In this document: piece by piece, positions 1 through 64,000 of the stretch
Layout: each line of letters starts with the position of its first letter
Position numbering within the stretch: position 1 is the first letter of the stretch
Assembly (NCBI RefSeq): GCF_020883455.1
Contig: NZ_CP086615.1
Coordinates: 1,922,001 to 1,986,000 of the forward strand
From: Spiribacter halobius
GTDB lineage: Bacteria > Pseudomonadota > Gammaproteobacteria > Nitrococcales > Nitrococcaceae
DNA length: 64,000 bases
Reading direction: 5' to 3'
Notes under the pieces: model-generated
The model's input: only the letters and a program-made list of their open reading frames with translations
Databases searched by the model: none
Told to the model about the DNA's origin: nothing
Translations under genes and position numbers: made by a program

Positions 1-537
1 CTCGGCGGCGATCTCGGCCAGGGCCTGGCGGTCCTGCTCCCGGGTAGCCGCCTCGTTGCGCCGCGCCCATTCCGCAAGCCGCGCCTCCACCGAGCGCGGC
101 CAGCCGAGGAAGGCGCACTGGGCGCGGACTGCGAAGGGTTCGCAGAAGTCACTGACGAGGTCCACATCCCCCGCGCCGCGTGCAGCCTCGGCCAGCTCGC
201 GGGCGATGCCGTCGAGCTCGGGCTCCAGTCCGGCCACCTCGGCGGGCTCGAAGTAGCGCTCGACGAGGCGCCGGAAGGGCGTGTGCTGGGGTGGATCCAT
301 GCCGTTCGGCACCGACAGGTGCCGCGAGACCGAGTTGCTGAAGGTCTCCGGGTCTTGCAGCACCGCGCGGATGCCGGCGTTGTCCGTCAGGGTCCAACCG
401 AGCAGCCCGCTCCATGCCATGGGGCAGCGCGCGCGCAGTCCGTCGTAGGCGGCGAGTGGATCGCGGATCACGTCATCGCTGCGTGGGTCCCAGTCCTGCG
501 GGCATTGTGGGGTCACGATGGGCGCCTCCGAGGCCAT
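1..537 (-). CDS. Cytochrome P450, N-terminal part (cut by window edge)
   Basis: Reading leftward from an ATG at 537 there is an open frame of 179 codons running off the window. Residues 17-40 have the bacterial P450 opening (DPRSDDVIRDPLAAYDGLRA), followed by DPETFSN near 62. The motif DPPQHTPFRRLVERYF at about 81-96 is the conserved helix C region of soluble bacterial CYPs. The I-helix and the haem-ligand cysteine lie outside the window, so catalytic competence cannot be judged and the substrate is unknown. No membrane anchor is seen, as expected for a soluble P450. A TATACT-like element at 557-562 on the same strand could be its -10, but no good ribosome-binding site precedes this ATG, so the start is provisional. 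Confidence 0.82.
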   Translation of the reverse strand, partial: MASEAPIVTPQCPQDWDPRSDDVIRDPLAAYDGLRARCPMAWSGLLGWTLTDNAGIRAVLQDPETFSNSVSRHLSVPNGMDPPQHTPFRRLVERYFEPAEVAGLEPELDGIARELAEAARGAGDVDLVSDFCEPFAVRAQCAFLGWPRSVEARLAEWARRNEAATREQDRQALAEIAAE

Positions 538-751
538 GGTGCGTTGTATCCAAAGCAGTATAGTGATTGCTTGTTCTGTGAGGCGTACGGTACAGATGCC
601 ACGGCGACGCGTCATGGCGTGAGGCGCCAAGGTGTTGTGACCGGCGGGCAGCGGGGGGGAGCGCAAGTGCGCTGGGTTCCCGGTGCGCGGGCGCGGGGCG
701 CCAGCCCGTCGTATCGGCGGGGCTGGCGCCCGGGGCTCGGGTGAACGGTCG
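538..751. other. Intergenic stretch between the P450 gene and a repeat element
   Basis: No coding frame of credible composition is seen on either strand. It holds the upstream region of the leftward P450 gene, including an AT-richer patch at 541-580. The remainder leads into the inverted-repeat element at 752. Confidence 0.5.
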
Positions 752-935
752 CTAGCCCGGATATCTCACCGATTCACGGCTGCGGGCGCGGATCTGGCGG
801 GCAGGCCCGCGTTGCGCTCGGCCCGGGTGCTCGACGTACTGTCGAGTACGCCTGCGCGCCCGAGCTCTCCCGCGCCTTGTCCTGCCCGCCATCTCCACGC
901 CCTCGCTGCGCGAATCGGTGAGATATCCGGGCTAG
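752..935. repeat. REPIN/MITE-like element with 24-bp perfect terminal inverted repeats
   Basis: The left end (752-775, beginning CTAGCCCGGATATCTCACCG) is the exact reverse complement of the right end (912-935). The 184-bp unit has no reading frame of its own. The bases just outside each end are TCG (749-751 and 936-938), which could be a 3-bp target duplication. Partial copies of the right-hand half (GAATCGGTGAGA...) occur at 7148-7202, 34765-34803 and 50219-50242. Two inverted half-sites around a spacer match the REPIN or MITE layout. No transposase or RAYT gene is in the window. Confidence 0.75.
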
Positions 936-938
936 TCG

Positions 939-1547
939 TCAGTGGCCGTCGCAGACGGGGCAGCGTTGCGCGGCGTCGACCCCGACTGGCCAGAGGCCGC
1001 CGGCCTCGTGCACGATCCGCCGTCGTAGCACAGCGTACTCGGACCGCTCCGGGTTCACCTCGGTGAGGCCGCAGTGCCAGTGGCAGGCGGTCACCAGCTC
1101 GAGCCAGTCGCGCGTACGGAGATGCTGCTCGAGTGCGGGGAACACCGCCGTCTCCTCGCGGGCAATGAGCGCCTGATAGCCGTGGACGTAGCGCAGCCCG
1201 AGCCGGGTCAGGCGCTGTCGCGGGACCATCAGTCCGTCGAGCACCTCGCTCACCATGCGTTGCAGCTTGCGCCCGGCGGTGACGACGCGCCCGCGTTCCC
1301 GGTTGAGTGCCGCGGCGGCGTTGGCGAGATGCGGCGCCCGCTCGCCGAGTCGCTCGAGCAGCCGGGCCTCCAGCGGGTGGTGATGGCGCTCGGGCTCGTC
1401 ACCGAGGTAGTCCAGCAGCTCCGCCATGACCTCGAAGTCCGGCGAGCCGCCGTCGTGGGTGCTGAGGAGCTGGCGCTCGAGGATGGTGAGGAGCCCGTGC
1501 AGCTCGCGGTGCTCCTCGCGCAGCCCGTCAAGGGTGTTGTGCGGCAT
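939..1547 (-). CDS. Hemerythrin HHE-domain protein
   Basis: A 202-residue protein with the HHE cation-binding fold. An early EEHRELH motif (residues 11-17), a PERHHHPLE motif near 50-58 and a later HGYQALIAREETAVFPALEQH segment give the spaced His/Glu ligands of a di-iron four-helix bundle. The C-terminus ends CPVCDGH, an unusual CxxC tail that could bind metal or act in redox. The start at 1547 is chosen because GGGAGG lies about 8 nt upstream; an in-frame GTG/ATG 5 codons earlier lacks this. It lies downstream of nsrR on the same strand with its own extended -10 promoter. A role in nitric oxide or oxygen sensing or Fe-S repair is inferred from this neighbour. Confidence 0.85.
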   Translation of the reverse strand: MPHNTLDGLREEHRELHGLLTILERQLLSTHDGGSPDFEVMAELLDYLGDEPERHHHPLEARLLERLGERAPHLANAAAALNRERGRVVTAGRKLQRMVSEVLDGLMVPRQRLTRLGLRYVHGYQALIAREETAVFPALEQHLRTRDWLELVTACHWHCGLTEVNPERSEYAVLRRRIVHEAGGLWPVGVDAAQRCPVCDGH

Positions 1548-1575
1548 GGTGGGGCCTCCCATTCATCACATAAGT

Positions 1576-1584
1576 AGTATAGCA
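1576..1584 (-). promoter_or_regulatory. Extended -10 promoter of the hemerythrin gene
   Basis: On the minus strand the sequence TGCTATACT forms an extended -10 element, 29 bp upstream of the chosen start codon, in an AT-rich island within GC-rich surroundings. Just upstream is ACATTTAACATTTATTT, a tandem ACATTT that could be a regulator site. It does not match the canonical NsrR dyad well, so NsrR control is only a possibility. Confidence 0.5.
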
Positions 1585-1650
1585 AATAAATGTTAAATGT
1601 CGCAGGCCATGAGGCGGGTTGCGGATGGGTGCGAGGCAAGGGCAGGGGGC

Positions 1651-2091
1651 TCAGGCGAAGCTGATCGTCTTCAGCTGGTCGGCAAGCTGCCGCCGGGGTG
1701 CGATGAGATCGGCCAGGGTGTAGCGGTCAAGCACCTCGAGAAAGGCGCGCAGGGCCTCGTCGAGGGCGCCGCGCAGCACGCACACCGGGGCCAGGCAGCA
1801 GGTGTTGTCGCTGCCGAAGCACTCCACCAGCTCGAGGCTCGTCTCCGTGCGCCGCACCAGCTCGCCGACATTGATCTCCTCCGGTGCCCGCCGCAGCCGG
1901 ATGCCGCCGCGCTTGCCGCGCACCGTTTCGATGTAGCCGATGCGCCCGAGATCGAAGACCACCTTCATGACATGGTTGCGCGAAATGCCGTAGGCCTCGG
2001 CGATCTCGCTGATGGTCGCGAGCCCCTCGCCGCGCACCCCCAGGTACATCAGCACGCGCAGGGAGTAGTCGCTGTAGCGCGTGAGCTTCAT
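1651..2091 (-). CDS. nsrR: Rrf2-family nitric-oxide-responsive repressor NsrR
   Basis: A 146-residue Rrf2 protein. The N-terminal winged helix (MKLTRYSDYSLRVLMYL... with recognition segment GISRNHVMKV at 35-44) and the wing RGKRGGIRL (58-66) match NsrR. The iron-sulfur cysteines are C91, C98/C99 and C104 in the segment ECFGSDNTCCLAPVC, the NsrR arrangement. The C-terminal LDRYTLADLI also matches. NsrR represses NO-detoxification genes when its Fe-S cluster is intact. The start at 2091 gives the canonical N-terminus and has GAGGAA 9 nt upstream. The gene next on the same strand is a hemerythrin, a frequent NsrR target class. Confidence 0.9.
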   Translation of the reverse strand: MKLTRYSDYSLRVLMYLGVRGEGLATISEIAEAYGISRNHVMKVVFDLGRIGYIETVRGKRGGIRLRRAPEEINVGELVRRTETSLELVECFGSDNTCCLAPVCVLRGALDEALRAFLEVLDRYTLADLIAPRRQLADQLKTISFA

Positions 2092-2092
2092 G

Positions 2093-2104
2093 GGAACCGG
2101 TTCC
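2093..2104. promoter_or_regulatory. 12-bp perfect palindrome over the nsrR ribosome-binding site
   Basis: GGAACCGGTTCC sits immediately upstream of the nsrR start codon and contains part of the GAGGAA ribosome-binding site. It could be an operator or a small RNA hairpin limiting translation. No second copy was noticed in the window, so its role is unknown. Confidence 0.35.
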
Positions 2105-2467
2105 TCGCAGTCGGCCGCAGCGGGGTGGAGCGTTTCTCGCCCCGCAACTGAGCCCTTTAATGGTTCATTCAGGATAATGGTTAGACGCGTCGCTAGCGAC
2201 CACCGGGTTGCTCCCTCGCAAGGGAAGAAAGGGTTATGCGTTATACGTATCCGGCCCGTAGGTGAGTCATGCGGGTCACGCGGTATGCGGCTGCCCATGC
2301 GCTCGCCAGAGAGGGCGCGGTGCGTGGCCCGCGAGAAGTACCAGTCGCAGCCCGCCTGAGCCCGACCCCTGGGTGACCCGGATCGGCGTCGCGCCTTTAT
2401 CGCAGTACCATGGGGCAGTCCGGAATGCTCCGGTGCCGCCAGGTCCGAGGCAGTGGGAGACGCGGCC
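2105..2467. other. Divergent intergenic region nsrR / DUF488 gene
   Basis: About 360 bp between divergently read genes. It is less GC-rich than its surroundings around 2150-2260 (for example TTTAATGGTTCATTCAGGAT on the plus strand), as expected for promoters firing both ways. No open frame with credible coding character was identified. No confident -35/-10 pair or operator can be named. Confidence 0.4.
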
Positions 2468-2890
2468 ATGTCCGCAGATATCTTGCTCAAGCGCGTGCGT
2501 GACCCGGTGGAGGAGGGTGACGGTACGCGTGTGCTTGTGGACCGGGTCTGGCCGCGCGGCGTGCGCAAGGCCGATGCCGCGGTGGACCGCTGGCTGAAGG
2601 AGGTCGCGCCCTCCACCGAGCTGCGCAAGTGGTTCGGCCACGACCCGGAGCGCTGGGCGGAGTTCCGCCGGCGCTACCGACGGGAGCTCGCCGACGTGCC
2701 GGAGGCGCTGCGCGAGCTCATGGCCTTGTGTCGCCGCGGGCCGGTGACGCTGCTGTTCGGCGCCCGCGACCGCGAGCACAACCAGGCGGTGGTGCTGCGC
2801 GAGGTGCTGCGCGAGGAGCTCGCGGCCGAGGACGAGCCCCGGGAGCCGGCGTCGCCGGTCTGCTACGCGGACCAGTTTCCGCAGCGATGA
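2468..2890 (+). CDS. DUF488 family protein (YeaO-like)
   Basis: A 140-residue protein with the family signatures DGTRVLVDRVWPRGV (about residues 19-33), WLKEVAPSTELRKWFGHDP (about 42-60), a conserved RRRYRREL segment and LLFGARDREHNQAVVL near the C-terminus. The biochemical function is not established for the family. The start at 2468 follows GGGAGA with a 7-nt gap; an earlier in-frame GTG lacks a ribosome-binding site. It is read divergently from nsrR and is followed 26 bp later by a small hypothetical gene that may share its transcript. Confidence 0.85.
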   Translation: MSADILLKRVRDPVEEGDGTRVLVDRVWPRGVRKADAAVDRWLKEVAPSTELRKWFGHDPERWAEFRRRYRRELADVPEALRELMALCRRGPVTLLFGARDREHNQAVVLREVLREELAAEDEPREPASPVCYADQFPQR

Positions 2891-2916
2891 GCCGGCCGGA
2901 GCGGCTGGGAGGTGCC

Positions 2917-3156
2917 ATGCGAACTCTGACCGATGACCGGGGCCGGCGCTGGAGCGTGGACGTGACCTTCGGTTCCTACGGCACCCATGTGCTGATCTTC
3001 GCCCTGCAGGGCGGGAGCGAGGTGCGCAAGACCGCCCTGGGTGCCGACTCGCAGATCGAGGCGGCGCAGACCCTGGAGGGGATGAGTGATGAAACCCTTG
3101 CCGAGGAGCTCGCCGCCTCGGTGCCGCTGGACGATGCGTCGCCATTCGGGATCTAA
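2917..3156 (+). CDS. Small hypothetical protein, 79 residues
   Basis: The frame starts at ATG 2917 with GGGAGG 6 nt upstream and encodes an acidic soluble protein. It opens MRTLTDDRGRRWSVDVTFGS, which reads like a beta-rich fold, and ends with an acidic helix (MSDETLAEELAAS). It follows the DUF488 gene on the same strand. I do not recognise a family and assign no function. The strong ribosome-binding site and normal codon use support it as a real gene. Confidence 0.6.
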   Translation: MRTLTDDRGRRWSVDVTFGSYGTHVLIFALQGGSEVRKTALGADSQIEAAQTLEGMSDETLAEELAASVPLDDASPFGI

Positions 3157-3337
3157 AGGGCTTGCAGGAGCGCCGCCATGACCACCCCTGCCGCAAGACT
3201 CGCGGGCGAGCGCCGCGCAGTCGCTACGCGTTCCCTCACTTGGCGGTATGCCCGCTGAGGTCATCCCGCCGATGCTGGCCTGGAAGCCACCCGTCGCTCA
3301 TGTCTCCGTTGCTGACGCCCGTGGCCCGGCTCAAGGC
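3157..3337. other. Convergent intergenic gap
   Basis: About 180 bp between the plus-strand hypothetical gene and the minus-strand DUF3565 gene. No gene, clear terminator hairpin with a T-run, or repeat was identified. Confidence 0.4.
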
Positions 3338-3559
3338 TCAACGACCCTCGAGGCAGTCCCGGCAGGGCAGGGTGTGGCCTAGCATGCGCCGCCGGCCGGT
3401 GGCGGTGACCACCCAGGGGCGCTGGAACCAGGGCGGGCGGTGGCGCACGTGCTGGGTGTGGCCACAGGCCAGGTCGGCGACCCAGTCGCCCTCCTCGTCC
3501 CGGTGGAAGCCGACGATGGGCTGGGGGACGCCGGGGCGAGCGTGCGGCCCGGTGCTCAT
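3338..3559 (-). CDS. DUF3565 small zinc-binding-like protein
   Basis: A 73-residue protein matching DUF3565: QPIVGFHRDEEGDWVADLACGHTQH (about residues 13-37, a CxH pair) followed by RHRPPWFQRPWV (39-50) and a C-terminal LPCRDC (CxxC). The CxH plus CxxC set suggests a structural zinc site. Its start overlaps the stop of the upstream FNR-like regulator gene by 4 bp, so the two are probably co-transcribed and translationally coupled. The molecular role of the family is not established. Confidence 0.8.
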   Translation of the reverse strand: MSTGPHARPGVPQPIVGFHRDEEGDWVADLACGHTQHVRHRPPWFQRPWVVTATGRRRMLGHTLPCRDCLEGR

Positions 3560-4266
3560 GATTCGGCGGGCCGCTCGGCCACGTGCGCCAGCGCGTCAGG
3601 GTCGCGGATCTCCACGCGCCGCCCGCGCCGACGCAGGATCCCGCGGGTCTCCAGCGTCGACAGGGCACGGCTTGCCGTGGCGAGGGTCATGTCCATGTGT
3701 GCGGCGAGACTGCGGCGGGACATTGGGAGCACGAGATGCGAGCCGGTGCGCAGGCGCCGGCGCAGGTCCAGCAGCACGGACGCCATGCGCTGCAGCGCGG
3801 AGCCGTGGCGCGCCCGCTGCAGGCCGGCAAGCACACCCTCCGAATCCTGGAGCAGCAGGCGCATCAGCGCCAGCGCCGTCCGCCGCTCGCCGGCGAGCAG
3901 CCGGGCCACCTCGCCCCGGGGCAGCATGCAGAGATGGCTCGGCTGCAACGCCACCCAGGAGGCGGCGCCGGGCCCCTCGGCCAGGCTCAGCGCTTCCCCC
4001 GGCAGCCGGTAGCCGGTGACGTCGACTTCGCCCTCCGGCATCACCCACTGGTGCTCCAGGGCGCCGGAGCGCACGGCGCAGGCGGTGGGGCCCGGCATGC
4101 CGGGCAGGGTCGCGCCGGCAGGCAACGACAGCCGCTTCAGCCCGCCGGTTGCGGCGAGCCGCAGCCGCGGTGCGAAGCAGAGCTTGTAGAGTCCGCACTC
4201 CTCGCAGGGGATGTTCGCGGCGCCGCCCCGGCTGGCGATGGATGGAGCGGTGCGCGGCTGGGTCAT
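3556..4266 (-). CDS. Crp/FNR-family regulator with FNR-type iron-sulfur cysteines
   Basis: A 236-residue protein (from ATG 4266, GGAG 9 nt upstream). N-terminal C21-x2-C24-x5-C30 (CEECGLYKLC) plus C113 in PSHLCMLP closely matches the four [4Fe-4S] ligands of FNR (20/23/29/122), so an oxygen-labile sensor is likely. A cyclic-nucleotide-like beta-roll follows, then a C-terminal helix-turn-helix (LAAHMDMTLATASRALSTLE). In the recognition helix the Ser-Arg pair of FNR is kept, but the glutamate three residues before the serine is alanine, which may change operator preference. It lies directly beside ubiVU, typical anaerobic FNR-regulated genes, and is coupled to DUF3565. An in-frame ATG 18 codons earlier is less likely. 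Confidence 0.85.
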   Translation of the reverse strand: MTQPRTAPSIASRGGAANIPCEECGLYKLCFAPRLRLAATGGLKRLSLPAGATLPGMPGPTACAVRSGALEHQWVMPEGEVDVTGYRLPGEALSLAEGPGAASWVALQPSHLCMLPRGEVARLLAGERRTALALMRLLLQDSEGVLAGLQRARHGSALQRMASVLLDLRRRLRTGSHLVLPMSRRSLAAHMDMTLATASRALSTLETRGILRRRGRRVEIRDPDALAHVAERPAES

Positions 4267-4337
4267 GCGTCGGTGCTCCACGGTCGAGTTCGGCCGGGTG
4301 AGGCTGTGCGTCGGGCGCATGCCAAGTTAACCAGTAA

Positions 4338-5240
4338 TCACAATGCAGCTTCAAGCTCGGCCGCCCCGGCCTGGCCATGCCAGTAGCCGTTGCAGGTCCC
4401 GACGGGGGCCAGCGGGGCGAGTGCCGCGGTGGTGGCCCCTGGGTCGGCACCGTGACGCAGGGCGTCGAAGCCCGCGACGACCTGCTCCGTCCCCTCCGCC
4501 TGGGGGACGATGCGGAGCGCGCGTGCGCCGGCGGCGACCACGGCGGGATACTCGGCGGCCAGGCTCTGGGTGAGGGCGGACTCGGTGTGGATGCCGTTGA
4601 TGTTGAGGAAGGGCCGTCCGTCCCGGGTGCGGGTGAGCCGGCCATCCGGGTCCCGTTGGCAGACGAAGCCGCACCGGTCCCGGGAGCGGTTCTCCGCCCG
4701 GGCCGTGAAGCAGCGGGCCGACCAGGCGAGCGGCAGCCGGCCCCAGACGAGGACCTCCAGGGTCATTGCCGGCTCGGCAGCGGCGAGCGCGGCGGCGTCG
4801 TCCCGCCCTAGCTCCGCGGCCAGGAGCCAGCGCTCCGCCCCGGCGGCACGCAGGCGGGCGAGGCTGCGCGGGTTGTAGACGTTGAGCGGACCCCCGGCGA
4901 CGAACGGCCGGCCGAGCCGGGCGAGGACGTTGACCGCGGCCATGTCGTTCGCCTCTACGGTGAACCGCGTCTCCCGGCAGAGCTGGCGCAGAGCGCCGAG
5001 CTCCGAGCCCGCCTCCAGCAGGGTCAGCGTGGAGATGACCACGCGCTTGCCGGCGGCTTCGAGCCGCTGGCCGATGGCCGCCCAGTCCGCGGGGCGCAGC
5101 TCCCGGCGCTTGGGGCAGACGGTCTCGCCCAGGTACACGGTATCCACGGGCCAGTCGCGGACGGCCGCGTAGAAGGCGAAGACGCGCTCCCGCGGCCAGA
5201 AGTAGGGAATGGGGGCGAGGGTCAGCTCGGGGATGCTCAT
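4338..5240 (-). CDS. ubiV: Oxygen-independent ubiquinone hydroxylation protein UbiV (U32 family)
   Basis: A 300-residue U32-fold protein. Cluster cysteines C42 (GETVCPKR), C177 (SARCF), C190 and C194 (DRCGFVCQRD) reproduce the four [4Fe-4S] ligands known for UbiV. UbiU-UbiV with UbiT carries out O2-independent hydroxylation steps in ubiquinone synthesis, using prephenate as oxygen donor in E. coli. It begins 14 bp after ubiU on the same strand, as in an operon. The start at 5240 gives the canonical N-terminus (MSIPELTLAPIPYFWPRE). Confidence 0.93.
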   Translation of the reverse strand: MSIPELTLAPIPYFWPRERVFAFYAAVRDWPVDTVYLGETVCPKRRELRPADWAAIGQRLEAAGKRVVISTLTLLEAGSELGALRQLCRETRFTVEANDMAAVNVLARLGRPFVAGGPLNVYNPRSLARLRAAGAERWLLAAELGRDDAAALAAAEPAMTLEVLVWGRLPLAWSARCFTARAENRSRDRCGFVCQRDPDGRLTRTRDGRPFLNINGIHTESALTQSLAAEYPAVVAAGARALRIVPQAEGTEQVVAGFDALRHGADPGATTAALAPLAPVGTCNGYWHGQAGAAELEAAL

Positions 5241-5253
5241 GGCGGGCTCCGTG

Positions 5254-6243
5254 TCAGCCCCAGGGGCGGTGATAGGCGCCGAGGGTGACCTGGCTGCCCT
5301 CGGCCAGCTCGCCGAGCCGGCGCTGCCAGGCGTCGGTCGGCGCCGGACTGCCGCTGCCGCAGGCGTCGATGGCCGCGCGCAGCAAGGCCGTGGCCTCCGC
5401 CACGTAGGCCGGGCTGCGCTGGCGGCCCTCCACCTTGATCGCCGCCACCCCCGCGCGCTGCAGGTCGGCAAGGATGTCGACGCTGCTGAGGCTGGTGGGC
5501 TCCTCGAAGGCGTGGTACGCGTTGCCGCCGACGAGGAAGCGGCCCTTGCAGAGCGTGGGATAGCCGGCCCGCTCGCCGGGTGCAAAGCGGTCGATGAGAT
5601 GGCCGTTGAGCCGCGCCTCCAGGCCCCCGGCCTGCTGCTCCCAGCGCACGTGGGCTGCCGGCGAGCAGGCACCGTAGGTGTTGGGGGACTGGCCAGTGGC
5701 GTAGCTGGACAGCAGGCAGCGCCCTTCCACCATGATGCAGAGGCTGCCGAAGCCGAACACCTCCACCGGCACCGGCGCGCTCGCGGCCACCTGCGCCACC
5801 TGCTGCAGCGAGAGCACGCGGGGCAGCACCGCGCGCCGGATGCCGAAGCTGCGGTGGTGGAAGTCGAGGGCCTCGGCGTTGGTGGCCGAGGCCTGCACCG
5901 ACAGATGCAGCCGCAGCCCGGGATGGCGCTCGGTGGCATAGTCCAGCACGCCGAGATCGGCGGCGATGAGGGCGTCGACGCCGAGACCCGCGGCGCGGTC
6001 CACCGCCGCCCGCCAGCGCGGCCAGCCGGCCGTGCCCGGATAGGTATTGATGGCGAGGTAGACCTTGCAGCCGCGGGCCCGGGCGTGCTCGATGCCGCGC
6101 TCGAGCTCGCGCTCGCCGAAGTTGAGGCCGGCGAAGTGGCGGGCGTTGGTGGCGTCGCGAAAGCCCGTGTACACCGCATTGGCACCCGCCTCCACGGCGG
6201 CCCGCAGAGCCGGCAGGCTGCCGGCGGGGCAGACCAGTTCCAT
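5254..6243 (-). CDS. ubiU: Oxygen-independent ubiquinone hydroxylation protein UbiU (U32 family)
   Basis: A 329-residue U32 protein starting MELVCPAGSLPALRAAVEAG. The [4Fe-4S] cysteines fall at C169, C176, C193 and C232 (SLCIMVEGRC, GACSP, TLCKG), the numbering reported for E. coli UbiU. It partners UbiV, encoded next. The gene is divergent from ubiT across a 144-bp gap that contains a possible FNR-type half-dyad, fitting anaerobic induction of the whole ubiTUV set. Confidence 0.94.
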   Translation of the reverse strand: MELVCPAGSLPALRAAVEAGANAVYTGFRDATNARHFAGLNFGERELERGIEHARARGCKVYLAINTYPGTAGWPRWRAAVDRAAGLGVDALIAADLGVLDYATERHPGLRLHLSVQASATNAEALDFHHRSFGIRRAVLPRVLSLQQVAQVAASAPVPVEVFGFGSLCIMVEGRCLLSSYATGQSPNTYGACSPAAHVRWEQQAGGLEARLNGHLIDRFAPGERAGYPTLCKGRFLVGGNAYHAFEEPTSLSSVDILADLQRAGVAAIKVEGRQRSPAYVAEATALLRAAIDACGSGSPAPTDAWQRRLGELAEGSQVTLGAYHRPWG

Positions 6244-6303
6244 GCAGCGTTCCTCCCGATGTCCCGTCAGCGATGCAGGCTGCCAGAGCGCTTCGGCAGT
6301 GGT

Positions 6304-6317
6304 TTGCGCTGCGACAA
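6304..6317. promoter_or_regulatory. Possible degenerate FNR-type operator between ubiU and ubiT
   Basis: TTGCGCTGCGACAA keeps the outer TTG-N8-CAA of the FNR dyad (TTGAT-N4-ATCAA) but deviates at the inner bases. It lies in the divergent ubiU/ubiT gap, and the window encodes an FNR-like protein with an altered recognition helix. The position and the known FNR control of ubiTUV in E. coli make it plausible. The match alone is weak. Confidence 0.35.
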
Positions 6318-6387
6318 ACGCGGGTCCGGAGGCCTGACCTAGGCTGCCGCCGGGTCACCACTGATGTCTGGCCCGAAGGAGGTGCCC

Positions 6388-6816
6388 ATGACACCGATTG
6401 CGCGCCCGGCCGCCGTGCCGTCTCTGCCTGCTCTGGATGCCCTGCTGCGCCTCCCGGCCGAGGCCGCGCTGAACCACGCCCTTGCCGCCAGCCTGAGCGA
6501 TGGGCGGCTGGGCTTCCTGGAAGGGAGGGTGCTGGTGCTCGAGGTGCAGGGAATCGGCCTGCGCCTGGCGCTGACGGTGCTGCGCGGCCGGCTGCTCGTG
6601 CTCCCGCCCGCCACCGCGGCGGACACCGTGATTCGCGGCCCTGCGGCGATCTTCGTCGGGCTTGCCCGGCGCCGCCTCGACCCGGATACGGCCTTCTTCC
6701 AGCGCCGGCTGGTGGTGGAGGGGGACACGGAGCTGGCGCTGGCGGCCAAGAATGCCCTCGACGGGATCGACGCCGAGGCGCTGCCGCCGCTGCTGCGCCG
6801 TGCGCTCCGGCTCTGA
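6388..6816 (+). CDS. ubiT: Ubiquinone biosynthesis accessory factor UbiT (SCP2 domain)
   Basis: A 142-residue protein with one SCP2 lipid-binding domain; the segment GRLGFLEGRVLVLEVQGIGLRLALTV and later FFQRRLVVEGDTELALAAKNALDGID are typical of YhbT/UbiT. UbiT is thought to bind the polyprenyl intermediates for the UbiU-UbiV hydroxylase. The start at 6388 follows AAGGAGG with a 6-nt gap; an earlier in-frame ATG has no such site. It is divergent from ubiU and overlaps a DUF2249 gene through TGATG. Confidence 0.9.
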   Translation: MTPIARPAAVPSLPALDALLRLPAEAALNHALAASLSDGRLGFLEGRVLVLEVQGIGLRLALTVLRGRLLVLPPATAADTVIRGPAAIFVGLARRRLDPDTAFFQRRLVVEGDTELALAAKNALDGIDAEALPPLLRRALRL

Positions 6817-7151
6817 TGCAAGCGGCCCGCATGGCACACTGTGCGGCAGCGCCTGCTGCGAGCCGTCCGCCGATGCCCGAGATCCCGCCCGATTCATCCT
6901 CAGCACGCCGCCACTACCCCGGCGGCACCATCGACCTGCGCCTGTTCGACCCGCGGGAGCGTCTGGGGCTGCTGCACATGACCCTGGAGGCCCTGCGGCC
7001 GGGCGAGGATCTGCTGGTGGTCTTCGGCGAGGCGCCGGCGCGGCTGCCGGCCCATCTCGAGGCCCGCTACCCGGGGCGCTTCCAGTGGCTGCCAGTGGCG
7101 GAGGGTCCGCCGGTGTGGGAGGTCTGCATCCGGCCGCTGGGGGAGCCCTAG
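6816..7151 (+). CDS. DUF2249 domain protein
   Basis: Up to 111 residues; the recognisable part is GGTIDLRLFDPRERLGLLHM...LRPGEDLLVVFGEAPARLPAHLEARYPGRFQW...PPVWEVCIRPL, a DUF2249 (TusA-like fold) domain common in denitrifiers and in NO or anaerobic gene sets. The first ATG overlaps the ubiT stop (TGATG), suggesting coupling. A start at 6873 (MPEIPPD) would remove a poorly conserved leader and is a real alternative. The TAG stop is part of the CTAG end of a repeat element. Confidence 0.72.
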   Translation: MQAARMAHCAAAPAASRPPMPEIPPDSSSARRHYPGGTIDLRLFDPRERLGLLHMTLEALRPGEDLLVVFGEAPARLPAHLEARYPGRFQWLPVAEGPPVWEVCIRPLGEP

Positions 7152-7202
7152 CCCGCCATTTCCACGCCCTCGCCTCTGGAATCGGTGAGACAGGTGGGCC
7201 AG
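7148..7202. repeat. Partial copy of the CTAGCCCG/CGGTGAGA repeat
   Basis: It begins CTAGCCCGCC, contains a stretch shared with the right part of the 752-935 element (CCACGCCCTCGC followed by GAATCGGTGAGA), and ends GGTGGGCCAG, so both ends can pair as a hairpin. Its CTAG supplies the stop codon of the DUF2249 gene. It lies between convergent genes and could terminate transcription. Confidence 0.65.
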
Positions 7203-7211
7203 CCCGAACGA

Positions 7212-9011
<1,800 letters not shown>

Positions 9012-9019
9012 GGCGGCGC

Positions 9020-10039
9020 TCAGAGCCCGTGCCGGGCGCGGGCGGCGTCGACGATTCGCTGGAGCAGTCCGGCGTAGTCCCAGCCTGCCCAGCCGGCCAT
9101 CATCGCGAGCTTGCCGTCCCAGCTCCAGGTCGGGTTGAAGTTGGCGTCGAGCAGCCGCGGCACGCCGTCGGCGCCGGCGCGGAAGTCGATGCGGGCGTAG
9201 TCGCGGAAGCCGAGCCGGCCGAACAGCCACGCGGCCTGGTCCACCATCTGCGCCCGCACCGCCTCCGGCAGCTCCGCCTCACGGAAGCGCAGGGCCTGCC
9301 AGTAGGGGGACTCCGGGTCCACCTTGGAGCCGTAGGAGAGGATCGGCGGCAGATCGGCGGGCAGCCGGCTGTAGTCCACCTCCAGGATGGGCAGCACCTC
9401 CAGGCCCTGGGCCGCATTGCCGACGAGGCCAACGGTGTATTCGGGGCCGGTCAGGAAGTCCTGGATGAGGGCCCGGTCATGGGCCGGGTTGCTGGCGAGC
9501 TGGCGCAGCCAGGCATCCGCCGAGGCGGCGTCGTGGACGACGCAGTCCGGCGTCACGCCCTGGCTGCCGCAGCCGTCGTTCGGCTTGATCAGCGCCGGGT
9601 AGAGCTCCGGCAGCGGCAGCGGGTCCGACTGCAGGTCCACCAGAGTCTCGTTCGGCACCGGCACCCCCTGGGCCACGGCAAGATGCCGCACCAGTGCCTT
9701 GTCCGCGCAGATGCCCATGCACGCCGGGCCACTCCCGGTATAGGGGACATCCAGCAGCTCCAGCAGCGCCGGGACGTTCGGCTCCAGGGCGAGGCGGTTG
9801 CGATAGCCCGTGTCGCAGAAGTTGACTGCGAGCTGCGGCGGCTCGGCGCGCAGCTGGTCGATCAGCCGGTCGTGGTCGTCCAGCAGGCGCACCCGCAGGC
9901 CGGGCAGCCCGGCGAGGGCGTCCCGCGCGCGGCCGACGGCCTCCTGCTCGTCCTCGCCGAAGCGGCCGTCAACGCCGTACTCGTAGGGCAGGTGGGGGTC
10001 GCCGGCGAGCAGCGCTACATCCAGGGTCGCGTCGGTCAT
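9020..10039 (-). CDS. ATP-grasp ligase related to D-alanine-D-alanine ligase
   Basis: A 339-residue ATP-grasp protein. GSGPACMGICADKALVRHL (about 99-117), YPALIKPNDGCGSQGV, LIQDFLTGPEYTVGLVGN and the metal-binding end DYARIDF...LLDANFNPTW are visible. In true D-Ala ligases the last motif reads E-x-N-T-x-P-G; here it is DANFNPTWSWDGKLA, so a different carboxylate or amine substrate is likely. It overlaps epd by 4 bp (ATGA) and the exporter gene begins 9 bp beyond its stop. The three genes form a tight transcription unit, which suggests a peptide-like or amino-acid conjugate that is exported. The product is unknown. Confidence 0.8.
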   Translation of the reverse strand: MTDATLDVALLAGDPHLPYEYGVDGRFGEDEQEAVGRARDALAGLPGLRVRLLDDHDRLIDQLRAEPPQLAVNFCDTGYRNRLALEPNVPALLELLDVPYTGSGPACMGICADKALVRHLAVAQGVPVPNETLVDLQSDPLPLPELYPALIKPNDGCGSQGVTPDCVVHDAASADAWLRQLASNPAHDRALIQDFLTGPEYTVGLVGNAAQGLEVLPILEVDYSRLPADLPPILSYGSKVDPESPYWQALRFREAELPEAVRAQMVDQAAWLFGRLGFRDYARIDFRAGADGVPRLLDANFNPTWSWDGKLAMMAGWAGWDYAGLLQRIVDAARARHGL

Positions 10040-11079
10040 GGGTAGCCTCCTGCGCGGTCCAGGCGGGCGATGTCGCCGGCGATGTCGAGCATGCGGTGGG
10101 CGAAGCCCCATTCGTTGTCGAACCAGCAGATGAGCTTCACCAGCCGCCCCGCGGCGACGCGGGTCTGGGTCGCATCCAGTATCCCGGAGCGCGGGTCGTG
10201 GTTGAAATCCATCGAGGCCACCGCGTCGTCCACGACCCCGAACAGCCCCGAAAGGGGGCCGTCCGCGGCCTCGCGGAACGCAGCATTCACCGTCTCGGCG
10301 TCGGTGTCCTGCGCCAGGGTCACGGCGAGATCCATGGCGGAGACGTTGATCGTCGGCACGCGCATGTGCAGGCACTCGAAGCGCCCGGCGAGATGGGGCA
10401 TGAGGCGCTCCACGCCGCGGGCCAGGGCGGTATCCACCGGTACCATGGACTGCAGGGCCGAGCGGGTCAGGCGGGGACTGCCGGACTGCAGCGAGTCGAT
10501 CACCGGCTGGTCGTTCATGGCCGAGTGCAGCGTCGTCGCCACCCCGTGCTCGACGCCGAACGCCTGGTCCAGGGTCGCGATCAGCGGAATCAGGCAGTTG
10601 GTGGTGCAGGAGGCCGCGGAGACGATGCGGTGGCCGCGGCGCAGATCGGCCTGGTTGTAGCCGCGCACCAGGGTGACGTCCACATCGCTGCTGGCAGGCT
10701 GGGAGAACAGCAGGCGGCGGGCGCCGGCGGTGAGATGGGCCTCGGCGGTGGCGCGGTCACGAAAGCTGCCGGAGCACTCCAGTACCAGGTCCACCCCGCA
10801 CTCGGCCCAGGGCAGCCGTGCGGGGTCGGTCTCGTGACTCAGGCGGATCCACCGCCCGTCGATCTCCAGCGCGCCGTCAGCCAGCGCGACCTCTCCGGGG
10901 AACCGGCCATGGGTGGTGTCGTGACGGGTGAGATGGGCCATGGCGGCGGCGTCGGCCGGGTCGTTGATGGCCACCACTTCCATGCCGGTCGCATCGCCGC
11001 GCTCGGCAAGCGCGCGCAGCAGGCAGCGGCCGATGCGGCCGTAACCGTTGATGGCGAGGCGATAGGGGCGATCGGCCAC
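10036..11079 (-). CDS. epd: D-erythrose-4-phosphate dehydrogenase (GAPDH family)
   Basis: A 347-residue GAPDH-fold enzyme. It has the NAD-binding INGYGRIGR near the start and the catalytic Cys in SAASCTTNC. The Epd-specific stretch HSAMNDQPVID replaces the glycolytic GAPDH sequence, and RVPTINVSAMDL and WFDNEWGFAHRMLD follow. Epd oxidises erythrose-4-phosphate to 4-phosphoerythronate for pyridoxal phosphate synthesis. A GAPDH role cannot be excluded, but the HSAMNDQ motif argues for Epd. Its stop overlaps the start of the ATP-grasp gene, an unusual partner since epd is more often beside pgk or fba. Confidence 0.82.
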   Translation of the reverse strand: MADRPYRLAINGYGRIGRCLLRALAERGDATGMEVVAINDPADAAAMAHLTRHDTTHGRFPGEVALADGALEIDGRWIRLSHETDPARLPWAECGVDLVLECSGSFRDRATAEAHLTAGARRLLFSQPASSDVDVTLVRGYNQADLRRGHRIVSAASCTTNCLIPLIATLDQAFGVEHGVATTLHSAMNDQPVIDSLQSGSPRLTRSALQSMVPVDTALARGVERLMPHLAGRFECLHMRVPTINVSAMDLAVTLAQDTDAETVNAAFREAADGPLSGLFGVVDDAVASMDFNHDPRSGILDATQTRVAAGRLVKLICWFDNEWGFAHRMLDIAGDIARLDRAGGYP

Positions 11080-11215
11080 CGGCGTGCCCTCCGAACAGGT
11101 GTGCTTCCTGAACGCTAGGATCGCATGCCAGGCGAAGCCCCAGAAGCCTGCGCCACGAGTCGCGATGATGACCTATTCTGGAGGGTAGCGCGGCCGACCG
11201 GGACCGGTGGCCGCC

Positions 11216-11229
11216 TTGACCCGGGTCAA
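11216..11229. promoter_or_regulatory. FNR/ANR/DNR-type operator upstream of the universal stress gene
   Basis: TTGACCCGGGTCAA is a perfect 14-bp palindrome of the TTGAC-N4-GTCAA type recognised by FNR-clade regulators. It is centred about 93 bp upstream of the universal stress gene start. A CATGAT at about 11250-11255 would sit at -10 if the operator were at -41.5, the class II activation position. Anaerobic regulators control universal stress genes in pseudomonads, and the window encodes an FNR-like protein. Confidence 0.68.
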
Positions 11230-11315
11230 CAGGGTTCCGCCGAGGCTCGGGCATGATTGTGCCTGAACGGCAACGGATCCCCTGCGGGGGAACTGCAACG
11301 CGGGAGGACGATGCG

Positions 11316-11783
11316 ATGACGGGTGCACCCAGGATGCTGCTGGTACCGGTGGACGGCTCCAAGGGCGCCGGCAGGGCGGCGCAGCTCGCGGCAACGCTGG
11401 CCGAGGGGCTGAACATCCCCCTACGGCTCGTGTTCGCCTTCCCCAGGGATCCGGTGGAAATGTTCGGTATCCCCACGGAGACGCCCCGCCCGGAGGAGCT
11501 CAAGTACTTCTCTCCGGAAGCCTTCGGCCAGCTGCGCGACCGCAGTGCCGAGAAGGCCTTCAAGGCCGCGCGGGAGGCGATGGGGGAAACCGCGGCCGAG
11601 GTGGAGCAGGAGGTGGTGTCGGGGGACGCCGCCGAGGCGATCATCCGGCACGCGGAGGCTGTCTCCGACCCGATGATCGTCATCGGCAGTCGCGGCCTCA
11701 GCAGCTTCAAGGAGCTGCTGCTCGGCAGCGTCAGCCAGCGCGTGCTCCATCACGCCCACTGCCCGGTGACCGTGGTGCGCTGA
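11316..11783 (+). CDS. Universal stress protein (UspA family)
   Basis: A 155-residue single-domain Usp: MLLVPVDGSKGAGRAAQLAA at the start, and the ATP-binding signature IVIGSRGLSSFKELLLGSVSQRVLHHAHCPVTVV at the end (G-2x-G-9x-G-S/T pattern). GGGAGG stands 8 nt before ATG 11316, which supports this start over an earlier one. Expression is probably oxygen-dependent because of the TTGACCCGGGTCAA operator upstream. It is a cytosolic stress protein; the client is unknown. Confidence 0.9.
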   Translation: MTGAPRMLLVPVDGSKGAGRAAQLAATLAEGLNIPLRLVFAFPRDPVEMFGIPTETPRPEELKYFSPEAFGQLRDRSAEKAFKAAREAMGETAAEVEQEVVSGDAAEAIIRHAEAVSDPMIVIGSRGLSSFKELLLGSVSQRVLHHAHCPVTVVR

Positions 11784-11815
11784 CGGCCCCTGCCGGTACC
11801 GGCCACGGAGGGCGT

Positions 11816-11837
11816 ACGCTACGCATCGTCGTAGCGT
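11816..11837. other. 8-bp stem hairpin between the universal stress and DMT genes
   Basis: ACGCTACG and CGTAGCGT flank a 6-nt loop in the 93-bp gap. No T-run follows, so it is not a classical intrinsic terminator on the plus strand. It may stabilise the 3' end of the stress-protein mRNA. Confidence 0.3.
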
Positions 11838-11876
11838 GAGGGGCGGTGGCGCCATGGTCATGGCAGGCCGCGGGGC

Positions 11877-12803
11877 ATGACGGCGGCGGGGCGGGCCGCG
11901 CCGGGTACGTTGGCGGGCATCCTGCTGGTGGCCGCCTCGGGTGTGATGCTGGCCAGCATGGACGCCATGGGCAAGCACCTGGCAGTCCGCCTGGAGGTGC
12001 TCCAGGTGGTCTGGGCGCGCTACGCGGTGCACACCGTGGTGGTGTTCGTATGGCTGCTGCTGCGTCAGGGCAGCCTCCGTTTCCTGCGCACGAGGCGCCC
12101 GGCCGGGCAGTTCCTGCGCTCGCTGAACCTGCTCGGCGTGACGGCGTGCATGTACACGGCACTCGTGTTCGTGCCGCTGGCCGACGCCACCGCGGTAATG
12201 TTCTTTGCCCCGGTGCTGGTGACCGTGCTCGCGGGGCTCTTCCTCGGCGAGGAGGTGGGCCCGCATCGCATCGCGGCGGTAGTGATGGGATTCGCGGGGG
12301 TGCTGGTGATCGTGCGCCCGGGCTTTGGCGCCGATCCGGCCATGCTGCTGCCGCTGGGCGCGGCAGTGATGCTCTCGGGCTACCTGCTCATCACCCGCTG
12401 GATGAGCGAGCGCGACCACCGTGCTGCCACGGTGTTCTACTCCACCGCCTTCGGCAGCGTGGCGCTCACCCTCGCCGTACCCTGGTTCTGGCAGACGCCG
12501 ACGCTGCCGGAGCTCGGCATGATGCTGGCCATGGGCCTGCTCGGGGCGCTCGGTCACGGCTGCATCGTGCTCGGCTTCTCGCGGGCGCCGGCCTCGGTGC
12601 TCTCGCCGTTCCTGTACATGCAGCTGCTGGCCGCGAGCGTAATCAGTGTCACCGCCTTCGGCGACCCGCTCAGCGTGTTCACCCTGCTGGGCGCGGTGCT
12701 GCTCGTGGGCGGCGGTCTCGTGATCTGGTGGTGGGAGGGCGTCCTCGCCCGCCGCGCACGCCATCGGGCGCGCGGCGGGCGGTCTGACACTCGAGCCGTG
12801 TGA
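11877..12803 (+). CDS. DMT-superfamily transporter (two EamA domains)
   Basis: A 308-residue integral membrane protein with ten predicted hydrophobic helices in two EamA repeats. The first repeat includes LASMDAMGKHLAVRLEVLQVVWARY and ends at the conserved FLGEEVGPHRIAAVVMGFAGVLVIVRPG; the second ends FTLLGAVLLVGGGLVIWWWE. The family exports or imports metabolites such as amino acids or S-adenosylmethionine; the substrate cannot be read from sequence. The C-terminus is short, basic and cytosolic (RARHRARGGR). It is convergent with the lipoprotein gene, with only 2 bp between the stops. Confidence 0.85.
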   Translation: MTAAGRAAPGTLAGILLVAASGVMLASMDAMGKHLAVRLEVLQVVWARYAVHTVVVFVWLLLRQGSLRFLRTRRPAGQFLRSLNLLGVTACMYTALVFVPLADATAVMFFAPVLVTVLAGLFLGEEVGPHRIAAVVMGFAGVLVIVRPGFGADPAMLLPLGAAVMLSGYLLITRWMSERDHRAATVFYSTAFGSVALTLAVPWFWQTPTLPELGMMLAMGLLGALGHGCIVLGFSRAPASVLSPFLYMQLLAASVISVTAFGDPLSVFTLLGAVLLVGGGLVIWWWEGVLARRARHRARGGRSDTRAV

Positions 12804-12805
12804 CG

Positions 12806-13231
12806 CTAACGCGAGGCCGTCGTCTCCAGGACCTCCCAGCTCGTCGTCTGCTCGCCGTTGCGATAGCTCAGGTAGGTATTGTCCGTTTCACCCTCGTAGA
12901 TCCGGAAGCACTTCTCCTCGTTGTCTTCGACCTCCAGAGACCGGCAGAACCGACCGTCGTCGGCGATGCGCCAGGTGCCCGCGGTACCGCCGCCGTCCCA
13001 GGCCGCCTCCAGGGTTCCGTCCGGGTAGTACGTGGCGGTGCCGGATCCCTGCGCGTTCGACCATGACAGGTGGAGTCCGTCTTCGTGCAGCGCCTCCAGC
13101 TGTTCACGGTCCAGCGGCCCGCGCCCGGCCTCCTGCAGCTCGGTGGGGGAAGGCGCGGTGGCGCAGCCGGCCGCAATGAGGATGGCCGTGGAGGCGGCGG
13201 CGAGGCGGAGGGTGTTGCGGGACGGATGCAT
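12806..13231 (-). CDS. Small lipoprotein with DUF995-like domain
   Basis: A 141-residue protein with a signal peptide and lipobox IAAGC (lipid-modified Cys 23). The mature part has the DUF995-type pattern SWSNAQGSGTATYYPDGTL...GTWRIADDGRFCRSLE, a beta-rich domain with two cysteines (FCRS and EEKCF) that may pair. The start at 13231 is set by AAGGAGTG 5 nt upstream; earlier in-frame starts would bury the signal peptide. It is probably anchored in the outer membrane facing the periplasm. Function unknown. Confidence 0.78.
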   Translation of the reverse strand: MHPSRNTLRLAAASTAILIAAGCATAPSPTELQEAGRGPLDREQLEALHEDGLHLSWSNAQGSGTATYYPDGTLEAAWDGGGTAGTWRIADDGRFCRSLEVEDNEEKCFRIYEGETDNTYLSYRNGEQTTSWEVLETTASR

Positions 13232-13588
13232 GGTGGCACTCCTTCTCTTTCTGATCGTGAGGCGATGGCGCTCTTTCGCTGGGGTGTGTCCAGCGCTCGC
13301 AAGCTGAAGCAAAGTCGATGCGCCATCGCCGCACTACCCCCAGATGGGGGGGAATCGTCCCAGCGGTGAAGGGACCTTCTGATTACGTCCCGGACTGCGC
13401 CCCGCCTTGGCACGGCCGATGCGAAGCCCGCGGCGTCGCGGCCGACGGCTCCGCGGGCATGGCACAGTCCGAAGCGCAATCGGGAAGGCCCTAGGGACTT
13501 GCGCGACGGGGCCGGCAACGGCGAGCCTTGGCGGCATGAGCAGCCACCGGAACCCGGCAACGCGTCCATCCCCGACGGCCGCGCGCGG
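13232..13588. other. Divergent intergenic region lipoprotein / recC
   Basis: About 350 bp holding the promoter regions of both genes. A short inverted GC repeat occurs around 13425-13455. No convincing operator, RNA gene or extra coding frame was recognised. An open frame continues upstream of recC, but its residues lack RecC similarity. Confidence 0.35.
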
Positions 13589-16500
13589 ATGTACGCCAGG
13601 GGCAGGCCTTTGACCGCCCGGATCGTCCCCGGCTTCATGGTAATTCACGGCAACCGCCTGGAGGACCTGCGGGCGCTCGCCGTGGAGTGGCTGCGCCGGC
13701 ATCCGCTGGCGCCGCTGGAGAACGAGATCTTCCTGGTCCAGAGCAACGGCATCGCCCAGTGGCTGAAGCTTGCCCTGGCGCGGGCCCCGGAGGCGCCGGA
13801 GGGCGGCTGCGGCATCGCCGCGGCGGTGGATGTGCAGCTGCCGGCCCGCTTTCTCTGGAGCGCGTATCGTGGCGTGCTCGGGGCCGATGCCGTGCCGGCC
13901 GAGTCGCCTTTCGCCAAGGAGGCGCTCACCTGGCGACTGATGCGCCTGCTGCCCGACCTGCTGCACGATCCCGTCTTCGCGCCGCTGCAACGCTTCCTCA
14001 GTGATGACCACGACCGGCGCAAGCGTCATCAGCTCGCCCTGCGGCTCGCCGATCTGCTGGACCAGTACCAGGTGTATCGCGCCGACTGGCTCTCCGACTG
14101 GGCCGAGGGGCGGGACGTACTGCGCGATGCCCGCGGCCATGAGGCCGCGCTGGCGGCGGATCACGCCTGGCAGCCCGCGCTCTGGCGCGCGGTGCTGGCC
14201 GATCTCCCCGCTTCCGCGCGGCAGCGTAGCCGGGCCGCCGTACACGAGGCCTTTCTGCGCGCCGCCGGCGAGCTCACTGCGCGCCCCCCCGGGCTGCCGC
14301 GCCGGGTCATCGTCTTCGGCATCTCCTCGCTGCCGCGGCAGAGCCTGGAGGCACTGGAGGCGCTGGCGGGGGTCAGCCAGGTGCTGCTCTGCGTGCACAA
14401 TCCCTGCGAGCACTTCTGGGCGGATATCGTCCCCGACCGGGAGCTCCTCACCGGCCCACGCCGGCGCCAGGCGCGACGCCCGGACATGCCTGCCGACCTC
14501 TCCCCGGAGGCCCTCCACGGCCATGCCCACCCGCTGCTCGCCGCCTGGGGCAAGCAGGGGCGGGACTATATCCGGCTGCTCGACGAGCACGACGATCCCG
14601 AGCGCTATCGGGCGCTGTTCCGTACGCTCTCCTGGCAGCGGATCGATCTGTTCGAGCCCCATGGCGAGGACTGCCTCCTGCACCAGCTGCAGGAGGATAT
14701 CCGCGACCTGCGCCCCTTGAGCGAGACGCGCGAGCGCTGGCCGGCGGTACCCGCGGAGGACGACTCCATCCGCTTCCAGATCGCCCACAGCCCCCAGCGC
14801 GAGGTGGAGGCCCTGCACGATCGGCTGCTGGACTGCTTCTCCGCCGATCCGACCCTGCGCCCGCGGGATGTCATCGTCATGGTCCCCGACGTTGACCGCT
14901 ACGCGCCCCATATCGAAGCGGTGTTCGGGCGTCTCGACCCGGACGACCCGCGCTACATCCCCTTCACCGTGGCCGACCGCGGCCGGCGCGGTCAGGCACC
15001 GCTGCTGATCGCCCTGGAGCAGCTGCTGCGCCTGCCGGAGGCCCGTGTGGCGGTGAGCGAGGTGCTGGACCTGCTCGACGTGCCCGCGCTGCGCCGGCGC
15101 TTCGGCCTGGCGGAGGCGGCACTCGGGCGCCTGCATGGCTGGGTCGAGGGGGCCGGCGTGCGCTGGGGGCTGCATGCCCGCCAGCGCGCGGCCCTGGGAC
15201 TGCCCGATGGTTTCGAGCAGAACAGCTGGGCCTTCGGCCTGCGGCGCATGCTGCTCGGCTATGCCGTGGGCGAGGCCGACCCCTGGCAGGGCATCGAACC
15301 CTTTGCAGAGGTCGGGGGGCTGGAGGCCGCCGAGCTCGGCCCGCTGGCGGACCTGCTGGAGACCCTGGACCGCTGGTGGCAGGCCCTGGCCGCGGAGGCC
15401 ACGCCCGCCGACTGGGCGGTGCGCCTGCGGGCGCTGCTGGACGACTGCTTCCATGCCGCCGGAGAAGACGATCAGCTCCTCCTCGATCGGCTGCTGGAGG
15501 CCCTTGACGACTGGGAGTCGACCTGCGCCGAGGCGGGGCTCGAGGAGCCCCTGCCGCTCGCCGTGGTCCGGGAGCACTGGCTCGCCGCCGTCGATGCGCC
15601 GAGCCTCAGCCGGCGCTTCCTGGCCGGGGCGGTCAACGTCTGCACACTCATGCCAATGCGCGCCATCCCTTTCCGCGTGGTCTGCCTGCTCGGCATGAGC
15701 GACGGCGACTACCCGCGCAGCCCGCAGCCGGTGGACTTCGACCTCATGGCCCGGGACTATCGCCCCGGCGACCGCTCGCGCCGCGAGGACGACCGTTATC
15801 TCTTCCTGGAGGCGCTGCTCTCGGCCCGCGAGCGGCTGCTTGTGAGCTGGGTCGGGCGCAGCGTGCAGGACAATACGGCGCGGCCGCCGTCGGTGCTGGT
15901 GGGCCAGCTGCGGGATCATCTTGCCGCCGGCTGGCGCTCGGCGGAGGGCGCCGATCTGCTGGCGCAGCTCACCGTGGATCAGCCGCTGCAGCCCTTCAGC
16001 CCCGCGCTGTTCCCGGTGGAGGACGATGCGCGGCTGTTCACCTACGCCCGGGAGTGGCAGGCCGTCCACCGGAGCGTGGCGCCGACCCCGCCACCGGCAC
16101 GGCTGCCAGCGGTGAGCCCGACGGAGCCGCTTGCCCCCGCGGTGCTCGGGCGCTTTCTGGCCAGCCCGCCCCGGGCGTTTTTCACCGGGCGACTGCAGGT
16201 GGTGCTGGAGGACGAGGCGGCAACGGCCGAGGACCTGGAGCCCTTCGCCGTGGAAGGGCTGGGTGCCTGGCAGCTGCGCCGGCAGCTCGCCGACGTCGCG
16301 CTCGCTCCCTTGCCGCCGGATGCCGCAGCGGCGCGGAGCCGGCTGGACGCCGGGCTGGAGCGTCTGCGGCGCAGCGGTGCGCTGCCGCCGGCGGCGCCGG
16401 GGGAGGCGGCGGCAGCGGCGCTGGCGGAGGCGGTGACACCGCTCCTGGACGGGGTGCTCGAGTGGTGCGAGGCCTATCCGGAGCGGGTCTCTCCCGAGGC

Positions 16501-17071
16501 GGCGCTGCGCTTCGAGCATGCCGGCGTCGTGGTCGAGGCCTGGCCGGAGGGCCTGCGCCGGGCCGCAGACGGGCGCACCCTGCAGCTCGCTCACAGCGTC
16601 GGCCGGCTGCGCATCGGCAGCCGGCCCTACTGGCGCTACGACAGCGCGGCGCCCTCCTGGGTCGCCCACTTGCTGGCCTGCACGGTGGTCGGGCCGGTCA
16701 CCACCGTGCTGGTGGCCGCGGACGCCGCGCTGCGGCTCGACCCGCTCACCGCCGAGGCCGCCGGCGAGCACCTGCGAGCGCTGATGGAGGCCTGGCTCGA
16801 GGGCCAGCGCGAGCCGTTGCCGGTGACCTGCCAGAGCGCCTGCGCCTGGCTGGAGGCGCTGACCCTCGAGCGCGACGCCCAGGCCGACGCGGCCAGCGTC
16901 TATGCCGGCCAGGGCCAGCAGAGCGGTGAGGTGGACCACAGCCCCTATCTCGCCCGGGCCTTCCCCACCGCCGAGGCGCTGCTCGCCGACAGCCGTTTTC
17001 CGGCTTTGGCCGAGCGCCTTTACCGGCCCCTGCATGCGGCCCTGCAGACGCCGCCGGAGGCCTCGGCATGA
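13589..17071 (+). CDS. recC: Exodeoxyribonuclease V gamma subunit RecC
   Basis: About 1160 residues. The N-terminus VIHGNRLEDLRALAVEWLRR and NEIFLVQSNGIAQWLKLALA match the inactive SF1 helicase domain of RecC. Later segments such as PFTVADRGRRGQAPLLIALEQLLRLPEAR and VNVCTLMPMRAIPFRVVCLLGMSDGDYPR are family hallmarks. RecC holds RecB and RecD together and scans for Chi. The start is ambiguous: ATG 13589, a TTG at 13610 with AGGGGCAGG just upstream, and ATG 13637 all precede the conserved region. It overlaps recB by 4 bp (ATGA). Confidence 0.93.
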   Translation: MYARGRPLTARIVPGFMVIHGNRLEDLRALAVEWLRRHPLAPLENEIFLVQSNGIAQWLKLALARAPEAPEGGCGIAAAVDVQLPARFLWSAYRGVLGADAVPAESPFAKEALTWRLMRLLPDLLHDPVFAPLQRFLSDDHDRRKRHQLALRLADLLDQYQVYRADWLSDWAEGRDVLRDARGHEAALAADHAWQPALWRAVLADLPASARQRSRAAVHEAFLRAAGELTARPPGLPRRVIVFGISSLPRQSLEALEALAGVSQVLLCVHNPCEHFWADIVPDRELLTGPRRRQARRPDMPADLSPEALHGHAHPLLAAWGKQGRDYIRLLDEHDDPERYRALFRTLSWQRIDLFEPHGEDCLLHQLQEDIRDLRPLSETRERWPAVPAEDDSIRFQIAHSPQREVEALHDRLLDCFSADPTLRPRDVIVMVPDVDRYAPHIEAVFGRLDPDDPRYIPFTVADRGRRGQAPLLIALEQLLRLPEARVAVSEVLDLLDVPALRRRFGLAEAALGRLHGWVEGAGVRWGLHARQRAALGLPDGFEQNSWAFGLRRMLLGYAVGEADPWQGIEPFAEVGGLEAAELGPLADLLETLDRWWQALAAEATPADWAVRLRALLDDCFHAAGEDDQLLLDRLLEALDDWESTCAEAGLEEPLPLAVVREHWLAAVDAPSLSRRFLAGAVNVCTLMPMRAIPFRVVCLLGMSDGDYPRSPQPVDFDLMARDYRPGDRSRREDDRYLFLEALLSARERLLVSWVGRSVQDNTARPPSVLVGQLRDHLAAGWRSAEGADLLAQLTVDQPLQPFSPALFPVEDDARLFTYAREWQAVHRSVAPTPPPARLPAVSPTEPLAPAVLGRFLASPPRAFFTGRLQVVLEDEAATAEDLEPFAVEGLGAWQLRRQLADVALAPLPPDAAAARSRLDAGLERLRRSGALPPAAPGEAAAAALAEAVTPLLDGVLEWCEAYPERVSPEAALRFEHAGVVVEAWPEGLRRAADGRTLQLAHSVGRLRIGSRPYWRYDSAAPSWVAHLLACTVVGPVTTVLVAADAALRLDPLTAEAAGEHLRALMEAWLEGQREPLPVTCQSACAWLEALTLERDAQADAASVYAGQGQQSGEVDHSPYLARAFPTAEALLADSRFPALAERLYRPLHAALQTPPEASA

Positions 17072-20000
17072 GCCTGGACCTCGCCCGCCTGCCGCTGCGC
17101 GGCAGCCGCCTCATAGAGGCCAGCGCCGGCACCGGCAAGACGTACACCATCGCGGGGCTCTACCTGCGGCTGGTGCTCGGCCACGGCGGCGAGGCCGGCC
17201 CGCCGGAGCCGCTGCTGCCGCCGGCGATCCTGGTGGTTACCTTTACCGAGGCCGCCACCCGGGAGCTGCGCGAGCGTATCCGCCAGCGCCTGAGCGAGGC
17301 GGCGGCCTGCTTCCGGGAGCCGCAGGCCGCCACGCCGGACCCGGTCCTCGCCGAACTGCTCGCGGACTATCCGGACCCCGGGGCGCGCGCGGTGGCGGCG
17401 CGGCGTCTGGCGCTGGCGGCGGAGTGGATGGACGAGGCGGCGGTGTCCACCATCCACGCCTGGTGCTATCGCATGCTGCGCGAGCACGCCTTCGACAGCG
17501 GCAGCCTGTTCGAGCAGCATCTGGAGACCGACCCCAGCGAGCGCGAGGCCGAGGCGGTCCGCGACTACTGGCGCAGCATGGTCTACCCGCAGCCGTCGGC
17601 GCGGGCGGCGCTGCTGACGCAGCTGCTGGGCGGCTCGCCCGAGGCGCTGCACCGGCAGCTGCGCGGGCTGCTGGGCCACGAGCCGGCACGCCCGGCGGAG
17701 CGCGCTGCGCTGGAGGCGCTGCTCGATGCCCACCTCGCCGCCCTGGAGCCGTTGAAGGCCCCGTGGCGGGACGACTTCGCGGCCGCGGCGGCGAGCTTCC
17801 GCGCTCTGCTGCCGCTGCTCAACGGCGGCAAGTACAGGAATCCGGAGAAGCTTCTGGAGGCCGTGGGTGCCTGGGCTCGAGACCCGGCCGCAACCGTGCC
17901 GGAGTGGAGCGGCAGCTACCCGGCCCTGGAGATGGTCAGCCGCCGCGGCATGCAGGCGCGCCGGTTGAAGAACGCCACGCTGCCGGACGAGCTGCATCCG
18001 GCCCACCTCGCCGCCGACGCCCACGACAGCCTGCCGCCGGCGCCGCGGGCCGCGGTGCTGCGCCATGCCGCGGCGTGGGTGCGCTGGCGCTTCGAGGCCG
18101 AGCAGCGCCAGCGCGCCGAGCTCGGCTTCGGCGATCTCCTCACGCGCCTGCTGGAGGCCTTGGAGCAGGACCCCGCCGGCCGCCTCGCCGCCACCATCCG
18201 CCGCCAGTTTCCGGTGGCGATGATCGACGAGTTCCAGGACACCGACCCGGTCCAGTACGCCATCTTCGAGCGTGTCTACGACATCGCCGGCAACGCCGAC
18301 CGGGAGGCGCTGCTGCTGATCGGCGATCCCAAGCAGTCCATCTATGCCTTCCGCGGGGCGGACATCCACAGCTACCTGCGGGCTCGGCGGGCCACCGCCG
18401 GGCGCCATCACACGCTGGCCCGCAACTTCCGCTCGTCGGCGGACATGGTGACCGCGGTGAACCGGCTGTTCAGCCATGGCGAGGCCCAGCCCGGCGGCGC
18501 CTTCGGCTTCCGCAGCGACGACGCCGACCCGGTGCCCTTCCAGCCCGTGTCCGCCGAGGGGCGCACCGAGCGCTTCGTTCTTGCCGACGGCCCGCCGGCG
18601 GCGCTGACCTTCTGGGTGCAGGAGGGCGAGTCCGTGTCCCAGGGCGCCTACCGGGAGACACTGGCCGCGCGCGGCGCCAGCGTGATGACCGCGCTGCTGG
18701 AGCAGGGGCGCCGGGGCGAGGCGGGGTTCCGGGGCGAGGGGGGGTTGCGCCCCCTGCGCCCGGCAGACATGGCCGTGCTCGTGCGTGACCGCCGGGAGGC
18801 CGACGCCGTCCGCACCGCGCTCGCCGCCCGGGGCGTGCGCAGCGTCTACCTCTCCGACCGTGACTCGGTCTTCCGCACCGACGAGGCGGCGGACCTGCTG
18901 CGCTGGCTGCGCGCCTGCGCCGAGCCCGGCAGCGACCGGCTGCTGCGCGCGGCCCTCGCCACGGCCACGCTGGACCTCGATTACGCCGCCCTGGAGCGGC
19001 TGAACAGCGACGAGCTGCACTGGGAACAGCGGGTGGTCCAGTTCCGCGACTACCACCGCCTCTGGCGCAGCCGCGGCGTGCTGCCGATGCTGCGGCGTCT
19101 GCTGCACGACTTCGACCTGCCGCGAAGGCTGCTGGCGCAGCCCCGGGGCGAGCGCCGGCTGACCAATCTGCTGCACCTCTCCGAGCTGATGCAGCAGCGC
19201 GCCGGTGAGCTGGACGGCGAGCAGGCCCTGGTGCGCCACCTGGCCGAGCACCTGGAGGCGGCGGGCGGCACGCCGGCCGAAGAGCAGGTGATGCGCCTGG
19301 AGAGCGACGAGGGCCTGGTGCAGGTGGTCACCGTGCACAAGGCGAAGGGCCTCGAGTATCCGCTGGTGTTCCTGCCCTTCGCCTGCAGCTTCCGCCCGCC
19401 GACCGCCGACCGCGCCCCCCTGCGCTACCACGATGCCGATGGTGCCCCGAGGGTGGCGCTGGAGCCGGACGAGGCGGCGCTGGAACGGGCCGATGCCGAG
19501 CGTCTGGCGGAGGATGTGCGCCTGCTCTACGTCGCCGTCACCCGGGCCCGGCACGCCTGCTGGCTCGGCGTGGCGCCGCTGCGGCTCGGGAACCGGCGGC
19601 AGAACCAGCTCCACCGCAGTGCGCTCGGCCATCTGCTCGCCGGCGGCGAGCCGATCCCGGACGATGGCCTGTCGGCGGCCCTCGCCCCGCTTGCCGCGGC
19701 GGACGATGCGGTCGCCATCGAGCCGGCCCCGGCGGTGACCGGCGAGCGCTACGCCGGCCCCGGCGAGGCCGCCGCCACCGGCAGCGCCCGCCGACCGCGG
19801 CGGCCCGCCCGAGAGCTGTGGTGGATCGCGAGCTACAGCGCCCTGCGCCTGGCGCAGCCCGAGGCGGCCCCGGAGACGGCGCGAGCCGAGGTGATCGGCG
19901 AGGTGGCGGAAGAGGCCGATCCGGCGGGTCCGGCGCCGGGCGTGGCGGCGGGCCTGCACGCCTTCCCCCGCGGGCCCGGTCCGGGAACGTTTCTCCACGG

Positions 20001-20697
20001 CCTGCTGGAGTGGGCGGCGCGCGAGGGCTTCGCCGCGCTCGCCGCCGACCCGGCGCGGCTGCGGGAGACCGTGGTGCGGCGCTGTGCCCGGCGTGGCTGG
20101 GGGGAGTGGGCCCAGGTGCTGGGCGACTGGCTGCAGCGGCTGATCGCGGAGCCGCTGGCGTTGCCCGGGGCGGGGCCGGTCACGCTACACGGGGTTGCCG
20201 CGTACCAGCCGGAGCTGGAGTTCTGGTTCGAGACCCGCTGGACCGATGCCCGGCGGCTGGACCGCGCGGTGCGAGCGGCCACCCTGGACGCCGCACCGCG
20301 CCCGCCCGCCGCGCAGAGCGTGCTGAACGGTCTGCTCAAGGGCTTCGTGGATCTCGTCTTCGAGCACGAGGGGCGCTACTGGGTCGCGGACTACAAGTCC
20401 AACTGGCTCGGCCCGCAGGCCCGGGACTACGCCCCGGCGGCCCTGCGCACCACTGTGCTCGAGAAGCGCTACGACCTGCAGTACGTCCTCTACACCCTGG
20501 CGCTGCACCGGCTGCTGACGTCCCGGCTGCCGGACTACGACTACGATCGCCATGTCGGCGGTGTGGTCTATCTCTTCCTGCGCGGCATCGACGCCGAGGG
20601 CCAGGGCCTGTACTGCGAGCGCCCGCCGCGGGCGCTCATCGAGCAGCTGGATGCCGATCTGCGGGCCGGGCCGGACGCTCCGGAGGAGGGCCCGTGA
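17068..20697 (+). CDS. recB: Exodeoxyribonuclease V beta subunit RecB
   Basis: A 1209-residue helicase-nuclease. Walker A EASAGTGKTYTIAGLYLRL lies near residues 17-35, followed by helicase motifs VVTFTEAATRELRERI, MIDEFQDTDPVQYAIF, LIGDPKQSIYAFRGAD, VTVHKAKGLEYPLVFLPF and LLYVAVTRARHACWLGV. The C-terminal nuclease centre shows GFVDLVF and WVADYKSNWLG (about 1090-1110), with the Asp and Asp-Tyr-Lys catalytic residues intact. It is the 3'-5' motor and only nuclease of RecBCD. It overlaps recC and recD by 4 bp each. Confidence 0.96.
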   Translation: MSLDLARLPLRGSRLIEASAGTGKTYTIAGLYLRLVLGHGGEAGPPEPLLPPAILVVTFTEAATRELRERIRQRLSEAAACFREPQAATPDPVLAELLADYPDPGARAVAARRLALAAEWMDEAAVSTIHAWCYRMLREHAFDSGSLFEQHLETDPSEREAEAVRDYWRSMVYPQPSARAALLTQLLGGSPEALHRQLRGLLGHEPARPAERAALEALLDAHLAALEPLKAPWRDDFAAAAASFRALLPLLNGGKYRNPEKLLEAVGAWARDPAATVPEWSGSYPALEMVSRRGMQARRLKNATLPDELHPAHLAADAHDSLPPAPRAAVLRHAAAWVRWRFEAEQRQRAELGFGDLLTRLLEALEQDPAGRLAATIRRQFPVAMIDEFQDTDPVQYAIFERVYDIAGNADREALLLIGDPKQSIYAFRGADIHSYLRARRATAGRHHTLARNFRSSADMVTAVNRLFSHGEAQPGGAFGFRSDDADPVPFQPVSAEGRTERFVLADGPPAALTFWVQEGESVSQGAYRETLAARGASVMTALLEQGRRGEAGFRGEGGLRPLRPADMAVLVRDRREADAVRTALAARGVRSVYLSDRDSVFRTDEAADLLRWLRACAEPGSDRLLRAALATATLDLDYAALERLNSDELHWEQRVVQFRDYHRLWRSRGVLPMLRRLLHDFDLPRRLLAQPRGERRLTNLLHLSELMQQRAGELDGEQALVRHLAEHLEAAGGTPAEEQVMRLESDEGLVQVVTVHKAKGLEYPLVFLPFACSFRPPTADRAPLRYHDADGAPRVALEPDEAALERADAERLAEDVRLLYVAVTRARHACWLGVAPLRLGNRRQNQLHRSALGHLLAGGEPIPDDGLSAALAPLAAADDAVAIEPAPAVTGERYAGPGEAAATGSARRPRRPARELWWIASYSALRLAQPEAAPETARAEVIGEVAEEADPAGPAPGVAAGLHAFPRGPGPGTFLHGLLEWAAREGFAALAADPARLRETVVRRCARRGWGEWAQVLGDWLQRLIAEPLALPGAGPVTLHGVAAYQPELEFWFETRWTDARRLDRAVRAATLDAAPRPPAAQSVLNGLLKGFVDLVFEHEGRYWVADYKSNWLGPQARDYAPAALRTTVLEKRYDLQYVLYTLALHRLLTSRLPDYDYDRHVGGVVYLFLRGIDAEGQGLYCERPPRALIEQLDADLRAGPDAPEEGP

Positions 20698-22730
20698 GCG
20701 CCGCCGGCGCCCTGCCACAGGATCGCGACGGCATCCTCGCGCTGCTGGCGGACTGGGTCGCTGCGGGCTGGCTGCGGTCGCTGGACCGGGCGTTCGCGGC
20801 GTTCCTCGCCCGCGAGGCGCCGGCCACGGAGCCGCTGCCGCTGCTGCTGGCCGCGATCGCGAGCCAGCACCAGGGGCGGGGCCACGTCTGCCTCGATCTC
20901 GAGGCCCTGGCCGAGGATCCGGACGCGACGCTCGGGCTCGCCCCGCCGGTGGCGGAGGTGGCCGAGCCGCTGCGCCCCGCGGCCTGCCTGGGCGGGCACG
21001 ACGCCGGGGCCCTGGCGGCGGCGCTGGGAGGGGCGCCGGTGGTGGCCGGGAGCGATCATCCGACGGCACCGCTGGTGCTGGAGCCGCCGCGGCTCTACCT
21101 GCGCCGCTATCGGGACGCCGAGGCACGCGTGGCCGAAGGCATCGCCGCGCGGCTTGCGACGGGTCGTGCGCGCCGCGCCGCCGTCGACCCGGCCGCGCTG
21201 GCGCGCTGGCTGGAGTGGCTGTTCGGCTCGCCGCCCACGGCGGCGACGGACTGGCAGCGTGTCGCCTGCGCCCTGGTCGCAGGCGGGGACTTCGGGGTGA
21301 TTACCGGCGGCCCAGGCACCGGCAAGACCACCACCGTGGTGCGCCTGCTGGCCATCCTGCAGGGGCTGGCCCTGGAGGCGCCAGAGGGTCGCGCGCTGCG
21401 CATCGCTCTGGCCGCGCCCACCGGCAAGGCCGCCGCGCGCCTCAACCGCTCCGTGGCGGGGGCCGTGGCGGCGCTGGCGCTGCCGGGGGATGCCCTGGGC
21501 GCAGCAGTGCGGGACGCCGTGCCCACGAGGGTGACGACCCTGCACCGGCTGCTCGGCAGCCAGCCGGGCAGCCGTCGCTTCCGACACGACGCCCGCCACC
21601 CGCTGGCGCTGGACGTGCTGGTGGTGGACGAGGCCTCCATGGTGGACCTGGAGCTGATGGATGCCACCCTGGCCGCGTTGCCTGCCCAGGCCCGGCTGGT
21701 GCTGCTGGGTGACCGGGACCAGCTTGCCTCGGTGGAGGCGGGGGCCGTCCTCGGCGAGCTCTGCGCCCGGGCGCGCGCCGGCGCCTACAGCCGGGAAACG
21801 GCGGACTGGCTCGTCGCCGCCGGGGCCGGGCACCTGCCGCCGCAGACCCTGGCGGCGCCGGCGCAGGCGCTGGACCAGCAGGTGGTGATGCTGCGCCACA
21901 GCCACCGGTTCCCGGCCGAGGGCGGCATCGGCCGACTCGCGGCGGCGGTCAACGCCGGGGATGCCGCAGGCGCCGAGGCCGTTCTCGACAGCGGGGCGGA
22001 GGGTCTGGCGCGGCTCCGTGTGGCGGACGGCGCCGACGGGATGGCCGGGCTGGAGTCCCTGGCCACCGATGCGGTGGCCGGCTACGGCCAGTACCTGGCG
22101 CGGCTGCGGGCGGCGGACCCCGGCGACACGGCGACCCCGGACGCGTGCGATGCCTGGGCGCACGAGGTGCTCAGGGCCCATGCCGGGTTCCAGCTCCTCG
22201 CGGCCCTGCGGGCCGGGCCCTGGGGCGTGGAGGCGCTGAATGTCCGCATCGCCGGCGCGCTAGAGGCCGCCGGCGCCATCGCGCCCCGGGGTGTCTGGTA
22301 CGAGGGCCGGCCAGTGATGGTCACCCGCAACGATTATGGTCTCGGGCTGATGAACGGTGATCTCGGCATCGCCTTGCGCCGGCCGGAGCAGGACGAGGCC
22401 GGGCACTGGCGGCGGGTGCTGCGGGTTGCCTTCCCCGCGGCGGATAGCGAGCGCGGCGTGCGCTGGGTGCTGCCGAGCCGTCTGGACGCGGTGGATACGG
22501 TGTTCGCCATGACCGTGCACAAGGCCCAGGGCTCGGAGTTCCGCCACGCCTGCCTGGTACTGCCGGAGCGGACCGCACCGGTGCTTACCCGCGAGCTGGT
22601 CTATACCGCCATCACCCGGGCCGCGGAGCGCTTCACCCTGGCGGAGGCGGCGCCGGGGGGGCTGCGGGCGGCCATCGGCCGCAGCGTGCGGCGCTGCAGC
22701 GGCCTGGAGGCGCGGCTGCGCGGCGGCTGA
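20694..22730 (+). CDS. recD: Exodeoxyribonuclease V alpha subunit RecD
   Basis: A 678-residue SF1B helicase started at GTG 20694, which overlaps the recB stop (GTGA) and has GGAGG just upstream. Walker A TGGPGTGKTTTVVRLLAIL is at about 204-222, with APTGKAAARLNRSV, VVDEASMVDLELM, LLGDRDQLASVEAGAVLGEL and the C-terminal MTVHKAQGSEFRHACLVLP and ELVYTAITRAAERFTL. It is the fast 5'-3' motor of RecBCD. The N-terminal domain that contacts RecB (about residues 1-130) is also present. Convergent with the next gene, 4 bp apart. Confidence 0.94.
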   Translation: MSAAGALPQDRDGILALLADWVAAGWLRSLDRAFAAFLAREAPATEPLPLLLAAIASQHQGRGHVCLDLEALAEDPDATLGLAPPVAEVAEPLRPAACLGGHDAGALAAALGGAPVVAGSDHPTAPLVLEPPRLYLRRYRDAEARVAEGIAARLATGRARRAAVDPAALARWLEWLFGSPPTAATDWQRVACALVAGGDFGVITGGPGTGKTTTVVRLLAILQGLALEAPEGRALRIALAAPTGKAAARLNRSVAGAVAALALPGDALGAAVRDAVPTRVTTLHRLLGSQPGSRRFRHDARHPLALDVLVVDEASMVDLELMDATLAALPAQARLVLLGDRDQLASVEAGAVLGELCARARAGAYSRETADWLVAAGAGHLPPQTLAAPAQALDQQVVMLRHSHRFPAEGGIGRLAAAVNAGDAAGAEAVLDSGAEGLARLRVADGADGMAGLESLATDAVAGYGQYLARLRAADPGDTATPDACDAWAHEVLRAHAGFQLLAALRAGPWGVEALNVRIAGALEAAGAIAPRGVWYEGRPVMVTRNDYGLGLMNGDLGIALRRPEQDEAGHWRRVLRVAFPAADSERGVRWVLPSRLDAVDTVFAMTVHKAQGSEFRHACLVLPERTAPVLTRELVYTAITRAAERFTLAEAAPGGLRAAIGRSVRRCSGLEARLRGG

Positions 22731-22734
22731 TGCC

Positions 22735-25700
22735 TCAGTCGGCCGTCACTGCGGTGGCGGCTCCGGCGTGCGGCAATGCCGCCTGCAGCCAGGTCACCAG
22801 CCGGCGGATCTCGGCGGGGTGTGCCGTGTCGGCCTGGCTCGCGAGCACGGCCCGCAGCAGCGCCTCCGGCTCCAGCGGCGGCTCGGGGTCGAGGTAGCCT
22901 TCCGCCTGTAGCCAGGCCTCCAGCTCGTCGGTGGTCTGGCCCCGGAAGCGCTTGACCTGCCCCTCGCGCAGCGCGCTGACCAGGGCCTCGGCATCGCCGC
23001 CCACGCGGTCGGCGAGCTCGCTCACCCGGTCGATGAAGGTCTCCCGGATCACCCCGGACGCCTCCAGCACCCCCCGGTCCACAGGCCGGCCGCGCCCGCG
23101 CCGCCAGTGTCCGAGCCAGCTGCGGGCGATGCGGCAGCGCGCCGCCAGGCGTTCGCGCACATCCCGGTCCGGCAGGGCCCGCTCGGCGGCCGCCCCCGCC
23201 AGCAGGGCCTCGAGTTCGCCCAGGCGGGTGACCCGCCAGTCCTCCATCAGCCGGTGCAGCTGGGGCAGATCGTCCCGGAGGAGATGGAACAGCGGGATCG
23301 CCTCCGGCGGCTGCCAGGGGTCCGGCGCAGGGACGCCCAGGGCCGCGGCATACGCCTCCGGGGTCCGGGCATCCGGCGCGGGCAGGGGCGCGGGCTCAGG
23401 CACCTGATAGTCCACCGGGGCCGCCGTGGGGCGGCGGAAGCGTATGGCGGCGAGGTCCACCACCGCCGGTGCCTTGCCGGTGGCGTGCTCCCAGAGCCCG
23501 ATCTCCTCGCGGCGGGCGCTCAGGTAGAAGATCTGTCGGCCCTCTTCGTCGGCGAGCTGCTGCAGGCTGGCGGCCACTTCCGCAAAACGCCCGGTGTCGC
23601 TGGTGGTCAGCGCCTCGTCCAGGAACAGCGGCAGCGGTTTCTTCTCGCGCTCGATCTGCCGGGCCCAGGCGATGCGCACCGCGAGCAGCAGCTGCATGCG
23701 CGTGCCCGAGGAGAGCGCGGAGAGGGGCCGTCGCTCGCCGCTGGCCGCCTCGCGGGCGTGAAAGCCGCGCTCGGCGTCCAGCTCCAGCGACCAGCCGTGG
23801 TGGGTGAAGCGCAGGAAGCGCTCGCTCGCATCCTGCAGCACCGGCGGCTGGCGGGCGCTCCGGTATTCCCCCGCTACCTGGTCCAGAAGGAATCGTCCGG
23901 CGGCGCCGAGGAGCGCCTCGTCGCGCAGGCCGGCCAGCGCCTCCGCCGCGCCCCGCTCCGCAGCCAGCGCCTGCTCCAGGCCGCCGTCGCGGCCGGCCTC
24001 CTCCAGCCGGGTGCGGATGGCCTTGGCCTCCTCCAGCAGCGATTCGTAATCCGCCGCCAGGGTCTGCTGCTCGCTGAGATCGGCCTCGAGCCCCGCTGCG
24101 TCGCCGGCTTCCACCCGGGCCAGCAGGTCGTCCTCCCCGGCGAGCGGCCGGCGCCGCTCGGCCTCGGTAGCGCAGGCGGCATCGTGCTGCCGGCGGAGCT
24201 CGCGCCAGGTCTCCAGCGCGGCGCAGCGGCGCTCCAGACCGGCCCGGTCTCCTGGCTCGATGCCGGCCTCCCGGTACAGCGTCCCGATCTCGGCGGCCCG
24301 CTCCGCAACGGTTTCCTCCAGCCGGCGCAGCTCCCGGTCCGCCTCGCCGCCGTCGCGGGCGGCCTGCTCCGCGGCGCGCCAGCGCTCCCGGAACGCATCG
24401 AGCGCCGTCTCCAGCGCCACCGGGTCTGAGGTCTCGGGGGCGGCGCCCCACTGGGCGAGGAAGCCGTGCACGGCCGTGGCCTCGGCCTGCAGCTCGGCGT
24501 CTATACGGTCCAGCTCGGCCCGGGCGGCGGCGTGTGCCGAGCGTGCCTGATCGAGGGCGGCGGTGAGGCGGATGAGCCGGTCGAGCCCGGCACCTGCGAG
24601 CCCTGCCGGGTCGATGCCGTGCGCCTGGCAGAACTCACGGGCCGCCTCGCGGGCCGCCTGCTCCCGGGCCTCGGCGGCGGCTACCCGGTCCGCCAGCTCG
24701 CGGTGGCGGCGGCGGGCGAAATCCCGCTCGCTCTCCGCCTCGCGGTGGCTGCGCTGCTCGCGCCAGGCCGCCGGGACTGCAAGGCCGGTCGCGAGGGCCG
24801 CGAGCAGGCTGGCGGCGATGGCCCACCAGAGCGCGGTGAGCACGGCGGCAACGCCGCCGAGGACCGCGCTGGCAAGGGCCAGCCCGGCGATCCAGGGCAG
24901 GCGCGTCGGCCGTGGCCCGTCGCCGGCAGGTTCCGCAGCGGCCTGGGCCTGGGCGCGGCAGGCGTCGAGCTCGGCGCGGGCCGCATGCAGGTCCTGAGCG
25001 AGCCGTTCGGCCGCGGCGACCTCCGCCGGGCCGGCGGTGATCAACGCCGCGTCATCGCCTCCCAGGGCCTCGGCCGCGGCCCGCCACTCGGCCTCGCGCT
25101 CGGCCAGGCGCCGGCGGGCCTCCTCACGTTGCCGGTCACGCTGGATCAGCGTCTGCAGCCGCCGCGCCGTGGCCTCGAGCTCGGACGCCTCGGGCCGCGC
25201 ATCGGCGAGTCCCGTCTCTGCGGCGCGGGCGCGGGCCTCGTCGCGGCGTCGGCGCTGCTCGGCGGCTCCATCACGGGCCCGGCCACGCTGCGCCTCGAGC
25301 TCGTGGAGGCGCTGCAGCTCGCGGCCGGTGAGGCGCTCCATGCCCTCCGGATGGCTGGCGAGCGCTGCGTCCAGACGCTCCCGCTCCTGCCGCGCCTCCA
25401 GCAGCGCGAGGGCCTGTTCCAGCTGCCGGGCGCGCTGGCCGGCGGCACGGGCCGCCTGCACGCGGGCCTCCAGGCGCGGCAGTGTCTCCTCCTCGCGCAG
25501 GAGCGCCTCGTAACGGCTCTCGATGCGCTGGCGCTGCTGGCGGGCGTCGCGCAGGGCCTGGCCCTCCTGCTGGCCCCGCCGCGGGCCAAACTCGAAGGCG
25601 TTGCGCACCGCATCGAGGTCGAAGCCGGCGGCGAGCTCACGGCGCAGCAGCTCCACCAGCGACTGCTCGTCGCGGCCCTCGGCCTGCAGCAGGTCCTCCA

Positions 25701-26022
25701 CCCGCAGCCAGTAGCAGTGCAGCCGATCGGCCTCGGGCAGGGGAGGAACCGCCGCGGGCTCGCCGTCCCGGGTCCACACCACCTGGCGGCCACTGCGCAC
25801 CACGCGCCAGTGGCCGTCGTCGTCCACCAGCTCCGCCTCCAGGCTCAGGGCCGACGGATCGGCGGGCCGGGAACCGGCGACCAGATGCCACAGGGCCCTG
25901 GCGAGGCTGCTCTTGCCGACGGCGTTTGGACCCACCACCAGGTTCACGCCGGGCGCGAGGCCGTCCACCGTGAAGGCGTCTACCCCGGGCAGCTGGCGGA
26001 TGGCGAGCGCCGTCAGTCTCAT
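22735..26022 (-). CDS. YhaN/SbcC-like AAA ATPase with long coiled coils
   Basis: A 1095-residue SMC/Rad50-like protein. The N-terminal Walker A GPNAVGKSSLARALWHL (about 31-47) is followed by long Glu/Arg/Ala-rich coiled-coil arms (about 160-640) interrupted near 380-420 by a strongly hydrophobic stretch (WIAGLALASAVLGGVAAVLT...) that looks like a membrane hairpin. The ABC-type signature and Walker B come from RPLSALSSGTRMQLLLAVRIAW and PLFLDEALTTSD. About 250 residues follow the head with no recognised domain. Paired membrane segments within the coil are typical of the YhaN subgroup. It overlaps the nuclease gene upstream by 4 bp; the pair probably forms an SbcCD/Rad50-Mre11-like DNA-end-processing complex. 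Confidence 0.82.
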   Translation of the reverse strand: MRLTALAIRQLPGVDAFTVDGLAPGVNLVVGPNAVGKSSLARALWHLVAGSRPADPSALSLEAELVDDDGHWRVVRSGRQVVWTRDGEPAAVPPLPEADRLHCYWLRVEDLLQAEGRDEQSLVELLRRELAAGFDLDAVRNAFEFGPRRGQQEGQALRDARQQRQRIESRYEALLREEETLPRLEARVQAARAAGQRARQLEQALALLEARQERERLDAALASHPEGMERLTGRELQRLHELEAQRGRARDGAAEQRRRRDEARARAAETGLADARPEASELEATARRLQTLIQRDRQREEARRRLAEREAEWRAAAEALGGDDAALITAGPAEVAAAERLAQDLHAARAELDACRAQAQAAAEPAGDGPRPTRLPWIAGLALASAVLGGVAAVLTALWWAIAASLLAALATGLAVPAAWREQRSHREAESERDFARRRHRELADRVAAAEAREQAAREAAREFCQAHGIDPAGLAGAGLDRLIRLTAALDQARSAHAAARAELDRIDAELQAEATAVHGFLAQWGAAPETSDPVALETALDAFRERWRAAEQAARDGGEADRELRRLEETVAERAAEIGTLYREAGIEPGDRAGLERRCAALETWRELRRQHDAACATEAERRRPLAGEDDLLARVEAGDAAGLEADLSEQQTLAADYESLLEEAKAIRTRLEEAGRDGGLEQALAAERGAAEALAGLRDEALLGAAGRFLLDQVAGEYRSARQPPVLQDASERFLRFTHHGWSLELDAERGFHAREAASGERRPLSALSSGTRMQLLLAVRIAWARQIEREKKPLPLFLDEALTTSDTGRFAEVAASLQQLADEEGRQIFYLSARREEIGLWEHATGKAPAVVDLAAIRFRRPTAAPVDYQVPEPAPLPAPDARTPEAYAAALGVPAPDPWQPPEAIPLFHLLRDDLPQLHRLMEDWRVTRLGELEALLAGAAAERALPDRDVRERLAARCRIARSWLGHWRRGRGRPVDRGVLEASGVIRETFIDRVSELADRVGGDAEALVSALREGQVKRFRGQTTDELEAWLQAEGYLDPEPPLEPEALLRAVLASQADTAHPAEIRRLVTWLQAALPHAGAATAVTAD

Positions 26023-27296
26023 GCCGCCTCCTGCTGCCGGAGCAGGGCCTCAAGCGCCGAGCGCGCGGCCCGCTCGAGCCAGTCGGCCACGGCGGCGTCG
26101 TCAGGATCGGCCCGCCCGAGGGGCTGCCAGCGGGCCTCCCGGGCGACCGGCAGCAGCGCCTCCCGGGCCTCGGCAAGCAGCGCCCGGCGCTCCGCGTCGT
26201 CCGCCGGGCGCTGCAGGGTCAGCAGGCGCCGGGCAAGCAGACCCGCCGGATCCTCGCGGGCCGCCAGGGTTTCGAGGGGAACCTCCGGCAGGGTCTCCAC
26301 CCGGAGGGTCTCGATGAAGTAGCGCACGCCCGCGCTGTCGTGGATGCCCCCGCGCTCGTCCTCGGGGAACAGCGCGGCGAGGGCGTCGCCGCCGATCGCC
26401 GTGCGGCCGGTAAAGCTTACCCGCAGGCCGACGGCGACCGGCTGGCCGCGACCGCTGGCGATCTCCCGGTCCAGCGTCCGTACGGCCCGGAGCAGCGTCG
26501 CGCGGGCCTCCGCCGGATCGGTCAGGTTCTCGCAGGGCACGTTGATCGGTTGCCAGCGCAGCGGTGCCAGCGGCCAGTGGTCTACGGTCGCGACACGCCC
26601 GCTGGCGATGGTCACGAGCCACGGCCCGCGAGGCCCCGGCTCGCCCGGGTCGAGGCCGGTCACGGTACCGAGATAGCCGCTCGGCTGAGACGCCGAGAGC
26701 GCGTCCGGCTGGTGGATGTGCCCGAGCAGCCAGCCGTCGAGGCCGGCATCGGTCAGGGCGCGGCTGGTTACCGGGGCGTAGGGACTGTCTGCGACGTCGC
26801 GGTCGGCGTGCAGCAGGCCGAGGTTGGGGCCGGGTCCGCGCTCGAGGGCGGCGCCCTCGAGCGGGCTCTGCAGCACCCGTGGCTGCGGAAAGGACCAGCC
26901 CCACAGGGTCAATGCCTCGCCGCCACGCTCCAGGGTCACCCGCTGCCAGCGGCCGCCCTCGCCCAGCAGCTCCAGACCGTCCACCTCGCGGGCCAGGCGC
27001 GGCAGCACGGCACCGTCATGATTGCCGGCAACGGCGAGCACGCGGATGCCGGTCCCCGCAAGTTGCTCCACGCCGGCGCGCAGGGCGCGGTAGGCCTCGA
27101 AGAAATCGTGCTCGCGCTCGACCACGTCGCCGGCCAGGGCCACGGCATCGACGCCGGCCTCCAGCGCCGCCGCCACCACCCGCTCCCAGGCACCGGCCGG
27201 GCCGAGCTCACGGGCGCGCCCGGCGAGCTCGTCCGGCAGGCGCGAGGGGCGGCGCCCGAGATGCAGGTCGCCAACGGCGAGGAGGTGAAGCGGCAT
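26019..27296 (-). CDS. YhaO/SbcD-like metallophosphoesterase (Mre11-type nuclease)
   Basis: A 425-residue calcineurin-like phosphoesterase: DLHLGRRPS near the start, then VDAVALAGDVVERE, VLAVAGNHDGAVLPR and GWLLGHIHQPDAL, giving the Asp, His, Asn and His metal ligands of Mre11/SbcD. The C-terminal half is a capping domain of the YhaO type. It is the likely nuclease partner of the ATPase encoded downstream. The two genes point toward recD, which groups two DNA-end-processing machines in 14 kb. Confidence 0.86.
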   Translation of the reverse strand: MPLHLLAVGDLHLGRRPSRLPDELAGRARELGPAGAWERVVAAALEAGVDAVALAGDVVEREHDFFEAYRALRAGVEQLAGTGIRVLAVAGNHDGAVLPRLAREVDGLELLGEGGRWQRVTLERGGEALTLWGWSFPQPRVLQSPLEGAALERGPGPNLGLLHADRDVADSPYAPVTSRALTDAGLDGWLLGHIHQPDALSASQPSGYLGTVTGLDPGEPGPRGPWLVTIASGRVATVDHWPLAPLRWQPINVPCENLTDPAEARATLLRAVRTLDREIASGRGQPVAVGLRVSFTGRTAIGGDALAALFPEDERGGIHDSAGVRYFIETLRVETLPEVPLETLAAREDPAGLLARRLLTLQRPADDAERRALLAEAREALLPVAREARWQPLGRADPDDAAVADWLERAARSALEALLRQQEAA

Positions 27297-27426
27297 GGCT
27301 GCCCCGGGGTGGCCGAACGGAACGGGCGCAGCATGCCACGAGCCGGCGCCGATTTGGTGAGGGCAGGCCGGCCGCGGCGAGCTTCATCCGCCGGGGGGCA
27401 TGGTGGCCAGTCCGCTCGATCCGACC

Positions 27427-28896
27427 TCAGTCGCCGCCCGTTGCGGCGGCCTGCGCAGCGGCTGCCGCGGGACCCCGCATCAGGAACCAGTAGAACAGGC
27501 CGCCGAGGAAGGCCCCGATGAGCCAGGCGTAACCGTCCAGGGCCTGCAGGGCGGGCACCCAGACCGAGGCGAGGGAGAACACCGCAGCCAGGGCGAAGGC
27601 GACCAGGCCGCGCTGGTTCCAGCCGCGGACGTAGTGGTAGGCGGCGTCCGCGTCGGTGGAGAAGAGCTGCTGGACGTCGAGACGCTGGCGCTTCACCAGG
27701 TAGTAGTCGCAGACGATGATGCCGTAGAAGGGCGCGAGCACCGCGCCGAGCGCGTTGACGAAGCCGGCGATGCCGAGGCGGCTGATCACCGATACCCAGA
27801 GGGCGCCGATGAAGAACGCCACCACCGCGGTGATGAGCCCGCCGAGGCGGAAGTCGATGCGGCTCGGGATCAGGTTCGCCAGGTCGTAGGCCGGCGGGAT
27901 GAAGTTGGCCACCATGTTGATGCCCACCGTCGCCACGAAGAACGTAATCGCCGCGATGATGGTGAGCGGCAGGAGGTCCACGCGTTCGATGATGTCGGTG
28001 GGATTGGTCAGGCGCTCGCCGAAGAGCACCACGGTGCCTGCGGTGACCACAAGCGCGATGAAGGAGAACACGGCGACGTTCACCGGCAGGCCGAGCAGGT
28101 TGCCGATGCGCATCTCGCGGTCGCTGCGCACGAAGCGCGAGAAGTCCCCGTAGTTGATTACCACCGCGGCGAAGTAGGCGACCATGGTTCCGGTGATGGC
28201 GAGGAAGGCCGCGACGGGGCCGCCCTCGTAGCCGCCGCCGGCGGTGAACAGATCGCCAATGGCGGGCAGGAGCTCCGCCCCCGCCTCGAGCCAGAGGATG
28301 ATCATCAGCGCGAACATCACCAGGTAGACGAACGGTCCGGCCCAGTTGAGAAAGCGCCGCACCCACTCGATGCCGCGCCAGAAGATCACCACCTGGAACG
28401 TCCAGACCAGCACGAATGACAGCCATGCCACGGCGTCGAGGCCGAGGAGCTGCCCGCCGCCGGGGCTGCCCAGGAGCGAGTTGAGCAGCAGGGCGAGGGC
28501 CGTGGACGCGAAGTAGGTCTGCACGCCGTACCAGAAGATGGCGACGATGGCGCGCAGCATGGCCGGGAAGTTGGCGCCATGCACGCCCATGCTGGCGCGT
28601 GCCATGACCGGAAACGGGATGCCGTACTTCACGCTTGGCTGACCAGTGAGATTCACCAGGAACATCACGATGACGCCGGCCAGGATGATGGCGGCCATCA
28701 CCGCCCAGCCATTCAGCCCGTAGGTGATGAACAGGGACGCCGCCAGCGTGTAGCCGAACAGGCTCTGGATGTCGTTCGCCCAGACATTGAATATCTCGAA
28801 CCAGCCCCACGTGCGCCGGCTCTTCGGGATCGGCGCGAGGTCGGCGTTGTAGAGGCGCGGGTCGTGCTCGGTCAGCTTCAGATCCGGATCGCTCAT
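27427..28896 (-). CDS. NCS1-family nucleobase/allantoin permease
   Basis: A 489-residue membrane protein with about 12 helices. The NCS1 N-terminal pattern WGWFEIFNVWANDIQSLFGY (about 31-50), KYGIPFPVMARASMGVHGANFP and the region IFWYGVQTYF match the Mhp1/PucI group. The C-terminal part has YGIIVCDYYLVKRQRLDV, also characteristic. Na+- or H+-coupled uptake of allantoin, hydantoin or a purine base is likely given the surrounding ureide genes. It is the last gene of the leftward racemase-permease-permease run. Confidence 0.88.
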   Translation of the reverse strand: MSDPDLKLTEHDPRLYNADLAPIPKSRRTWGWFEIFNVWANDIQSLFGYTLAASLFITYGLNGWAVMAAIILAGVIVMFLVNLTGQPSVKYGIPFPVMARASMGVHGANFPAMLRAIVAIFWYGVQTYFASTALALLLNSLLGSPGGGQLLGLDAVAWLSFVLVWTFQVVIFWRGIEWVRRFLNWAGPFVYLVMFALMIILWLEAGAELLPAIGDLFTAGGGYEGGPVAAFLAITGTMVAYFAAVVINYGDFSRFVRSDREMRIGNLLGLPVNVAVFSFIALVVTAGTVVLFGERLTNPTDIIERVDLLPLTIIAAITFFVATVGINMVANFIPPAYDLANLIPSRIDFRLGGLITAVVAFFIGALWVSVISRLGIAGFVNALGAVLAPFYGIIVCDYYLVKRQRLDVQQLFSTDADAAYHYVRGWNQRGLVAFALAAVFSLASVWVPALQALDGYAWLIGAFLGGLFYWFLMRGPAAAAAQAAATGGD

Positions 28897-28983
28897 CGTC
28901 GGTCTCCCGTAGACATGGCGGGCTGCGATTCGGGCGACGCCAGGGGCCGGGCCATCCTGTTCCGGCCCCTGGCGTGACCGGCG

Positions 28984-30354
28984 TCAGCTGCGGAAGCGCG
29001 CGCAGGCGCTCCAGTGCCGCATCAGCAGGTAGTAGGTGAGGCCGGCCGGAATCAGGCTCGCGTACCAGGACACCTGCGAGAAGGTGAGCGCGGCCACCGC
29101 ACCGACCGCCGTGGCCACCAGCGCGGCGTAATTCACGCCGCGATAGGGGCCCTCGCTGTCATAGAGCTTGTCCAGATCCAGCGTGCGGCGGCGGATGAGG
29201 TAGTAGTCCACCACCAGCACCGCGAAGATCGGGCCGAGGAATGCCGAGTAGGTCTGCACGAACAGCTGCAGCCCGGCGGCCGAGTCGTCCTTCACCAGCT
29301 CCCAGGGGAAGGTGGCGAAGGCCAGGAAGCCGACGATCACCGTGGCCGGGCGGTAGCCGAGCTTGAAGATGTCCATGAGCGCATAGGTCGGCGGCACCAC
29401 GTTGTTCAGCACGTTGGTCGTGACCTGCGCCGAGGCGATGAACAGCAGCGTGGTCATCAGCAGCGGCGTGTTGTCCACGGCGTTCGCGAACACCTGGATG
29501 GGGTCGGCGACCCCTGTCGCCTCCGAGACCATGTAGCCAATCAGCCCCATGAGCAGGGTCGCCGGCAGGATGGAGAAGGAGTAGATGGTCGTCAGCAGGC
29601 CGGGACCGGTGCCGGGGCGATGTTCGCGCGAGTAGTCGCTGACGTTGAGCATCATGGTCGCGTAGATGCCCATGAACAGCATGGTGGCGCCCCAGAAGGG
29701 CAGGCCCCAGGAGCCCTCCATGGTGACCAGGCTCGCCGATAGCGCATCGCCGTAGCGCACGATGGTGGCGTAGAACATGTACACCAGCGAGGCGAGGATG
29801 AACCCGCTGCCGATGTTCTCCAGCCACTTGATGCCCTGGAAGCCGAGCACCGACAGCATGATCTGCAGCAGCTGGAAGGTGATGAAGTAGAACACCAGGT
29901 TGTCGAAGCCGAACAGCGTCGCCGACACCATGTTCAGCGCGCCGGCGCCGATCCAGCTCTGGAAGCCGTACCAGACGATCGCCGGCACGGCCCTGACCAG
30001 ACCCGGCAGACGGGTGCCCGTGAAGCCGAAGGCGCTGCGCGCCTGCACCATGAACGGGATGCCGTACTTGTAGCCGGCGGCGCCGTTGATCATCAGGGCC
30101 AGCCCGATAACGAAGCAGCCGATGGCGATGGCGAGTGTGGCCTGGAGCAGGTTGAGCGTCCCCACCACGCTCGAACCCATGGCGAAGGTGCCGATGGACA
30201 CGCACCCGCCGAACCAGGCCAGGAAGTACGACGTCCGCCCCATGATGCGGATCTGCTGGGGGGCGAGGGACTCCTCGCCCGGTGCCTTGGTGCCCGGTGA
30301 AGCGCCCGGGGCGTGACGGTCTTCCGCCGTCAGCGTCTGATCGGTAGTGGCCAT
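28984..30354 (-). CDS. Second NCS1-family permease
   Basis: A 456-residue, about 12-helix transporter with KYGIPFMVQARSAFGFTGTRLPGL and VPAIVWYGFQSWIGAGALN, the NCS1 substrate-site region, and VLVVDYYLIRRRTLDLDKLY near the end. It differs clearly from the downstream permease, so the two probably take different ureide or base substrates rather than being a recent duplication. It lies between the racemase and the first permease on the same strand, most likely co-transcribed. Confidence 0.86.
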   Translation of the reverse strand: MATTDQTLTAEDRHAPGASPGTKAPGEESLAPQQIRIMGRTSYFLAWFGGCVSIGTFAMGSSVVGTLNLLQATLAIAIGCFVIGLALMINGAAGYKYGIPFMVQARSAFGFTGTRLPGLVRAVPAIVWYGFQSWIGAGALNMVSATLFGFDNLVFYFITFQLLQIMLSVLGFQGIKWLENIGSGFILASLVYMFYATIVRYGDALSASLVTMEGSWGLPFWGATMLFMGIYATMMLNVSDYSREHRPGTGPGLLTTIYSFSILPATLLMGLIGYMVSEATGVADPIQVFANAVDNTPLLMTTLLFIASAQVTTNVLNNVVPPTYALMDIFKLGYRPATVIVGFLAFATFPWELVKDDSAAGLQLFVQTYSAFLGPIFAVLVVDYYLIRRRTLDLDKLYDSEGPYRGVNYAALVATAVGAVAALTFSQVSWYASLIPAGLTYYLLMRHWSACARFRS

Positions 30355-30437
30355 CTCTCCCTCCTCATGTTGGATTCAAATGCCCCGGACTCACCCGGGG
30401 CGACGGCGGATACGTCTGCCCGCCGCCATGCCGGACG

Positions 30438-31196
30438 CTATCCGGCGGTTGTGGCGGTTCCCCCCAGGTCGGAATAGCGCTGGAACTCGCCGGTGAACGT
30501 TTTCGGGCGCGGGAACGCGAGCTCCCCGTGCTTGCTGGTGCCAAGGCCAAGGGCCGCGAGGGACTCGCAGAGCTTCACGGCCGCGGCGACGCCGTCCACC
30601 ACGGGCAGGCCGATCTCGCGTCCGAGGTGGGCCGTGAGGTCGGACATGCCGCCGCAGCCGAGCACCAGTGCGCCGATGTCGTCCTCCTCGCGGGCGCGGC
30701 GGCCCTCGGCGATGATCCGCTCCAGCGCGGTCTCGCCGTCATCCTCGAGGTCGAGCACCGGGATCTCCGCGGCCCGCACGCGCCGGCAATGGCCGGCGAA
30801 GCCGTAGCGCCGCAACAGGTCCTCGGCGATGCCGACGGTGCGCCCAAGCGTGGTGACCACGGAGAACCGCGGGGTGATCAGCGTGGCCACGTGGAACGCG
30901 GCCTCGGCGATGCCGACCACCGGGGCACGGGTCAGCTCCCGCGCCGCGGCGAGACCGGGATCCCCGAAGCAGGCGATGACGTAGGCGTCCGTACCCGCGC
31001 GCTCGCCGGCGAGCACCTCGTCGGCCACGCCGAGTGCGCTGACCGCCTCGTCGAAGTGCCCCTCGATGGACACCGGGCCACTGGCCGGCTGCGTGGCGAC
31101 GATCTCGGTCCCTGGGCTGGCACCGGCGCGGGCCGCCTCGCCGATCTTGTCGGTCATGCTGCGGGTGGTGTTCGGGTTGATGACGCGAATCTGCAT
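30438..31196 (-). CDS. Asp/Glu/hydantoin racemase family enzyme (probable allantoin racemase)
   Basis: A 252-residue racemase-fold protein: MQIRVINPNTTRSMTDKIGE at the start and the two active-site cysteines in VIACFGDPGLAAARE and ALVLGCGGMSDL. The family interconverts enantiomers of hydantoins, including allantoin. The allantoin route on the opposite strand makes (R)/(S)-allantoin racemisation the best guess. It is divergent from the GntR regulator, and its promoter region carries TGTATACA-type boxes. Confidence 0.82.
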   Translation of the reverse strand: MQIRVINPNTTRSMTDKIGEAARAGASPGTEIVATQPASGPVSIEGHFDEAVSALGVADEVLAGERAGTDAYVIACFGDPGLAAARELTRAPVVGIAEAAFHVATLITPRFSVVTTLGRTVGIAEDLLRRYGFAGHCRRVRAAEIPVLDLEDDGETALERIIAEGRRAREEDDIGALVLGCGGMSDLTAHLGREIGLPVVDGVAAAVKLCESLAALGLGTSKHGELAFPRPKTFTGEFQRYSDLGGTATTAG

Positions 31197-31259
31197 GGGC
31201 GCAACGTCCTTCCGGCGGCTGGCGATGGGTTGTCGCTGACGGCGTGCTTGAAATGTGTA

Positions 31260-31283
31260 GCGTATACAAGCTATGTATACAAG
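31260..31283. promoter_or_regulatory. Tandem GTATACAAG boxes, probable GntR operator
   Basis: Two copies of GTATACAAG start 13 bp apart (31262 and 31275). The second is part of a perfect TGTATACA palindrome (31274-31281). Together with a third TGTATACA at 31448 they bracket the 275-bp gap between the racemase and GntR genes. Palindromic TGTATACA cores are common for FCD-type GntR proteins, so autoregulation plus control of both arms is likely. Confidence 0.6.
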
Positions 31284-31445
31284 AACGGATGCAACATTTT
31301 CCGCATCGGGATCCGACGAATGGCGCAGACGATCCGTCCATGCTCAGGTGGCGGCTCCGTAATGGGGAGCTGATAGGCTTGGGGGACGTCGATCGAACCG
31401 GGAAGGGGCAGCCCGCCGCCCCGCTCGGAGGTGCCTGGAGACAGT

Positions 31446-31457
31446 CTTGTATACACG
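31446..31457. promoter_or_regulatory. Third TGTATACA box just upstream of the GntR gene
   Basis: CTTGTATACACG at 31446-31457 contains the same palindrome (31448-31455) as the boxes near the racemase promoter. It lies 15 bp before the GntR start codon, where binding would block initiation. This suggests a negatively autoregulated gene. Confidence 0.55.
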
Positions 31458-31470
31458 GGAAGGGGAGCGC

Positions 31471-32226
31471 ATGAGCTCGGAAGGTGGACATGCAACCGGC
31501 GCGCCCGGGGTCGCGGACGCCGTGTCGGCGAGCCCGAGGGATGCGCGGATCTACCGCGAAATCGTTGATGCCATCGTCGATCACCGGCTGCGGCCGGGAG
31601 CGCGCCTGCCGGAGGACGCGCTGAGCGAGGTCTTCGGGGTCAGCCGCACGGGTATTCGCAAGGTCCTGCAGCGGCTTGCCCTGGAGCGGCTGGTGACCAT
31701 CCGGCCGCGGCGCGGTGCCCAGGTGAGCCGGCCGAGCGCCCGGGAGGCGCGCAATGTATTCGCCGCCCGGCAGCTTGCCGAATGCGGCAGCATCCCGGAG
31801 GTCATCGCACGGTTCGACGGGGCGGACGAGCGCGCGCTGCAGGCGCTAGCGGAGCGCGAGTGCGTCGCGCAGCAACGCGGTGCCCAGAGCGAGGCCATCC
31901 GCCTGTCCGCGGCGTTTCACGTGCGCCTGGTGGGTGTTGCCGACAATGACATCCTGACCAGCTTCGTCGAGCAGCTGACCTCCCTCTCCTCCCTGATCAT
32001 CGCGGTCTATGGCTCGCCACGCAGCGTCGGCTGCGACTGCGGCGAGCACGGCGATCTGGTGCCGCTGCTTGCGAGCGGACAGGCATCGGTGGCGCGGGAG
32101 TGGCTGACGGACCACCTGAGCCGGATCGAGGCGAGCCTGGACTTCGCCGGGGGCGAGGAGGTGACGCCGGACTTCGAGGCCATCTTCTTTGGTGAGGCAG
32201 CGCGCGGCACGGCGGCGGGCCAGTAG
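31471..32226 (+). CDS. GntR-family (FCD) transcriptional regulator of the allantoin cluster
   Basis: A 251-residue protein from ATG 31471 (GAAGGGGAG 3 nt upstream). The winged helix spans about 25-90: [46 protein letters not shown]. The C-terminal helical FCD domain follows ([22 protein letters not shown] and later EHGDLVPLL). An [12 protein letters not shown] stretch puts two cysteines beside the FCD metal/ligand histidine. It is divergent from racemase and permeases and co-directional with puuE; ligand probably a ureide. Confidence 0.87.
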
Positions 32227-32272
32227 GCGGAGGCCGACGTGCCCGTGCGCGCGGCGGCGGAGGAGCGACGCG

Positions 32273-33214
32273 ATGCAGAGCGATTACCCCCGGGACCTGG
32301 TCGGCTACGGCCGCCATCGCCCGCACCCGGACTGGCCCGGCGGCGCCCGGGTGGCCGTGCAGTTCGTGCTCAACTACGAGGAGGGCGGCGAGCGCTGCGT
32401 GCTCGACGGCGACCCGCACGCCGAGACATTCCTCTCCGAGATCATCAATGCCCCCGCAGTGCCGGACCGGCATCTGAGCATGGAGTCGATCTACGAATAC
32501 GGCTCGCGGGTGGGCGTCTGGCGCGTGCTGCACGAGTTCGAGCGGCGCGGGCTGCCACTCACCGTGTTCGCCGTGGCCCGGGCCCTGCAGCGCAACCCCG
32601 AGGCTGCCGCCGCGTTCCGCGAGGCCGGGCACGAAATCGCCTGCCACGGGCTGCGCTGGATCAGCTATCAGGACGTGGACGAGGCTACCGAGCGTGCCCA
32701 CCTGGAGGAGGCGGTGCGCCTGCACCGGGAGCTCACCGGCGCGGCACCGCTCGGCTGGTACACCGGCCGCGACAGCCCCAACACCCGGCGCCTGGTGGTG
32801 GAGCACGGCGGCTTTCTCTACGACGCCGACCACTACGGCGACGAGCTGCCGTTCTGGACCGAGGTGCGCCTGTCCGACGGCCGCCGCGAGCCGCACCTGG
32901 TGGTGCCCTATACCCTGGATGCCAACGACATGCGCTTTGCCACGCCCCAGGGGTTCAACAGTGGGGACCAGTTCTTCGCCTATCTGCGGGATGCCTTCGA
33001 TGTGCTCTATGCCGAGGGCAGCGAGGCGCCGGCGATGCTCTCGGTGGGGCTGCACTGCCGGCTGATCGGCCGGCCCGGGCGATTCCGGGCGCTGCAGCGC
33101 TTCCTCGACCACATCGAGCGCCACGATGACGTCTGGGTCTGTCGGCGGGTGGATATCGCCCGGCACTGGCGGGAGCGGCATCCCTGGCATGGGGAGGCCC
33201 GCGGCCATGGCTGA
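32273..33214 (+). CDS. puuE: Allantoinase PuuE (polysaccharide-deacetylase fold)
   Basis: A 313-residue NodB-fold protein lacking the usual deacetylase zinc triad. It begins DYPRDLVGYGRHRPHPDWPGGARVAVQFV and carries NYEEGGE, EIINAP, SMESIYEYGSRVGVWR and HGLRWISYQD, the signature of PuuE, which opens allantoin to allantoate without metal. The start at 32273 has GGAGG 9 nt upstream. The 3' end overlaps the next gene by 8 bp, so puuE, the lyase and the allantoicase are translationally linked. Confidence 0.93.
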   Translation: MQSDYPRDLVGYGRHRPHPDWPGGARVAVQFVLNYEEGGERCVLDGDPHAETFLSEIINAPAVPDRHLSMESIYEYGSRVGVWRVLHEFERRGLPLTVFAVARALQRNPEAAAAFREAGHEIACHGLRWISYQDVDEATERAHLEEAVRLHRELTGAAPLGWYTGRDSPNTRRLVVEHGGFLYDADHYGDELPFWTEVRLSDGRREPHLVVPYTLDANDMRFATPQGFNSGDQFFAYLRDAFDVLYAEGSEAPAMLSVGLHCRLIGRPGRFRALQRFLDHIERHDDVWVCRRVDIARHWRERHPWHGEARGHG

Positions 33215-33743
33215 GCGTCTCGTCGCCCGCCCGCTGACCCGGGAGGCCTTCGCCCCCTTCGGCGAGGTGCTGCAGACCGGGGGCGCGGAGCACTTCCCGA
33301 TCAACGCCGGGACCACGGAGCGCTACCACGCCCTCGCCGCCGTGACGCTGGATGGGCCGCCGGCACGGGCGATTCTCAGCATCTTCCGCGGCCAGCCCGT
33401 GACCCCGCCGGTACGGCTGGCCTTGCTGGAGCGCCATCCCCTGGGCAGCCAGGCGTTCATGCCGCTGGACCGGCGGCCGTACCTGGTGGTGGTGGCGCCG
33501 CCCGGCGAGGGCTTCGCGCTGGGGGACCTGCACGCCTTCCTCGCCCGTGGCGATCAGGGCGTGAGCTATGCGCCGGGCGTCTGGCACCACCCACTGCTGG
33601 CGCTCGAGGCGGTGTCCGATTTTCTGGTGGTGGACCGCGACGGTCCGGGGAACAACTGCGATGAACGCCCGCTGCCGGCGCCGGTGGAGGTCGTGCTCCC
33701 CGCGGCCGCAGCCGGGGCAGGCAACGAGGAGGGGCCACGATGA
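33207..33743 (+). CDS. allA: Ureidoglycolate lyase
   Basis: A 178-residue cupin-like protein: RPLTREAFAPFGEVLQTGG, SIFRGQP, LERHPLGSQAFMPLDRRPYLVVVAPPGEG and YAPGVWHHPLLAL are the AllA hallmarks, including the conserved histidines. It releases urea and glyoxylate from ureidoglycolate. It starts at ATG 33207 within the 3' end of puuE and overlaps the allantoicase start by 4 bp (ATGA). Confidence 0.93.
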   Translation: MAERLVARPLTREAFAPFGEVLQTGGAEHFPINAGTTERYHALAAVTLDGPPARAILSIFRGQPVTPPVRLALLERHPLGSQAFMPLDRRPYLVVVAPPGEGFALGDLHAFLARGDQGVSYAPGVWHHPLLALEAVSDFLVVDRDGPGNNCDERPLPAPVEVVLPAAAAGAGNEEGPR

Positions 33744-34768
33744 CTGAAGCCGCGCGCCATGCGAACCCCGTCGAGCGGCCGGATTTCGCCCGGGGGCTCA
33801 GCAATCTCGCGGACGCACGGGCCGGCGCCACGGTGGTGGCGGTCAGCGACGAGTTCTTCGCGCCCGGCGAGCGCATGCTCGCCGCCGCGCCGCCGGTGTT
33901 CTACCCGGAGCGCTTCGACGATCACGGCAAGTGGATGGACGGCTGGGAGACGCGCCGTCGGCGGGGGCCCGGGCACGACTGGGCGGTGGTGCGGCTCGCC
34001 ATGCCCGGCGTGATCGAGGCCATCGAGCTGGATACCTCGTTCTTCACCGGCAACTTCCCGCCGGCCGCCTCGGTGGAGGCCTGCCGGGTGGAGTCGGGGG
34101 ACCCGGATGCTGCCACCGTCTGGCAGGAGATCGTGCCCGTGGTGAGCCTGCGGGGCGATGACCATCGCTTCTGCCGGGTGGAGGCCGGCGAGGTGTTCAC
34201 GCACTTGCGCCTGAATCTCTACCCGGATGGCGGCATCGCCCGCCTGCGCGTCCACGGCCGCGGCCGCCCGCGCCTCGCGGCCGCGGGGGGTGACGTCCCG
34301 GACCTCGCCGCCCTCGGGCATGGAGGGCGGGTGGTCGCCGTAAGCGATGCCCACTACGGCGACCCGAACGCCATCCTCGCCCCCGGCCGCGGCGTGAACA
34401 TGGGCGACGGCTGGGAGACCCGCCGACGGCGCGAGCCCGGCAACGACTGGGGCATCATTGCCCTGGGCTGTCCGGGTCGCATCGAGCGGGTCGTGGTGGA
34501 CACGGCGCACTTCAAGGGCAACTTCCCGGCCCGTGTCTCGCTGCAGGCCGCCCGTCCCGAGAATGCCACCGACGAGTCGCTGGTGCCGCAGAGCATGTTC
34601 TGGGAGACGCTGCTGCCGGAGATGCCGCTGCAGGCGGACGCGATCCACGAGTTCCAGACGGAGCAGCTTGTGGACGTGGGCGTGGTGTCCCATGTCCGGT
34701 GCAACCTGATACCCGACGGCGGTATCAGCCGCCTGCGTCTCCACGGCTGGCCCGAGGGGTCAGGCTAG
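33740..34768 (+). CDS. alc: Allantoicase
   Basis: A 342-residue protein made of two homologous beta-sandwich repeats. Each repeat contains a GWETRRRR segment (KWMDGWETRRRRGPGHDW and NMGDGWETRRRREPGNDW), an ELDTSFFTGNFP / VVDTAHFKGNFP segment, and a ...NLYPDGGIARLRVHG / ...NLIPDGGISRLRLHG ending. Allantoicase hydrolyses allantoate to ureidoglycolate and urea, which allA then uses. The TAG stop is part of the CTAG end of a repeat element, so the last few residues may have been altered by its insertion. Confidence 0.94.
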   Translation: MTEAARHANPVERPDFARGLSNLADARAGATVVAVSDEFFAPGERMLAAAPPVFYPERFDDHGKWMDGWETRRRRGPGHDWAVVRLAMPGVIEAIELDTSFFTGNFPPAASVEACRVESGDPDAATVWQEIVPVVSLRGDDHRFCRVEAGEVFTHLRLNLYPDGGIARLRVHGRGRPRLAAAGGDVPDLAALGHGGRVVAVSDAHYGDPNAILAPGRGVNMGDGWETRRRREPGNDWGIIALGCPGRIERVVVDTAHFKGNFPARVSLQAARPENATDESLVPQSMFWETLLPEMPLQADAIHEFQTEQLVDVGVVSHVRCNLIPDGGISRLRLHGWPEGSG

Positions 34769-34803
34769 CCCGCAGCCGTGAGTCGGTGAGACTTGCGGGC
34801 CAG
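34765..34803. repeat. Short hairpin copy of the CTAGCCCG/CGGTGAGA repeat
   Basis: CTAGCCCGCA and TGCGGGCCAG pair around AGTCGGTGAGAC, a compact version of the 752-935 family. The CTAG gives the allantoicase its stop codon. The position after the last gene of the allantoin operon suggests it acts as an mRNA 3' end. Confidence 0.6.
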
Positions 34804-35020
34804 CAGCCCGCGTTCGTGCCCTCCAGGGCAGCGACGGGCCCTCGCGCTGGCTGGCGCGGGGTGCTGGCCAGTCCTGGTCGCGCCGGATCGCCCGGCCCCT
34901 GATGCCCTCGCAACGGAATCGGCCGCGCCTGGCGCTGACTGCCGCGGGATCGTCCTGGCGGCGCTGGCAGTCGACGCTGGGTTGCCGCACCATGCGGGTC
35001 AGGATCTCGGGGGAACGTGA
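34804..35020. other. Intergenic gap before mgsA
   Basis: About 215 bp after the repeat, very GC-rich. No gene, RNA or further clear repeat recognised. The mgsA promoter must lie here but no convincing hexamers are visible. Confidence 0.35.
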
Positions 35021-35482
35021 GTGGAATATCGGGAAGTCGAACTGCCGGCCTGCAAGAGCATCGCGCTTATCGCCCACGATAACCGCAAGGCGAGCCTCGT
35101 CGCCTGGTGCGCACGGCATCGCGAGGCGCTGGCGCAGCATCGCCTCTGCGCCACCGGCACCAGCGGCGCGCTGGTGGCAGAGGACACCGGGCTCGTGATC
35201 GAGCGGCTCGTGAGCGGCCCGCTCGGCGGCGACCAGCAGGTGGGTGCGCTTATTGCCGAGGGCAAGGTGGACCTGCTGATCTTCTTCTGGGACCCGTTCG
35301 AGCCCATGCCCCACGACCCGGACGTCAAGGCGCTGCTGCGCATCGCCGCGGTCTGGAACATCCCGGTGGCCTGCAACGAGAGCTCGGCGGACTTCATCGT
35401 CGCCTCGCCGCTGTTTGCCGGACGCAGCCAGAGAATGGTGCCGGACTACGAGCGCTACACGGCGAGCCGCAGCGCCCGCTGA
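35021..35482 (+). CDS. mgsA: Methylglyoxal synthase
   Basis: A 153-residue protein started at GTG 35021 with GGGGG upstream. The catalytic residues fall at the E. coli numbering: H19 (LIAHDNRK), D71 (GPLGGDQQ), D91 in FFWDPF, H98 and D101 (PMPHDPDVKALLR). The phosphate-binding GTSG at 46-49 is present. It converts dihydroxyacetone phosphate to methylglyoxal, a bypass when phosphate is short. It appears monocistronic. Confidence 0.93.
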   Translation: MEYREVELPACKSIALIAHDNRKASLVAWCARHREALAQHRLCATGTSGALVAEDTGLVIERLVSGPLGGDQQVGALIAEGKVDLLIFFWDPFEPMPHDPDVKALLRIAAVWNIPVACNESSADFIVASPLFAGRSQRMVPDYERYTASRSAR

Positions 35483-35502
35483 CGGCGGGCGGCCGCGGAC
35501 CT

Positions 35503-35628
35503 GTGGGAGCGGTCTCCGACCGCGATGCCGCGCGCAGCGCGGTACCGCGAACCCGGTTCATCACCGGGGCGGTCGATGTCCCGGGTGACGCCGCTGCGCG
35601 TCGTATCGCGGTCGGAGACCGCTCCCAC
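35503..35628. repeat. REPIN-like inverted pair (GTGGGAGCGGTCTCCGACCG type)
   Basis: A 24-bp half-site at 35503-35526 starting GTGGGAGCGGTCTCCGACCG is repeated as its exact reverse complement at 35605-35628, with a 78-bp spacer. Each half is itself imperfectly dyadic. This is the classic doublet of REP sequences. It lies between mgsA and the left attachment site. Confidence 0.75.
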
Positions 35629-35667
35629 GGCGAGGGCGTCAGAGGCCGGCGGGTGGGCAGGCCCCGG

Positions 35668-35769
35668 AACGAGAAACGGCGACCCCGGATGCTCCGTAAG
35701 TCGCCGTTTCGCCGGGTATTCTTGGTGGGCGGTGCTGGGATCGAACCAGCGACCCCTGCCGTGTGAAGG
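35668..35769. other. attL: duplicated tRNA-Val 3' end plus downstream hairpin
   Basis: Matches 46084-46185 over 102 bp with one substitution. It contains the last 47 nt of tRNA-Val (minus strand) and its downstream hairpin (GAAACGGCGAC ... GTCGCCGTTTC) but lacks the 5' part of the tRNA, so it is a tRNA fragment, not a gene. It marks the left limit of the integrated element, and identity stops at GTGTGAAGG. Confidence 0.88.
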
Positions 35770-35804
35770 TAAGCAAGGTGAACCGCAGTCCCTTGTATAA
35801 CAAC

Positions 35805-35906
35805 GGTCACACGAGATAAATCATAAGTTTGCGGAAACACCAGATGAATGGTGGGGCACGTTTGTGCATGGTTATGTTACCGTGATGGTCACAGATTGGT
35901 CACACG
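35805..35906. promoter_or_regulatory. Left cluster of GGTCACA boxes, probable integrase arm sites
   Basis: GGTCACACG occurs at 35805-35813. The pair GGTCACAGATTGGTCACACG lies at 35887-35906, just before the integrase gene. The same 20-mer, with one change, is found near the other end at 46044-46063. Repeated short boxes inside both ends are what tyrosine-integrase arm-type sites look like. The pair also overlaps the likely int promoter, so it could give autoregulation. Confidence 0.6.
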
Positions 35907-35918
35907 GGACATACGGCC

Positions 35919-37250
35919 ATGTCCGGCAAGGCCCTGGATACCAGCATCACCGACACCGCCGCACGACGCTTCCTTAACGAAGCTGACGACCGCGCCACCC
36001 TCTGGTGCGACAAGGTCTCCGGCTTCCACCTACTGAAGACCCTCAAGGGCGGGAGCTGGCGCTACCGCTACACCGACCTGAAGGGGCGAAGGCGCGTGGC
36101 CACCGTGGGGCGTTACCCGAGCATGAAGCCGCAGGAGGCGGCAGAGAAGGCGCAGGCATGGCGAAACGACCGGGTGGACGTACTCTCCGAGCAGGAACGC
36201 GACAGAGAGGCTCAGAAAGCCGCTGAGCGCCTCGCAAAGCACCGGACGCTTGGGAAGTACATCGAAGGCCCCTATGCGCGCTATCAGGCCCGCAAGAAGG
36301 CTGGAGACGAAACGCTCGCCATCCTGCGGAACAACTTTGCCGCATGGCTCGATCGGGACATGGCGACGTTCAGCCGGGCGGACGTGCTCGAGTGGCAGGC
36401 AAAGCGTGAAGGCGAGGGCAGAGCGCACGCGACCCTGACCCGGGCGTTCGGGGCGCTCAAGACGCTGATGCGCCATGCGGTGCGTGAGGGCTTCCTTGAC
36501 GAGAACCCTTTGGATGGCGTGACGCTGGAGCGACCCACCGACACCGAGCGCGCCGCGCAGCTATCCGCCGAGCGTTCGTCAGCGCGCCGCTTGCTGACCG
36601 ATGACGAGATTCAGGGGCTGCATACCGGGCTCTCCGCGTTCGCCGACGAGGTACGTGCCCAGCGGCGCAACAGCCGCAAGCACGGCAGGGCTTACCTTCC
36701 CGACCTTGATGCTGTGGCCTATCCGCACTGGTTCATCCCATTCGCCTACTGCGCGCTCTACACCGGGATGCGCCCGGGTGACCTGTACTCGCTGACGTGG
36801 CTTGAGCTGAACGTGAACTTCGGTCGGCTGGTTAAGGTGCCGGAGAAGACCCGCCACCATCCGGACCCGGCGCGCATCACGATGGACCTGCCGCCGGAGC
36901 TGCTCAGGATCATGCGCGCATGGTGGGAGCAGCAGGGCAAGCCGGAGTCGGGCCTGGTGTTCCCGAGCCCCGTCAACGGCGAGCGCATGGACAAGAAGGC
37001 GCACCTGAGAGCGTGGGCGCGGGTGAAGCGCCTGGGCGGCCTGCCGGAGAACCTCACCTTCTACGCCCTGCGGCATCACTTCATATCGGCGCTGGTATCC
37101 GCCGGCGTGCCGCTGCTCACGGTCGCGCACATGGCGGGCCACAAGTCGGCCTCGATGATCGAACGGCACTACGGGCATCTGTGCCCGGTGGCGGCCGCGG
37201 ATGCGCTCGCGGCGTTTTCCCGGACGGTGGCGCGGAGGGAGCGGGCATGA
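35919..37250 (+). CDS. int: Tyrosine-recombinase integrase of the element
   Basis: A 443-residue P4/lambda-type integrase. Residues 1-90 form the arm-binding DUF4102-like domain (FLNEADDRATLWCDKVSGFHL ... RYPSMKPQEAAEKA). A SAM-like core-binding domain is at about 105-205. The catalytic part follows, with Arg in YTGMRPGDLYSLTW (about 286), the Y-x-L-R form of box II (FYALRHHFIS), GHK and the nucleophile Tyr in ERHYGHL (about 418). It is adjacent to attL, as usual for tRNA-targeting elements. It overlaps the next gene by 4 bp. Confidence 0.95.
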   Translation: MSGKALDTSITDTAARRFLNEADDRATLWCDKVSGFHLLKTLKGGSWRYRYTDLKGRRRVATVGRYPSMKPQEAAEKAQAWRNDRVDVLSEQERDREAQKAAERLAKHRTLGKYIEGPYARYQARKKAGDETLAILRNNFAAWLDRDMATFSRADVLEWQAKREGEGRAHATLTRAFGALKTLMRHAVREGFLDENPLDGVTLERPTDTERAAQLSAERSSARRLLTDDEIQGLHTGLSAFADEVRAQRRNSRKHGRAYLPDLDAVAYPHWFIPFAYCALYTGMRPGDLYSLTWLELNVNFGRLVKVPEKTRHHPDPARITMDLPPELLRIMRAWWEQQGKPESGLVFPSPVNGERMDKKAHLRAWARVKRLGGLPENLTFYALRHHFISALVSAGVPLLTVAHMAGHKSASMIERHYGHLCPVAAADALAAFSRTVARRERA

Positions 37251-37876
37251 CCACGTTGCACGATCCGCTCGAAATCGGAGAGGCAATCTTCTGGCGTGTG
37301 GTGCAAGACGTTGAGCCTCAAGTGAGGAGTGTCATCGAGGACACCGGGTGGTCAGCAGAGGAAATCTCTGAGGCGAAGAAATGCTTCCACGTCGAACCGC
37401 CGCACGTCTTCCCACAAACGATCGAAATCGAGTCATGCCCGGACCCCGCGCATTACGCACTAATGTTTGAGAAGGTCATGGATCGGGTTCGATCTCTGCT
37501 CGTGGACAGCCCCAACTCTGCGCGCGATATCGAAATGATGCGCCTGGGAGCCATGCTCCAGCAGTGTGTCGAGGGCGTTGAGGCACCCGATGCCAGAGCC
37601 GCAATTGACCGCCAACGTCAAGGACGGGCCGGCTTGCGCAAGCGCGGTCAACAAGGGCCATTGAAACGGGTAATTCGCGCCGTAATGAGCGCTGGCGCCG
37701 ACTCCGTTGACGACGTACTCGCTGCGCTTACGGACGACTGCTTTTTGGAGGTGATCGACGAGGTCGACGAGTCCTCCCGTACGGTCTACTACGTCCCAGG
37801 TCCGGGCCGTGAGCCGAAGGCCGCGACCGAGAAGCGCATCCGGAACCTCATGAGCGAGATTCGCAACGGCAGGTAG
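37247..37876 (+). CDS. Hypothetical protein, 209 residues
   Basis: It starts at ATG 37247 inside the integrase stop (ATGA), so it is translationally coupled. Soluble and charged, no membrane segment or signal. The middle (DIEMMRLGAMLQQCVEGVEAPDARAAIDRQRQGRAGLRKRG) is helical and basic; the C-terminal part ends VYYVPGPGREPKAATEKRIRNLMSEI. I recognise no family. Overlap with int suggests a role in excision, regulation or early element functions, but that is position only. Confidence 0.65.
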   Translation: MTTLHDPLEIGEAIFWRVVQDVEPQVRSVIEDTGWSAEEISEAKKCFHVEPPHVFPQTIEIESCPDPAHYALMFEKVMDRVRSLLVDSPNSARDIEMMRLGAMLQQCVEGVEAPDARAAIDRQRQGRAGLRKRGQQGPLKRVIRAVMSAGADSVDDVLAALTDDCFLEVIDEVDESSRTVYYVPGPGREPKAATEKRIRNLMSEIRNGR

Positions 37877-37896
37877 TCCCTGCGTCCCGAGATTCC

Positions 37897-37912
37897 GGTA
37901 TCCCGGGATACC
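37897..37912. promoter_or_regulatory. 16-bp perfect palindrome upstream of the AlpA-like gene
   Basis: GGTATCCCGGGATACC lies 45 bp upstream of the alpA-like start codon. A perfect 16-bp dyad in a short gap before a regulator gene is a good operator candidate, either for the AlpA-like protein itself or a host or helper factor. Confidence 0.5.
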
Positions 37913-37925
37913 CGCCTGATTCACT

Positions 37926-37950
37926 GGCCTCACGTCCTAAACGTGAGGCC
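37926..37950 (+). other. 10-bp perfect stem hairpin immediately before the AlpA-like start
   Basis: GGCCTCACGT and ACGTGAGGCC pair around a CCTAA loop. The start codon follows 6 nt after the stem (ATATTC ATG) and there is no Shine-Dalgarno between them. This could be a terminator of the upstream pair of genes, or an RNA element that controls alpA translation. Confidence 0.55.
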
Positions 37951-37956
37951 ATATTC

Positions 37957-38154
37957 ATGAACGACCCCAAGCACTCCGGCGTGCTCCGGCCACCGCAGGC
38001 CGCTGAGTATCTCGGAATGACAACTCGGCATCTCTACAACGTTGCCGAGCGTGATCCGACCTTCCCCCGAAAGATCGTCTTCAGTGCTCGCTGCGTCGGC
38101 TGGCGCCGCGAGGCGCTGGATGCGTGGCTGAAAGAAAAGGAGCGGGCGGCATGA
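37957..38154 (+). CDS. AlpA-like MerR-type helix-turn-helix regulator
   Basis: 65 residues with the AlpA/excisionase-type winged HTH: VLRPPQAAEYLGMTTRHLYNVAERDPTFPRKI then VGWRREALDAWLKEKER. AlpA proteins activate integrase or excision and early genes in P4-like elements and satellites. The gene lies behind a palindrome and hairpin that probably govern its expression. It overlaps the next gene by 4 bp. No CI-type repressor gene is seen in the element, so this is its most obvious switch protein. Confidence 0.85.
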   Translation: MNDPKHSGVLRPPQAAEYLGMTTRHLYNVAERDPTFPRKIVFSARCVGWRREALDAWLKEKERAA

Positions 38155-38432
38155 GTAATCGAGACATCAATTCCTGCCTCTGCCGAATCTGGGAAACGGT
38201 TTGGCTGGCCGATACTTTCGCCAAGTTCGACGAAAATAAACTTCACGCATTACTGGGCGAAGGCCACGCCGGAAACGTGATTGAGGCAATGCGCCGAGAA
38301 TTGGAGCGACGCGCACTGGATGCGATGGACGCAATGGATTGTGTGGAGGAGCAAATTGGCCACGTGCCCGACTTCCATGCCTTCCTCAAATCGCGCGGAA
38401 CGGAGGAGGCCAAGAAGCATGAGCACGACTGA
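38151..38432 (+). CDS. Hypothetical protein, 93 residues
   Basis: Starts at ATG 38151, overlapping the AlpA-like stop. Mostly helical and acidic (MRRELERRALDAMDAMDCVEEQIGHVPDFHAFLKSRG), with cysteines C9, C11 and a third near 65. Composition is less GC-rich than the chromosome. No family recognised. The tight overlaps suggest an early operon from alpA to the winged-helix gene. Confidence 0.6.
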   Translation: MSNRDINSCLCRIWETVWLADTFAKFDENKLHALLGEGHAGNVIEAMRRELERRALDAMDAMDCVEEQIGHVPDFHAFLKSRGTEEAKKHEHD

Positions 38433-38859
38433 ACGAAAGCGACCCGCTCCGGGTGACGCCGGGCGGGCCGCTAGGAATGAGCACAGGGCAGCACTCAATA
38501 GAGAGACTACCACCGTCCGCCGTCCGCCTAAAGCCTTCTGGACCAAGCGCCGGCGCGTGCTGCTGTTCTTGGCCCGCGGCGGTTCCCTGAACCGATTCGA
38601 GGCGGTCTCCAAGCTTCACGACTGGGTGCTGCCGAGCACCGTGGCAGCCATCCAGGAGGCCGACAGCATCGAGGTCGCCCGCCGGTACGAGCAGGTGTCG
38701 GGCTTCATGGGTAACCCCGTCACCGTCTCGCGTTACCGCCTGACCGACACAGAGCGCCTGAGAGCGCGTCAGAAGCTCGCAGCGGATATGTGCGCCGCCG
38801 GGCTCGCGAAGGACCGCGAGAGCGCGCTCAGGATGCTCGAGGCGGGCGAGGCGGCATAG
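38419..38859 (+). CDS. Hypothetical basic protein, 146 residues
   Basis: Starts at ATG 38419 within the 3' end of the previous gene. The first 50 residues are strongly basic (ERKRPAPGDAGRAARNEHRA, KAFWTKRRRVL); the rest looks like a small helical or winged fold (LFLARGGSLNRFEAVSKLHDWVLPSTVAAIQE, RYRLTDTERLRARQKL). DNA binding is plausible from charge and helix pattern, but no named family is recognised. It abuts the winged-helix gene directly. Confidence 0.6.
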   Translation: MSTTERKRPAPGDAGRAARNEHRAALNRETTTVRRPPKAFWTKRRRVLLFLARGGSLNRFEAVSKLHDWVLPSTVAAIQEADSIEVARRYEQVSGFMGNPVTVSRYRLTDTERLRARQKLAADMCAAGLAKDRESALRMLEAGEAA

Positions 38860-39300
38860 ATGGCGGGCGCCAGCCGCAAGCGCGGCCGCTACTACGGCGG
38901 GCGTGATGGCAAGGGCTTTTGCCCCTGGCCGGTCGAGTGCGCGACGCACCCGAACTTCTACGGGCTGAGCGCCATTGCAAAGGCGCTGCTGTTCGAGCTG
39001 CTCGGTCAGTACCGGGGGCGCAACAACGGCGACCTCACCACTGCATGGTCGGTGCTCAAGCACCGCGGCTGGCGGTCCCGGGACACGGTTCAGCGGGCCG
39101 AGGGAGAGCTGCTGAGGACAGGCTGGATTGTGAAGACCCGCCAGGGCGGACGGAACCGCTGCAACCTCTTCGCCTTGACCTTCTTTGACATCGACGAATG
39201 CGGCGGGAAGCTCGACACCCATCGCGTCGGCGAGCGGCTGAGCTACTGGCGACTCGGCTACAACCCGGAGCTCTCCGAGCAGGAGGGGCAAGCCGCGTGA
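38860..39300 (+). CDS. Winged-helix phage-type protein, possible replication initiator
   Basis: 146 residues with a pattern common in prophages and islands: FYGLSAIAKALLFELLGQYRGRNNGDLTTAWSVLKHRGWRSRDTVQRAEGELLRTGWIVKTRQGG then CNLFALTFFDIDEC. The central part is a winged helix (RSRDTVQRAEGELLRTGWI). It is followed at once by four 15-bp palindromic iterons, the layout of a replication initiator with its origin or of a regulator with its operators. No primase or helicase motif exists in the element. Confidence 0.7.
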   Translation: MAGASRKRGRYYGGRDGKGFCPWPVECATHPNFYGLSAIAKALLFELLGQYRGRNNGDLTTAWSVLKHRGWRSRDTVQRAEGELLRTGWIVKTRQGGRNRCNLFALTFFDIDECGGKLDTHRVGERLSYWRLGYNPELSEQEGQAA

Positions 39301-39324
39301 TTGCGAACAGTTCTTACATGAGTT

Positions 39325-39458
39325 GCCCGATTATCGGTCAACCCTTGCCCGAATATCGGGCTTATGGCCCCGGTTTGAATCTCCCGGGAGAGTCAATTAG
39401 CCCGATTATCGGGCTAGTCCGCCCCCTTTCCCGAAACCCGTTAGCCCGATTATCGGGC
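39325..39458. repeat. Four palindromic iterons (GCCCGATTATCGGGC)
   Basis: GCCCGATTATCGGGC occurs exactly at 39400-39414 and 39444-39458. One-base variants are at 39325-39339 (last bases GGTC) and 39347-39361 (GAATATC centre). Starts are spaced 22, 53 and 44 bp; two of these are multiples of 11, placing sites on one helix face. They fill a 250-bp non-coding stretch after the winged-helix gene. Candidate replication origin of the excised element, or a cooperative operator. Confidence 0.75.
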
Positions 39459-39554
39459 ACCTTCTCAGATCTACCAGGTGGGGTCTGGGGTATCTCAACC
39501 CTTCTGAAATGGTCTCCAAAGCGTTTGGGTCGAAATGGCGAGCGAGGCGAACCA

Positions 39555-39743
39555 ATGAACGAGCCAATTACGAAACGCCCCCAGGTCGGCGACTGGGTCC
39601 AGGTGGGCGACCTGCCGGAGCTGTTCAAGGTCATCGACCGCGACGGCGGGCTGTACGTGCTGGAGAGCAAACACGGCGCCCGCTGCCGCGCCGGCGTGCT
39701 GGTCGTCCGCTTGGCGGAGCAGCGGCGGGAGAAGGCGGCATGA
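39555..39743 (+). CDS. Small hypothetical protein, 62 residues
   Basis: Starts at ATG 39555 after GAGCGAGGCG. The sequence QVGDWVQVGDLPELFKVIDRDGGLYVLESKHGARCRAGVLVVRL has the alternating pattern of a small beta-barrel, seen in many short phage proteins. Function unknown. Overlaps the next small gene by 4 bp. Confidence 0.6.
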   Translation: MNEPITKRPQVGDWVQVGDLPELFKVIDRDGGLYVLESKHGARCRAGVLVVRLAEQRREKAA

Positions 39744-39904
39744 GGAAAAAGCGCGCGGGATGGATGCGCCGATGGGCGCGTCGGGAATGGGCCCGGCTCC
39801 AGGCGCAGGGGCTGTCCGCAGACCAGCGCCGGGCGCTGCGCATGGAGGAGCTCGGCCCGAAGGCCGTGCCGTGGGGGGATCCGGGTGAGCGTCGCCCGTC
39901 TTAA
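39740..39904 (+). CDS. Very small basic protein, 54 residues
   Basis: ATG 39740 overlaps the previous stop (ATGA). Arg/Trp-rich N-terminus (MRKKRAGWMRRWARREWARL) followed by LSADQRRALRMEELG. Its 3' end overlaps the next gene by 20 nt. No family recognised; it could be a nucleic-acid-binding peptide. Short length makes it uncertain. Confidence 0.45.
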   Translation: MRKKRAGWMRRWARREWARLQAQGLSADQRRALRMEELGPKAVPWGDPGERRPS

Positions 39905-40289
39905 CCGCCTGGTGGAGGCCGTGGACGACCCGGAGCTGCAAGAGTGGCTCCGGGGCGGCCTCGAGGCGTGGCGGGCCGGTGAGGACCTGGACCGCGCTCT
40001 CGGCCTGAGCGGCCCGCAGGCGACAAAGGCACGAGACGCTGCGATACGCCGCTGCGCTGACCTGCTGGACCGGGATGGCGCACTCTCCACCTGGGCGAAA
40101 GCCGGCCACGTCGAGGCGGCCATGAAGCACTACGAGGGCGTTGTCTGGCCGCGTCGTTATTCGCTGCCGAAGCGATTGGCAGATACGCCATTGAAGGCCG
40201 CATTGCACGAATGGATGACGATGGAAACCGCGAACGGGGTTCGCCCCATTCGGGTACAGCGTGCCCTCTACGAAATCCTGTGTTTCTGA
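39885..40289 (+). CDS. Hypothetical protein, 134 residues
   Basis: Starts at GTG 39885 inside the preceding frame. An all-helical look: DPELQEWLRGGLEAWRAGEDLDRALGLSG, then ATKARDAAIRRCADLLDR, then KHYEGVVWPRRYSLPKRLADTPLKAALHEWM. Conserved-looking Trp and basic positions hint at a nucleic-acid-binding or late-regulatory protein, but no family is recognised. It is the last gene before the capsid gene and may control it. Confidence 0.6.
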   Translation: MSVARLNRLVEAVDDPELQEWLRGGLEAWRAGEDLDRALGLSGPQATKARDAAIRRCADLLDRDGALSTWAKAGHVEAAMKHYEGVVWPRRYSLPKRLADTPLKAALHEWMTMETANGVRPIRVQRALYEILCF

Positions 40290-40357
40290 ATGAAAAGTCC
40301 GCCCCGTTCAGAAAAACGCCGGTAGCCTTGAAACTAGGCAAACCGGAGTAACGCAGG
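40290..40357 (+). promoter_or_regulatory. Probable promoter gap before the capsid gene
   Basis: A 68-bp gap, AT-richer than its surroundings, with CCGGAGTAACGCAGG leading to the capsid start. It separates the overlapping early genes from the structural genes and is the first break in the run, so a late promoter is likely here. A TTGAAACTAGG segment (40328-40338) is a possible -35, but no clear -10 follows. Confidence 0.4.
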
Positions 40358-41434
40358 ATGCTTGAAGCAACCGCCAACACTCGAGACTTCACCGTCTCGG
40401 ACATCCGCGATGCGGGCGCCGATCTATTCGCCAAGGCGATGGGCGCACGCACCACGAATTCGCACCCCGTGGCCGAACAGCTCCGAAATCGGGAGCTGAG
40501 TCTGGCAGAGGCCGCATACATCCTCGGCGAGCCCGAGGTGAAGCGGCGCGGCGCAAGCGGCAAGACCGCGGGCCAGGTGGTCGGCATCGGACTGACCACC
40601 GACGACTTCGGCTCGGTGATGGAGTCCGCCGTCGGGCGCGTCGTCTCGCAGGCGTACCTTGCCGCGAGCGAGCATCGAAATCTGGTGCTCCCGTGGCCGG
40701 TGCCGAACTACCAGCCGGCACAGGTGGCCACCATCGACGTGGACGCCGACACGGGCGAGATTGGCGAGCTGGAGGAAATCCCCAGCGTTCAGGTGAGCGT
40801 GCCGCCCGGCCATACCGGCAGTGTCGAGAGCTACGCGGCCAACCTGATCGTTTCCTACAAGCTCGTCGTCAATGACCAGCTCGACGTGATCGCCACCACG
40901 GCCCGCGCCATTGCCGTCTCGGCAGCCCGGCGCGAGGCCCGTCGTCTTTACGAGTTTTTAGAAGGCAATCCCGAGATGGGTGACGGTGCCGCGATGTTCT
41001 CGTCTGGCGCGGGGAACCTAGTCACCGGCGTGAGCGGAGTCACGGCCGCCAACCTCGGCACCGCTATGGCCGCCCTGCGCAACCAGAAAACGCCAGGCGA
41101 CCAGTACGCCAACCACCGGGTGCAGACCCTCATCGTCCCGCCGGCTGAGGAGCAGCCGACTTACCAGGCGCTCCGCGAGACCGGCATCGAAGGTGTCTCG
41201 GTGATCGCTGCGCCCTGGGTCGCCTCAAGCAACTGGTACGCGATGGCCGCCCCGGACGTGGCCCCCACCGTGGCGATGATGTACCTCGCCCCTCGCGGCG
41301 ATACGGCCATGCGGACGGTGCGCACCTACCGCCGGCCGGGCGACCGCCTGAACCGTCGCACCGGCGTCGAGATTGCCCACGACTTCGGCTATGCCCCCGT
41401 GTCCCGGGTGGGCATCGTCAAGCTGACCAACTGA
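40358..41434 (+). CDS. Putative HK97-fold major capsid protein
   Basis: 358 residues resembling the capsid half of phage protease/major-capsid fusion proteins: LTTDDFGSVMESAVGRVVSQAY, then SVESYAANLIVSYKLVVNDQLDVIATTARAIAVSAARREARRLYEFLEGNPEMGDGAAMF, NHRVQTLIVPPAEE, and at the end TGVEIAHDFGYAPVSRVGIVKL. The ClpP-like protease part is absent, so capsid maturation would need another protease or none. The first 75 residues may act as scaffold. Satellites with their own capsid gene assemble distinct heads; that fits here. Assignment rests on pattern similarity only. Confidence 0.68.
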   Translation: MLEATANTRDFTVSDIRDAGADLFAKAMGARTTNSHPVAEQLRNRELSLAEAAYILGEPEVKRRGASGKTAGQVVGIGLTTDDFGSVMESAVGRVVSQAYLAASEHRNLVLPWPVPNYQPAQVATIDVDADTGEIGELEEIPSVQVSVPPGHTGSVESYAANLIVSYKLVVNDQLDVIATTARAIAVSAARREARRLYEFLEGNPEMGDGAAMFSSGAGNLVTGVSGVTAANLGTAMAALRNQKTPGDQYANHRVQTLIVPPAEEQPTYQALRETGIEGVSVIAAPWVASSNWYAMAAPDVAPTVAMMYLAPRGDTAMRTVRTYRRPGDRLNRRTGVEIAHDFGYAPVSRVGIVKLTN

Positions 41435-41444
41435 GGTGACGACC

Positions 41445-41669
41445 ATGCGCATGCGCAAGGATGAAACCCCTGACGAGGCAATCGGCCGTCTGATGGCTGA
41501 GGCAGCCAAGAAGGCCGCGCCCAAGGTCCGGGAGGCCTACGAGCTGGCCGTCGCCGAGAACGGACACACAGGCTCAGTGCTGGACCTGGTGGAGGACGTC
41601 CTCCAGCCGGCGCTCGCTGAGCACTTCGGCGAGGAATACACGCAGCGGCGCAAGCCGTTCGCGGCGTGA
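41445..41669 (+). CDS. Small hypothetical protein beside the capsid gene, 74 residues
   Basis: Starts at ATG 41445 with GAGGTG 5 nt upstream, 10 bp after the capsid stop. Helical and charged (DETPDEAIGRLMAEAAKKAAPKVREAYELAVAENG, LDLVEDVLQPALAEHFGEEY). Position right after the capsid suggests a head accessory, scaffold or completion protein. No family recognised. Confidence 0.55.
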   Translation: MRMRKDETPDEAIGRLMAEAAKKAAPKVREAYELAVAENGHTGSVLDLVEDVLQPALAEHFGEEYTQRRKPFAA

Positions 41670-41996
41670 TGGGTATCACCAGTCATGGTGTACATCGGGG
41701 GGCATGGATATGGCGGTCTACTCGGGCTAGTGCCGTCGCCCCAAAGCAACCCCGAGATGAGGCAGCGCGGTGGTCTCCTCTTTGCGCGCGTGGCCTCCCG
41801 CGCCCGGCACATGCCGGGGATCGCCCTCGCGGCGCTGCAAGAAGGCGGGCTCCAGCAACGACGGCAGCGGCACGGGCGAGGCCCTCGGGCCTTTCAAGGT
41901 ACTTCCTGCAACTCTCTGTTGCGGGTCATTCGAGGCGCGAAAGTTGTCCAGTCACAGCACCGCCTATGGTTCCTTCCCGAGTGAGGCGATAGCCGT
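41670..41996. other. Non-coding stretch upstream of terS, candidate cos site
   Basis: About 325 bp with only low-quality frames, immediately before the terminase small-subunit gene, where cos sites of lambda-like phages lie. The part 41888-41955 (CCTTTCAAGGTACTTCCTGC, then GCAAC-tctct-GTTGC at 41908-41922, then GGGTCATTCGAGGCGCGAAA) has several short inverted repeats and looks like the cos-proximal sequence found before Nu1-type genes. No experimental or database support here. The rest (41670-41880) shows nothing recognisable. Confidence 0.45.
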
Positions 41997-42482
41997 ATGA
42001 AGCTGAGCAAGCAGCACCTCGCGGACCTGTTCGGCGTCACGGTGCGCACGGTCTCCGAGTGGCAGCGCGATACCGAGTTCCCGGCGCCGACTCGGGAAGG
42101 CCGCAGGAACCTCTACGACGCGGCCGCGGTGGTCGCCTGGTGGCGTGACCGGGAGATTGCCCGGCTCATCGAAGGCGAGGACGGCCGGCTGCTCGACCTG
42201 AACCACGAGCGGGCTCGGCTGGCGAAGGCACAGGCCGACCGACAGGAATACGCGCTGGCCCGCGAGCGCGGCGAGCTGGTCGAGGCGGCAGCGGTCGGCG
42301 AGGTGGTCGGCGACGACTACACGCGGATGCGCGCCCGACTGCTGGCGTTGCCGACCAAGGCCGCCGCGATGGTCACGCCCGAGACCGACACCGCGGTCTG
42401 CCAGCGCATCCTCGACGACCTGGTGCGCGAGGCCCTCAACGAGCTGAGCGATCCGAACACCGTCTACCAGGAGGCCGTGTAA
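41997..42482 (+). CDS. Terminase small subunit (Nu1 family)
   Basis: 161 residues. The N-terminal winged helix MKLSKQHLADLFGVTVRTVSEWQRD...GRRNLYDAAAVVAWW is the Nu1 cos-binding domain. A coiled helical part follows (LNHERARLAKAQADRQEYALARERGELVEAAAVGEVV, RMRARLLALPTKAAAMV). Nu1 proteins choose the DNA to be packaged and hand it to the large terminase. No large subunit is encoded in the element, so it would redirect a helper enzyme. TAATG overlap with the next gene. Confidence 0.9.
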   Translation: MKLSKQHLADLFGVTVRTVSEWQRDTEFPAPTREGRRNLYDAAAVVAWWRDREIARLIEGEDGRLLDLNHERARLAKAQADRQEYALARERGELVEAAAVGEVVGDDYTRMRARLLALPTKAAAMVTPETDTAVCQRILDDLVREALNELSDPNTVYQEAV

Positions 42483-44221
42483 TGGCAGGCCGTACTTTCA
42501 CCTTCGGCGTTCGCGTCACCGGCGACGCCCGCGGTGGTGTCCAGGCGATGCAGATGACCGAGCGCGAGCTCAAGGACCTTCGCCGGGAGCTACAGCGCAC
42601 CGACCGAGGCTTGAAGAACAGTCGCCGTGGCTTCGATCGCTGGGCACGCGGAATGCTCAGCATGCGCAACGCCATCGGCCCGCTGGTGGGCGTGGCTGGT
42701 GCGGGCATGCTCGCCCGCCTTGGGCAGCAAAGCATCTCCGCGGCCTCTGAGGTCGGCAAGGCGGCGGATACCGCTGGCGTCGGGGCTGAGTCCCTTCAGG
42801 AATTGCGCTTCGCCCTCGGCGAGCTGGCGAACGTCTCCGAGAGCCAGACCGATACCGCTCTGCAACGGCTGAACCGTCGCCTCGGCCTTGCAGCGGACGG
42901 CAGCGGTGCGGCCAAGGACACCTTTGACGAACTCGGCATTGCGATGCGTGATGCCGGTGGCCGTGTCCGGGATACCGAGGTGGTCCTGGAAGAAGCGCTG
43001 CGGTCGCTCGCCGAGATCGACAACAATGCCACCCGGGCGGCCAAGGCATCGGAGCTGTTCGGCGAGGAGATGGGGCCACGGATCGCCGCCTCGCTGTCCG
43101 ACGGCATCCAGGCGATGGAGGACTCCCGCGACCGTGCCCACGAGCTGAACGCGGTGCTCGGCGAGGACCTGGTGGAGTCCGCCGAGAAGTTCGACGACTG
43201 GCTGAGGCGGCTCTCGATCCGTCTCAGGGGCGGATTCCGCAGGGAGCTGCTGGAGGCCGGAGCGGCGCTGGAGCGTTTCTTTGAGATCGGTGAGGGTGAA
43301 GACCTCGCCTTCCGCATCGGCCGGCGCCTGGAGACGCTGGAAGAGGCGACGATGGGCCGCCTGGAGCTGCCCGCCCGGCGCGTGGCTGAGCTTCGGCAGG
43401 AGATCGTCTGGCTCGCGAAAGATATAGACGCGCTCGACCCCAGCGTTGTGAACGTTCACCCGATTCAAAACCAGTCCACCGAGCTGCCTCTGCCGGGCCT
43501 TCGCTTCGGCTTTGCAGAGGACACGCAACGCGCTCTGGATGCCGCCGCCCGTCGCCGACAGGCCCGCCGGTTCGTAGCCGAGAACTACGGCGGGAGCCCC
43601 GGCCCGAACCCTCTGGTGGACCTGCCCGAGGTCACCATGAGCATGCGGGAGCTGCGCGAGGCGGCGCGCAGTGCCACCGAGCCCGTGCGGGAGCTCAACA
43701 ACCTCGGAGCCGATCTTGGGATGACCTTCTCCAGCTCTCTGGAAGATTCACTGGTCAGCTTCGATGACTGGCGCGATACCGTGAAGAGCGGCCTCGAGGA
43801 CGTTGCCCGCATCATCTACCGCACCTTCATCACCGCACCGCTCGGACGCCAGGCGGGAAACTTCGTCTCGGGGCTGTTCCCCAGCGGCGGCTTTGAAGGC
43901 GTCGGGAACGCCACTCCGCGGGCCTTTGCGGATGGGGGCGTTATCGACCGCCCCACGGTCGCCCTTGCTGGCGAGGCTGGCCCCGAGGCCGTGTTCCCGC
44001 TTACCCGCATGGGCGGGAAGCTCGGGATTCAGGCGAGCGGTGGCGCCGGCGACGTTCACATCCACAACGAAGGCCAGCCGATGCAGGTTGAGCGCTTCGA
44101 GCGGCGAGGCCCTGATCTTCACGTCTGGGTGCGCAACGAGATGCGCCGAAGCCTGAACCAGGGCGAGCTGGACCGTGAGATGGCCGGCAACTTCGGGATC
44201 AACCGCCGGGGCTCGCGATGA
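42482..44221 (+). CDS. Tail tape-measure protein
   Basis: 579 residues. The N-terminal half has the tape-measure pattern FGVRVTGDARGGVQAMQMTERELKDLRRELQRTDRGLKNSRRGFDRWARGM, a hydrophobic stretch NAIGPLVGVAGAGMLARLG, and DTAGVGAESLQELRFALGELANVSESQTD typical of TMP families. The C-terminus has FADGGVIDRPTVALAGEAGPEAVFPLTRMGGKLGIQ, a signature of siphophage tape measures. Tape-measure length sets tail length, so at about 1.5 A per residue a short tail near 85 nm is expected. No other tail gene is present in the element, which is unusual for a satellite. The gene is intact and overlapped on both sides. Confidence 0.88.
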   Translation: MAGRTFTFGVRVTGDARGGVQAMQMTERELKDLRRELQRTDRGLKNSRRGFDRWARGMLSMRNAIGPLVGVAGAGMLARLGQQSISAASEVGKAADTAGVGAESLQELRFALGELANVSESQTDTALQRLNRRLGLAADGSGAAKDTFDELGIAMRDAGGRVRDTEVVLEEALRSLAEIDNNATRAAKASELFGEEMGPRIAASLSDGIQAMEDSRDRAHELNAVLGEDLVESAEKFDDWLRRLSIRLRGGFRRELLEAGAALERFFEIGEGEDLAFRIGRRLETLEEATMGRLELPARRVAELRQEIVWLAKDIDALDPSVVNVHPIQNQSTELPLPGLRFGFAEDTQRALDAAARRRQARRFVAENYGGSPGPNPLVDLPEVTMSMRELREAARSATEPVRELNNLGADLGMTFSSSLEDSLVSFDDWRDTVKSGLEDVARIIYRTFITAPLGRQAGNFVSGLFPSGGFEGVGNATPRAFADGGVIDRPTVALAGEAGPEAVFPLTRMGGKLGIQASGGAGDVHIHNEGQPMQVERFERRGPDLHVWVRNEMRRSLNQGELDREMAGNFGINRRGSR

Positions 44222-44436
44222 GTGAGGGCGACACCCTGGACGAGGAGCTGCGGGCCCTCGGGCGCTACCTCGACAGTCGGCCCGTGGATACCGGCACCGC
44301 ACTGGTAACGATGGCCCGGGCGATGGGTGCCAGCGTGCGGTCGCTGGCGCGCACAGACGAGGACAGGCGGGCGTTGCTGGAGCGGCTGGCCGTGGTCACC
44401 GAGACGCACGCAGGGCTAGCTGATAAGCCCAACTGA
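44218..44436 (+). CDS. Small hypothetical protein, 72 residues
   Basis: Overlaps the tape-measure stop by 4 bp (ATGA). Soluble, acidic start (MSEGDTLDEELRALGRYLD) and a helical end. Last rightward gene of the structural run. In complete phages small chaperones lie before, not after, the tape measure, so no function is assigned. Confidence 0.55.
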   Translation: MSEGDTLDEELRALGRYLDSRPVDTGTALVTMARAMGASVRSLARTDEDRRALLERLAVVTETHAGLADKPN

Positions 44437-44535
44437 GACGCCCACCGCCGCGATGCGGCGAGACTCCCTGTCTGGTAGTCGCCTTCCCGGGCGACGGTGG
44501 GCGGATGAAGGATGTCAGATCCGGCAAACGCGTCA
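44437..44535. other. Convergent gap between structural genes and cargo
   Basis: The gap contains the imperfect inverted repeat GCCCACCGCC...GGCGACGGTGGGC (about 44440-44502), with arms that can pair and could end transcription from both sides. Base composition changes sharply here from GC-rich structural genes to the AT-rich cargo gene. Confidence 0.45.
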
Positions 44536-45210
44536 TTACCTCGGAACCGTGCCGCCCAAGTGCTCTATTTTGCTCTCGATCTTCTCGATGAGTTGGCTTT
44601 GCTCATCGTCTGGAACATTGTCTTTCCGGATTGAGAACAGTGCCTCAAGGTAGATTTCAAGTGCCTTTTTGTTTTGCCCTTTGAATTCCGCTTTCTCGGC
44701 TTCGTGAAGATGCGCATGGGCGATTGTATCGGCGATTTCTTTACGTACTTCGTGCTCAAATTCTTGTAGCTCATCAATGTCTTCAAACTGGATTTGATAT
44801 TCGGTGACTTGCTCTAGAACTTTGCTGAAAGGCTCGATCTTTCCCGATACGGTTATCGCGTTCTCAGACTTGCTCCTAGCTAGGATACGCTGAGTGTTCA
44901 GTGGCTCCAAAACCTTCTTAGCTCGCTCCTCCCGCCATTCCTGTATAGCTTGTGATGGTGGCGGGTCAATCGTGCTAATTCCACGATCTTCAAACATCTT
45001 TAAGTTTTCCAATGCCATCAAACCAAGCTTATAATAAAAGAGAGTGGTATCGAGTTTTTTGCTGTTCCTGATGTGCTCGGTATATTCATCAAGAAGCCTC
45101 ATAACCTCAGACTTTTGGGGATTTACTTTTTTTTGGCATTTTGTGCAAATGCCGTCCTTATCTTTTCCCAGAAACCATCCTGAGCGCTTGCACAACTTGC
45201 ACTTAGCCAT
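44536..45210 (-). CDS. Zinc-ribbon protein with helical repeats, low-GC cargo gene
   Basis: 224 residues from ATG 45210 (GGGGGAT 6 nt upstream). An N-terminal zinc ribbon MAKCKLCKRSGWFLGKDKDG...CTKCQKK (CxxC...CxxC) is followed by a long helical, Lys/Glu-rich part and a TPR-like end (HEAEKAEFKGQNKKALEIYLEALFSIRKDNVPDDEQ). Codon use and GC (clearly below half in long stretches) differ strongly from every other gene in the window, which marks recent acquisition. Position at the element's end with opposite orientation is where satellites carry accessory or defence cargo. Function unknown. Confidence 0.75.
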   Translation of the reverse strand: MAKCKLCKRSGWFLGKDKDGICTKCQKKVNPQKSEVMRLLDEYTEHIRNSKKLDTTLFYYKLGLMALENLKMFEDRGISTIDPPPSQAIQEWREERAKKVLEPLNTQRILARSKSENAITVSGKIEPFSKVLEQVTEYQIQFEDIDELQEFEHEVRKEIADTIAHAHLHEAEKAEFKGQNKKALEIYLEALFSIRKDNVPDDEQSQLIEKIESKIEHLGGTVPR

Positions 45211-45330
45211 CGTTATCCCCCGTAGTGTTAAGGGCGACCTCAAATGCCTTATACGTATGAACGGCCCGTCGGCCGGGCCAGCGGGGCGCGGGATTGGAAT
45301 GCCGGGCGTATGGCCGGCTCTGTGGGGGTG

Positions 45331-45651
45331 CTACTCGGCATCTACTCCGGTCTTGATCGTCACATCCACGAATACGCGGCGGTTCCAGAAGAAGCCTTCC
45401 AGTCTCACGTCTTTCACTTGGACGAATACGGAGCGGCCCTTGTCCATTCTCTCCGCGAGCCATGACGCATGCCTCGCCGGTATGTAGCCGACCATCGTGT
45501 GGTCGCCGAGGTAAAGGGCTACCGCGTTGGGGTCTACCGGATTATCAGGTTCACGCTTGGCGACGAGCTGAGAGCCCGAGGTTAGCCGGCTGGCGGCCTT
45601 CCGACGCTGCTTGTTGATGATGCCTGCGATGTAGGATGAATAGTTGCCCAT
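45331..45651 (-). CDS. HIRAN-domain protein
   Basis: 106 residues. SGSQLVAKREPDNPVDPNAVALYLGD then HTMVGYIPARHASWLAERMDKGRSVFVQV is the HIRAN pattern (REPdNP-D-NAVa ... vGYiP). HIRAN modules bind damaged or free 3' DNA ends and occur in helicases and as small stand-alone proteins in mobile elements. The start at 45651 has GAAGAAGAA upstream. It lies 120 bp before the zinc-ribbon gene on the same strand; the two may form one cargo operon. Confidence 0.8.
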   Translation of the reverse strand: MGNYSSYIAGIINKQRRKAASRLTSGSQLVAKREPDNPVDPNAVALYLGDHTMVGYIPARHASWLAERMDKGRSVFVQVKDVRLEGFFWNRRVFVDVTIKTGVDAE

Positions 45652-45746
45652 CGGTTCTTCTTCGGTCGGTTGGGCGGACTATGAAAGGCGCAGAAGGCCA
45701 TCTATAGTTGAACGGTGGCACCCGCCACCCCATCACCTTCGCCCAT

Positions 45747-45860
45747 CTAGCAGCGACCCGAAGAAGTCTTGGGCTTGGACCGCCGGTGCGAGGACACCGG
45801 GACGGTCTTAGGCCCGGGCTTCGGGCTCGTCCGCTTCGAGTAACACTTCCGCTTGGCCAT
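45747..45860 (-). CDS. 37-residue highly basic peptide
   Basis: ATG 45860 is preceded by a strong ribosome-binding site (GGAGGTTTGGC). The product MAKRKCYSKRTSPKPGPKTV...SSHRRSKPKTSSGRC is Lys/Arg/Pro/Ser-rich with cysteines at residue 6 and the C-terminus. A 13-bp inverted repeat (GTGGCACCCGCCA at 45715-45727, complement at 45961-45973) brackets the gene. No known family. The good start signal is the main evidence that it is expressed. Confidence 0.5.
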   Translation of the reverse strand: MAKRKCYSKRTSPKPGPKTVPVSSHRRSKPKTSSGRC

Positions 45861-46043
45861 GCCAAACCTCCGGTTACCGATGGCAGGAAGGGCCTGCCGC
45901 CCTGGGAGCCCCATGCTCCCCTTGGCAATAGAGCGTGGGTACCAGGTTGAACAGGAAGGATGGCGGGTGCCACGTAGGAAGATAGAAGACAGCCCGATGC
46001 CTCGCCATCGGAAGAGGGCCGACCTCGGTAATGAACCGATGTT
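45861..46043. other. Non-coding right end of the element
   Basis: Holds the presumed promoter of the basic peptide gene and one arm of the 13-bp inverted repeat (45961-45973). No further gene is supported. Confidence 0.35.
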
Positions 46044-46063
46044 GGTCACAGATCGGTCACACG
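46044..46063. promoter_or_regulatory. Right GGTCACA box pair, probable integrase arm site
   Basis: GGTCACAGATCGGTCACACG differs by one base from the pair at 35887-35906 next to int. It lies 20 bp inside attR in the same orientation. Matching boxes at both ends of an integrated element are expected for an integrase binding both arms of attP. Confidence 0.6.
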
Positions 46064-46083
46064 AGGTCGGGTTCCGCGACCCA

Positions 46084-46185
46084 AACGAGAAACGGCGACC
46101 CCCGATGCTCCGTAAGTCGCCGTTTCGCCGGGTATTCTTGGTGGGCGGTGCTGGGATCGAACCAGCGACCCCTGCCGTGTGAAGG
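46084..46185. other. attR: right copy of the 102-bp attachment repeat
   Basis: One mismatch to 35668-35769. It covers the 3' part of the intact tRNA-Val and 55 bp downstream of it, including the hairpin GAAACGGCGAC/GTCGCCGTTTC. The element therefore brings a replacement for both the tRNA 3' end and the following hairpin, keeping the tRNA gene functional after insertion. Confidence 0.88.
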
Positions 46186-46213
46186 CAGTGCTCTCCCGCT
46201 GAGCTAACCGCCC
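46139..46213 (-). tRNA. tRNA-Val (anticodon CAC)
   Basis: On the minus strand: acceptor GGGCGGT pairing with ACCGCCC, D-arm GCTCAGCGGGAGAGC, anticodon arm CTGCC-TTCACAC-GGCAG giving CAC, T-arm with GGTTCGATCC and an encoded CCA end. It reads valine codon GTG. The 3' half coincides with attR, and a truncated second copy marks attL. A promoter with TTGACA-N17-TAGACT lies just upstream. Confidence 0.95.
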
Positions 46214-46225
46214 GGCGCGATCGAG

Positions 46226-46254
46226 AGTCTATGGAGGGGCGGCCGGGCTGTCAA
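46226..46254 (-). promoter_or_regulatory. Sigma-70 promoter of tRNA-Val
   Basis: On the minus strand TTGACA (46249-46254), 17 bp, TAGACT (46226-46231), 13 bp from the mature tRNA 5' end. The hexamers are identical to those of the tRNA-Ala promoter at 47772, supporting both calls. Confidence 0.85.
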
Positions 46255-46359
46255 CGCAGCTGGCCGCCGCCCCCGGGCGCCGAGTACACTACGCCGCCGC
46301 ATGGCGCCGGAATCCCCTCGCGGCTTGTGTTCCCAGGCTTCCACGGAGATCGCCCCACG

Positions 46360-47775
46360 ATGACGGTGAAGACGCGTTTCGCCCCGAGCCCCACCGGCTA
46401 TCTGCACATCGGCGGTGCCCGCACGGCGCTGTTCTGCTGGCTCTACGCGCGGCGCCACGGCGGGCGGTTCGTACTGCGAATCGAGGACACGGATCGCGAG
46501 CGCTCCACCCCCGAGGCCATCAACGCCATTCTCGAAGGCATGGCCTGGCTCGGGCTCGATTACGACGAAGGGCCCTTCTACCAGACCCAGCGCTTCGACC
46601 GTTATCGCGAGGTGCTGGACCGGATGCTTGCCGAAGGGACGGCCTACCGCTGCTACTGCTCCCGGCAGCGGCTGGAGCAGTTGCGCGAGGCCCAGCTCGC
46701 GCGCAAGGAGAAGCCCCGCTACGACGGCCGCTGCCGGGATCTTGACGGGCCGCCCGCCGACGCCGAGGGCGAGCCGGTGGTCCGCTTCCGTCAGCCCCGC
46801 GAGGGCATGACCGTGGTGGACGACCGGGTGAAGGGCCGCGTCGCCTTCCAGAACAGCGAGCTGGACGACCTCATCATCGCCCGGGCCGACGGGACGCCCA
46901 CCTACAACTTCGTGGTCGTGGTGGACGACATGGACATGGCGATCACCCACGTCATCCGGGGTGACGACCACCTGAACAACACCGCCCGCCAGGCCAACAT
47001 CCTCCAGGCGCTCGGCGTGACGCCGCCGGTGTACGCCCACGTGCCGATGATCCTGGACGAGCACGGCAAGAAGCTCTCAAAGCGCACCGGTGCCGCCAGC
47101 GTGATGGATTACCGCGATCAGGGCTTCCTGCCGGAAGCGGTGGTGAACTATCTGGTGCGCCTTGGCTGGGCCCACGGCGACCAGGAGATCTTCACCCTGG
47201 ACGAGATGGTGGAGCACTTCGATATCGGCGACATCAACCATTCCGCCTCGAGCCTCAACCCCTCCAAGCTCGAATGGCTGAACCAGCACTACCTGAAGAC
47301 CCTGCCGCCCGCCCACGTCGCGCGGCATCTGGCCTGGCACCTGGGTGCGCTCGGCATCGACCCGACCGAGGGGCCGGACCTGGAAGCCATCGTGGCGGCG
47401 CAGGCCGAGCGCAGTCGCACGCTGGTGGAGATGGCGGAGAACAGCCGCTTCTTCTTCCGCGAGCCGGAGGGCTACGACGAGAAGGCGGCGCGCAAGCATC
47501 TGGGGGAGGGCTCCGCGCCGGTTCTGGCGGCGCTGCGGCTTGCCCTCGGCACCCTCGAGAGCTGGACCGCCGAGGCCATCCACGCGGCGGTGCAGGGTGT
47601 CGCCGATGAGCAGGACCTCAAGCTCGGCAAGGTGGCCCAGCCGCTGCGCGTGGCGGTCTCCGGCGGGCCGGTGTCGCCGCCCATCGATGTCACCCTGGCG
47701 CTGCTCGGCCGGGAGTCGACGCTGCGCCGTATCGAGGCCGCCGAGGCGCATATCCGGAGCACCGCCGGTGCTTGA
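46360..47775 (+). CDS. gltX: Glutamyl-tRNA synthetase
   Basis: 471 residues, class I synthetase. The HIGH-type signature is in FAPSPTGYLHIGGARTALF near the start, followed by RIEDTDRER, NFVVVVDDMDMAITHVIRGDDHLNNT, and the KMSKS-type KLSKRTGAASV (about 238-248). The C-terminal anticodon-binding helical domain is complete. The start at 46360 gives the usual MTVKTRFAPSPTG. It is divergent from tRNA-Val and immediately upstream of tRNA-Ala. Confidence 0.97.
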   Translation: MTVKTRFAPSPTGYLHIGGARTALFCWLYARRHGGRFVLRIEDTDRERSTPEAINAILEGMAWLGLDYDEGPFYQTQRFDRYREVLDRMLAEGTAYRCYCSRQRLEQLREAQLARKEKPRYDGRCRDLDGPPADAEGEPVVRFRQPREGMTVVDDRVKGRVAFQNSELDDLIIARADGTPTYNFVVVVDDMDMAITHVIRGDDHLNNTARQANILQALGVTPPVYAHVPMILDEHGKKLSKRTGAASVMDYRDQGFLPEAVVNYLVRLGWAHGDQEIFTLDEMVEHFDIGDINHSASSLNPSKLEWLNQHYLKTLPPAHVARHLAWHLGALGIDPTEGPDLEAIVAAQAERSRTLVEMAENSRFFFREPEGYDEKAARKHLGEGSAPVLAALRLALGTLESWTAEAIHAAVQGVADEQDLKLGKVAQPLRVAVSGGPVSPPIDVTLALLGRESTLRRIEAAEAHIRSTAGA

Positions 47776-47800
47776 CACCCTCCGGTGCCGATCCTAGACT
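47772..47800 (+). promoter_or_regulatory. Sigma-70 promoter of tRNA-Ala
   Basis: TTGACA (47772-47777), 17 bp, TAGACT (47795-47800), 13 bp from the tRNA 5' end. The -35 overlaps the gltX stop codon (CTTGACACC), so the tRNA gene has its own promoter at the very end of gltX. Confidence 0.88.
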
Positions 47801-47813
47801 GCGCGCTCGTTTC

Positions 47814-47889
47814 GGGGCCATAGCTCAGCTGGGAGAGCGCCTGCATGGCATGCAGGAGGTCGGCGGTTCGATCCCGCCTGGCTCCACCA
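47814..47889 (+). tRNA. tRNA-Ala (anticodon GGC)
   Basis: 76 nt with encoded CCA: acceptor GGGGCCA/TGGCTCC, D-arm GCTCAGCTGGGAGAGC, anticodon arm CCTGC-ATGGCAT-GCAGG with anticodon GGC, T-arm GGCGGTTCGATCCCGCC. Followed by a GC-rich hairpin terminator. Confidence 0.97.
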
Positions 47890-47903
47890 GATTCCTCACG
47901 TTT

Positions 47904-47933
47904 CGGGCCGCCTTGTTGCGGCCCGTCGTGTTT
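47904..47933 (+). terminator. Intrinsic terminator after tRNA-Ala
   Basis: CGGGCCGC and GCGGCCCG form an 8-bp GC stem with a 6-nt loop (47904-47925), followed by the T-rich TCGTGTTT. It stands 14 bp after the tRNA. Confidence 0.75.
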
Positions 47934-48193
47934 CCGGGCCCCCCTTCCGATGCCCGCCGGCTCAGCCGGATACCATCCACCCGCTTACGCGACCCTCGCC
48001 GGCATCCTGGTCCAGGACCGGCGGCTCGCCGGCCTCGGCGTCAACCCGAGCGGCGGCTCGAGCTCGGCATCGCCTATGCCATGATCGACGAGAACGATGA
48101 CAATGCCGAGATCGGGGCCGAAGGCCCCGAGGGCGACGAGGGCGTCCAGGCCGAGGCCTGGTGGCAGGACCCGGTGCTGCTCGCGAGGCAGGC
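47934..48193. other. Gap before the alpha-glucosidase gene, possible gene remnant
   Basis: About 260 bp. Two partly coding-looking frames meet here (47950-48084 and a frame running to 48197 with MIDENDDNAEIGAEGPEGDE), but neither matches a family I know and neither has a good start signal. Because a broken sugar-transport gene follows the glucosidase, this may be the tail of another lost transporter gene. That is speculation. Confidence 0.3.
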
Positions 48194-49828
48194 ATGAGCC
48201 CGTTGGCTGACGATGCATGGTGGCGCGGGGGCATCATCTACCAGATCTACCCGCGCAGCTTCCTGGACGCGAGTGGTGACGGCGTCGGGGATCTGGAGGG
48301 CATCCTGCGCCGGCTTGATCACGTGGCCGGGCTGGGTGTGGACGCGGTCTGGATTTCCCCCTTCTTCCGCTCGCCGATGCAGGATTTCGGCTACGACGTT
48401 GCCGACTACCGCGCCGTGGACCCGATGTTCGGCAGCCTGGAGACCTTCGACCGCGTGCTCGCCGAGGCGCATCGCCTGGGCCTGCGCGTGCTCATCGACC
48501 AGGTGCCGAGCCACACGTCGGACCAGCACCCCTGGTTCCTGGAGAGCCGCGCGAGTCGCGACAATCCGAGGGCGGACTGGTACGTCTGGGTGGACCCGAA
48601 ACCGGACGGGATGCCGCCGAACAACTGGCTGTCGGTCTTCGGCGGCTCCGCGTGGCAGTGGGACAGCGTGCGCTGCCAGTATTACCTGCACAATTTCCTC
48701 GCGAGCCAGCCCGACCTCAACTACCACAACCCGGCGGTGCAGGACGCCATGCTCGCCGAGATGCGCTTCTGGCTCGAGCGCGGCGTCGACGGCTTCCGCC
48801 TCGACGCCATCAACTTCTGCTTCCACGATGCCGCGCTGCGTGACAACCCGCCGCGCGCGGGCCGCGCTGCCGCCACCACGGTGTCCGGCCCGGAGAACCC
48901 GTACTCGTGGCAGGTCCACGTGTACGACAAGTCGCGCCCGGAGATGATCGGCTGGCTGCGGCATATACGGTCACTGGCACGGGAGTTCGGTGACGCGGTC
49001 CTCATGGGCGAGATTGGCGACGAGCGGGGCCCCGAGCTCATGGCGGAATACACCGCCGGTGGCGAGCGGCTGCACATGGCCTACAGCTTTGACCTGCTCA
49101 CCGAACGCGGCGACGCCGCCTACCTCCGCGAGCGGGTGGAGGGCACGGTGCGGGCCCTGGGTGAGAACGGCTACGCCTGCTGGTCGATCGGCAATCACGA
49201 CGTGCCGCGGGTGGTGACCCGCTGGGGGCGCGGCGCGCCGCCGGAGAAGGTGGCGCCGCTCTACCTCGCCCTGCTGCTGTCGCTACCCGGGGCGGCCTGC
49301 CTGTACCAGGGCGACGAGCTTGGCCTGCCGGAGGCGGATCTGACCTACGAGGACCTGCGGGATCCTTACGGCATCCGCTTCTGGCCGCGCTTTCGCGGGC
49401 GCGATGGCTGCCGCACGCCGATGCCATGGGCGGCGGATCCGCCGGGCGCCGGGTTCACGACGGGACGGCCCTGGCTGCCGATCCCGGAGGCCCACCGGCC
49501 CCTCGCCGTGGACCGCCAGGCCGGCGTACCGGGCAGCGTCCTGGAGGCCTGCCGGGCGTTCATCGCCTGGCGGCGCGGATACCCGGCCCTGCGCCATGGC
49601 GCGGCGCGCTTCCATGAGGCGCCGCCGGGCGTGCTGCTGCTCGAGCGCCACGTCCCCGGCGAGCGGCTGCTGGCGGCGTTCAACCTCACCGCGAGCCCGG
49701 CGCAAGTGCCCCTGCCCGGACCGGTGGCGGCGCTCGCCGGCAACGGCTTCGGTGGCCGCCTTGTCGGCGGCGCCGTGGAGCTGGAGGGCCACGACGCATT
49801 CTTCGGGCGTATCCTGGGCCGTGGCTAG
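48194..49828 (+). CDS. GH13 alpha-glucosidase
   Basis: 544 residues. The (beta/alpha)8 GH13 signatures are present: WWRGGIIYQIYPRSFLDASGDGVGDL, DAVWISPFFRSPMQDFGYDVADY, RVLIDQVPSHTSDQHPWF, DGFRLDAINF (nucleophile Asp), MGEIGDE (acid/base Glu) and SIGNHDVPRV (third carboxylate). It resembles the alpha-glucosidase/oligo-1,6-glucosidase group acting on short alpha-glucosides such as maltose, sucrose or glucosylglycerol. No signal peptide, so cytosolic. It was probably once part of a sugar-uptake operon, since a truncated MalK-like gene follows directly. Confidence 0.92.
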   Translation: MSPLADDAWWRGGIIYQIYPRSFLDASGDGVGDLEGILRRLDHVAGLGVDAVWISPFFRSPMQDFGYDVADYRAVDPMFGSLETFDRVLAEAHRLGLRVLIDQVPSHTSDQHPWFLESRASRDNPRADWYVWVDPKPDGMPPNNWLSVFGGSAWQWDSVRCQYYLHNFLASQPDLNYHNPAVQDAMLAEMRFWLERGVDGFRLDAINFCFHDAALRDNPPRAGRAAATTVSGPENPYSWQVHVYDKSRPEMIGWLRHIRSLAREFGDAVLMGEIGDERGPELMAEYTAGGERLHMAYSFDLLTERGDAAYLRERVEGTVRALGENGYACWSIGNHDVPRVVTRWGRGAPPEKVAPLYLALLLSLPGAACLYQGDELGLPEADLTYEDLRDPYGIRFWPRFRGRDGCRTPMPWAADPPGAGFTTGRPWLPIPEAHRPLAVDRQAGVPGSVLEACRAFIAWRRGYPALRHGAARFHEAPPGVLLLERHVPGERLLAAFNLTASPAQVPLPGPVAALAGNGFGGRLVGGAVELEGHDAFFGRILGRG

Positions 49829-50229
49829 TGCTCTGCCCGCACATGACCGTCCACGACGACATCGCCCTCGGGCTCAACGTGAAGCAGGGCGGATCCGAGG
49901 CAGTGCGCGCGAAGGTGCAGGAGACGGCTCGGCTGTTGCAGATCGACGCCCTGCTGGAGCGACTGCCCGGTCAGCTCTCTGGCGGGCAGCGCGTCGCCGG
50001 GCGTGTGCTGGTCAGCGAGCACCCGGGCGAGAGCACCCTGGTGCATGTCGACTGCCCCGCCTTCCCGGATGGCCTCGTGGCGCGCTTCGACGGTGCCCGC
50101 GCCTACCGCGAGGGTGAGTCCGTCGAGCTCGCCCTGCCGCCGCTCGCCTGCCATGTGTTCGACGCCGACGGCCAGGCCCGCGAGCGGCGGTTCCGCTGCG
50201 AGGAGGGAGCACACCCCGCGAATCGGTGA
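49829..50229 (+). pseudogene. Remnant of a MalK/UgpC-like sugar ABC ATPase
   Basis: The frame has LCPHMTVHDDIALGLNVK..., LLQIDALLERLPGQLSGGQR (Q-loop-distal region and ABC signature), then jumps directly to a C-terminal TOBE-like part GRVLVSEHPGESTLVHVDCP...ARFDGARAYREGESVELAL. Missing are the Walker A segment before LCPHMTV and about 190 residues after LSGGQR with Walker B, D-loop and H-loop. It cannot hydrolyse ATP. The frame itself is not broken, so both losses were clean deletions. The TGA stop is provided by a repeat element (CGGTGAG). Confidence 0.82.
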
Positions 50230-50242
50230 GATATGCGGGCTG
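50219..50242. repeat. Half copy of the CGGTGAGA repeat family
   Basis: GAATCGGTGAGATATGCGGG followed by CTGG is nearly the right terminal repeat of the 752-935 element. No inverted partner lies nearby. It supplies the stop codon of the ABC ATPase remnant and abuts a second repeat family. Confidence 0.65.
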
Positions 50243-50244
50243 GC

Positions 50245-50326
50245 GCAGGTCGTGCGGCGCAAGGCGCCGTGCGACATCTCCGGTCTCACGGGGACGTCGC
50301 ACACGGCTTCGCCGTGCACGACCTAC
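50245..50326. repeat. Inverted-pair repeat of the GTAGGTCGTGC type
   Basis: GCAGGTCGTGCGGCGCAAGG...CCGTGCGACATC faces GACGTCGCACACGG...CCGTGCACGACCTAC. The same layout occurs at 60308-60394. On the minus strand its GTAG end provides the TAG stop of the ycgR gene. A REPIN-like doublet of a second family. Confidence 0.68.
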
Positions 50327-51021
50327 GTGTGCCGCATGAGCTCGCGCTGGATGGCGAGGACGAGGCGCTGCAGGCGGCCGGTCTCGGCGACGGGGAGGTC
50401 GAGGAACTGGGCGCCGAGGCGCTGGCGGTGGCTGACGCGGTCCTGCTGGGCGAAGCGGATCTCGACCCGGGTGTTCAGCACGGGCTCGTTGCGCAGGCGC
50501 AGCTCCAGCTCCCAGCGCTCGCCGACGGCGACGTCACCGCCGCGGGTCACATGGGCGCCGATGCCCCCGGCGGAGAGGTCGAGCAGGCGCAGCGTCACCT
50601 CCCGCTCGTCGTTGCGCAGCACGGCCTTCTGCTGCAGCGCCATGCGCACCGGTACGCGCACGTGCTGCCGGCGCTGGTGATAGCGGATCTCATCGGGGTA
50701 GGCGAGCTCGTAGTAGGCGATGCCGCCGTCGCTGTCGACGCGCTCCACCACGGCCTGGAATCGCATCTCCACGCCCTCGACGAAGCTTACGATCCGCAGC
50801 TCCTGGCCCGGGGCAACCGCGCGGTGGCCGCGCTCGGGGTGGAGCTCGTCGAGCTGGAAGCGGCTCGTGGCGGAGTCGACGGCGAGAACCGCGCTGCGGA
50901 AGTCCCCGGCGAGCTCGGGCACGCGGACGTTCACCAGCGCGCGGCTCTCGCAGAGGCGCTTCAGCAGTCGCGTGCGGTGGCCGTGATTGCGGACGAGCTG
51001 CGGGCCGTCGTCAGGATCCAT
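50323..51021 (-). CDS. ycgR: Flagellar brake protein YcgR (PilZ, c-di-GMP binding)
   Basis: 232 residues. The N-terminal YcgR domain (LVNVRVPELAGDFRSAVLAVD) is followed by PilZ with RRQHVRVPV (RxxxR) at about 116-124 and DLSAGGIG (D-x-S-x-x-G) at about 148-155, the c-di-GMP ligands. YcgR slows the flagellar motor when c-di-GMP is high. It is the last gene of the flgM-flgN-ycgR run, so it is probably a late flagellar gene. Confidence 0.88.
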   Translation of the reverse strand: MDPDDGPQLVRNHGHRTRLLKRLCESRALVNVRVPELAGDFRSAVLAVDSATSRFQLDELHPERGHRAVAPGQELRIVSFVEGVEMRFQAVVERVDSDGGIAYYELAYPDEIRYHQRRQHVRVPVRMALQQKAVLRNDEREVTLRLLDLSAGGIGAHVTRGGDVAVGERWELELRLRNEPVLNTRVEIRFAQQDRVSHRQRLGAQFLDLPVAETGRLQRLVLAIQRELMRHT

Positions 51022-51064
51022 GGGCTCCCCGTTCCGATGGGTGCGGCCCGCGCTTCAGGGGGGA

Positions 51065-51523
51065 TCAGGCGCGGCTCAGCAGGCTGCCGCCTCCGCCCGT
51101 TTCCGATCGCCGGCCGTTCTGGGCATAGGTACGCTCGCCGGGGCCGGCGTGCCCGTGCAGCAGGGCGATCTCCGTGGCCACGGCAGAGAGCGTGCGCTGG
51201 ATGGTGAGGCCGTTGACCTCGTTCTCCCGCCGCACCGCGCGCAGGGACGATACCAGATCGCGCCACTCGGCGAGGGTGTGATCGCCATGCCGCGCGGCCA
51301 GCGCGCTCTCGACGCCTTCGGCGCCGGGCAGCCGCCCGGGCAGGTCCAGAGCGTCCAGGGCGGAGAAGTGGGCCTGCTTGCGCTCGGCAATGGCGGTAAG
51401 CCGCTCACCATCCCGGGTGCGCAGCGCCTCCCGCTCCTCGGCCAGCAGCGTGGCGAGGGCCTCGAGCTCACGGCGTCCGGCGGCGATGGCCTGGGGGAGC
51501 CCCTGCGGTACGGCGTCAGTCAT
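51065..51523 (-). CDS. flgN: Flagellar hook-filament junction chaperone FlgN
   Basis: 152 residues, almost entirely helical: AAGRRELEALATLLAEEREALRTRDGERLTAIAERKQAHFSALDAL and VSSLRAVRRENEVNGLTIQRTLSAVATEIALLHG, the FlgN pattern. It delivers FlgK and FlgL, encoded at the other end of this region, to the export gate. 2 bp downstream of flgM. Confidence 0.85.
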   Translation of the reverse strand: MTDAVPQGLPQAIAAGRRELEALATLLAEEREALRTRDGERLTAIAERKQAHFSALDALDLPGRLPGAEGVESALAARHGDHTLAEWRDLVSSLRAVRRENEVNGLTIQRTLSAVATEIALLHGHAGPGERTYAQNGRRSETGGGGSLLSRA

Positions 51524-51525
51524 CG

Positions 51526-51834
51526 TCAGCCTTCGGCCAGCAGGCGCTCGAGCTCGACCATCCGCTCCGCGGTGCGCTCGGCATCCAGCGGATACTCGCC
51601 GCTGGCGATGCGCTCGCGGATGTCCTGAACGCGGGCGCTGTCCACCTCGGGGGTGCGGTCGATGGCATCGCGCACCGCCTGCAACCGCTCGGAGGTCTGC
51701 GACTGGTCCGCGCCGGGGCGGCCCTCGGAGGCCTCCACGGGCTTCTGCTGGCCGTTGACGCTCTGGCCGCCGCGGGTGCCGTCCGTCTGCACCGGGCGGT
51801 TGAAGCGCGGCCCGTTGTCGATGGGGTCGGTCAT
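51526..51834 (-). CDS. flgM: Anti-sigma-28 factor FlgM
   Basis: 102 residues from ATG 51834 (AAGGAGA 6 nt upstream). The disordered N-terminus (PIDNGPRFNRPVQTDGTRGGQS) and the C-terminal FliA-binding helices (DSARVQDIRERIASGEYPLDAERTAERMVELERLL) are typical. FlgM holds FliA until exported through the finished hook. A FliA-type promoter lies upstream, giving the known feedback arrangement. Confidence 0.92.
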   Translation of the reverse strand: MTDPIDNGPRFNRPVQTDGTRGGQSVNGQQKPVEASEGRPGADQSQTSERLQAVRDAIDRTPEVDSARVQDIRERIASGEYPLDAERTAERMVELERLLAEG

Positions 51835-51897
51835 TGTCGGTCTCCTTGTACCCGGCATATTGCTGACTGCCGGGAATGTGTCACCCCTCACGGAAAC

Positions 51898-51924
51898 CTA
51901 TCGGCTCCGTAAGGCAGGACTTTA
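51898..51924 (-). promoter_or_regulatory. FliA (sigma-28) promoter of flgM-flgN-ycgR
   Basis: On the minus strand TAAAGTCC (51917-51924), 11 bp, GCCGATAG (51898-51905), against the consensus TAAAGTTT-N11-GCCGATAA. The -35 begins inside the flgA stop codon. It is 64 bp before the flgM start codon. Confidence 0.88.
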
Positions 51925-52620
51925 GAAACGCACGCGCACCCGGTCCTGGCCGATGACGCGGCCTTCCACCACGCGCTCGGAGCGGGTGTTGCGCACCCGC
52001 ACCGGGTCGCCCTTGCCGCCGTCCTCCAGCGCCCGGCCGGGGGCGCTGACGCTGATGCCGCCACCGCCCGCCTCCAGCGTGACGGCATGGCCACGGCGCA
52101 CCAGTAGCGGCCTGGCCACGTGGCGGGCGGTGAGCGTCTCGCCGGCGGCCAGGCGCCGCGCCGTCTCCATACCCGCAACCTCCTGAGGGGAATGATAATA
52201 CGCGCCCCGCAGCTCGGCGACGTCCCGGCGCTCGACGGTGACGTCCTCCGCGGTCACGGGCACGCCGCGGGGCAGCGGCCGCGCGGCCACCAGCACCGGC
52301 ACCAGACGCACCACCTGCACCGGGACGTAGACCCGCCAGGGGGCAGGCTCATGGCAGCGCACCGCCACGGTCAGACGTCCGACGCTGGGCTGGGAGCGCG
52401 GCAGGCTGGCCTCCAGCGGACCGGTGCAGGCGCGGAGCTTGAGCCGCGGGTCCAGCCGGTCGATGCGCACGGACTCCACCTCACCCGGGCCCTGTGCCAG
52501 CCGATCCTGGAGGAACGCCTCCACCGCCTCGCGCACTCCGGCCAGGGATTGCCACTGGGGTGCCGCCACGGCCGGCGCGGAGGCAATGATCAGCAGCAGG
52601 GCGAAGGCGAGGCGATACAT
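51922..52620 (-). CDS. flgA: P-ring assembly chaperone FlgA
   Basis: 232 residues with a signal peptide (MYRLAFALLLIIASAPAVAA) and the C-terminal SAF/FlgA domain: VLVAARPLPRGVPVTAEDVTVERRDVAEL, AGETLTARHVARPLLVRRGHAVTLEAGGGGISVSAPGRAL, DPVRVRN. It assists FlgI polymerisation in the periplasm. An RpoN promoter lies 38 bp upstream. Divergent from cheR. Confidence 0.92.
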   Translation of the reverse strand: MYRLAFALLLIIASAPAVAAPQWQSLAGVREAVEAFLQDRLAQGPGEVESVRIDRLDPRLKLRACTGPLEASLPRSQPSVGRLTVAVRCHEPAPWRVYVPVQVVRLVPVLVAARPLPRGVPVTAEDVTVERRDVAELRGAYYHSPQEVAGMETARRLAAGETLTARHVARPLLVRRGHAVTLEAGGGGISVSAPGRALEDGGKGDPVRVRNTRSERVVEGRVIGQDRVRVRF

Positions 52621-52657
52621 GAGCAGGCCCTTCCGGACGACGCACTGTCCGGGGGCG

Positions 52658-52674
52658 TTGCACGAGCCGTGCCA
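52658..52674 (-). promoter_or_regulatory. RpoN (sigma-54) promoter of flgA
   Basis: On the minus strand TGGCACGGCTCGTGCAA with GG and GC separated by exactly 10 bp, the -24/-12 signature. Located 38-54 bp before the flgA start codon. Confidence 0.85.
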
Positions 52675-52788
52675 GAGGCTCAAGTTCAGGCTGAGACGGC
52701 CGTCACCCTTGCGGGGACCGCACAGCCAGGCGGCTCTGCTACCGTATGCGCACCGCCGGGCGAGCAGAAGACCACAGGAAACCAGCCC

Positions 52789-53604
52789 TTGGCCGTCAAC
52801 GCCATCGACCCCGACCACTACGACCGCTTCCGGCGCTTCCTGGAGCGCAGCTGCGGCATCGTGCTCGGCAGCAACAAGCAGTATCTGGTGGCGAGCCGCC
52901 TCGGCCAGCTGATGGCCCGCCAGGGCGTGCGCGACCTCGGCGAGCTGGTGCAGCGCCTGGAGGGCGCCGGTAGCCACGCCCTGCGCTCCGCGGTGATCGA
53001 CGCCATGACCACCAACGAGACCCAGTGGTTTCGGGACACGTACCCGTTCGAGATGCTGGAGTCCCAGCTGCTGCCGGCACTGGATCGTGGCCGGGTGCGG
53101 ATCTGGTCGGCGGCCTGCTCCTCGGGGCAGGAGGCCTATTCCCTCAGCATGGCGGTGCAGGAGTACCGCGACCGTGGCCGCCCGGTTGAGGCGAGCGTCG
53201 TCGGCACGGACATCTCGCCGCAGATGATCGAGCGCGCCCGCGCGGGGGCGTACTCGGCGTCGGAAATCCGTCGCGGGCTCAGCGCCGAGCGCCAGCGGCG
53301 GTTTTTCGTCGCCGTGGACAAGGACACCTGGCGGGTCCGCCCGGAGGTGAGCCGCGGGGTGAGCTTCCGCCAGCACAATCTGCTGGAGAGCTTCACCCTG
53401 CTTGGCAGCTTCGAGATCATCTTCTGCCGCAACGTGCTGATCTACTTCTCCCTGCAGGCCCGCCAGGACATCCTCCACCGCATGGCCCAGGCCCTCGTCC
53501 CCGGCGGCTACCTGGTCCTCGGCGCCTCGGAATCCCTCCCGCGCCAGCTCAACGAGTTCGAGCTCGTCCGCACGCCACAGGGCGTCGCCTACCGCCGGCG
53601 GTGA
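52789..53604 (+). CDS. cheR: Chemotaxis protein methyltransferase CheR
   Basis: 271 residues, started at TTG 52789 because AGGAAA stands 8 nt upstream and the product then begins MAVNAIDPDHYDRFRRFLERSCGI, as in CheR of pseudomonads. SAM-binding motif WSAACSSGQEAYSLSM (about 106-121), GTDISPQMIERAR and IFCRNVLIYFS are intact. It methylates chemoreceptor glutamates. Location between flgA and flgB is common in RpoN-dependent flagellar systems. Confidence 0.93.
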   Translation: MAVNAIDPDHYDRFRRFLERSCGIVLGSNKQYLVASRLGQLMARQGVRDLGELVQRLEGAGSHALRSAVIDAMTTNETQWFRDTYPFEMLESQLLPALDRGRVRIWSAACSSGQEAYSLSMAVQEYRDRGRPVEASVVGTDISPQMIERARAGAYSASEIRRGLSAERQRRFFVAVDKDTWRVRPEVSRGVSFRQHNLLESFTLLGSFEIIFCRNVLIYFSLQARQDILHRMAQALVPGGYLVLGASESLPRQLNEFELVRTPQGVAYRRR

Positions 53605-53850
53605 ATCTCCTGCGGGGAGATGACCGCGAAGGCGCGAAGGACGCGAAGCAGACGCAAAGCAAGGAAATGCCTCCAGAGCGACGGAATTAAACACAACGAC
53701 ACAACGGGCACAACGTTTCACAACGTTTTGATTGCAATAGATTTGAATCCTTCATTCCCGCGTTGTGTATCGTTGTGTCCGTTGTGTCGTTGTGTTTAAA
53801 CCCGCGTTTTCTTGCCGCCCCTTCGCGCCTTTGCGGTTAACGCCTCTTCC
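53605..53850. repeat. Nested inverted repeat element in the cheR-flgB gap
   Basis: The outer arms are GACCGCGAAGGCGCGAAGGA near 53626-53645 and the complementary CCTTCGCGCCTTTGCGGTT near 53820-53838. The inner arms are AAACACAACGACACAACGGG (53690-53709) and its near-complement CCGTTGTGTCGTTGTGTTTA (53779-53798), with further ACAACG/CGTTGT units between. The centre is AT-rich. It is a foldback element without a gene; related outer-arm sequences occur at 60129-60170 and 60509-60630. Confidence 0.7.
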
Positions 53851-53854
53851 CGCC

Positions 53855-53870
53855 TGGCACAGCGATTGCA
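53855..53870 (+). promoter_or_regulatory. RpoN (sigma-54) promoter of the flgB operon
   Basis: TGGCACAGCGATTGCA: GG (53856-53857) and GC (53868-53869) with exactly 10 bp between, and the TTGCA of the -12 box. It is 39 bp upstream of flgB and directly after the foldback element. Confidence 0.9.
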
Positions 53871-53908
53871 AAGAGCCCGTCGAGCCCATGAATGGGAGGT
53901 GACGGGCC

Positions 53909-54307
53909 ATGACCCTATCCCTCGACAAGGCCCTCGGGCCGGCGGCGGATGCGCTGCAGCTGCATGAGCGGCGGACGCAGCTGCTGGCGGAGAACATCGC
54001 CAACGCCGATACGCCGAACTACAAGGCGCGCGACCTCGACTTCCGCGCGGCCATGCGGCAGGCGGCGGGTGACGGCGGGCTGGCACTTAACCGCACGAGC
54101 GCCGGACATCTGACGCCCCCGGGCAGCAGTGTCGGCAATCCGACGCCGCAGTACCGGGTGCCGGCCAATCCCTCCCTCGACGGCAACACCGTGGAGCTCG
54201 ACCAGGAGCGCGGGCGCTTCGCCGAGAGCACGGTGAACTACCAGGCCTCGCTGCAATTCCTCGGCAGCCGCTTCACCGGGCTCATCAACGCCCTGCGGAG
54301 GGAGTGA
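53909..54307 (+). CDS. flgB: Flagellar basal-body rod protein FlgB
   Basis: 132 residues. It has the rod-protein N-terminal motif AENIANADTPNYKARDLDFRAAMRQ and the C-terminal helix NTVELDQERGRFAESTVNYQASLQFLGSRF. Proximal rod subunit. GGGAGG precedes the start by 9 nt; the stop lies 2 bp before flgC. Confidence 0.96.
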   Translation: MTLSLDKALGPAADALQLHERRTQLLAENIANADTPNYKARDLDFRAAMRQAAGDGGLALNRTSAGHLTPPGSSVGNPTPQYRVPANPSLDGNTVELDQERGRFAESTVNYQASLQFLGSRFTGLINALRRE

Positions 54308-54309
54308 CC

Positions 54310-54741
54310 ATGGCGCTGTACGACATCTTCAACATCTCGGGCTCGGCGCTGACGGCCCAGTCCACCCGGCTGAACGTCACCGCCAGCAATCTTGCCAATG
54401 CGGAGACCGTGAGCGGCTCGCCGGAAACCGCCTACCGGGCCCGCCAGCCGGTGTTCGCCGCCGAGCTGCAGGCGGCCCGCGGCGGGCTGCAGGCGCCGGG
54501 CGGGCAGGGCGGCGGCGGTGTGCAGCTGCGCGGCATCGTCGAGAGCGACGCGCCGGTGCAGCCGCTCTACCAGCCCGAGCACCCCGAGGCGGACGCCGAC
54601 GGCTACGTCTACCGCTCGAACGTCAACACGGTGGAGGAGATGGTCAACATGATCTCCGCCTCCCGCTCCTACCAGAACAACGTGGAGGTGATGACCACCT
54701 CCCGCGACCTGCTGCTGCAGACGCTGCAGCTTGGCCAGTAA
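54310..54741 (+). CDS. flgC: Flagellar basal-body rod protein FlgC
   Basis: 143 residues from ATG 54310 (GGAGGGAG 5 nt upstream). SGSALTAQSTRLNVTASNLANAETV at the start and VNTVEEMVNMISASRSYQNNVEVMTTSRDLLLQTLQLG at the end are FlgC signatures. Proximal rod subunit. Confidence 0.96.
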   Translation: MALYDIFNISGSALTAQSTRLNVTASNLANAETVSGSPETAYRARQPVFAAELQAARGGLQAPGGQGGGGVQLRGIVESDAPVQPLYQPEHPEADADGYVYRSNVNTVEEMVNMISASRSYQNNVEVMTTSRDLLLQTLQLGQ

Positions 54742-54769
54742 CCCGCGCCGCGCGCAGAGGGCAGAGACC

Positions 54770-55438
54770 ATGTTCGACGTCTCCGGTATCAACGGCAGCG
54801 CCGCGACCGGCGCCAGCAACGGCGAGGGCAAGCGCCGCGACGAGCTCGGCCAGGAGGACTTCCTCGAGCTCATGACCACGCAGCTGCGCAACCAGGATCC
54901 GCTCAAGCCCATGGAGAGCGGGGACTTCATGGCGCAGATCGCGCAGTTCACCAGCGCCGCGGGCATCCAGGATCTGCAGTCCGCCTTCGGCGACTTCTCG
55001 GAGTCCATGCAGGCCACGCAGTCGCTGCAGGCGGCGGGGCTGGTCGGGCGCCAGGTGCTCGTCGATGCCGGCAGCGGCTACCTGCCGCAAGAGGGCGAGC
55101 TCGCCGGCAGTGTCAGCGTACCGTCGTCCGTCGACAATCTGACGGTGACGATCACCGATGCCGCCGGGCAGACCGTGCGCCAGCTCGACCTCGGGGCGCG
55201 CCCCGCGGGCAGCGCCGCCTTTCAGTGGGACGGGCGCAACGCCGCCGGCGAGCGCCTGCCCGCCGGGACCTACACCGTGCAGGCCAGCACCCGCCTCGGC
55301 GGCGAGGCCGTGGGCCTCGACACCCGCATGGCGGCCACCGTGGAGAGCGTGAGCCTCTCCCGCGACGGCCGCAGCCCCCAACTCGAACTCGAAGGCCTGG
55401 GGTCCATGAGCCTGGCCGACGTTCGCCAAGTCAAGTGA
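54770..55438 (+). CDS. flgD: Flagellar hook-capping protein FlgD
   Basis: 222 residues. The export and cap N-terminus LGQEDFLELMTTQLRNQDPLKPMESGDFMAQIAQF is followed by the Tudor/FnIII-like C-terminal part FQWDGRNAAGERLPAGTYTVQAS. It caps the growing hook and is absent from the finished flagellum. GAGGGCAGAG precedes ATG 54770. Confidence 0.95.
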   Translation: MFDVSGINGSAATGASNGEGKRRDELGQEDFLELMTTQLRNQDPLKPMESGDFMAQIAQFTSAAGIQDLQSAFGDFSESMQATQSLQAAGLVGRQVLVDAGSGYLPQEGELAGSVSVPSSVDNLTVTITDAAGQTVRQLDLGARPAGSAAFQWDGRNAAGERLPAGTYTVQASTRLGGEAVGLDTRMAATVESVSLSRDGRSPQLELEGLGSMSLADVRQVK

Positions 55439-55454
55439 GCCTGGAGGAAGGGCC

Positions 55455-56663
55455 ATGTCTTTCGAAACCGCATTGAGCGGCCTTAACGCCGCCGCCTCGG
55501 ACCTCGACGTCACCGGCAACAACATCGCCAACAGCGGGACCGTGGGCTTCAAGTCCTCCCGGGCCGAGTTCGCGGATCTGTTCGCGGCGAGCAACCTGGG
55601 CGTCTCCCAGACCGCCATCGGCCAGGGCGTGCGCCTCGCCGACGTGAAGCAGAGCTTCGGCCAGGGCCAGTTCGACTTCACTGGCAACAGCCTGGACCTC
55701 GCCATCAACGGCACGGGCTTCTTCCGCATCAGCGAGGGCGAGGGGGAGGTCAGCTACACCCGCAACGGCTCGTTCCAGCTCGACCGCGACGGCTACATCG
55801 TCGACGCCAACAACCGGCGGCTGACCGGCTATCAGGCGGATGGCGACGGCAACATCGGCGGCGCGCTGGACGATCTGCAGGTGAATATCGGCAATGTGGC
55901 GCCGGAGGCGACCACGGAGCTGTCGGTGAGTGCCAACCTCGATGCGGCCGCAGCGGAGCCGGCCAACGCGTTCGATGCAACCGATCCGCAGAGCTACAAC
56001 TTCTCCACGAGTACGACCATCTACGACGGTCAGGGCACGGACCACCGGGCGACCCTGTACTTCCGCAAGACCGCGACCGCGAACGAGTGGGAGGTCCACG
56101 TTGATGGCGGCGGCACTGGTGGCGTGCTGGGACCGCGTACGCTCTCATTTAATAATGACGGTACGTTCGACTCACTGAGCGACACCAGCGCCTACACGTT
56201 CAACTATCCAGGCGTCGACCCGGTTAGCGTGACCCCCGACTTCGACGCCCTCACCCAGTTCGGCGCCGAGTTCGAGGTCAAGCAGATCAACCAGGACGGC
56301 TTCGCCGCCGGCCAGTTCTCCAGCCTGAACGTGGAGGGCGACGGCCGCCTGCTGGCGCGCTTCACCAACGGCCAGAGCCAGGTGCTCGGGCAGGTGGCGC
56401 TGGCGCGCTTCCAGTCCCCGGAGAAGCTGCAGGAGGCGGGAGACACCCGCTGGCGGGAGACCTTCGAGTCCGGCCCCGCGCTGCTGGGCGCGCCGGATTC
56501 CTCCGGCCTCGGCTCGCTGGAGGCGGGGGCGCTGGAGCAGTCCAACGTCAACCTCACCGAGCAGCTGGTGCAGATGATCACCGCGCAGCGCAACTACCAG
56601 GCGAACTCGCAGGTGATCAGCACCCAGGACCAGATCACCCAGGAGATCCTGAACATCCGCTAG
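55455..56663 (+). CDS. flgE: Flagellar hook protein FlgE
   Basis: 402 residues. MSFETALSGLNAAASDLDVTGNNIANSGTVGFKSSRAEFADLF at the N-terminus and VNLTEQLVQMITAQRNYQANSQVISTQDQITQEILNIR at the C-terminus are the D0 coiled-coil halves. The variable D1/D2 part is of average length. Main hook subunit. Confidence 0.96.
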   Translation: MSFETALSGLNAAASDLDVTGNNIANSGTVGFKSSRAEFADLFAASNLGVSQTAIGQGVRLADVKQSFGQGQFDFTGNSLDLAINGTGFFRISEGEGEVSYTRNGSFQLDRDGYIVDANNRRLTGYQADGDGNIGGALDDLQVNIGNVAPEATTELSVSANLDAAAAEPANAFDATDPQSYNFSTSTTIYDGQGTDHRATLYFRKTATANEWEVHVDGGGTGGVLGPRTLSFNNDGTFDSLSDTSAYTFNYPGVDPVSVTPDFDALTQFGAEFEVKQINQDGFAAGQFSSLNVEGDGRLLARFTNGQSQVLGQVALARFQSPEKLQEAGDTRWRETFESGPALLGAPDSSGLGSLEAGALEQSNVNLTEQLVQMITAQRNYQANSQVISTQDQITQEILNIR

Positions 56664-56697
56664 GGCTCGCTGAGCTCAGGCGGAAGGAGGCAACGCC

Positions 56698-57441
56698 ATG
56701 GACCGCATGGTCTACCTGGCGATGACCGGCGCGAAGCACGCCTTCGAGGCGCAGCGCGTCAACAACCACAACCTGGCGAACGTGAACACGCCCGGCTTCC
56801 GTGCCGACCTGGAGTCGCTGCAGAGCCGGCCGATGAGCGGGCCCGGGCATCCGGCCCGGGTGTACTCGGAAGCGGTGGGCATGGGCGCCGATCTGTCCCA
56901 GGGGCCGCTGGTCAGCACCGGCCGGGAGCTGGATGTCGCCATCAAGGGCGAGGGCTGGATCGCCGTGCAGGCCGCCGACGGCACCGAGGGCTATACCCGG
57001 CGCGGCGACCTGCAGATCAGCACCGGCGGCCTGCTGGAGACCGGGGACGGGCGCCTCGTCCTTGGCGAGGCGGGCCCAGTGGCCGTGCCGCCGGCGGAGA
57101 AGATCGAGATCGGCGAGGACGGCACCGTCAGCATCGTGCCCCTGGGGCAGGACGAGACGGCGATCGCGGCGCTGGACCGCATCAAGCTCGTCAACCCGCC
57201 GCCGGAGCAGCTGCAGAAGGGCGAGGACGGGCTCTTCCGCCTCGCCGAGGGCGGTGTAGCCGCGGCGGATGCCGGCGTGCGCGTGGTCTCCGGGGCCCGC
57301 GAGGGCAGCAACGTCAACGCCGTGGACGCGCTGGTGAACATGATCGACCACTCGCGCAGCTACGAGACGTACGTGAAGCTGATGCAGTCCGCCCGCGAGA
57401 ACGACGAGACCGCCCAGCGCCTGCTGCGCGGTGGCGGCTGA
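56698..57441 (+). CDS. flgF: Flagellar basal-body rod protein FlgF
   Basis: 247 residues. MVYLAMTGAKHAFEAQRVNNHNLANVNTPGFRADL and NVNAVDALVNMIDHSRSYETYVKLMQSARENDETAQRLL match FlgF, which joins the proximal to the distal rod. GGAAGGAGG lies 7 nt upstream of the start. Confidence 0.95.
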   Translation: MDRMVYLAMTGAKHAFEAQRVNNHNLANVNTPGFRADLESLQSRPMSGPGHPARVYSEAVGMGADLSQGPLVSTGRELDVAIKGEGWIAVQAADGTEGYTRRGDLQISTGGLLETGDGRLVLGEAGPVAVPPAEKIEIGEDGTVSIVPLGQDETAIAALDRIKLVNPPPEQLQKGEDGLFRLAEGGVAAADAGVRVVSGAREGSNVNAVDALVNMIDHSRSYETYVKLMQSARENDETAQRLLRGGG

Positions 57442-57444
57442 ACG

Positions 57445-57458
57445 GGCACGCCCCTTGC
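57445..57458 (+). promoter_or_regulatory. RpoN (sigma-54) promoter before flgG
   Basis: GGCACGCCCCTTGC with GG and GC 10 bp apart and TTGCA at -12, right after the flgF stop and 56 bp before flgG. It splits the long operon into flgBCDEF and flgGHIJKL transcription units. Confidence 0.85.
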
Positions 57459-57513
57459 AAGCTACCCGGCATGAGGCGGCGTGACGCCGCCCCGAGCCAA
57501 CGGAGGATATGCC

Positions 57514-58299
57514 ATGAATCCCGCACTCTGGGTCGCCAAGACCGGTCTCGATGCGCAGCAGACGCGCATGAGCGTGGTCTCCAACAACCTGGCGAATGTC
57601 AACACCACGGGCTTCAAGAAGGACACGGCCAAGTTCGAGGATCTGGTCTACCAGACCATCCGCCAGCCCGGTGGGCAGAGCACCCAGGACACCCAGCTGC
57701 CCTCGGGGCTGATGCTGGGTACCGGCGTGCGCGTCGCCGGCACCGAGAAGAACCATACCCAGGGCAATCTGCAGCAGACCGGCAACAGCCTGGACGTCGC
57801 CATCAACGGCCGCGGCTTCATGCAGGTGCTGCGGCCCGACGGCACCGCGGCCTACACCCGCGACGGCTCCCTGCAGCTGGACAACCAGGGCCAGATCGTC
57901 ACCAAGAACGGCTATCCCATCGAGCCGAACCTGGTGATCCCGCAGGACACGGAGAGCATCACCATCGGCGCCGACGGCACGGTGAGCGCGCAGGTGGCCG
58001 GCCAGGCGCAGCCGGTGCAGGTGGGCAATATCCAGCTCGCCGACTTCATCAACCCGGCGGGTCTCCAGCCGATCGGCGACAACCTCTACACCGAGACCGC
58101 CGCCAGCGGCGCACCGCAGCAGGATGCCCCCGGCGTGAATGGGCTCGGCAGTCTCCAGCAGGGGGCGCTGGAGAGCTCCAACGTCAACATCGCCGAGGAG
58201 CTGGTGAACATGATCGAAACCCAGCGCGGCTTCGAGACCAACACCCGCGCCATCTCGGCCACCGACCAGATGCTGCAGTTCATCACGCAGAACGTCTGA
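57514..58299 (+). CDS. flgG: Flagellar distal rod protein FlgG
   Basis: 261 residues from ATG 57514 (GGAGGAT 5 nt upstream). [55 protein letters not shown] is the FlgG hallmark, including the distal-rod-specific YQTIRQPG. The C-terminus [35 protein letters not shown] is intact. Confidence 0.97.
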
Positions 58300-58328
58300 T
58301 CGGCGTGCAACGCCACCGGAGTGCCGTC

Positions 58329-58997
58329 ATGATCCGCACCGTCCCTGTTCTGCTCGCGCTGGCGCTGCTGCTCGGCGGCTGTGCCTCGCGCATGCCCGAC
58401 GAGCCGCCGGCCGCACTCCCGGAGCCCGAGTTCGACCAGCCCGAGGTCGCCGCCAACGGCAGCATCTATCAGGCCGGCCGCGACGTGCGCCTCTACGAGA
58501 GCCGCATCGCCCGGCGCGTGGGGGACATCATCACCGTGGTGCTGGAGGAGTCCACCGACGCCAGCAAGGACGCCAACCAGTCGCTGTCCCGCTCGAGCAA
58601 CGTCGACTTCCCGGCGCCCACGATCATGGGCCGGGAGGTGACCCGCGACGGCGTTCCGGTGGAGTTCGGCGTCGAGGCGGATCAGTCCTTCGACGGCGGC
58701 GGCTCTGCGGCGCAGAGCAATGCCCTCTCCGGCACGCTCACCGCCCAGGTCATCCGCGTGCAGCCCAACGGCAACCTGGTGATCCAGGGCCAGAAGAAGC
58801 TCACGCTGAACCGCGGCGACGAGTACGTCACTATCAGCGGCACCGTGCGCCGGGACGATCTCTCGGCGGACAACACGGTCTCCTCGACCCGCGTCGCCAA
58901 CGCGCGCATCAGCTACACGGGCAGCGGCGCGCTCGCCGACAGCAGCCGCATGGGCTGGCTCTCGCGGCTGTTCATGAGCGTGATCTCACCGTTCTAG
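58329..58997 (+). CDS. flgH: Flagellar L-ring lipoprotein FlgH
   Basis: 222 residues with lipoprotein signal and lipobox LLGGC (Cys 18). GSIYQAGRDVRLYESRIARRVGDIITVVLEE and NGNLVIQGQKKLTLNRGDEYVTISGTVRRDDLSADNTV are FlgH signatures. It forms the outer-membrane L ring, confirming a Gram-negative host. Confidence 0.96.
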   Translation: MIRTVPVLLALALLLGGCASRMPDEPPAALPEPEFDQPEVAANGSIYQAGRDVRLYESRIARRVGDIITVVLEESTDASKDANQSLSRSSNVDFPAPTIMGREVTRDGVPVEFGVEADQSFDGGGSAAQSNALSGTLTAQVIRVQPNGNLVIQGQKKLTLNRGDEYVTISGTVRRDDLSADNTVSSTRVANARISYTGSGALADSSRMGWLSRLFMSVISPF

Positions 58998-59006
58998 GAG
59001 GACGCC

Positions 59007-60107
59007 ATGCGTCGCTGGATCTTCGCACTGCTTTTCCTCGCCCTGGTGGCACCCGCCGCCCAGGCCGAGCGCATCAAGGACCTGGCCGCCGTCGAGGGCG
59101 TGCGTGCCAACCAGCTGGTGGGCTACGGCCTGGTGGTGGGCCTGGACGGCACCGGCGACCAGACCAGCCAGACGCCGTTCACCGTGGAGAGCGTGCGCGC
59201 CATGCTCGCCGCCCAGGGCATCAGCCTGCCGAGCAACCAGAACCTGCAGCTGCAGAACGTGGCCGCGGTCATGGTCACCGCGGAGCTGCCGCCCTTCGCC
59301 AAGCCCGGCCAGAGCATCGACGTCACCGTCTCGTCCCTCGGCAACGCCGACAGCCTGCGCGGCGGAAACCTGCTGATGACCCCGCTCAAGGGCGCCGACG
59401 GCCAGGTCTACGCCATGGCGCAGGGCAATCTGCTGGTCAGCGGCTTCAGCGCCGAGGGCGGTGACGGCAGCTCCATCACGGTGAACATCCCGAGCACCGG
59501 CCGGGTGCCCAACGGCGCCACCGTCGAGCGCGAGGTGGCCAACGGCTTCGCCGACAGCGGCGCCGTGGTGCTGAACCTCCACACCCCGGACTTCACCACC
59601 GCGCAGCGCATGGCCCAGGTGCTGAATGACCACCTAGGCCCCGACACCGCCCAGGCCCTGGACGCCGTCTCCGTGCGCGTGCGGGCACCCCAGGGCGCGG
59701 ACCAGAAGGTGAGCTACATCAGCTACATCGAGAACCTGGAGGTGGACCCCGGACAGGGGCCGGCGAAGGTCATCATCAACGCCCGCACCGGCACCATCGT
59801 CATTGGCAGCCAGGTACGCGTGCAGCCCGCCGCGGTGAGCCACGGCAGCCTCACGGTGACCATCAGCGAGGACCCGGAGGTCGTGCAGCCGAACCCCCTC
59901 GCCGAGGGTGACACCGCCATCGAGCAGGACACGGAGATCACCGCCGAGGAGGAGGCCGAGCCCATGTTCCTGTTCGGCCCCGGCACCGAGCTCTCCGAGA
60001 TCGTCAACGCCGTCAACCGCGTCGGCGCCGCCCCCAGCGACCTGGTCGCGATCCTCCAGGCCCTCAAGCAGGCCGGCGCCCTCCGCGCCGAGCTGATCGT
60101 CATCTGA
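59007..60107 (+). CDS. flgI: Flagellar P-ring protein FlgI
   Basis: 366 residues. Signal peptide [20 protein letters not shown], then [62 protein letters not shown] and the C-terminal [38 protein letters not shown]. Periplasmic P ring. 9 bp after flgH. Confidence 0.97.
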
Positions 60108-60654
60108 GGTTGGCCATGAGCGTGGTATCTGGATGGGGACAACCGCAAAGGCGCAAAGGGCGCGAAGGGAGCGCAAAGGGGATTATTTTTTCTTGTTCCG
60201 ATTCGGCGCGCCGGCGCGCCTCCCGTAACGCTTACCCCTGCGCCGGGACCGGAGCGTGTAGGAGCGGCGCCCCCGCCGCGAATCTCACGCCGCCCGGCAA
60301 GAACCCCGTAGGTCGTGCAGCGCGCAGCGCTGTGCGACATCCCGCTCGGCCCGGACCCGAGACGTCGCACGCGGCTGCGCCGCGCACGACCTACGCACGC
60401 GTTCCCGGCAGCCGTAGGTCGGCAAGCGCGCAGCGCTCGCCGACAGCCGCGCGCAGCGCGGCCTGGTCCGTTGGCCGGTACGTGCCTTCCGGCGTGTCTG
60501 GCCGGGGACAACCGCCAAGGCGCGAAGGGCGCAAAGGGTTACAGAGGGACGATTCCTGCTCGTGCTGGCTCGATGCCCCTTCGCGCTCCCTTCGCGCCCT
60601 TCGCGCCCTTTGCGCCTTGGCGGTTAATCCCCAAGCGGCCGTATACCTACACTC
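60108..60654. repeat. Cluster of four repeat families between flgI and flgJ
   Basis: A 547-bp non-coding gap made almost wholly of repeats: AACCGCAAAGGCGCAAAGGG-type arms (60140-60180; a pair at 60509-60537 and 60578-60626); a GTAGGAGCGGCGCCCCCGCC copy (60258-60284); an inverted GTAGGTCGTGC pair (60308-60394, as at 50245); and GTAGGTCGGCAAGCGCGCAG...CTCGCCGAC (60414-60444). Elements appear nested inside each other. No gene is supported. Strong RNA secondary structure could attenuate transcription between flgI and flgJ. Confidence 0.75.
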
Positions 60655-61662
60655 ATGAACAGCTACGACCTCGACAGCGTCCACGCCAACGCCCTCGACA
60701 GCCGCCACCTGACGCAGCTGCGAGGGGCGGTGCAGGGGGCCGACGGCGGCAGCCGGGAGGCGGTGCGCGAGGTCGCGGAGCAGTTCGAGTCCCTGTTCGT
60801 GCAGACCATGCTCAAGCGCATGCGCGCCACGCTGCCCGAGGGCGGCATGTTCGACGGCCCCGGCATGGACCAGTACCAGAGCCTGTTCGACCAGCAGCTC
60901 GCGAGCGACGTCGCCCGCGGCCAGGGCATGGGCCTCGCCGACATGGTCGAGCGCCAGATTCTGCAAAGCCGCGGCCTGACGGAAGAGGGCCCGGGGCTGG
61001 ACCGGGGCATCGACGGCTACAGCCGCCTGCCCGCCCGCCCGCTGCCGGGCGAGCTACAGGCGAGAGCAGGGCAGATTCGGGGCGAGGGTGCCCCAGCGCC
61101 CGGATCGGAGCCTGTAGGAGCGGCGCCCCCGCCGCGAATCCCGGCCGAGGCCGGGACGACGGGCGTTCCCAACACGCCCGAAGCCTTCGCCCAAACCCTC
61201 TGGCCCCTCGCCCAGCGCACCGGCCGCGAGCTCGGCGTCCCGCCGGAGGCCCTGGTGGCCCAGGCGGCCCTGGAAACCGGCTGGGGCCAGCACGTCCTGC
61301 GCGGCGCCGAGGGCGCCAGCTCGCACAACGTCTTCAACATCAAGGCGCATCGGGACTGGGACGGCCCCACCGTCGGCGTGCCGACGCTGGAGTACCGGGA
61401 CGGCGTCGCCGTGCGCGAGCACGCGCAGTTCCGCGCCTACGAGTCCCTGGAGGCGGCGTTCCGGGACTACGCCGACTTCCTGCGCAGCCACCCGCGCTAC
61501 ACCGAGGCGCTGCGCTCCGGTGACGACCCCGACCGTTTCATCCGCGCGCTGCAGGATGCCGGCTACGCCACCGACCCGGCCTATGCCGACAAGGTGGGCC
61601 GCATCCTGCGCGGCGACACCCTCTCCGCGCTCAAGAACGGCGGCGGCGAGACGACAACCTGA
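60655..61662 (+). CDS. flgJ: Peptidoglycan hydrolase FlgJ with a repeat-derived linker
   Basis: 335 residues. The N-terminal rod-cap domain (QFESLFVQTMLKRMRATLPEGGMFDGPGMDQYQSLFDQQLA, about 42-85) is followed by a linker and the C-terminal GH73 glucosaminidase domain (FAQTLWPLAQRTGRELGVPPEALVAQAALETGWGQHVL with catalytic Glu in ALETGWG, then HNVFNIKAH). Residues about 148-162 (PAPGSEPVGAAPPPR) are encoded by a dispersed repeat also found at 60240-60284. FlgJ locally opens the cell wall for the rod. Confidence 0.93.
   Translation: MNSYDLDSVHANALDSRHLTQLRGAVQGADGGSREAVREVAEQFESLFVQTMLKRMRATLPEGGMFDGPGMDQYQSLFDQQLASDVARGQGMGLADMVERQILQSRGLTEEGPGLDRGIDGYSRLPARPLPGELQARAGQIRGEGAPAPGSEPVGAAPPPRIPAEAGTTGVPNTPEAFAQTLWPLAQRTGRELGVPPEALVAQAALETGWGQHVLRGAEGASSHNVFNIKAHRDWDGPTVGVPTLEYRDGVAVREHAQFRAYESLEAAFRDYADFLRSHPRYTEALRSGDDPDRFIRALQDAGYATDPAYADKVGRILRGDTLSALKNGGGETTT
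61096..61140 (+). repeat. Dispersed repeat copy inside the flgJ coding sequence
   Basis: GTAGGAGCGGCGCCCCCGCC and the following CGCGAATC (61114-61140) are identical to 60258-60284. The preceding 18 bp (GCGCC-GGA-CGGAGC-T pattern) also match with three or four differences. Here it is translated in frame without a stop codon, in the linker between the two FlgJ domains. Confidence 0.8.
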
Positions 61663-61704
61663 CGGTGAGGGGCGAAGCGAGCGCCCCCACAGCGAGGCAA
61701 GGCC

Positions 61705-63690
61705 ATGGCGGACATCTTCCAGAGCGGGATCTCGGGGCTGCTGGCGGCACAGCGCTCGCTCGGCACCACGTCCCACAACATCTCCAACGTCAACACCGAG
61801 GGCTTCACCCGCCAGCGCGTGGAGCAGGGCACCCGCACGCCCACCGCCACCGGCGCCGGGTTCCTCGGCAACGGCGTGGAGACGCAGACCGTCCGCCGCA
61901 TCTTCAGCCAGCAGCGCGAGACCGCCGTGCAGGTGGCCACCAGTGAGTTCCAGCGCCTTGACACGCTCTCCGGCCTGGCCGGGCGCCTCGACGACCTGGT
62001 AGCGGATCAGTCCGCCGGCCTTTCGCCGGCGCTGCAGGAATTCTTCGGCGCCGTGCAGGACGTCGCCAACGACCCGACCTCCAGCACCGCCCGCGAGGCC
62101 CTGCTCGGCCAGGGCGAGAATCTCGCGGCCCGCTTCCAGTTCCTGGATGGCCGCTTCAGCGCCATCAACGCCGACGTCGACCGGCAGCTGGAGACCCAGG
62201 TTGCCGAGGTCAACGAGCTCGCCGGCGCCATCGCCGACCTCAACCGCGACATCGTCGGCGAGCTCGGCCGCACCGGCGGCCAGCCGCCCAACGACCTGCT
62301 GGACGAGCGCGACAGCCTCATCCGCCAGCTCAACGAGCGCGTCTCCGCCCGCACCGTGGAGCAGGAGGACGGCTCGCTGAACGTCTACATCGGCAGCGGT
62401 CAGACCCTGGTCAGTCGCTACGAGGCGAGCGAGCTCGGCGTCATCGACAGCCCCGAGGACCCGCAGCAGACGCGCATCGCCTTCACCGGCGGCTCCGACA
62501 ACGTCGACATCACCGACTCCATCCAGGGCGGCACCCTCGGCGGCGCCCTCGACTTCCGCCGCGAGGTGCTGGACCCGGCGCGGGACGAGCTCGGGCGCAT
62601 TGCCACCACGGTGGCCGCCACGTTCAATGATCAGCAGAACCTGGGGCTGCAGTTCGATAGCGGGAGCGCCGGGCAGCTGGGGGAGGATTTCTTCAACCTC
62701 GGCCAGCCCCAGGTCATTGCCCGCGAGACCAATACCGGGACCGGCGAGCCGGTGGTGAGCATCGATACCAGCAACATCGGGGCGCTGACCGGGGACAATT
62801 ATCGGCTGAGCTTCGACGGTACGGACTACACGCTGACCAATCTTGCGGACGGCAGTAGCCAGAATCTAGGCGGCGCCACGGCACAGATCGATGGCCTGGA
62901 CATCGACGCGAGCGCGGTGACGGCGGGGGACAGTTTCCTCATTCGTCCCACCCGCCTTGGCGCGAGTGAGTTGACGGTGGCACTAGACCGGCCTGCGCAG
63001 GTCGCGGCGGCCTCGCCGCTGCGTGCCGTGGAGGCGACGGACCCGAATGGCCAGGGCACCAACGGCGGCACGGCAGGCATCTCGGATCTGTCCGTTCGGA
63101 GCACCAGTGGCCTACCCCTCAGCGGCGGCGAGAATCCGCTGACGCTGACCTTTAATGCCACCGGTGGCAGCGGGAGCAACGGTGCCTGGGAGATCACCGA
63201 CGGCAATGGTGCGACGGTAGCGACCGTGGACTATGATCCGAGCACGGATGCGGGCGGTGTCACAGTAGACGGTGCCGGATCCCTGGCGAACTACGGGGAC
63301 CCGACCTTCACCCTGAGCGGCGTGCCAGCCGATGGTGACCAGCTCATCATCGAGAACAACACCAACGGCCGCGGCGACAACACCAACGCCCTGGCCCTCG
63401 GCAACCTCAACGAGGAATCCATCCTGAACGGCGGCGACACCACCTACCAGGAGGCCTACGCCAGCCTGGTGGGCGAGATCGGCAGCAGCACCCGCCAGGC
63501 CCAGGTGAACCGCGACGCCCAGGAGAGCGCCCTGGAGCAGGCCAACGCCGCCCGGGAGTCCCTCTCCGGCGTGAACCTCGACGAGGAGGCCGCCAACCTC
63601 CTGCGCTTCCAGCAGGCCTACCAGGCCTCCGCCCAGGCCATCTCCATCGGCCGCAGCCTGTTCGACTCGCTGCTCGCCGCGGTGAGGTAA
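61705..63690 (+). CDS. flgK: Flagellar hook-filament junction protein FlgK
   Basis: 661 residues, longer than the 547 of E. coli. N-terminus MADIFQSGISGLLAAQRSLGTTSHNISNVNTEGFTRQRVEQ, conserved LDERDSLIRQLNERVSA, and C-terminus VNLDEEAANLLRFQQAYQASAQAISIGRSLFDSLLAAV. The extra length lies in the surface-exposed middle (about 330-590), a Thr/Gly/Asp-rich part whose base composition is less GC-rich than both ends (62700-63350). This suggests a variable or exchanged domain. Confidence 0.96.
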   Translation: MADIFQSGISGLLAAQRSLGTTSHNISNVNTEGFTRQRVEQGTRTPTATGAGFLGNGVETQTVRRIFSQQRETAVQVATSEFQRLDTLSGLAGRLDDLVADQSAGLSPALQEFFGAVQDVANDPTSSTAREALLGQGENLAARFQFLDGRFSAINADVDRQLETQVAEVNELAGAIADLNRDIVGELGRTGGQPPNDLLDERDSLIRQLNERVSARTVEQEDGSLNVYIGSGQTLVSRYEASELGVIDSPEDPQQTRIAFTGGSDNVDITDSIQGGTLGGALDFRREVLDPARDELGRIATTVAATFNDQQNLGLQFDSGSAGQLGEDFFNLGQPQVIARETNTGTGEPVVSIDTSNIGALTGDNYRLSFDGTDYTLTNLADGSSQNLGGATAQIDGLDIDASAVTAGDSFLIRPTRLGASELTVALDRPAQVAAASPLRAVEATDPNGQGTNGGTAGISDLSVRSTSGLPLSGGENPLTLTFNATGGSGSNGAWEITDGNGATVATVDYDPSTDAGGVTVDGAGSLANYGDPTFTLSGVPADGDQLIIENNTNGRGDNTNALALGNLNEESILNGGDTTYQEAYASLVGEIGSSTRQAQVNRDAQESALEQANAARESLSGVNLDEEAANLLRFQQAYQASAQAISIGRSLFDSLLAAVR

Positions 63691-63693
63691 CCC

Positions 63694-64000
63694 ATGCGCA
63701 TCTCCACGCCCCAGATCCAGCAGACCGGCGTCAACGCGCTGCTCGACCAGCAGGGTCGGCTCTCCAAGGTCCAGGAGCAGCTCGCCACCGGCCGGCGCAT
63801 CCTCAACCCCTCGGACGACCCGTCCGGCTCCGCCCGGGCGCTGGAGCTCGCCAAGTCCGTCGAGACCATCGAGCGCTACAACCGCAACATCGACTTTGCC
63901 GAGTCCCGCATGCGGGTGGAGGAGGGCGTGCTCGAGCAGGTGGGCAACAGCATCACGCGCATCCGCGAGCTCGCCGTGCAGGCCAACAACGCCACCACCG
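63694..64000 (+). CDS. flgL: Flagellar hook-filament junction protein FlgL, 5' part
   Basis: 102 codons before the window ends. MRISTPQIQQTGVNALLDQQGRLSKVQEQLATGRRILNPSDDPSGSARALEL and NITRIRELAVQANNATT-like residues are the FlgL/flagellin D0-D1 N-terminus. 3 bp after flgK, so co-translated. The C-terminal half lies outside the window. Confidence 0.95.
   Translation, partial: MRISTPQIQQTGVNALLDQQGRLSKVQEQLATGRRILNPSDDPSGSARALELAKSVETIERYNRNIDFAESRMRVEEGVLEQVGNSITRIRELAVQANNATT

What the first reader, a model, noticed from the sequence alone, without database searches (positions are those of the whole stretch)
35668..46185. Candidate new type of phage satellite carrying its own capsid, small terminase and tape measure
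Seen: a 10.5-kb tRNA-Val-integrated element with intact att repeats, integrase, AlpA-like switch, iterons, a capsid-like gene, Nu1-type TerS and a tape-measure gene, but no large terminase, portal, protease, lysis or other tail gene. Known: capsid-forming satellites encode head and packaging proteins and borrow tails from a helper; P4-like and PICI elements use AlpA and small terminases. Inference: this element supplies the three parts that set particle identity (head shell, DNA choice, tail length) and takes the rest from a helper. The order capsid, terS, tape measure is not collinear with a phage genome and the genes overlap tightly, which argues against decay of a normal prophage.
Basis: partly seen in the sequence, partly recalled or inferred. 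Interest (0 to 1): 0.88.

Follow-up and report, generated by a model that had tools for sequence, protein, structure and literature searches.

The report
Phage satellite with mix-and-match virion genes
A 10.5-kb bacterial island flanked by a duplicated tRNA end carries its own capsid protein, DNA-selecting terminase subunit and tail-length protein but lacks the rest of a virus; the same design recurs in islands of many other bacteria, which points to a little-described family of phage parasites that build hybrid particles from their own and a helper phage's parts.

Summary
The element (35668-46185) has a 102-bp att repeat at tRNA-Val, integrase, AlpA, four palindromic iterons, a capsid protein (PF25209), a lambda-Nu1-type TerS and a tape measure, but no TerL, portal or protease. 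It is not a decayed prophage. The same chromosome carries a second island with unrelated integration and replication genes but the same late module (92% DNA identity; dN/dS 0.06-0.13 for o134, capsid, TerS and tape measure). A 134-residue protein encoded just upstream of the capsid (o134), absent from 50,697 phage records, marks about a dozen related islands, most with identified att repeats (9.5-13.1 kb, mostly tRNA or tmRNA 3' ends). They carry capsid, TerS and tape measure in differing combinations; one has a lambda-J-like tail-tip fibre. None has a recognisable TerL or portal. Most stand-alone island capsids form one clade apart from phage capsids. The genome also holds a lambda-type prophage with GpA TerL and lambda-family portal, a plausible but untested helper. 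Best reading: a new family of PICI-like satellites that build chimeric virions. Precedents: Ccm of SaPIbov5 (capsid) and PLE tape measures (tails, Nature 2026); hence new variant, not a new category. No particles or mobilisation shown.

The parts
46139..46213 (-). tRNA-Val(CAC), the attachment gene, intact at the right end
   Evidence: ARAGORN
35668..35769 (.). attL: 102-nt repeat holding a copy of the tRNA-Val 3' part and its downstream sequence
46084..46185 (.). attR: 102-nt repeat, 99% identical to attL, overlapping the tRNA-Val 3' end
35919..37250 (+). tyrosine integrase, 443 aa
   Evidence: PF00589 2.2e-19; phrog_1 1.4e-51
37247..37876 (+). integrase-overlapping gene (4-nt ATGA overlap), 209 aa, unknown; position like iolg of PICMI, which is needed for excision there
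   Evidence: PMC10803314
37957..38154 (+). AlpA-type excisionase/regulator, 65 aa
   Evidence: PF05930 5.4e-7; phrog_66
38860..39300 (+). candidate replication initiator (O-like), 146 aa; weak
   Evidence: phrog_678/11896/391 E 0.16-0.24 at the same residues; adjoins the iterons
39322..39458 (.). candidate origin: four palindromic iterons (GCCCGATTATCGGGC), spacing 22, 53, 44
   Evidence: satellite 2 has four iterons of other sequence at spacing 22, 54, 45
39555..39743 (+). 62-aa ORF, first gene of the shared late module
   Evidence: 87% aa identity with satellite 2; dN/dS 0.10
39885..40289 (+). o134, hallmark protein just upstream of the capsid gene; function unknown, predicted helical (low confidence)
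   Evidence: dN/dS 0.06
40358..41434 (+). major capsid protein homologue, 358 aa, without the fused protease
   Evidence: PF25209 8e-26; NF045541 positions 280-593/634; trees
41445..41669 (+). 74-aa ORF downstream of the capsid gene
   Evidence: 97% in satellite 2, 73% in L025
41670..41996 (.). candidate cos/pac site: non-coding block directly upstream of terS, ends near-identical in the two satellites, middle variable with indels
41997..42482 (+). small terminase subunit, lambda Nu1 type, 161 aa
   Evidence: PF07471 1.3e-14; phrog_57 2.6e-35
42482..44221 (+). tail tape measure protein, 579 aa
   Evidence: PF10145 1.4e-9; phrog_8462 1.6e-25
44218..44436 (+). 72-aa ORF after the TMP; weak relative at the same place in L026 (E 8e-4)
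44536..45243 (-). cargo gene, 235 aa, no family match
45331..45651 (-). cargo gene, HIRAN domain, 106 aa; resembles PADLOC candidate defence family PDC-M03B
   Evidence: PF08797 4.1e-13; PADLOC 2.9e-12

Best explanation
It is an integrated phage satellite of a PICI-like family that I did not find described in the library searched. Int and AlpA excise it (inferred from families). An O-like initiator at the iterons replicates it (inferred). When a helper siphophage with a lambda-type portal and GpA TerL enters or is induced, the late module is expressed: the satellite capsid protein forms, or co-forms, a small shell on the helper's portal and protease; the satellite TerS, bound at its own cos/pac site upstream of terS, recruits the helper's TerL to satellite DNA; and the satellite tape measure replaces the helper's in a chimeric tail. 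Shown: the anatomy, the recurrence in other islands, the selection, the capsid phylogeny and the presence of a lambda-type prophage in the same genome. Inferred: induction, assembly, packaging and helper identity.
For: Second island in the same genome: unrelated integrase and early genes, same late module (capsid 99%, TerS 98%, TMP N-terminal part 86% aa). dN/dS 0.06-0.13 for o134, capsid, TerS and TMP N-part. att-bounded islands with o134 and/or capsid in further genomes, 9.5-13.1 kb, ends mostly exact copies of tRNA 3' ends. Capsid+TMP together in L026, L028, L075 and its sister L091 (capsid 76%, TMP 53% identical over full length); TerS+capsid in L029, L033, L070; TerS + J-like fibre in L077. 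No recognisable TerL or portal in any island, whereas full prophages carry GpA TerL and lambda-family portal. Stand-alone capsids form a clade at 100/100. o134 absent from 50,697 phage records. Non-coding block conserved upstream of terS. Resident prophage with GpA TerL and lambda-family portal. Precedents: PLE TMPs go into chimeric tails and matter for transduction (PMC12987554); Ccm redirects capsid size (PMC8569155).
Against: No excision, particle or transduction data. The resident lambda-type prophage has a capsid and a TMP of other families (Phage_cap_E, TMP_3), so it may not be the helper. No relative in IMG/VR with three scans and only 25% capsid matches in phage records. The exact triple capsid+TerS+TMP was seen only in the two satellites of this genome; elsewhere the genes combine pairwise. 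Satellite 2 has no att pair found.
Confidence: 0.72

Rival explanations
1. Interference island: capsid homologue and tape measure act mainly as assembly poisons that block an infecting phage (as Ccm costs the helper, or as Tai and Rta block tails), with transfer secondary or lost.
For: Tail and capsid assembly interference by satellites is documented (PMC11364771; PMC12987554). The island also carries HIRAN cargo resembling a candidate defence family.
Against: A packaging-specific TerS with a conserved site upstream and intact att, int, AlpA and iterons make sense for a mobile element. Islands bounded by perfect att repeats at different tRNA genes show repeated movement.
Confidence: 0.13
2. 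Ccm-only model, a variant inside the best explanation: the capsid protein is only a minor subunit that redirects the helper's own capsid to a small size, and does not build the shell.
For: The protein lacks the protease to which its relatives are fused. Ccm of SaPIbov5 occupies only the pentamers and cannot form shells alone. Uniform island size near 10 kb fits size redirection.
Against: Other islands of the same o134 family carry the full protease-capsid fusion (L027, L033) or protease plus capsid (L075), which looks like a self-supplied shell. The stand-alone capsids are far from the phage capsids in the sample, which makes intimate co-assembly with them less likely.
Confidence: 0.4
3. Remnant of a siphophage prophage that lost TerL, portal and other genes by deletion.
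For: All three structural genes have phage relatives; the fused capsid occurs in full prophages.
Against: Gene order not collinear; strong purifying selection; two copies with unrelated int modules in one genome; recurrence in many att-bounded islands of like size; satellite-specific capsid clade; o134 absent from phage records.
Confidence: 0.05
4. Domesticated particle system (gene transfer agent or tailocin).
For: TMP C-terminal part weakly matches the RcGTA tape-measure family (3.5e-9, well below cut-off).
Against: Mobile architecture (int, AlpA, att, iterons); no tail tube, portal or lysis genes.
Confidence: 0.02

Closest known systems
Gram-negative PICIs with capsid homologues (EcCICFT073, PmCI172; SaPIbov5 Ccm in Gram-positives)
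   Same: Integrase, AlpA (Gram-negative ones), own replication, optional TerS, a capsid-protein homologue; no autonomous virion (PMC6092414; PMC8569155)
   Different: A tape measure (or J-like fibre) is added; a stand-alone capsid of the PF25209 family; an o134 hallmark gene; O-like initiator plus iterons or varied primases
Capsid-forming PICIs (cf-PICIs)
   Same: Encode capsid and packaging genes and borrow tails; some are reported to carry putative tmp genes (PMC12987554 Extended Data Fig. 10)
   Different: cf-PICIs encode TerL, portal, protease, connectors and HNH (as summarised in PMC10690885); here TerL, portal and connectors are missing
PLEs of Vibrio cholerae
   Same: Encode their own TMP, incorporated into chimeric tails (PMC12987554)
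   Different: PLEs remodel the helper ICP1's capsid proteins; here a capsid homologue and TerS are encoded; other host group and presumably other helper
PICMIs
   Same: Small island with int, AlpA and an integrase-overlapping gene with ATGA overlap (PMC10803314)
   Different: PICMIs require a primase and carry no terS or capsid genes; none of these fits
Full lambda-like prophages with protease/capsid fusion (NF045540/NF045541)
   Same: Source-type capsid family, Nu1/GpA packaging type
   Different: They carry TerL, portal and complete tails; capsid is fused to the protease

Membership tests
Phage satellite, PICI-like (Gram-negative) | Integrase and specific att site | tested here: met
Phage satellite, PICI-like (Gram-negative) | AlpA-type regulator/excisionase | tested here: met
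Phage satellite, PICI-like (Gram-negative) | Own replication initiator and origin | tested here: inconclusive
   iterons clear; initiator only weak family matches
Phage satellite, PICI-like (Gram-negative) | Lacks a complete virion gene set | tested here: met
Phage satellite, PICI-like (Gram-negative) | Induced, packaged and transferred by a helper phage | not testable with these tools
   needs an experiment
cf-PICI | Encodes TerL, portal, protease and connectors with the capsid | tested here: not met
   no ORF of fitting size or family; protease part missing
PLE | Satellite-encoded TMP | tested here: met
   a TMP is encoded; homology to the PLE TMP itself was not tested
PLE | No capsid gene of its own; remodels ICP1 capsid proteins | tested here: not met
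   capsid homologue present
PICMI | int, alpA and primase (fis site) | tested here: not met
   no primase family among the ORFs scanned, tRNA-Val site
P4-like | Alpha primase-helicase, psu, sid, delta | tested here: not met
   no such family in the Pfam/PHROG scans of the main ORFs
Full prophage | TerL, portal, complete tail and lysis | tested here: not met

The most novel reading that the evidence does not exclude
A distinct, old family of satellites, marked by o134, makes chimeric virions by supplying whichever identity parts it has captured (shell, DNA-choice subunit, tail-length ruler or host-recognition tip fibre) and taking motor, portal, tail tube and lysis from helpers. Swapping the tail ruler or tip would be a general satellite strategy, not a peculiarity of PLEs.
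Probability: 0.5. Interest if true: 0.85.

Novelty: new variant of a known kind. Interest (0 to 1): 0.72.

Why it matters
PLEs were reported in 2026 as the first satellites known to build chimeric tails with their own tape measure, and the authors suggested this might be broader. This family gives an independent, sequence-level case: tape measures of several families sit beside capsid genes in small att-bounded islands, under purifying selection where this could be measured. A complete genome with two such satellites and a lambda-type prophage makes the idea directly testable by induction, electron microscopy (head size, tail length) and virion proteomics. It also supplies a hallmark gene (o134) with which to count such elements, which did not turn up in the IMG/VR scans made here.

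Tried and rejected
IMG/VR scans with capsid, the terS-upstream DNA and o134: nothing. The terS-upstream block against phage DNA and family genomes: no helper found, and no similarity to the resident prophage there. Genome-contig scan with the capsid gave only the Ectothiorhodospiraceae relative. mgsA synteny for an empty att site: relatives too distant. DNA folding of the terS-upstream block: not unusual (z -0.78). No att pair found for satellite 2. Decayed prophage, GTA and cf-PICI membership were considered and rejected (see rivals and membership test).
Full report
OBSERVATION. The element at 35668-46185 is real. A 102-nt repeat (99%) flanks it, and the last 47 nt of the right copy are the 3' part of tRNA-Val 46139-46213(-). 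Inside are a tyrosine integrase, an integrase-overlapping gene (ATGA), AlpA (PF05930 5e-7), small genes, four palindromic iterons, then the late module: o134, capsid (PF25209 8e-26), a 74-aa gene, a 327-bp non-coding gap, Nu1-type TerS, tape measure and a 72-aa gene, then two cargo genes on the other strand, one with a HIRAN domain. No open frame could encode TerL or portal. GC drops from about 70% outside to 57-69% inside.

SECOND COPY IN THE SAME GENOME. The window lies in a complete 4.17-Mb genome. At about 642-652 kb is a second island (L004) with an unrelated integrase region and another initiator, but with the same late module: 91.8% DNA identity over 4.1 kb, capsid 99%, TerS 98%, o134 96%, TMP 86% over the first ~453 residues and then a different C-terminus. 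Synonymous changes far outnumber replacements per site (dN/dS 0.06 o134, 0.07 capsid, 0.10 TerS, 0.13 TMP N-part). Both islands have four iterons with nearly the same spacing (22-53-44 and 22-54-45) but different sequence. The late module therefore moves and is maintained as a unit. The gap before terS is near-identical at its two ends and 71-80% identical with indels in the middle, as expected of a non-coding packaging site in the lambda cos position; this is inference.

RECURRENCE. Capsid relatives fall into two kinds: 600-740-residue protease/capsid fusions, mostly in full prophages with GpA TerL and lambda-family portal, and 348-377-residue stand-alone proteins in or near small islands. 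The window protein matches the fusion model only in its capsid part. o134 lies upstream of the capsid in the islands and is absent from 50,697 phage records. In 369 sampled genomes of the class, 12 have o134 at E up to 0.01 (the weakest are doubtful); in 397 of the phylum, 3, the own genome included. Island ends were found as direct repeats: window tRNA-Val 10.46 kb; L026 tRNA-Met 10.24; L027 tRNA-Ser 9.88 (16 bp); L029 tRNA-Pro 10.58; L031 tRNA-Pro 10.24; L033 tRNA-Leu 9.76; L025 tmRNA 10.40 (15 bp); L028 25-bp repeat 9.51; L077 tRNA-Leu 10.34; L089 tRNA-Arg 11.3; L091 tRNA-Leu 11.3; L075 tRNA-Met 13.1 kb. The narrow size range is suggestive of a packaging limit.

GENE COMBINATIONS. Window and L004: capsid+TerS+TMP. 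L026: capsid + TMP split in two frames. L028: capsid + 807-aa TMP of another family. L075: lambda-type capsid + S49 protease + 831-aa TMP; its sister L091 keeps capsid (76%) and TMP (53% over full length) at a different tRNA. L078 (contig end): o134 + TMP. L029, L070: capsid+TerS; L033: fused capsid+TerS. L027, L089, L092: fused capsid. L077: TerS + 840-aa lambda-J-like tail fibre, no capsid. L031: D5-type primase + capsid. L070 shows no o134 and no att pair, and L025 shows no TerS or TMP. None shows a recognisable TerL or portal. Tape measures of different families next to capsid genes in unrelated islands are hard to explain as debris.

PHYLOGENY. Eight of nine stand-alone capsids form one group split from all fused capsids at 100/100. 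After dropping the long branches, five of six still do. L070 and the island-borne fusions fall among phage capsids, so capsids were captured several times, with one old satellite lineage. A prophage-decay origin would not be expected to give this. Two rows labelled prophage-fused (L014, L054) were later seen to lie beside o134 and were relabelled.

HELPER. The only GpA-type TerL of the genome lies in a lambda-like prophage at about 2.749-2.791 Mb with lambda-family portal, S49 protease, gpD and gpE homologues, a 916-aa TMP and tail-tip genes. It has the missing parts in kind, but its capsid and TMP are of other families. A Mu-like prophage at 2.93-2.96 Mb has a TMP 36% identical to the satellite's core. 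Neither is shown to be the helper. If the lambda-type prophage were, the satellite ruler (579 or 460 residues against 916) would predict a shorter tail.

LITERATURE. PICIs with capsid homologues: EcCICFT073, PmCI172 (PMC6092414); SaPIbov5 Ccm makes pentamers and redirects size (PMC8569155). cf-PICIs encode the whole head and packaging set (summarised in PMC10690885). PLE TMPs make chimeric tails; [quoted passage not shown] I found no description of an integrase/AlpA island with capsid, TerS and TMP but no TerL or portal. From memory, marine tycheposons and VEIMEs include satellite forms with capsid or terS genes; the papers defining them are not in the library and this was not tested.

VERDICT. 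A new family of PICI-like satellites, probably making chimeric particles; new variant of a known kind. The main open point is whether the capsid protein is the shell or a size-redirecting minor subunit. The rival 'Ccm-only' model is a variant inside the best explanation, so their confidences are not meant to add up to one.

Noticed in passing
G000:C1 about 2749000-2791000 (loci L094-L096): Complete-looking lambda-type prophage with GpA TerL, lambda-family portal, gpD/gpE homologues, 916-aa TMP and a serine recombinase; possible helper.
   Followed up: partly
G000:C1 about 2932000-2960000 (L005, L006): Mu-like prophage (Portal_Mu) with a 517-aa TMP 36% identical to the satellite TMP core.
   Followed up: partly
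L004:16505-17731 and G000:C1:2746392-2747618: Two identical 408-aa open frames that look like a group II intron reverse transcriptase (by eye, no family search), one beside satellite 2 and one beside the lambda-type prophage.
   Followed up: no
L077:4432-14769: Island with integrase, AlpA-like HTH, primase, o134, TerS and a lambda-J-like tail fibre but no capsid gene: a satellite that may bring its own host-recognition tip.
   Followed up: partly
window 45331-45651 (-): HIRAN-domain cargo gene resembling PADLOC candidate PDC-M03B in an AT-richer end of the island.
   Followed up: no
L004:14824-15615: Satellite 2 carries a 263-aa SEC-C-motif protein between its TMP and the conserved end of the module.
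   Followed up: no
window 35503-35628: 37-nt inverted repeat, 92% complementary, just left of attL.
   Followed up: no

Follow-up and report, generated by a model that had tools for sequence, protein, structure and literature searches.

The window, which is the whole 64,000-nucleotide stretch of DNA that was analysed, is part of a complete 4.17-Mb gammaproteobacterial chromosome and contains a bounded phage satellite of 10.4 kb located between direct repeats. The left copy of the 102-bp repeat, attL (35668..35769), is 99% identical to the right copy, attR (46084..46185), which overlaps the 3' part of a tRNA-Val(cac) gene on the minus strand (46139-46213). Outside attL, at 33126-34768, are genes that we take to be allantoin/ureidoglycolate degradation-like, including an allantoicase-like one with an internal repeat.

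The element first encodes, in order, an integrase, a 209-aa ORF, AlpA, two 146-aa ORFs, two short ORFs, and orf134. It continues with the major capsid protein (MCP), orf77, orf108, the small terminase (TerS), the tape-measure protein (TMP), orf72, and accessory ORFs on the minus strand. The tyrosine integrase (443 aa; 35919..37250, plus strand) matches PF00589 (E 2e-19) and phrog_1 (E 1e-51), and the AlpA-like regulator (65 aa; 37957..38154, plus strand) matches PF05930 (E 5e-7). The 146-aa ORFs (38419-38859 and 38860-39300, both on the plus strand) feature weak O-like matches only (E 0.16-0.24); the first has a 40% homologue in a second satellite of the host genome, and the second may be replication-initiator-like. 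The MCP (358 aa; 40358..41434, plus strand) matches PF25209 (E 8e-26) and aligns with protease-capsid fusion families over their C-terminal capsid portion alone, which corresponds to positions 323-666 of the 668 in phrog_133. It is preceded immediately by the conserved orf134 (39885..40289, plus strand) and followed by orf77 (41436..41669, plus strand), which is conserved after the MCP, belongs to no family, and has homologues in two other satellites (97% and 73%). TerS is a Nu1-type protein (161 aa; 41997..42482, plus strand) that matches PF07471 (E 1e-14) and phrog_57 (E 3e-35). The minus-strand accessory ORFs encode 223 aa (44536..45207), with no significant family match, and 106 aa (45331..45651), which matches phrog_18569 (E 7e-12), a family of unassigned function.

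The TMP gene (42482..44221, plus strand) is an uninterrupted frame of 579 codons. The N-terminal signature is a PF10145 match at residues 86-194 that scores 38.6 bits against a cut-off of 33.2 (E 1.4e-9), and residues 64-249 match phrog_8462 (E 1.6e-25), the best of many tape-measure PHROGs that cover the N-terminal 250 residues. The C-terminal signature, at residues ~475-525, is given by several tape-measure PHROGs (E 7e-7 to 2e-4); the PF09718 match to this end is sub-threshold, and tblastn with the C-terminus alone retrieves siphophage tape measures. The protein thus has a curated tape-measure family match above cut-off as well as N- and C-terminal regions in common with the TMPs of phage tail clusters. 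The TMP start overlaps the TerS stop, and the start of orf72 (44218..44436, plus strand) overlaps the TMP stop (ATGA), so that coupled translation of the three frames is likely.

A family scan of every plausible ORF in the element recognised no tube, chaperone, baseplate, tip, or fibre gene, and no portal, large terminase, protease, or connector gene. The initial annotation had described an intact 579-residue protein with tape-measure signatures at both ends and no companion tail gene; the PF10145 and PHROG matches and the open frame bear out the first part, and the scan agrees with the second. A short tail chaperone could escape such a scan, since orf77, orf108, and orf72 match no family.

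The ends of the TMP are of the lambda-type siphophage kind, as judged from their relatives. The N-terminal domain is 36% identical to the TMP of Salicola phage CGphi29, and the C-terminus is 32% identical to the siphophage TMP of Pseudomonas phage R656. Scans of viral contigs with single proteins (the TMP, the MCP, and the 929-aa TMP of a second satellite lineage, described below) found no close relatives. A scan with an alignment of satellite TMP C-termini kept 80 loci, from which 79 TMP ORFs were examined, and 15 of these also match the N-terminal domain of the window TMP. The complete both-end TMPs are 667-944 aa long, and those on the longer contigs inspected are located within siphophage tail modules, as determined by the length, order, and sequence motifs of their neighbours. 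The middle of the protein (window residues 251-411) is 161 aa in the satellite and 242-530 aa in ten aligned viral-contig relatives, which makes the satellite middle shorter by 81-369 aa (median about 118); identity to these relatives is low, at 18-37% for the N-terminal end and about 30% for the C-terminal end, and the boundaries of the middle depend on the alignment. TMPs of 217-225 aa with the same C-terminal motif are found at seven loci (L115, L125, L130, L134, L138, L143, and L151). By their neighbours these clusters presumably belong to rhodobacterial gene transfer agents and are not satellites. The GTA-like TMPs of ~220 aa, which are shorter than the satellite TMP, mark how short proteins of this C-terminal type can naturally be.

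The host chromosome features two resident prophages with tape measures of their own. The siphophage-like prophage, at about 2.749-2.777 Mb, has lambda-type TerL and portal families and a TMP of 916 aa, and was rejected as the TMP source because neither end shows detectable similarity (best BLAST E 0.25). The Mu-like prophage has a TMP of 517 aa, which is shorter than 579, and was also rejected, as it matches the N-terminal domain only (36% over 184 aa). No helper TMP that matches both ends was found in the host genome. A PF09718 search of the genome gave no match and is insensitive, because it also missed the C-terminus of the satellite's own TMP. The initial annotation had proposed that shared ends with a shorter middle would support substitution of a helper TMP, and that ends matching no co-resident phage would count against it. 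The shared ends and shorter middle are found in comparison with the viral-contig siphophages but not with the co-resident phages, where only the N-terminal match to the Mu-like TMP departs from a complete mismatch. This mismatch is a weak refutation, and a resident helper is not excluded by dissimilarity, because the TMPs of the Vibrio cholerae satellites known as PLEs are only about 20% identical to the TMP of ICP1, the helper TMP that they replace (PMC12987554); moreover, the helper need not be resident.

The second satellite in the host genome (G000:C1:642496-655484; L003:2496-15484) is located at a tRNA-Lys gene between 49-bp perfect repeats. Its MCP is 98.6% identical and its TerS 98% identical to those of the window element. 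Its TMP shows 86-87% identity across residues 1-452 but stops at 460 aa, with the C-terminus lost. The truncated TMP is followed by a SEC-C motif protein, and a reverse transcriptase of the group II intron type (PF00078 and GIIM) has inserted into the element. Comparison of the two copies gives a dN/dS of 0.124 for the TMP over codons 1-384 (0.10-0.14 along them), together with 0.066 for the MCP, 0.098 for TerS, and 0.063 for orf134. These values indicate that the TMP is under purifying selection and, therefore, that the window copy is maintained. From about codon 385 the two TMP copies diverge strongly, which suggests that recombination near the C-terminus preceded truncation of the second copy, whose TMP has probably lost its function. 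With its near-identical MCP and TerS and a TMP cut at 460, the second copy is a natural comparison for the window element.

Relatives were gathered by MCP searches, which yielded further satellites with orf134 immediately before the MCP; a scan of genome contigs with the MCP alignment returned three loci only, all already among the known ones. Homologues of orf134 adjoin the MCP in seven other satellites (L003, L034, L023, L035, L067, L068, and L036), and the gene is immediately upstream of the MCP in every family member aligned. The predicted model of orf134 is all-helical (pLDDT 85); the protein belongs to no known family and a fold search gave no significant match. Our guess is that it could be a scaffold or a capsid-size factor. 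Longer capsid ORFs are found at L036:3570-5408 (612 aa) and L037:407-2464 (685 aa) and look like protease-capsid fusions. On this appearance, the protease domain may have been lost or gained within the element group.

A TMP is present in some of these satellites and absent from others. In L023 (G007), which adjoins a tRNA-Met gene and in which a search for a second attachment repeat found none, the TMP is ~618 aa when read across one frameshift, which may be a sequencing error because the contig title gives a coverage of 1.7. In L067 (G281), an element of about 9.5 kb with a 25-bp repeat, the TMP is 809 aa and matches PF06791 above cut-off. The satellites L034 (G004), L035 (G049), L068 (G317), and L036 (G007:C50) have no TMP, and none was detected near the related MCPs of L069 and L070, either by tblastn with two satellite TMPs or in the ORF lists. 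The TMP is therefore not required in the family. A homologue of orf72 follows the TMP in L023, and another is found in L036, which has no TMP. L035 has TerS and a gene for an SOS response associated peptidase (SRAP; L035:13386-14171), located between TerS and the tRNA-Gln repeat in the place that the TMP occupies in the window element.

A TMP is also found behind a different capsid family. In the G035 lineage (L047:8087-12215), which features a phrog_10 MCP and a 55-bp repeat at a tRNA-Lys gene, the MCP is followed directly by a TMP of 929 aa. The genome has this MCP-TMP pair in two copies, and the second TMP, 97% identical, is split over two contigs (C11/C13). A small gp77-like protein (PF23148) accompanies the MCP-TMP pair in this lineage. 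Since the TMP recurs in some satellites and is absent from others, it is an accessory module behind satellite MCPs rather than a one-off. The distribution provides evidence for the repeated use of a TMP in at least two satellite capsid lineages, which would be new.

The reading that we favour, and consider moderately probable, is that the window element is an active or recently active satellite whose own tape measure goes into tails that a lambda-type siphophage helper otherwise builds. The satellite would supply three single virion subunits, TerS, MCP, and TMP. By analogy with SaPI-type biology TerS would steer packaging, the MCP would provide the head or alter its shape, and the TMP would take the place of the helper's tape measure, while the helper would provide the portal, large terminase, maturation protease, tube, chaperones, tip, and fibres. 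With the helper active, the overlapping frames of TerS, TMP, and orf72 would be co-translated. The satellite TMP would then nucleate on the helper's tail-tip complex via its lambda-like C-terminus, and its 579 residues would set the length to which the tube grows along it. The expected outcome is satellite particles with chimeric tails, shorter than those of the helper if the helper resembles the relatives found. Such tails would presumably benefit the satellite.

The precedent for this reading is a 2026 study in V. cholerae, in which the TMP of PLE virions was found to replace that of the helper; PLE11 tails are about 10 nm shorter, and deletion of tmp in a PLE lowers transduction by 96-99.9% (PMC12987554). 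Scaled by the PLE relation of 95 aa to roughly 10-15 nm, the median difference of about 118 aa in the middle would make tails some 12-19 nm shorter than in typical relatives. The initial annotation had suggested that substitution of the helper's TMP could produce shorter tails. The shorter middle, the selection on the gene, its recurrence, and the PLE precedent favour this suggestion, and the resident TMPs and the long satellite TMPs do not. Shorter tails are no general rule, because satellite TMPs of 809 and 929 aa exist. Further points against substitution are that the element has no recognisable tail assembly chaperone, whereas the PLEs carry one, that the L047 TMP is not short, that the second-copy TMP has no C-terminus, and that several relatives have no TMP.

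It is unlikely that the TMP serves mainly as a dominant-negative decoy, sequestering chaperones or tail tips of the helper and so lowering the yield of helper tails, with no place in functional satellite tails. Satellite tail-assembly inhibitors do exist, namely Tai in PICIs (PMC11364771) and Rta in PLE11 (PMC12987554), and the window TMP keeps its C-terminus, the end that should contact the tail tip. The known inhibitors are, however, dedicated proteins (Rta is 80 aa), and the satellite keeps a full tape measure, with both ends and the middle, at the low dN/dS found along codons 1-384, where a simple decoy would need less.

More doubtful still is the proposal that the satellite TMP, once in tails, mainly alters how DNA is ejected into the next host, for instance by evading an exclusion system aimed at the helper TMP, with tail length as a by-product. 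TMPs have a role in injecting the genome (HK97 studies cited in PMC11364771). In addition, TMP features are kept by satellite TMPs of different length (579, 618, 809, and 929 aa), so that selection may not be acting on length. Set against this, the middle of the window TMP is shorter than in 10 of 10 aligned phage relatives, and no exclusion gene was identified.

The least probable explanation is that the TMP is a remnant of a siphophage prophage that has decayed, or is carried along passively: the truncated TMP of the second satellite, the frameshift in L023, and the related satellites without a TMP fit it, but the L023 frameshift is suspect at its coverage, and the reading is weakened by the intact frame, the low dN/dS, the overlaps with TerS and orf72, the clean attachment repeats, and the recurrence of an MCP followed by a TMP in satellites of different genomes and sites.

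With chimeric tails retained as the preferred reading of the window element, a broader proposal can be put forward tentatively, at somewhat less than even chances. A class of minimal satellites would swap one subunit in each helper assembly line, the MCP for the head, TerS for packaging, and the TMP for the tail. TMP swapping would have arisen repeatedly outside the PLEs and cf-PICIs through the capture of different siphophage TMPs (of PF10145 type and TMP_2 type) behind at least two satellite capsid genes, without a satellite tail chaperone. If this is true, tape-measure replacement is not peculiar to the cholera PLEs and recurs in small satellites with a single tail gene, and a parasite needs no more than the ruler to mark a tail or to redirect it. 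An element of 10 kb that has a single TMP but lacks genes for a chaperone, a hub, or fibres would be a simple test bed for what lets one tape measure prevail over another.

TMP substitution itself is an established mechanism in the PLEs (PMC12987554), and it is the setting that is new here. PLE1, PLE4, and PLE11 resemble the window element in having a complete TMP that is shorter than its phage counterparts and no tube or fibre genes, which means that chimeric tails would be needed in both. The PLEs also carry a tail assembly chaperone and, in some cases, a baseplate hub, and they rely on ICP1, a phage with a contractile tail. Compared by gene content, the window element has a TMP alone, with no recognisable chaperone beside it; the C-terminus of this TMP is lambda-like, and the element encodes an MCP of its own and a TerS of the Nu1 type. 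Putative tmp genes have also been reported for elements resembling PLEs and for some of the cf-PICIs sampled (PMC12987554, Extended Data Fig. 10b). Like the cf-PICIs, the window element is an integrated satellite that encodes its own MCP and TerS, with a putative TMP in some cf-PICIs as well, but the cf-PICIs carry the whole head and packaging set of protease, portal, connectors, and large terminase (PMC10690885), all of which are absent from the window element. The lone capsid gene is reminiscent of Ccm from SaPIbov5 (PMC8569155), a satellite homologue of a capsid protein that redirects head assembly and may co-assemble with the helper capsid. Ccm acts in a staphylococcal cos-type SaPI, and co-assembly of the window MCP is putative, the two being likened by description. 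The integrase, AlpA, specific attachment site, and size of 10.4 kb, within the range of about 10-15 kb, are those of Gram-negative PICIs, some of which also have terS (PMC6092414). PICIs are described as having no phage structural genes, in wording that concerns Gram-positive PICIs, whereas the window element has both an MCP and a TMP. The window element, a minimal satellite with MCP, TerS, and TMP, thus belongs with neither the PLEs nor the cf-PICIs.
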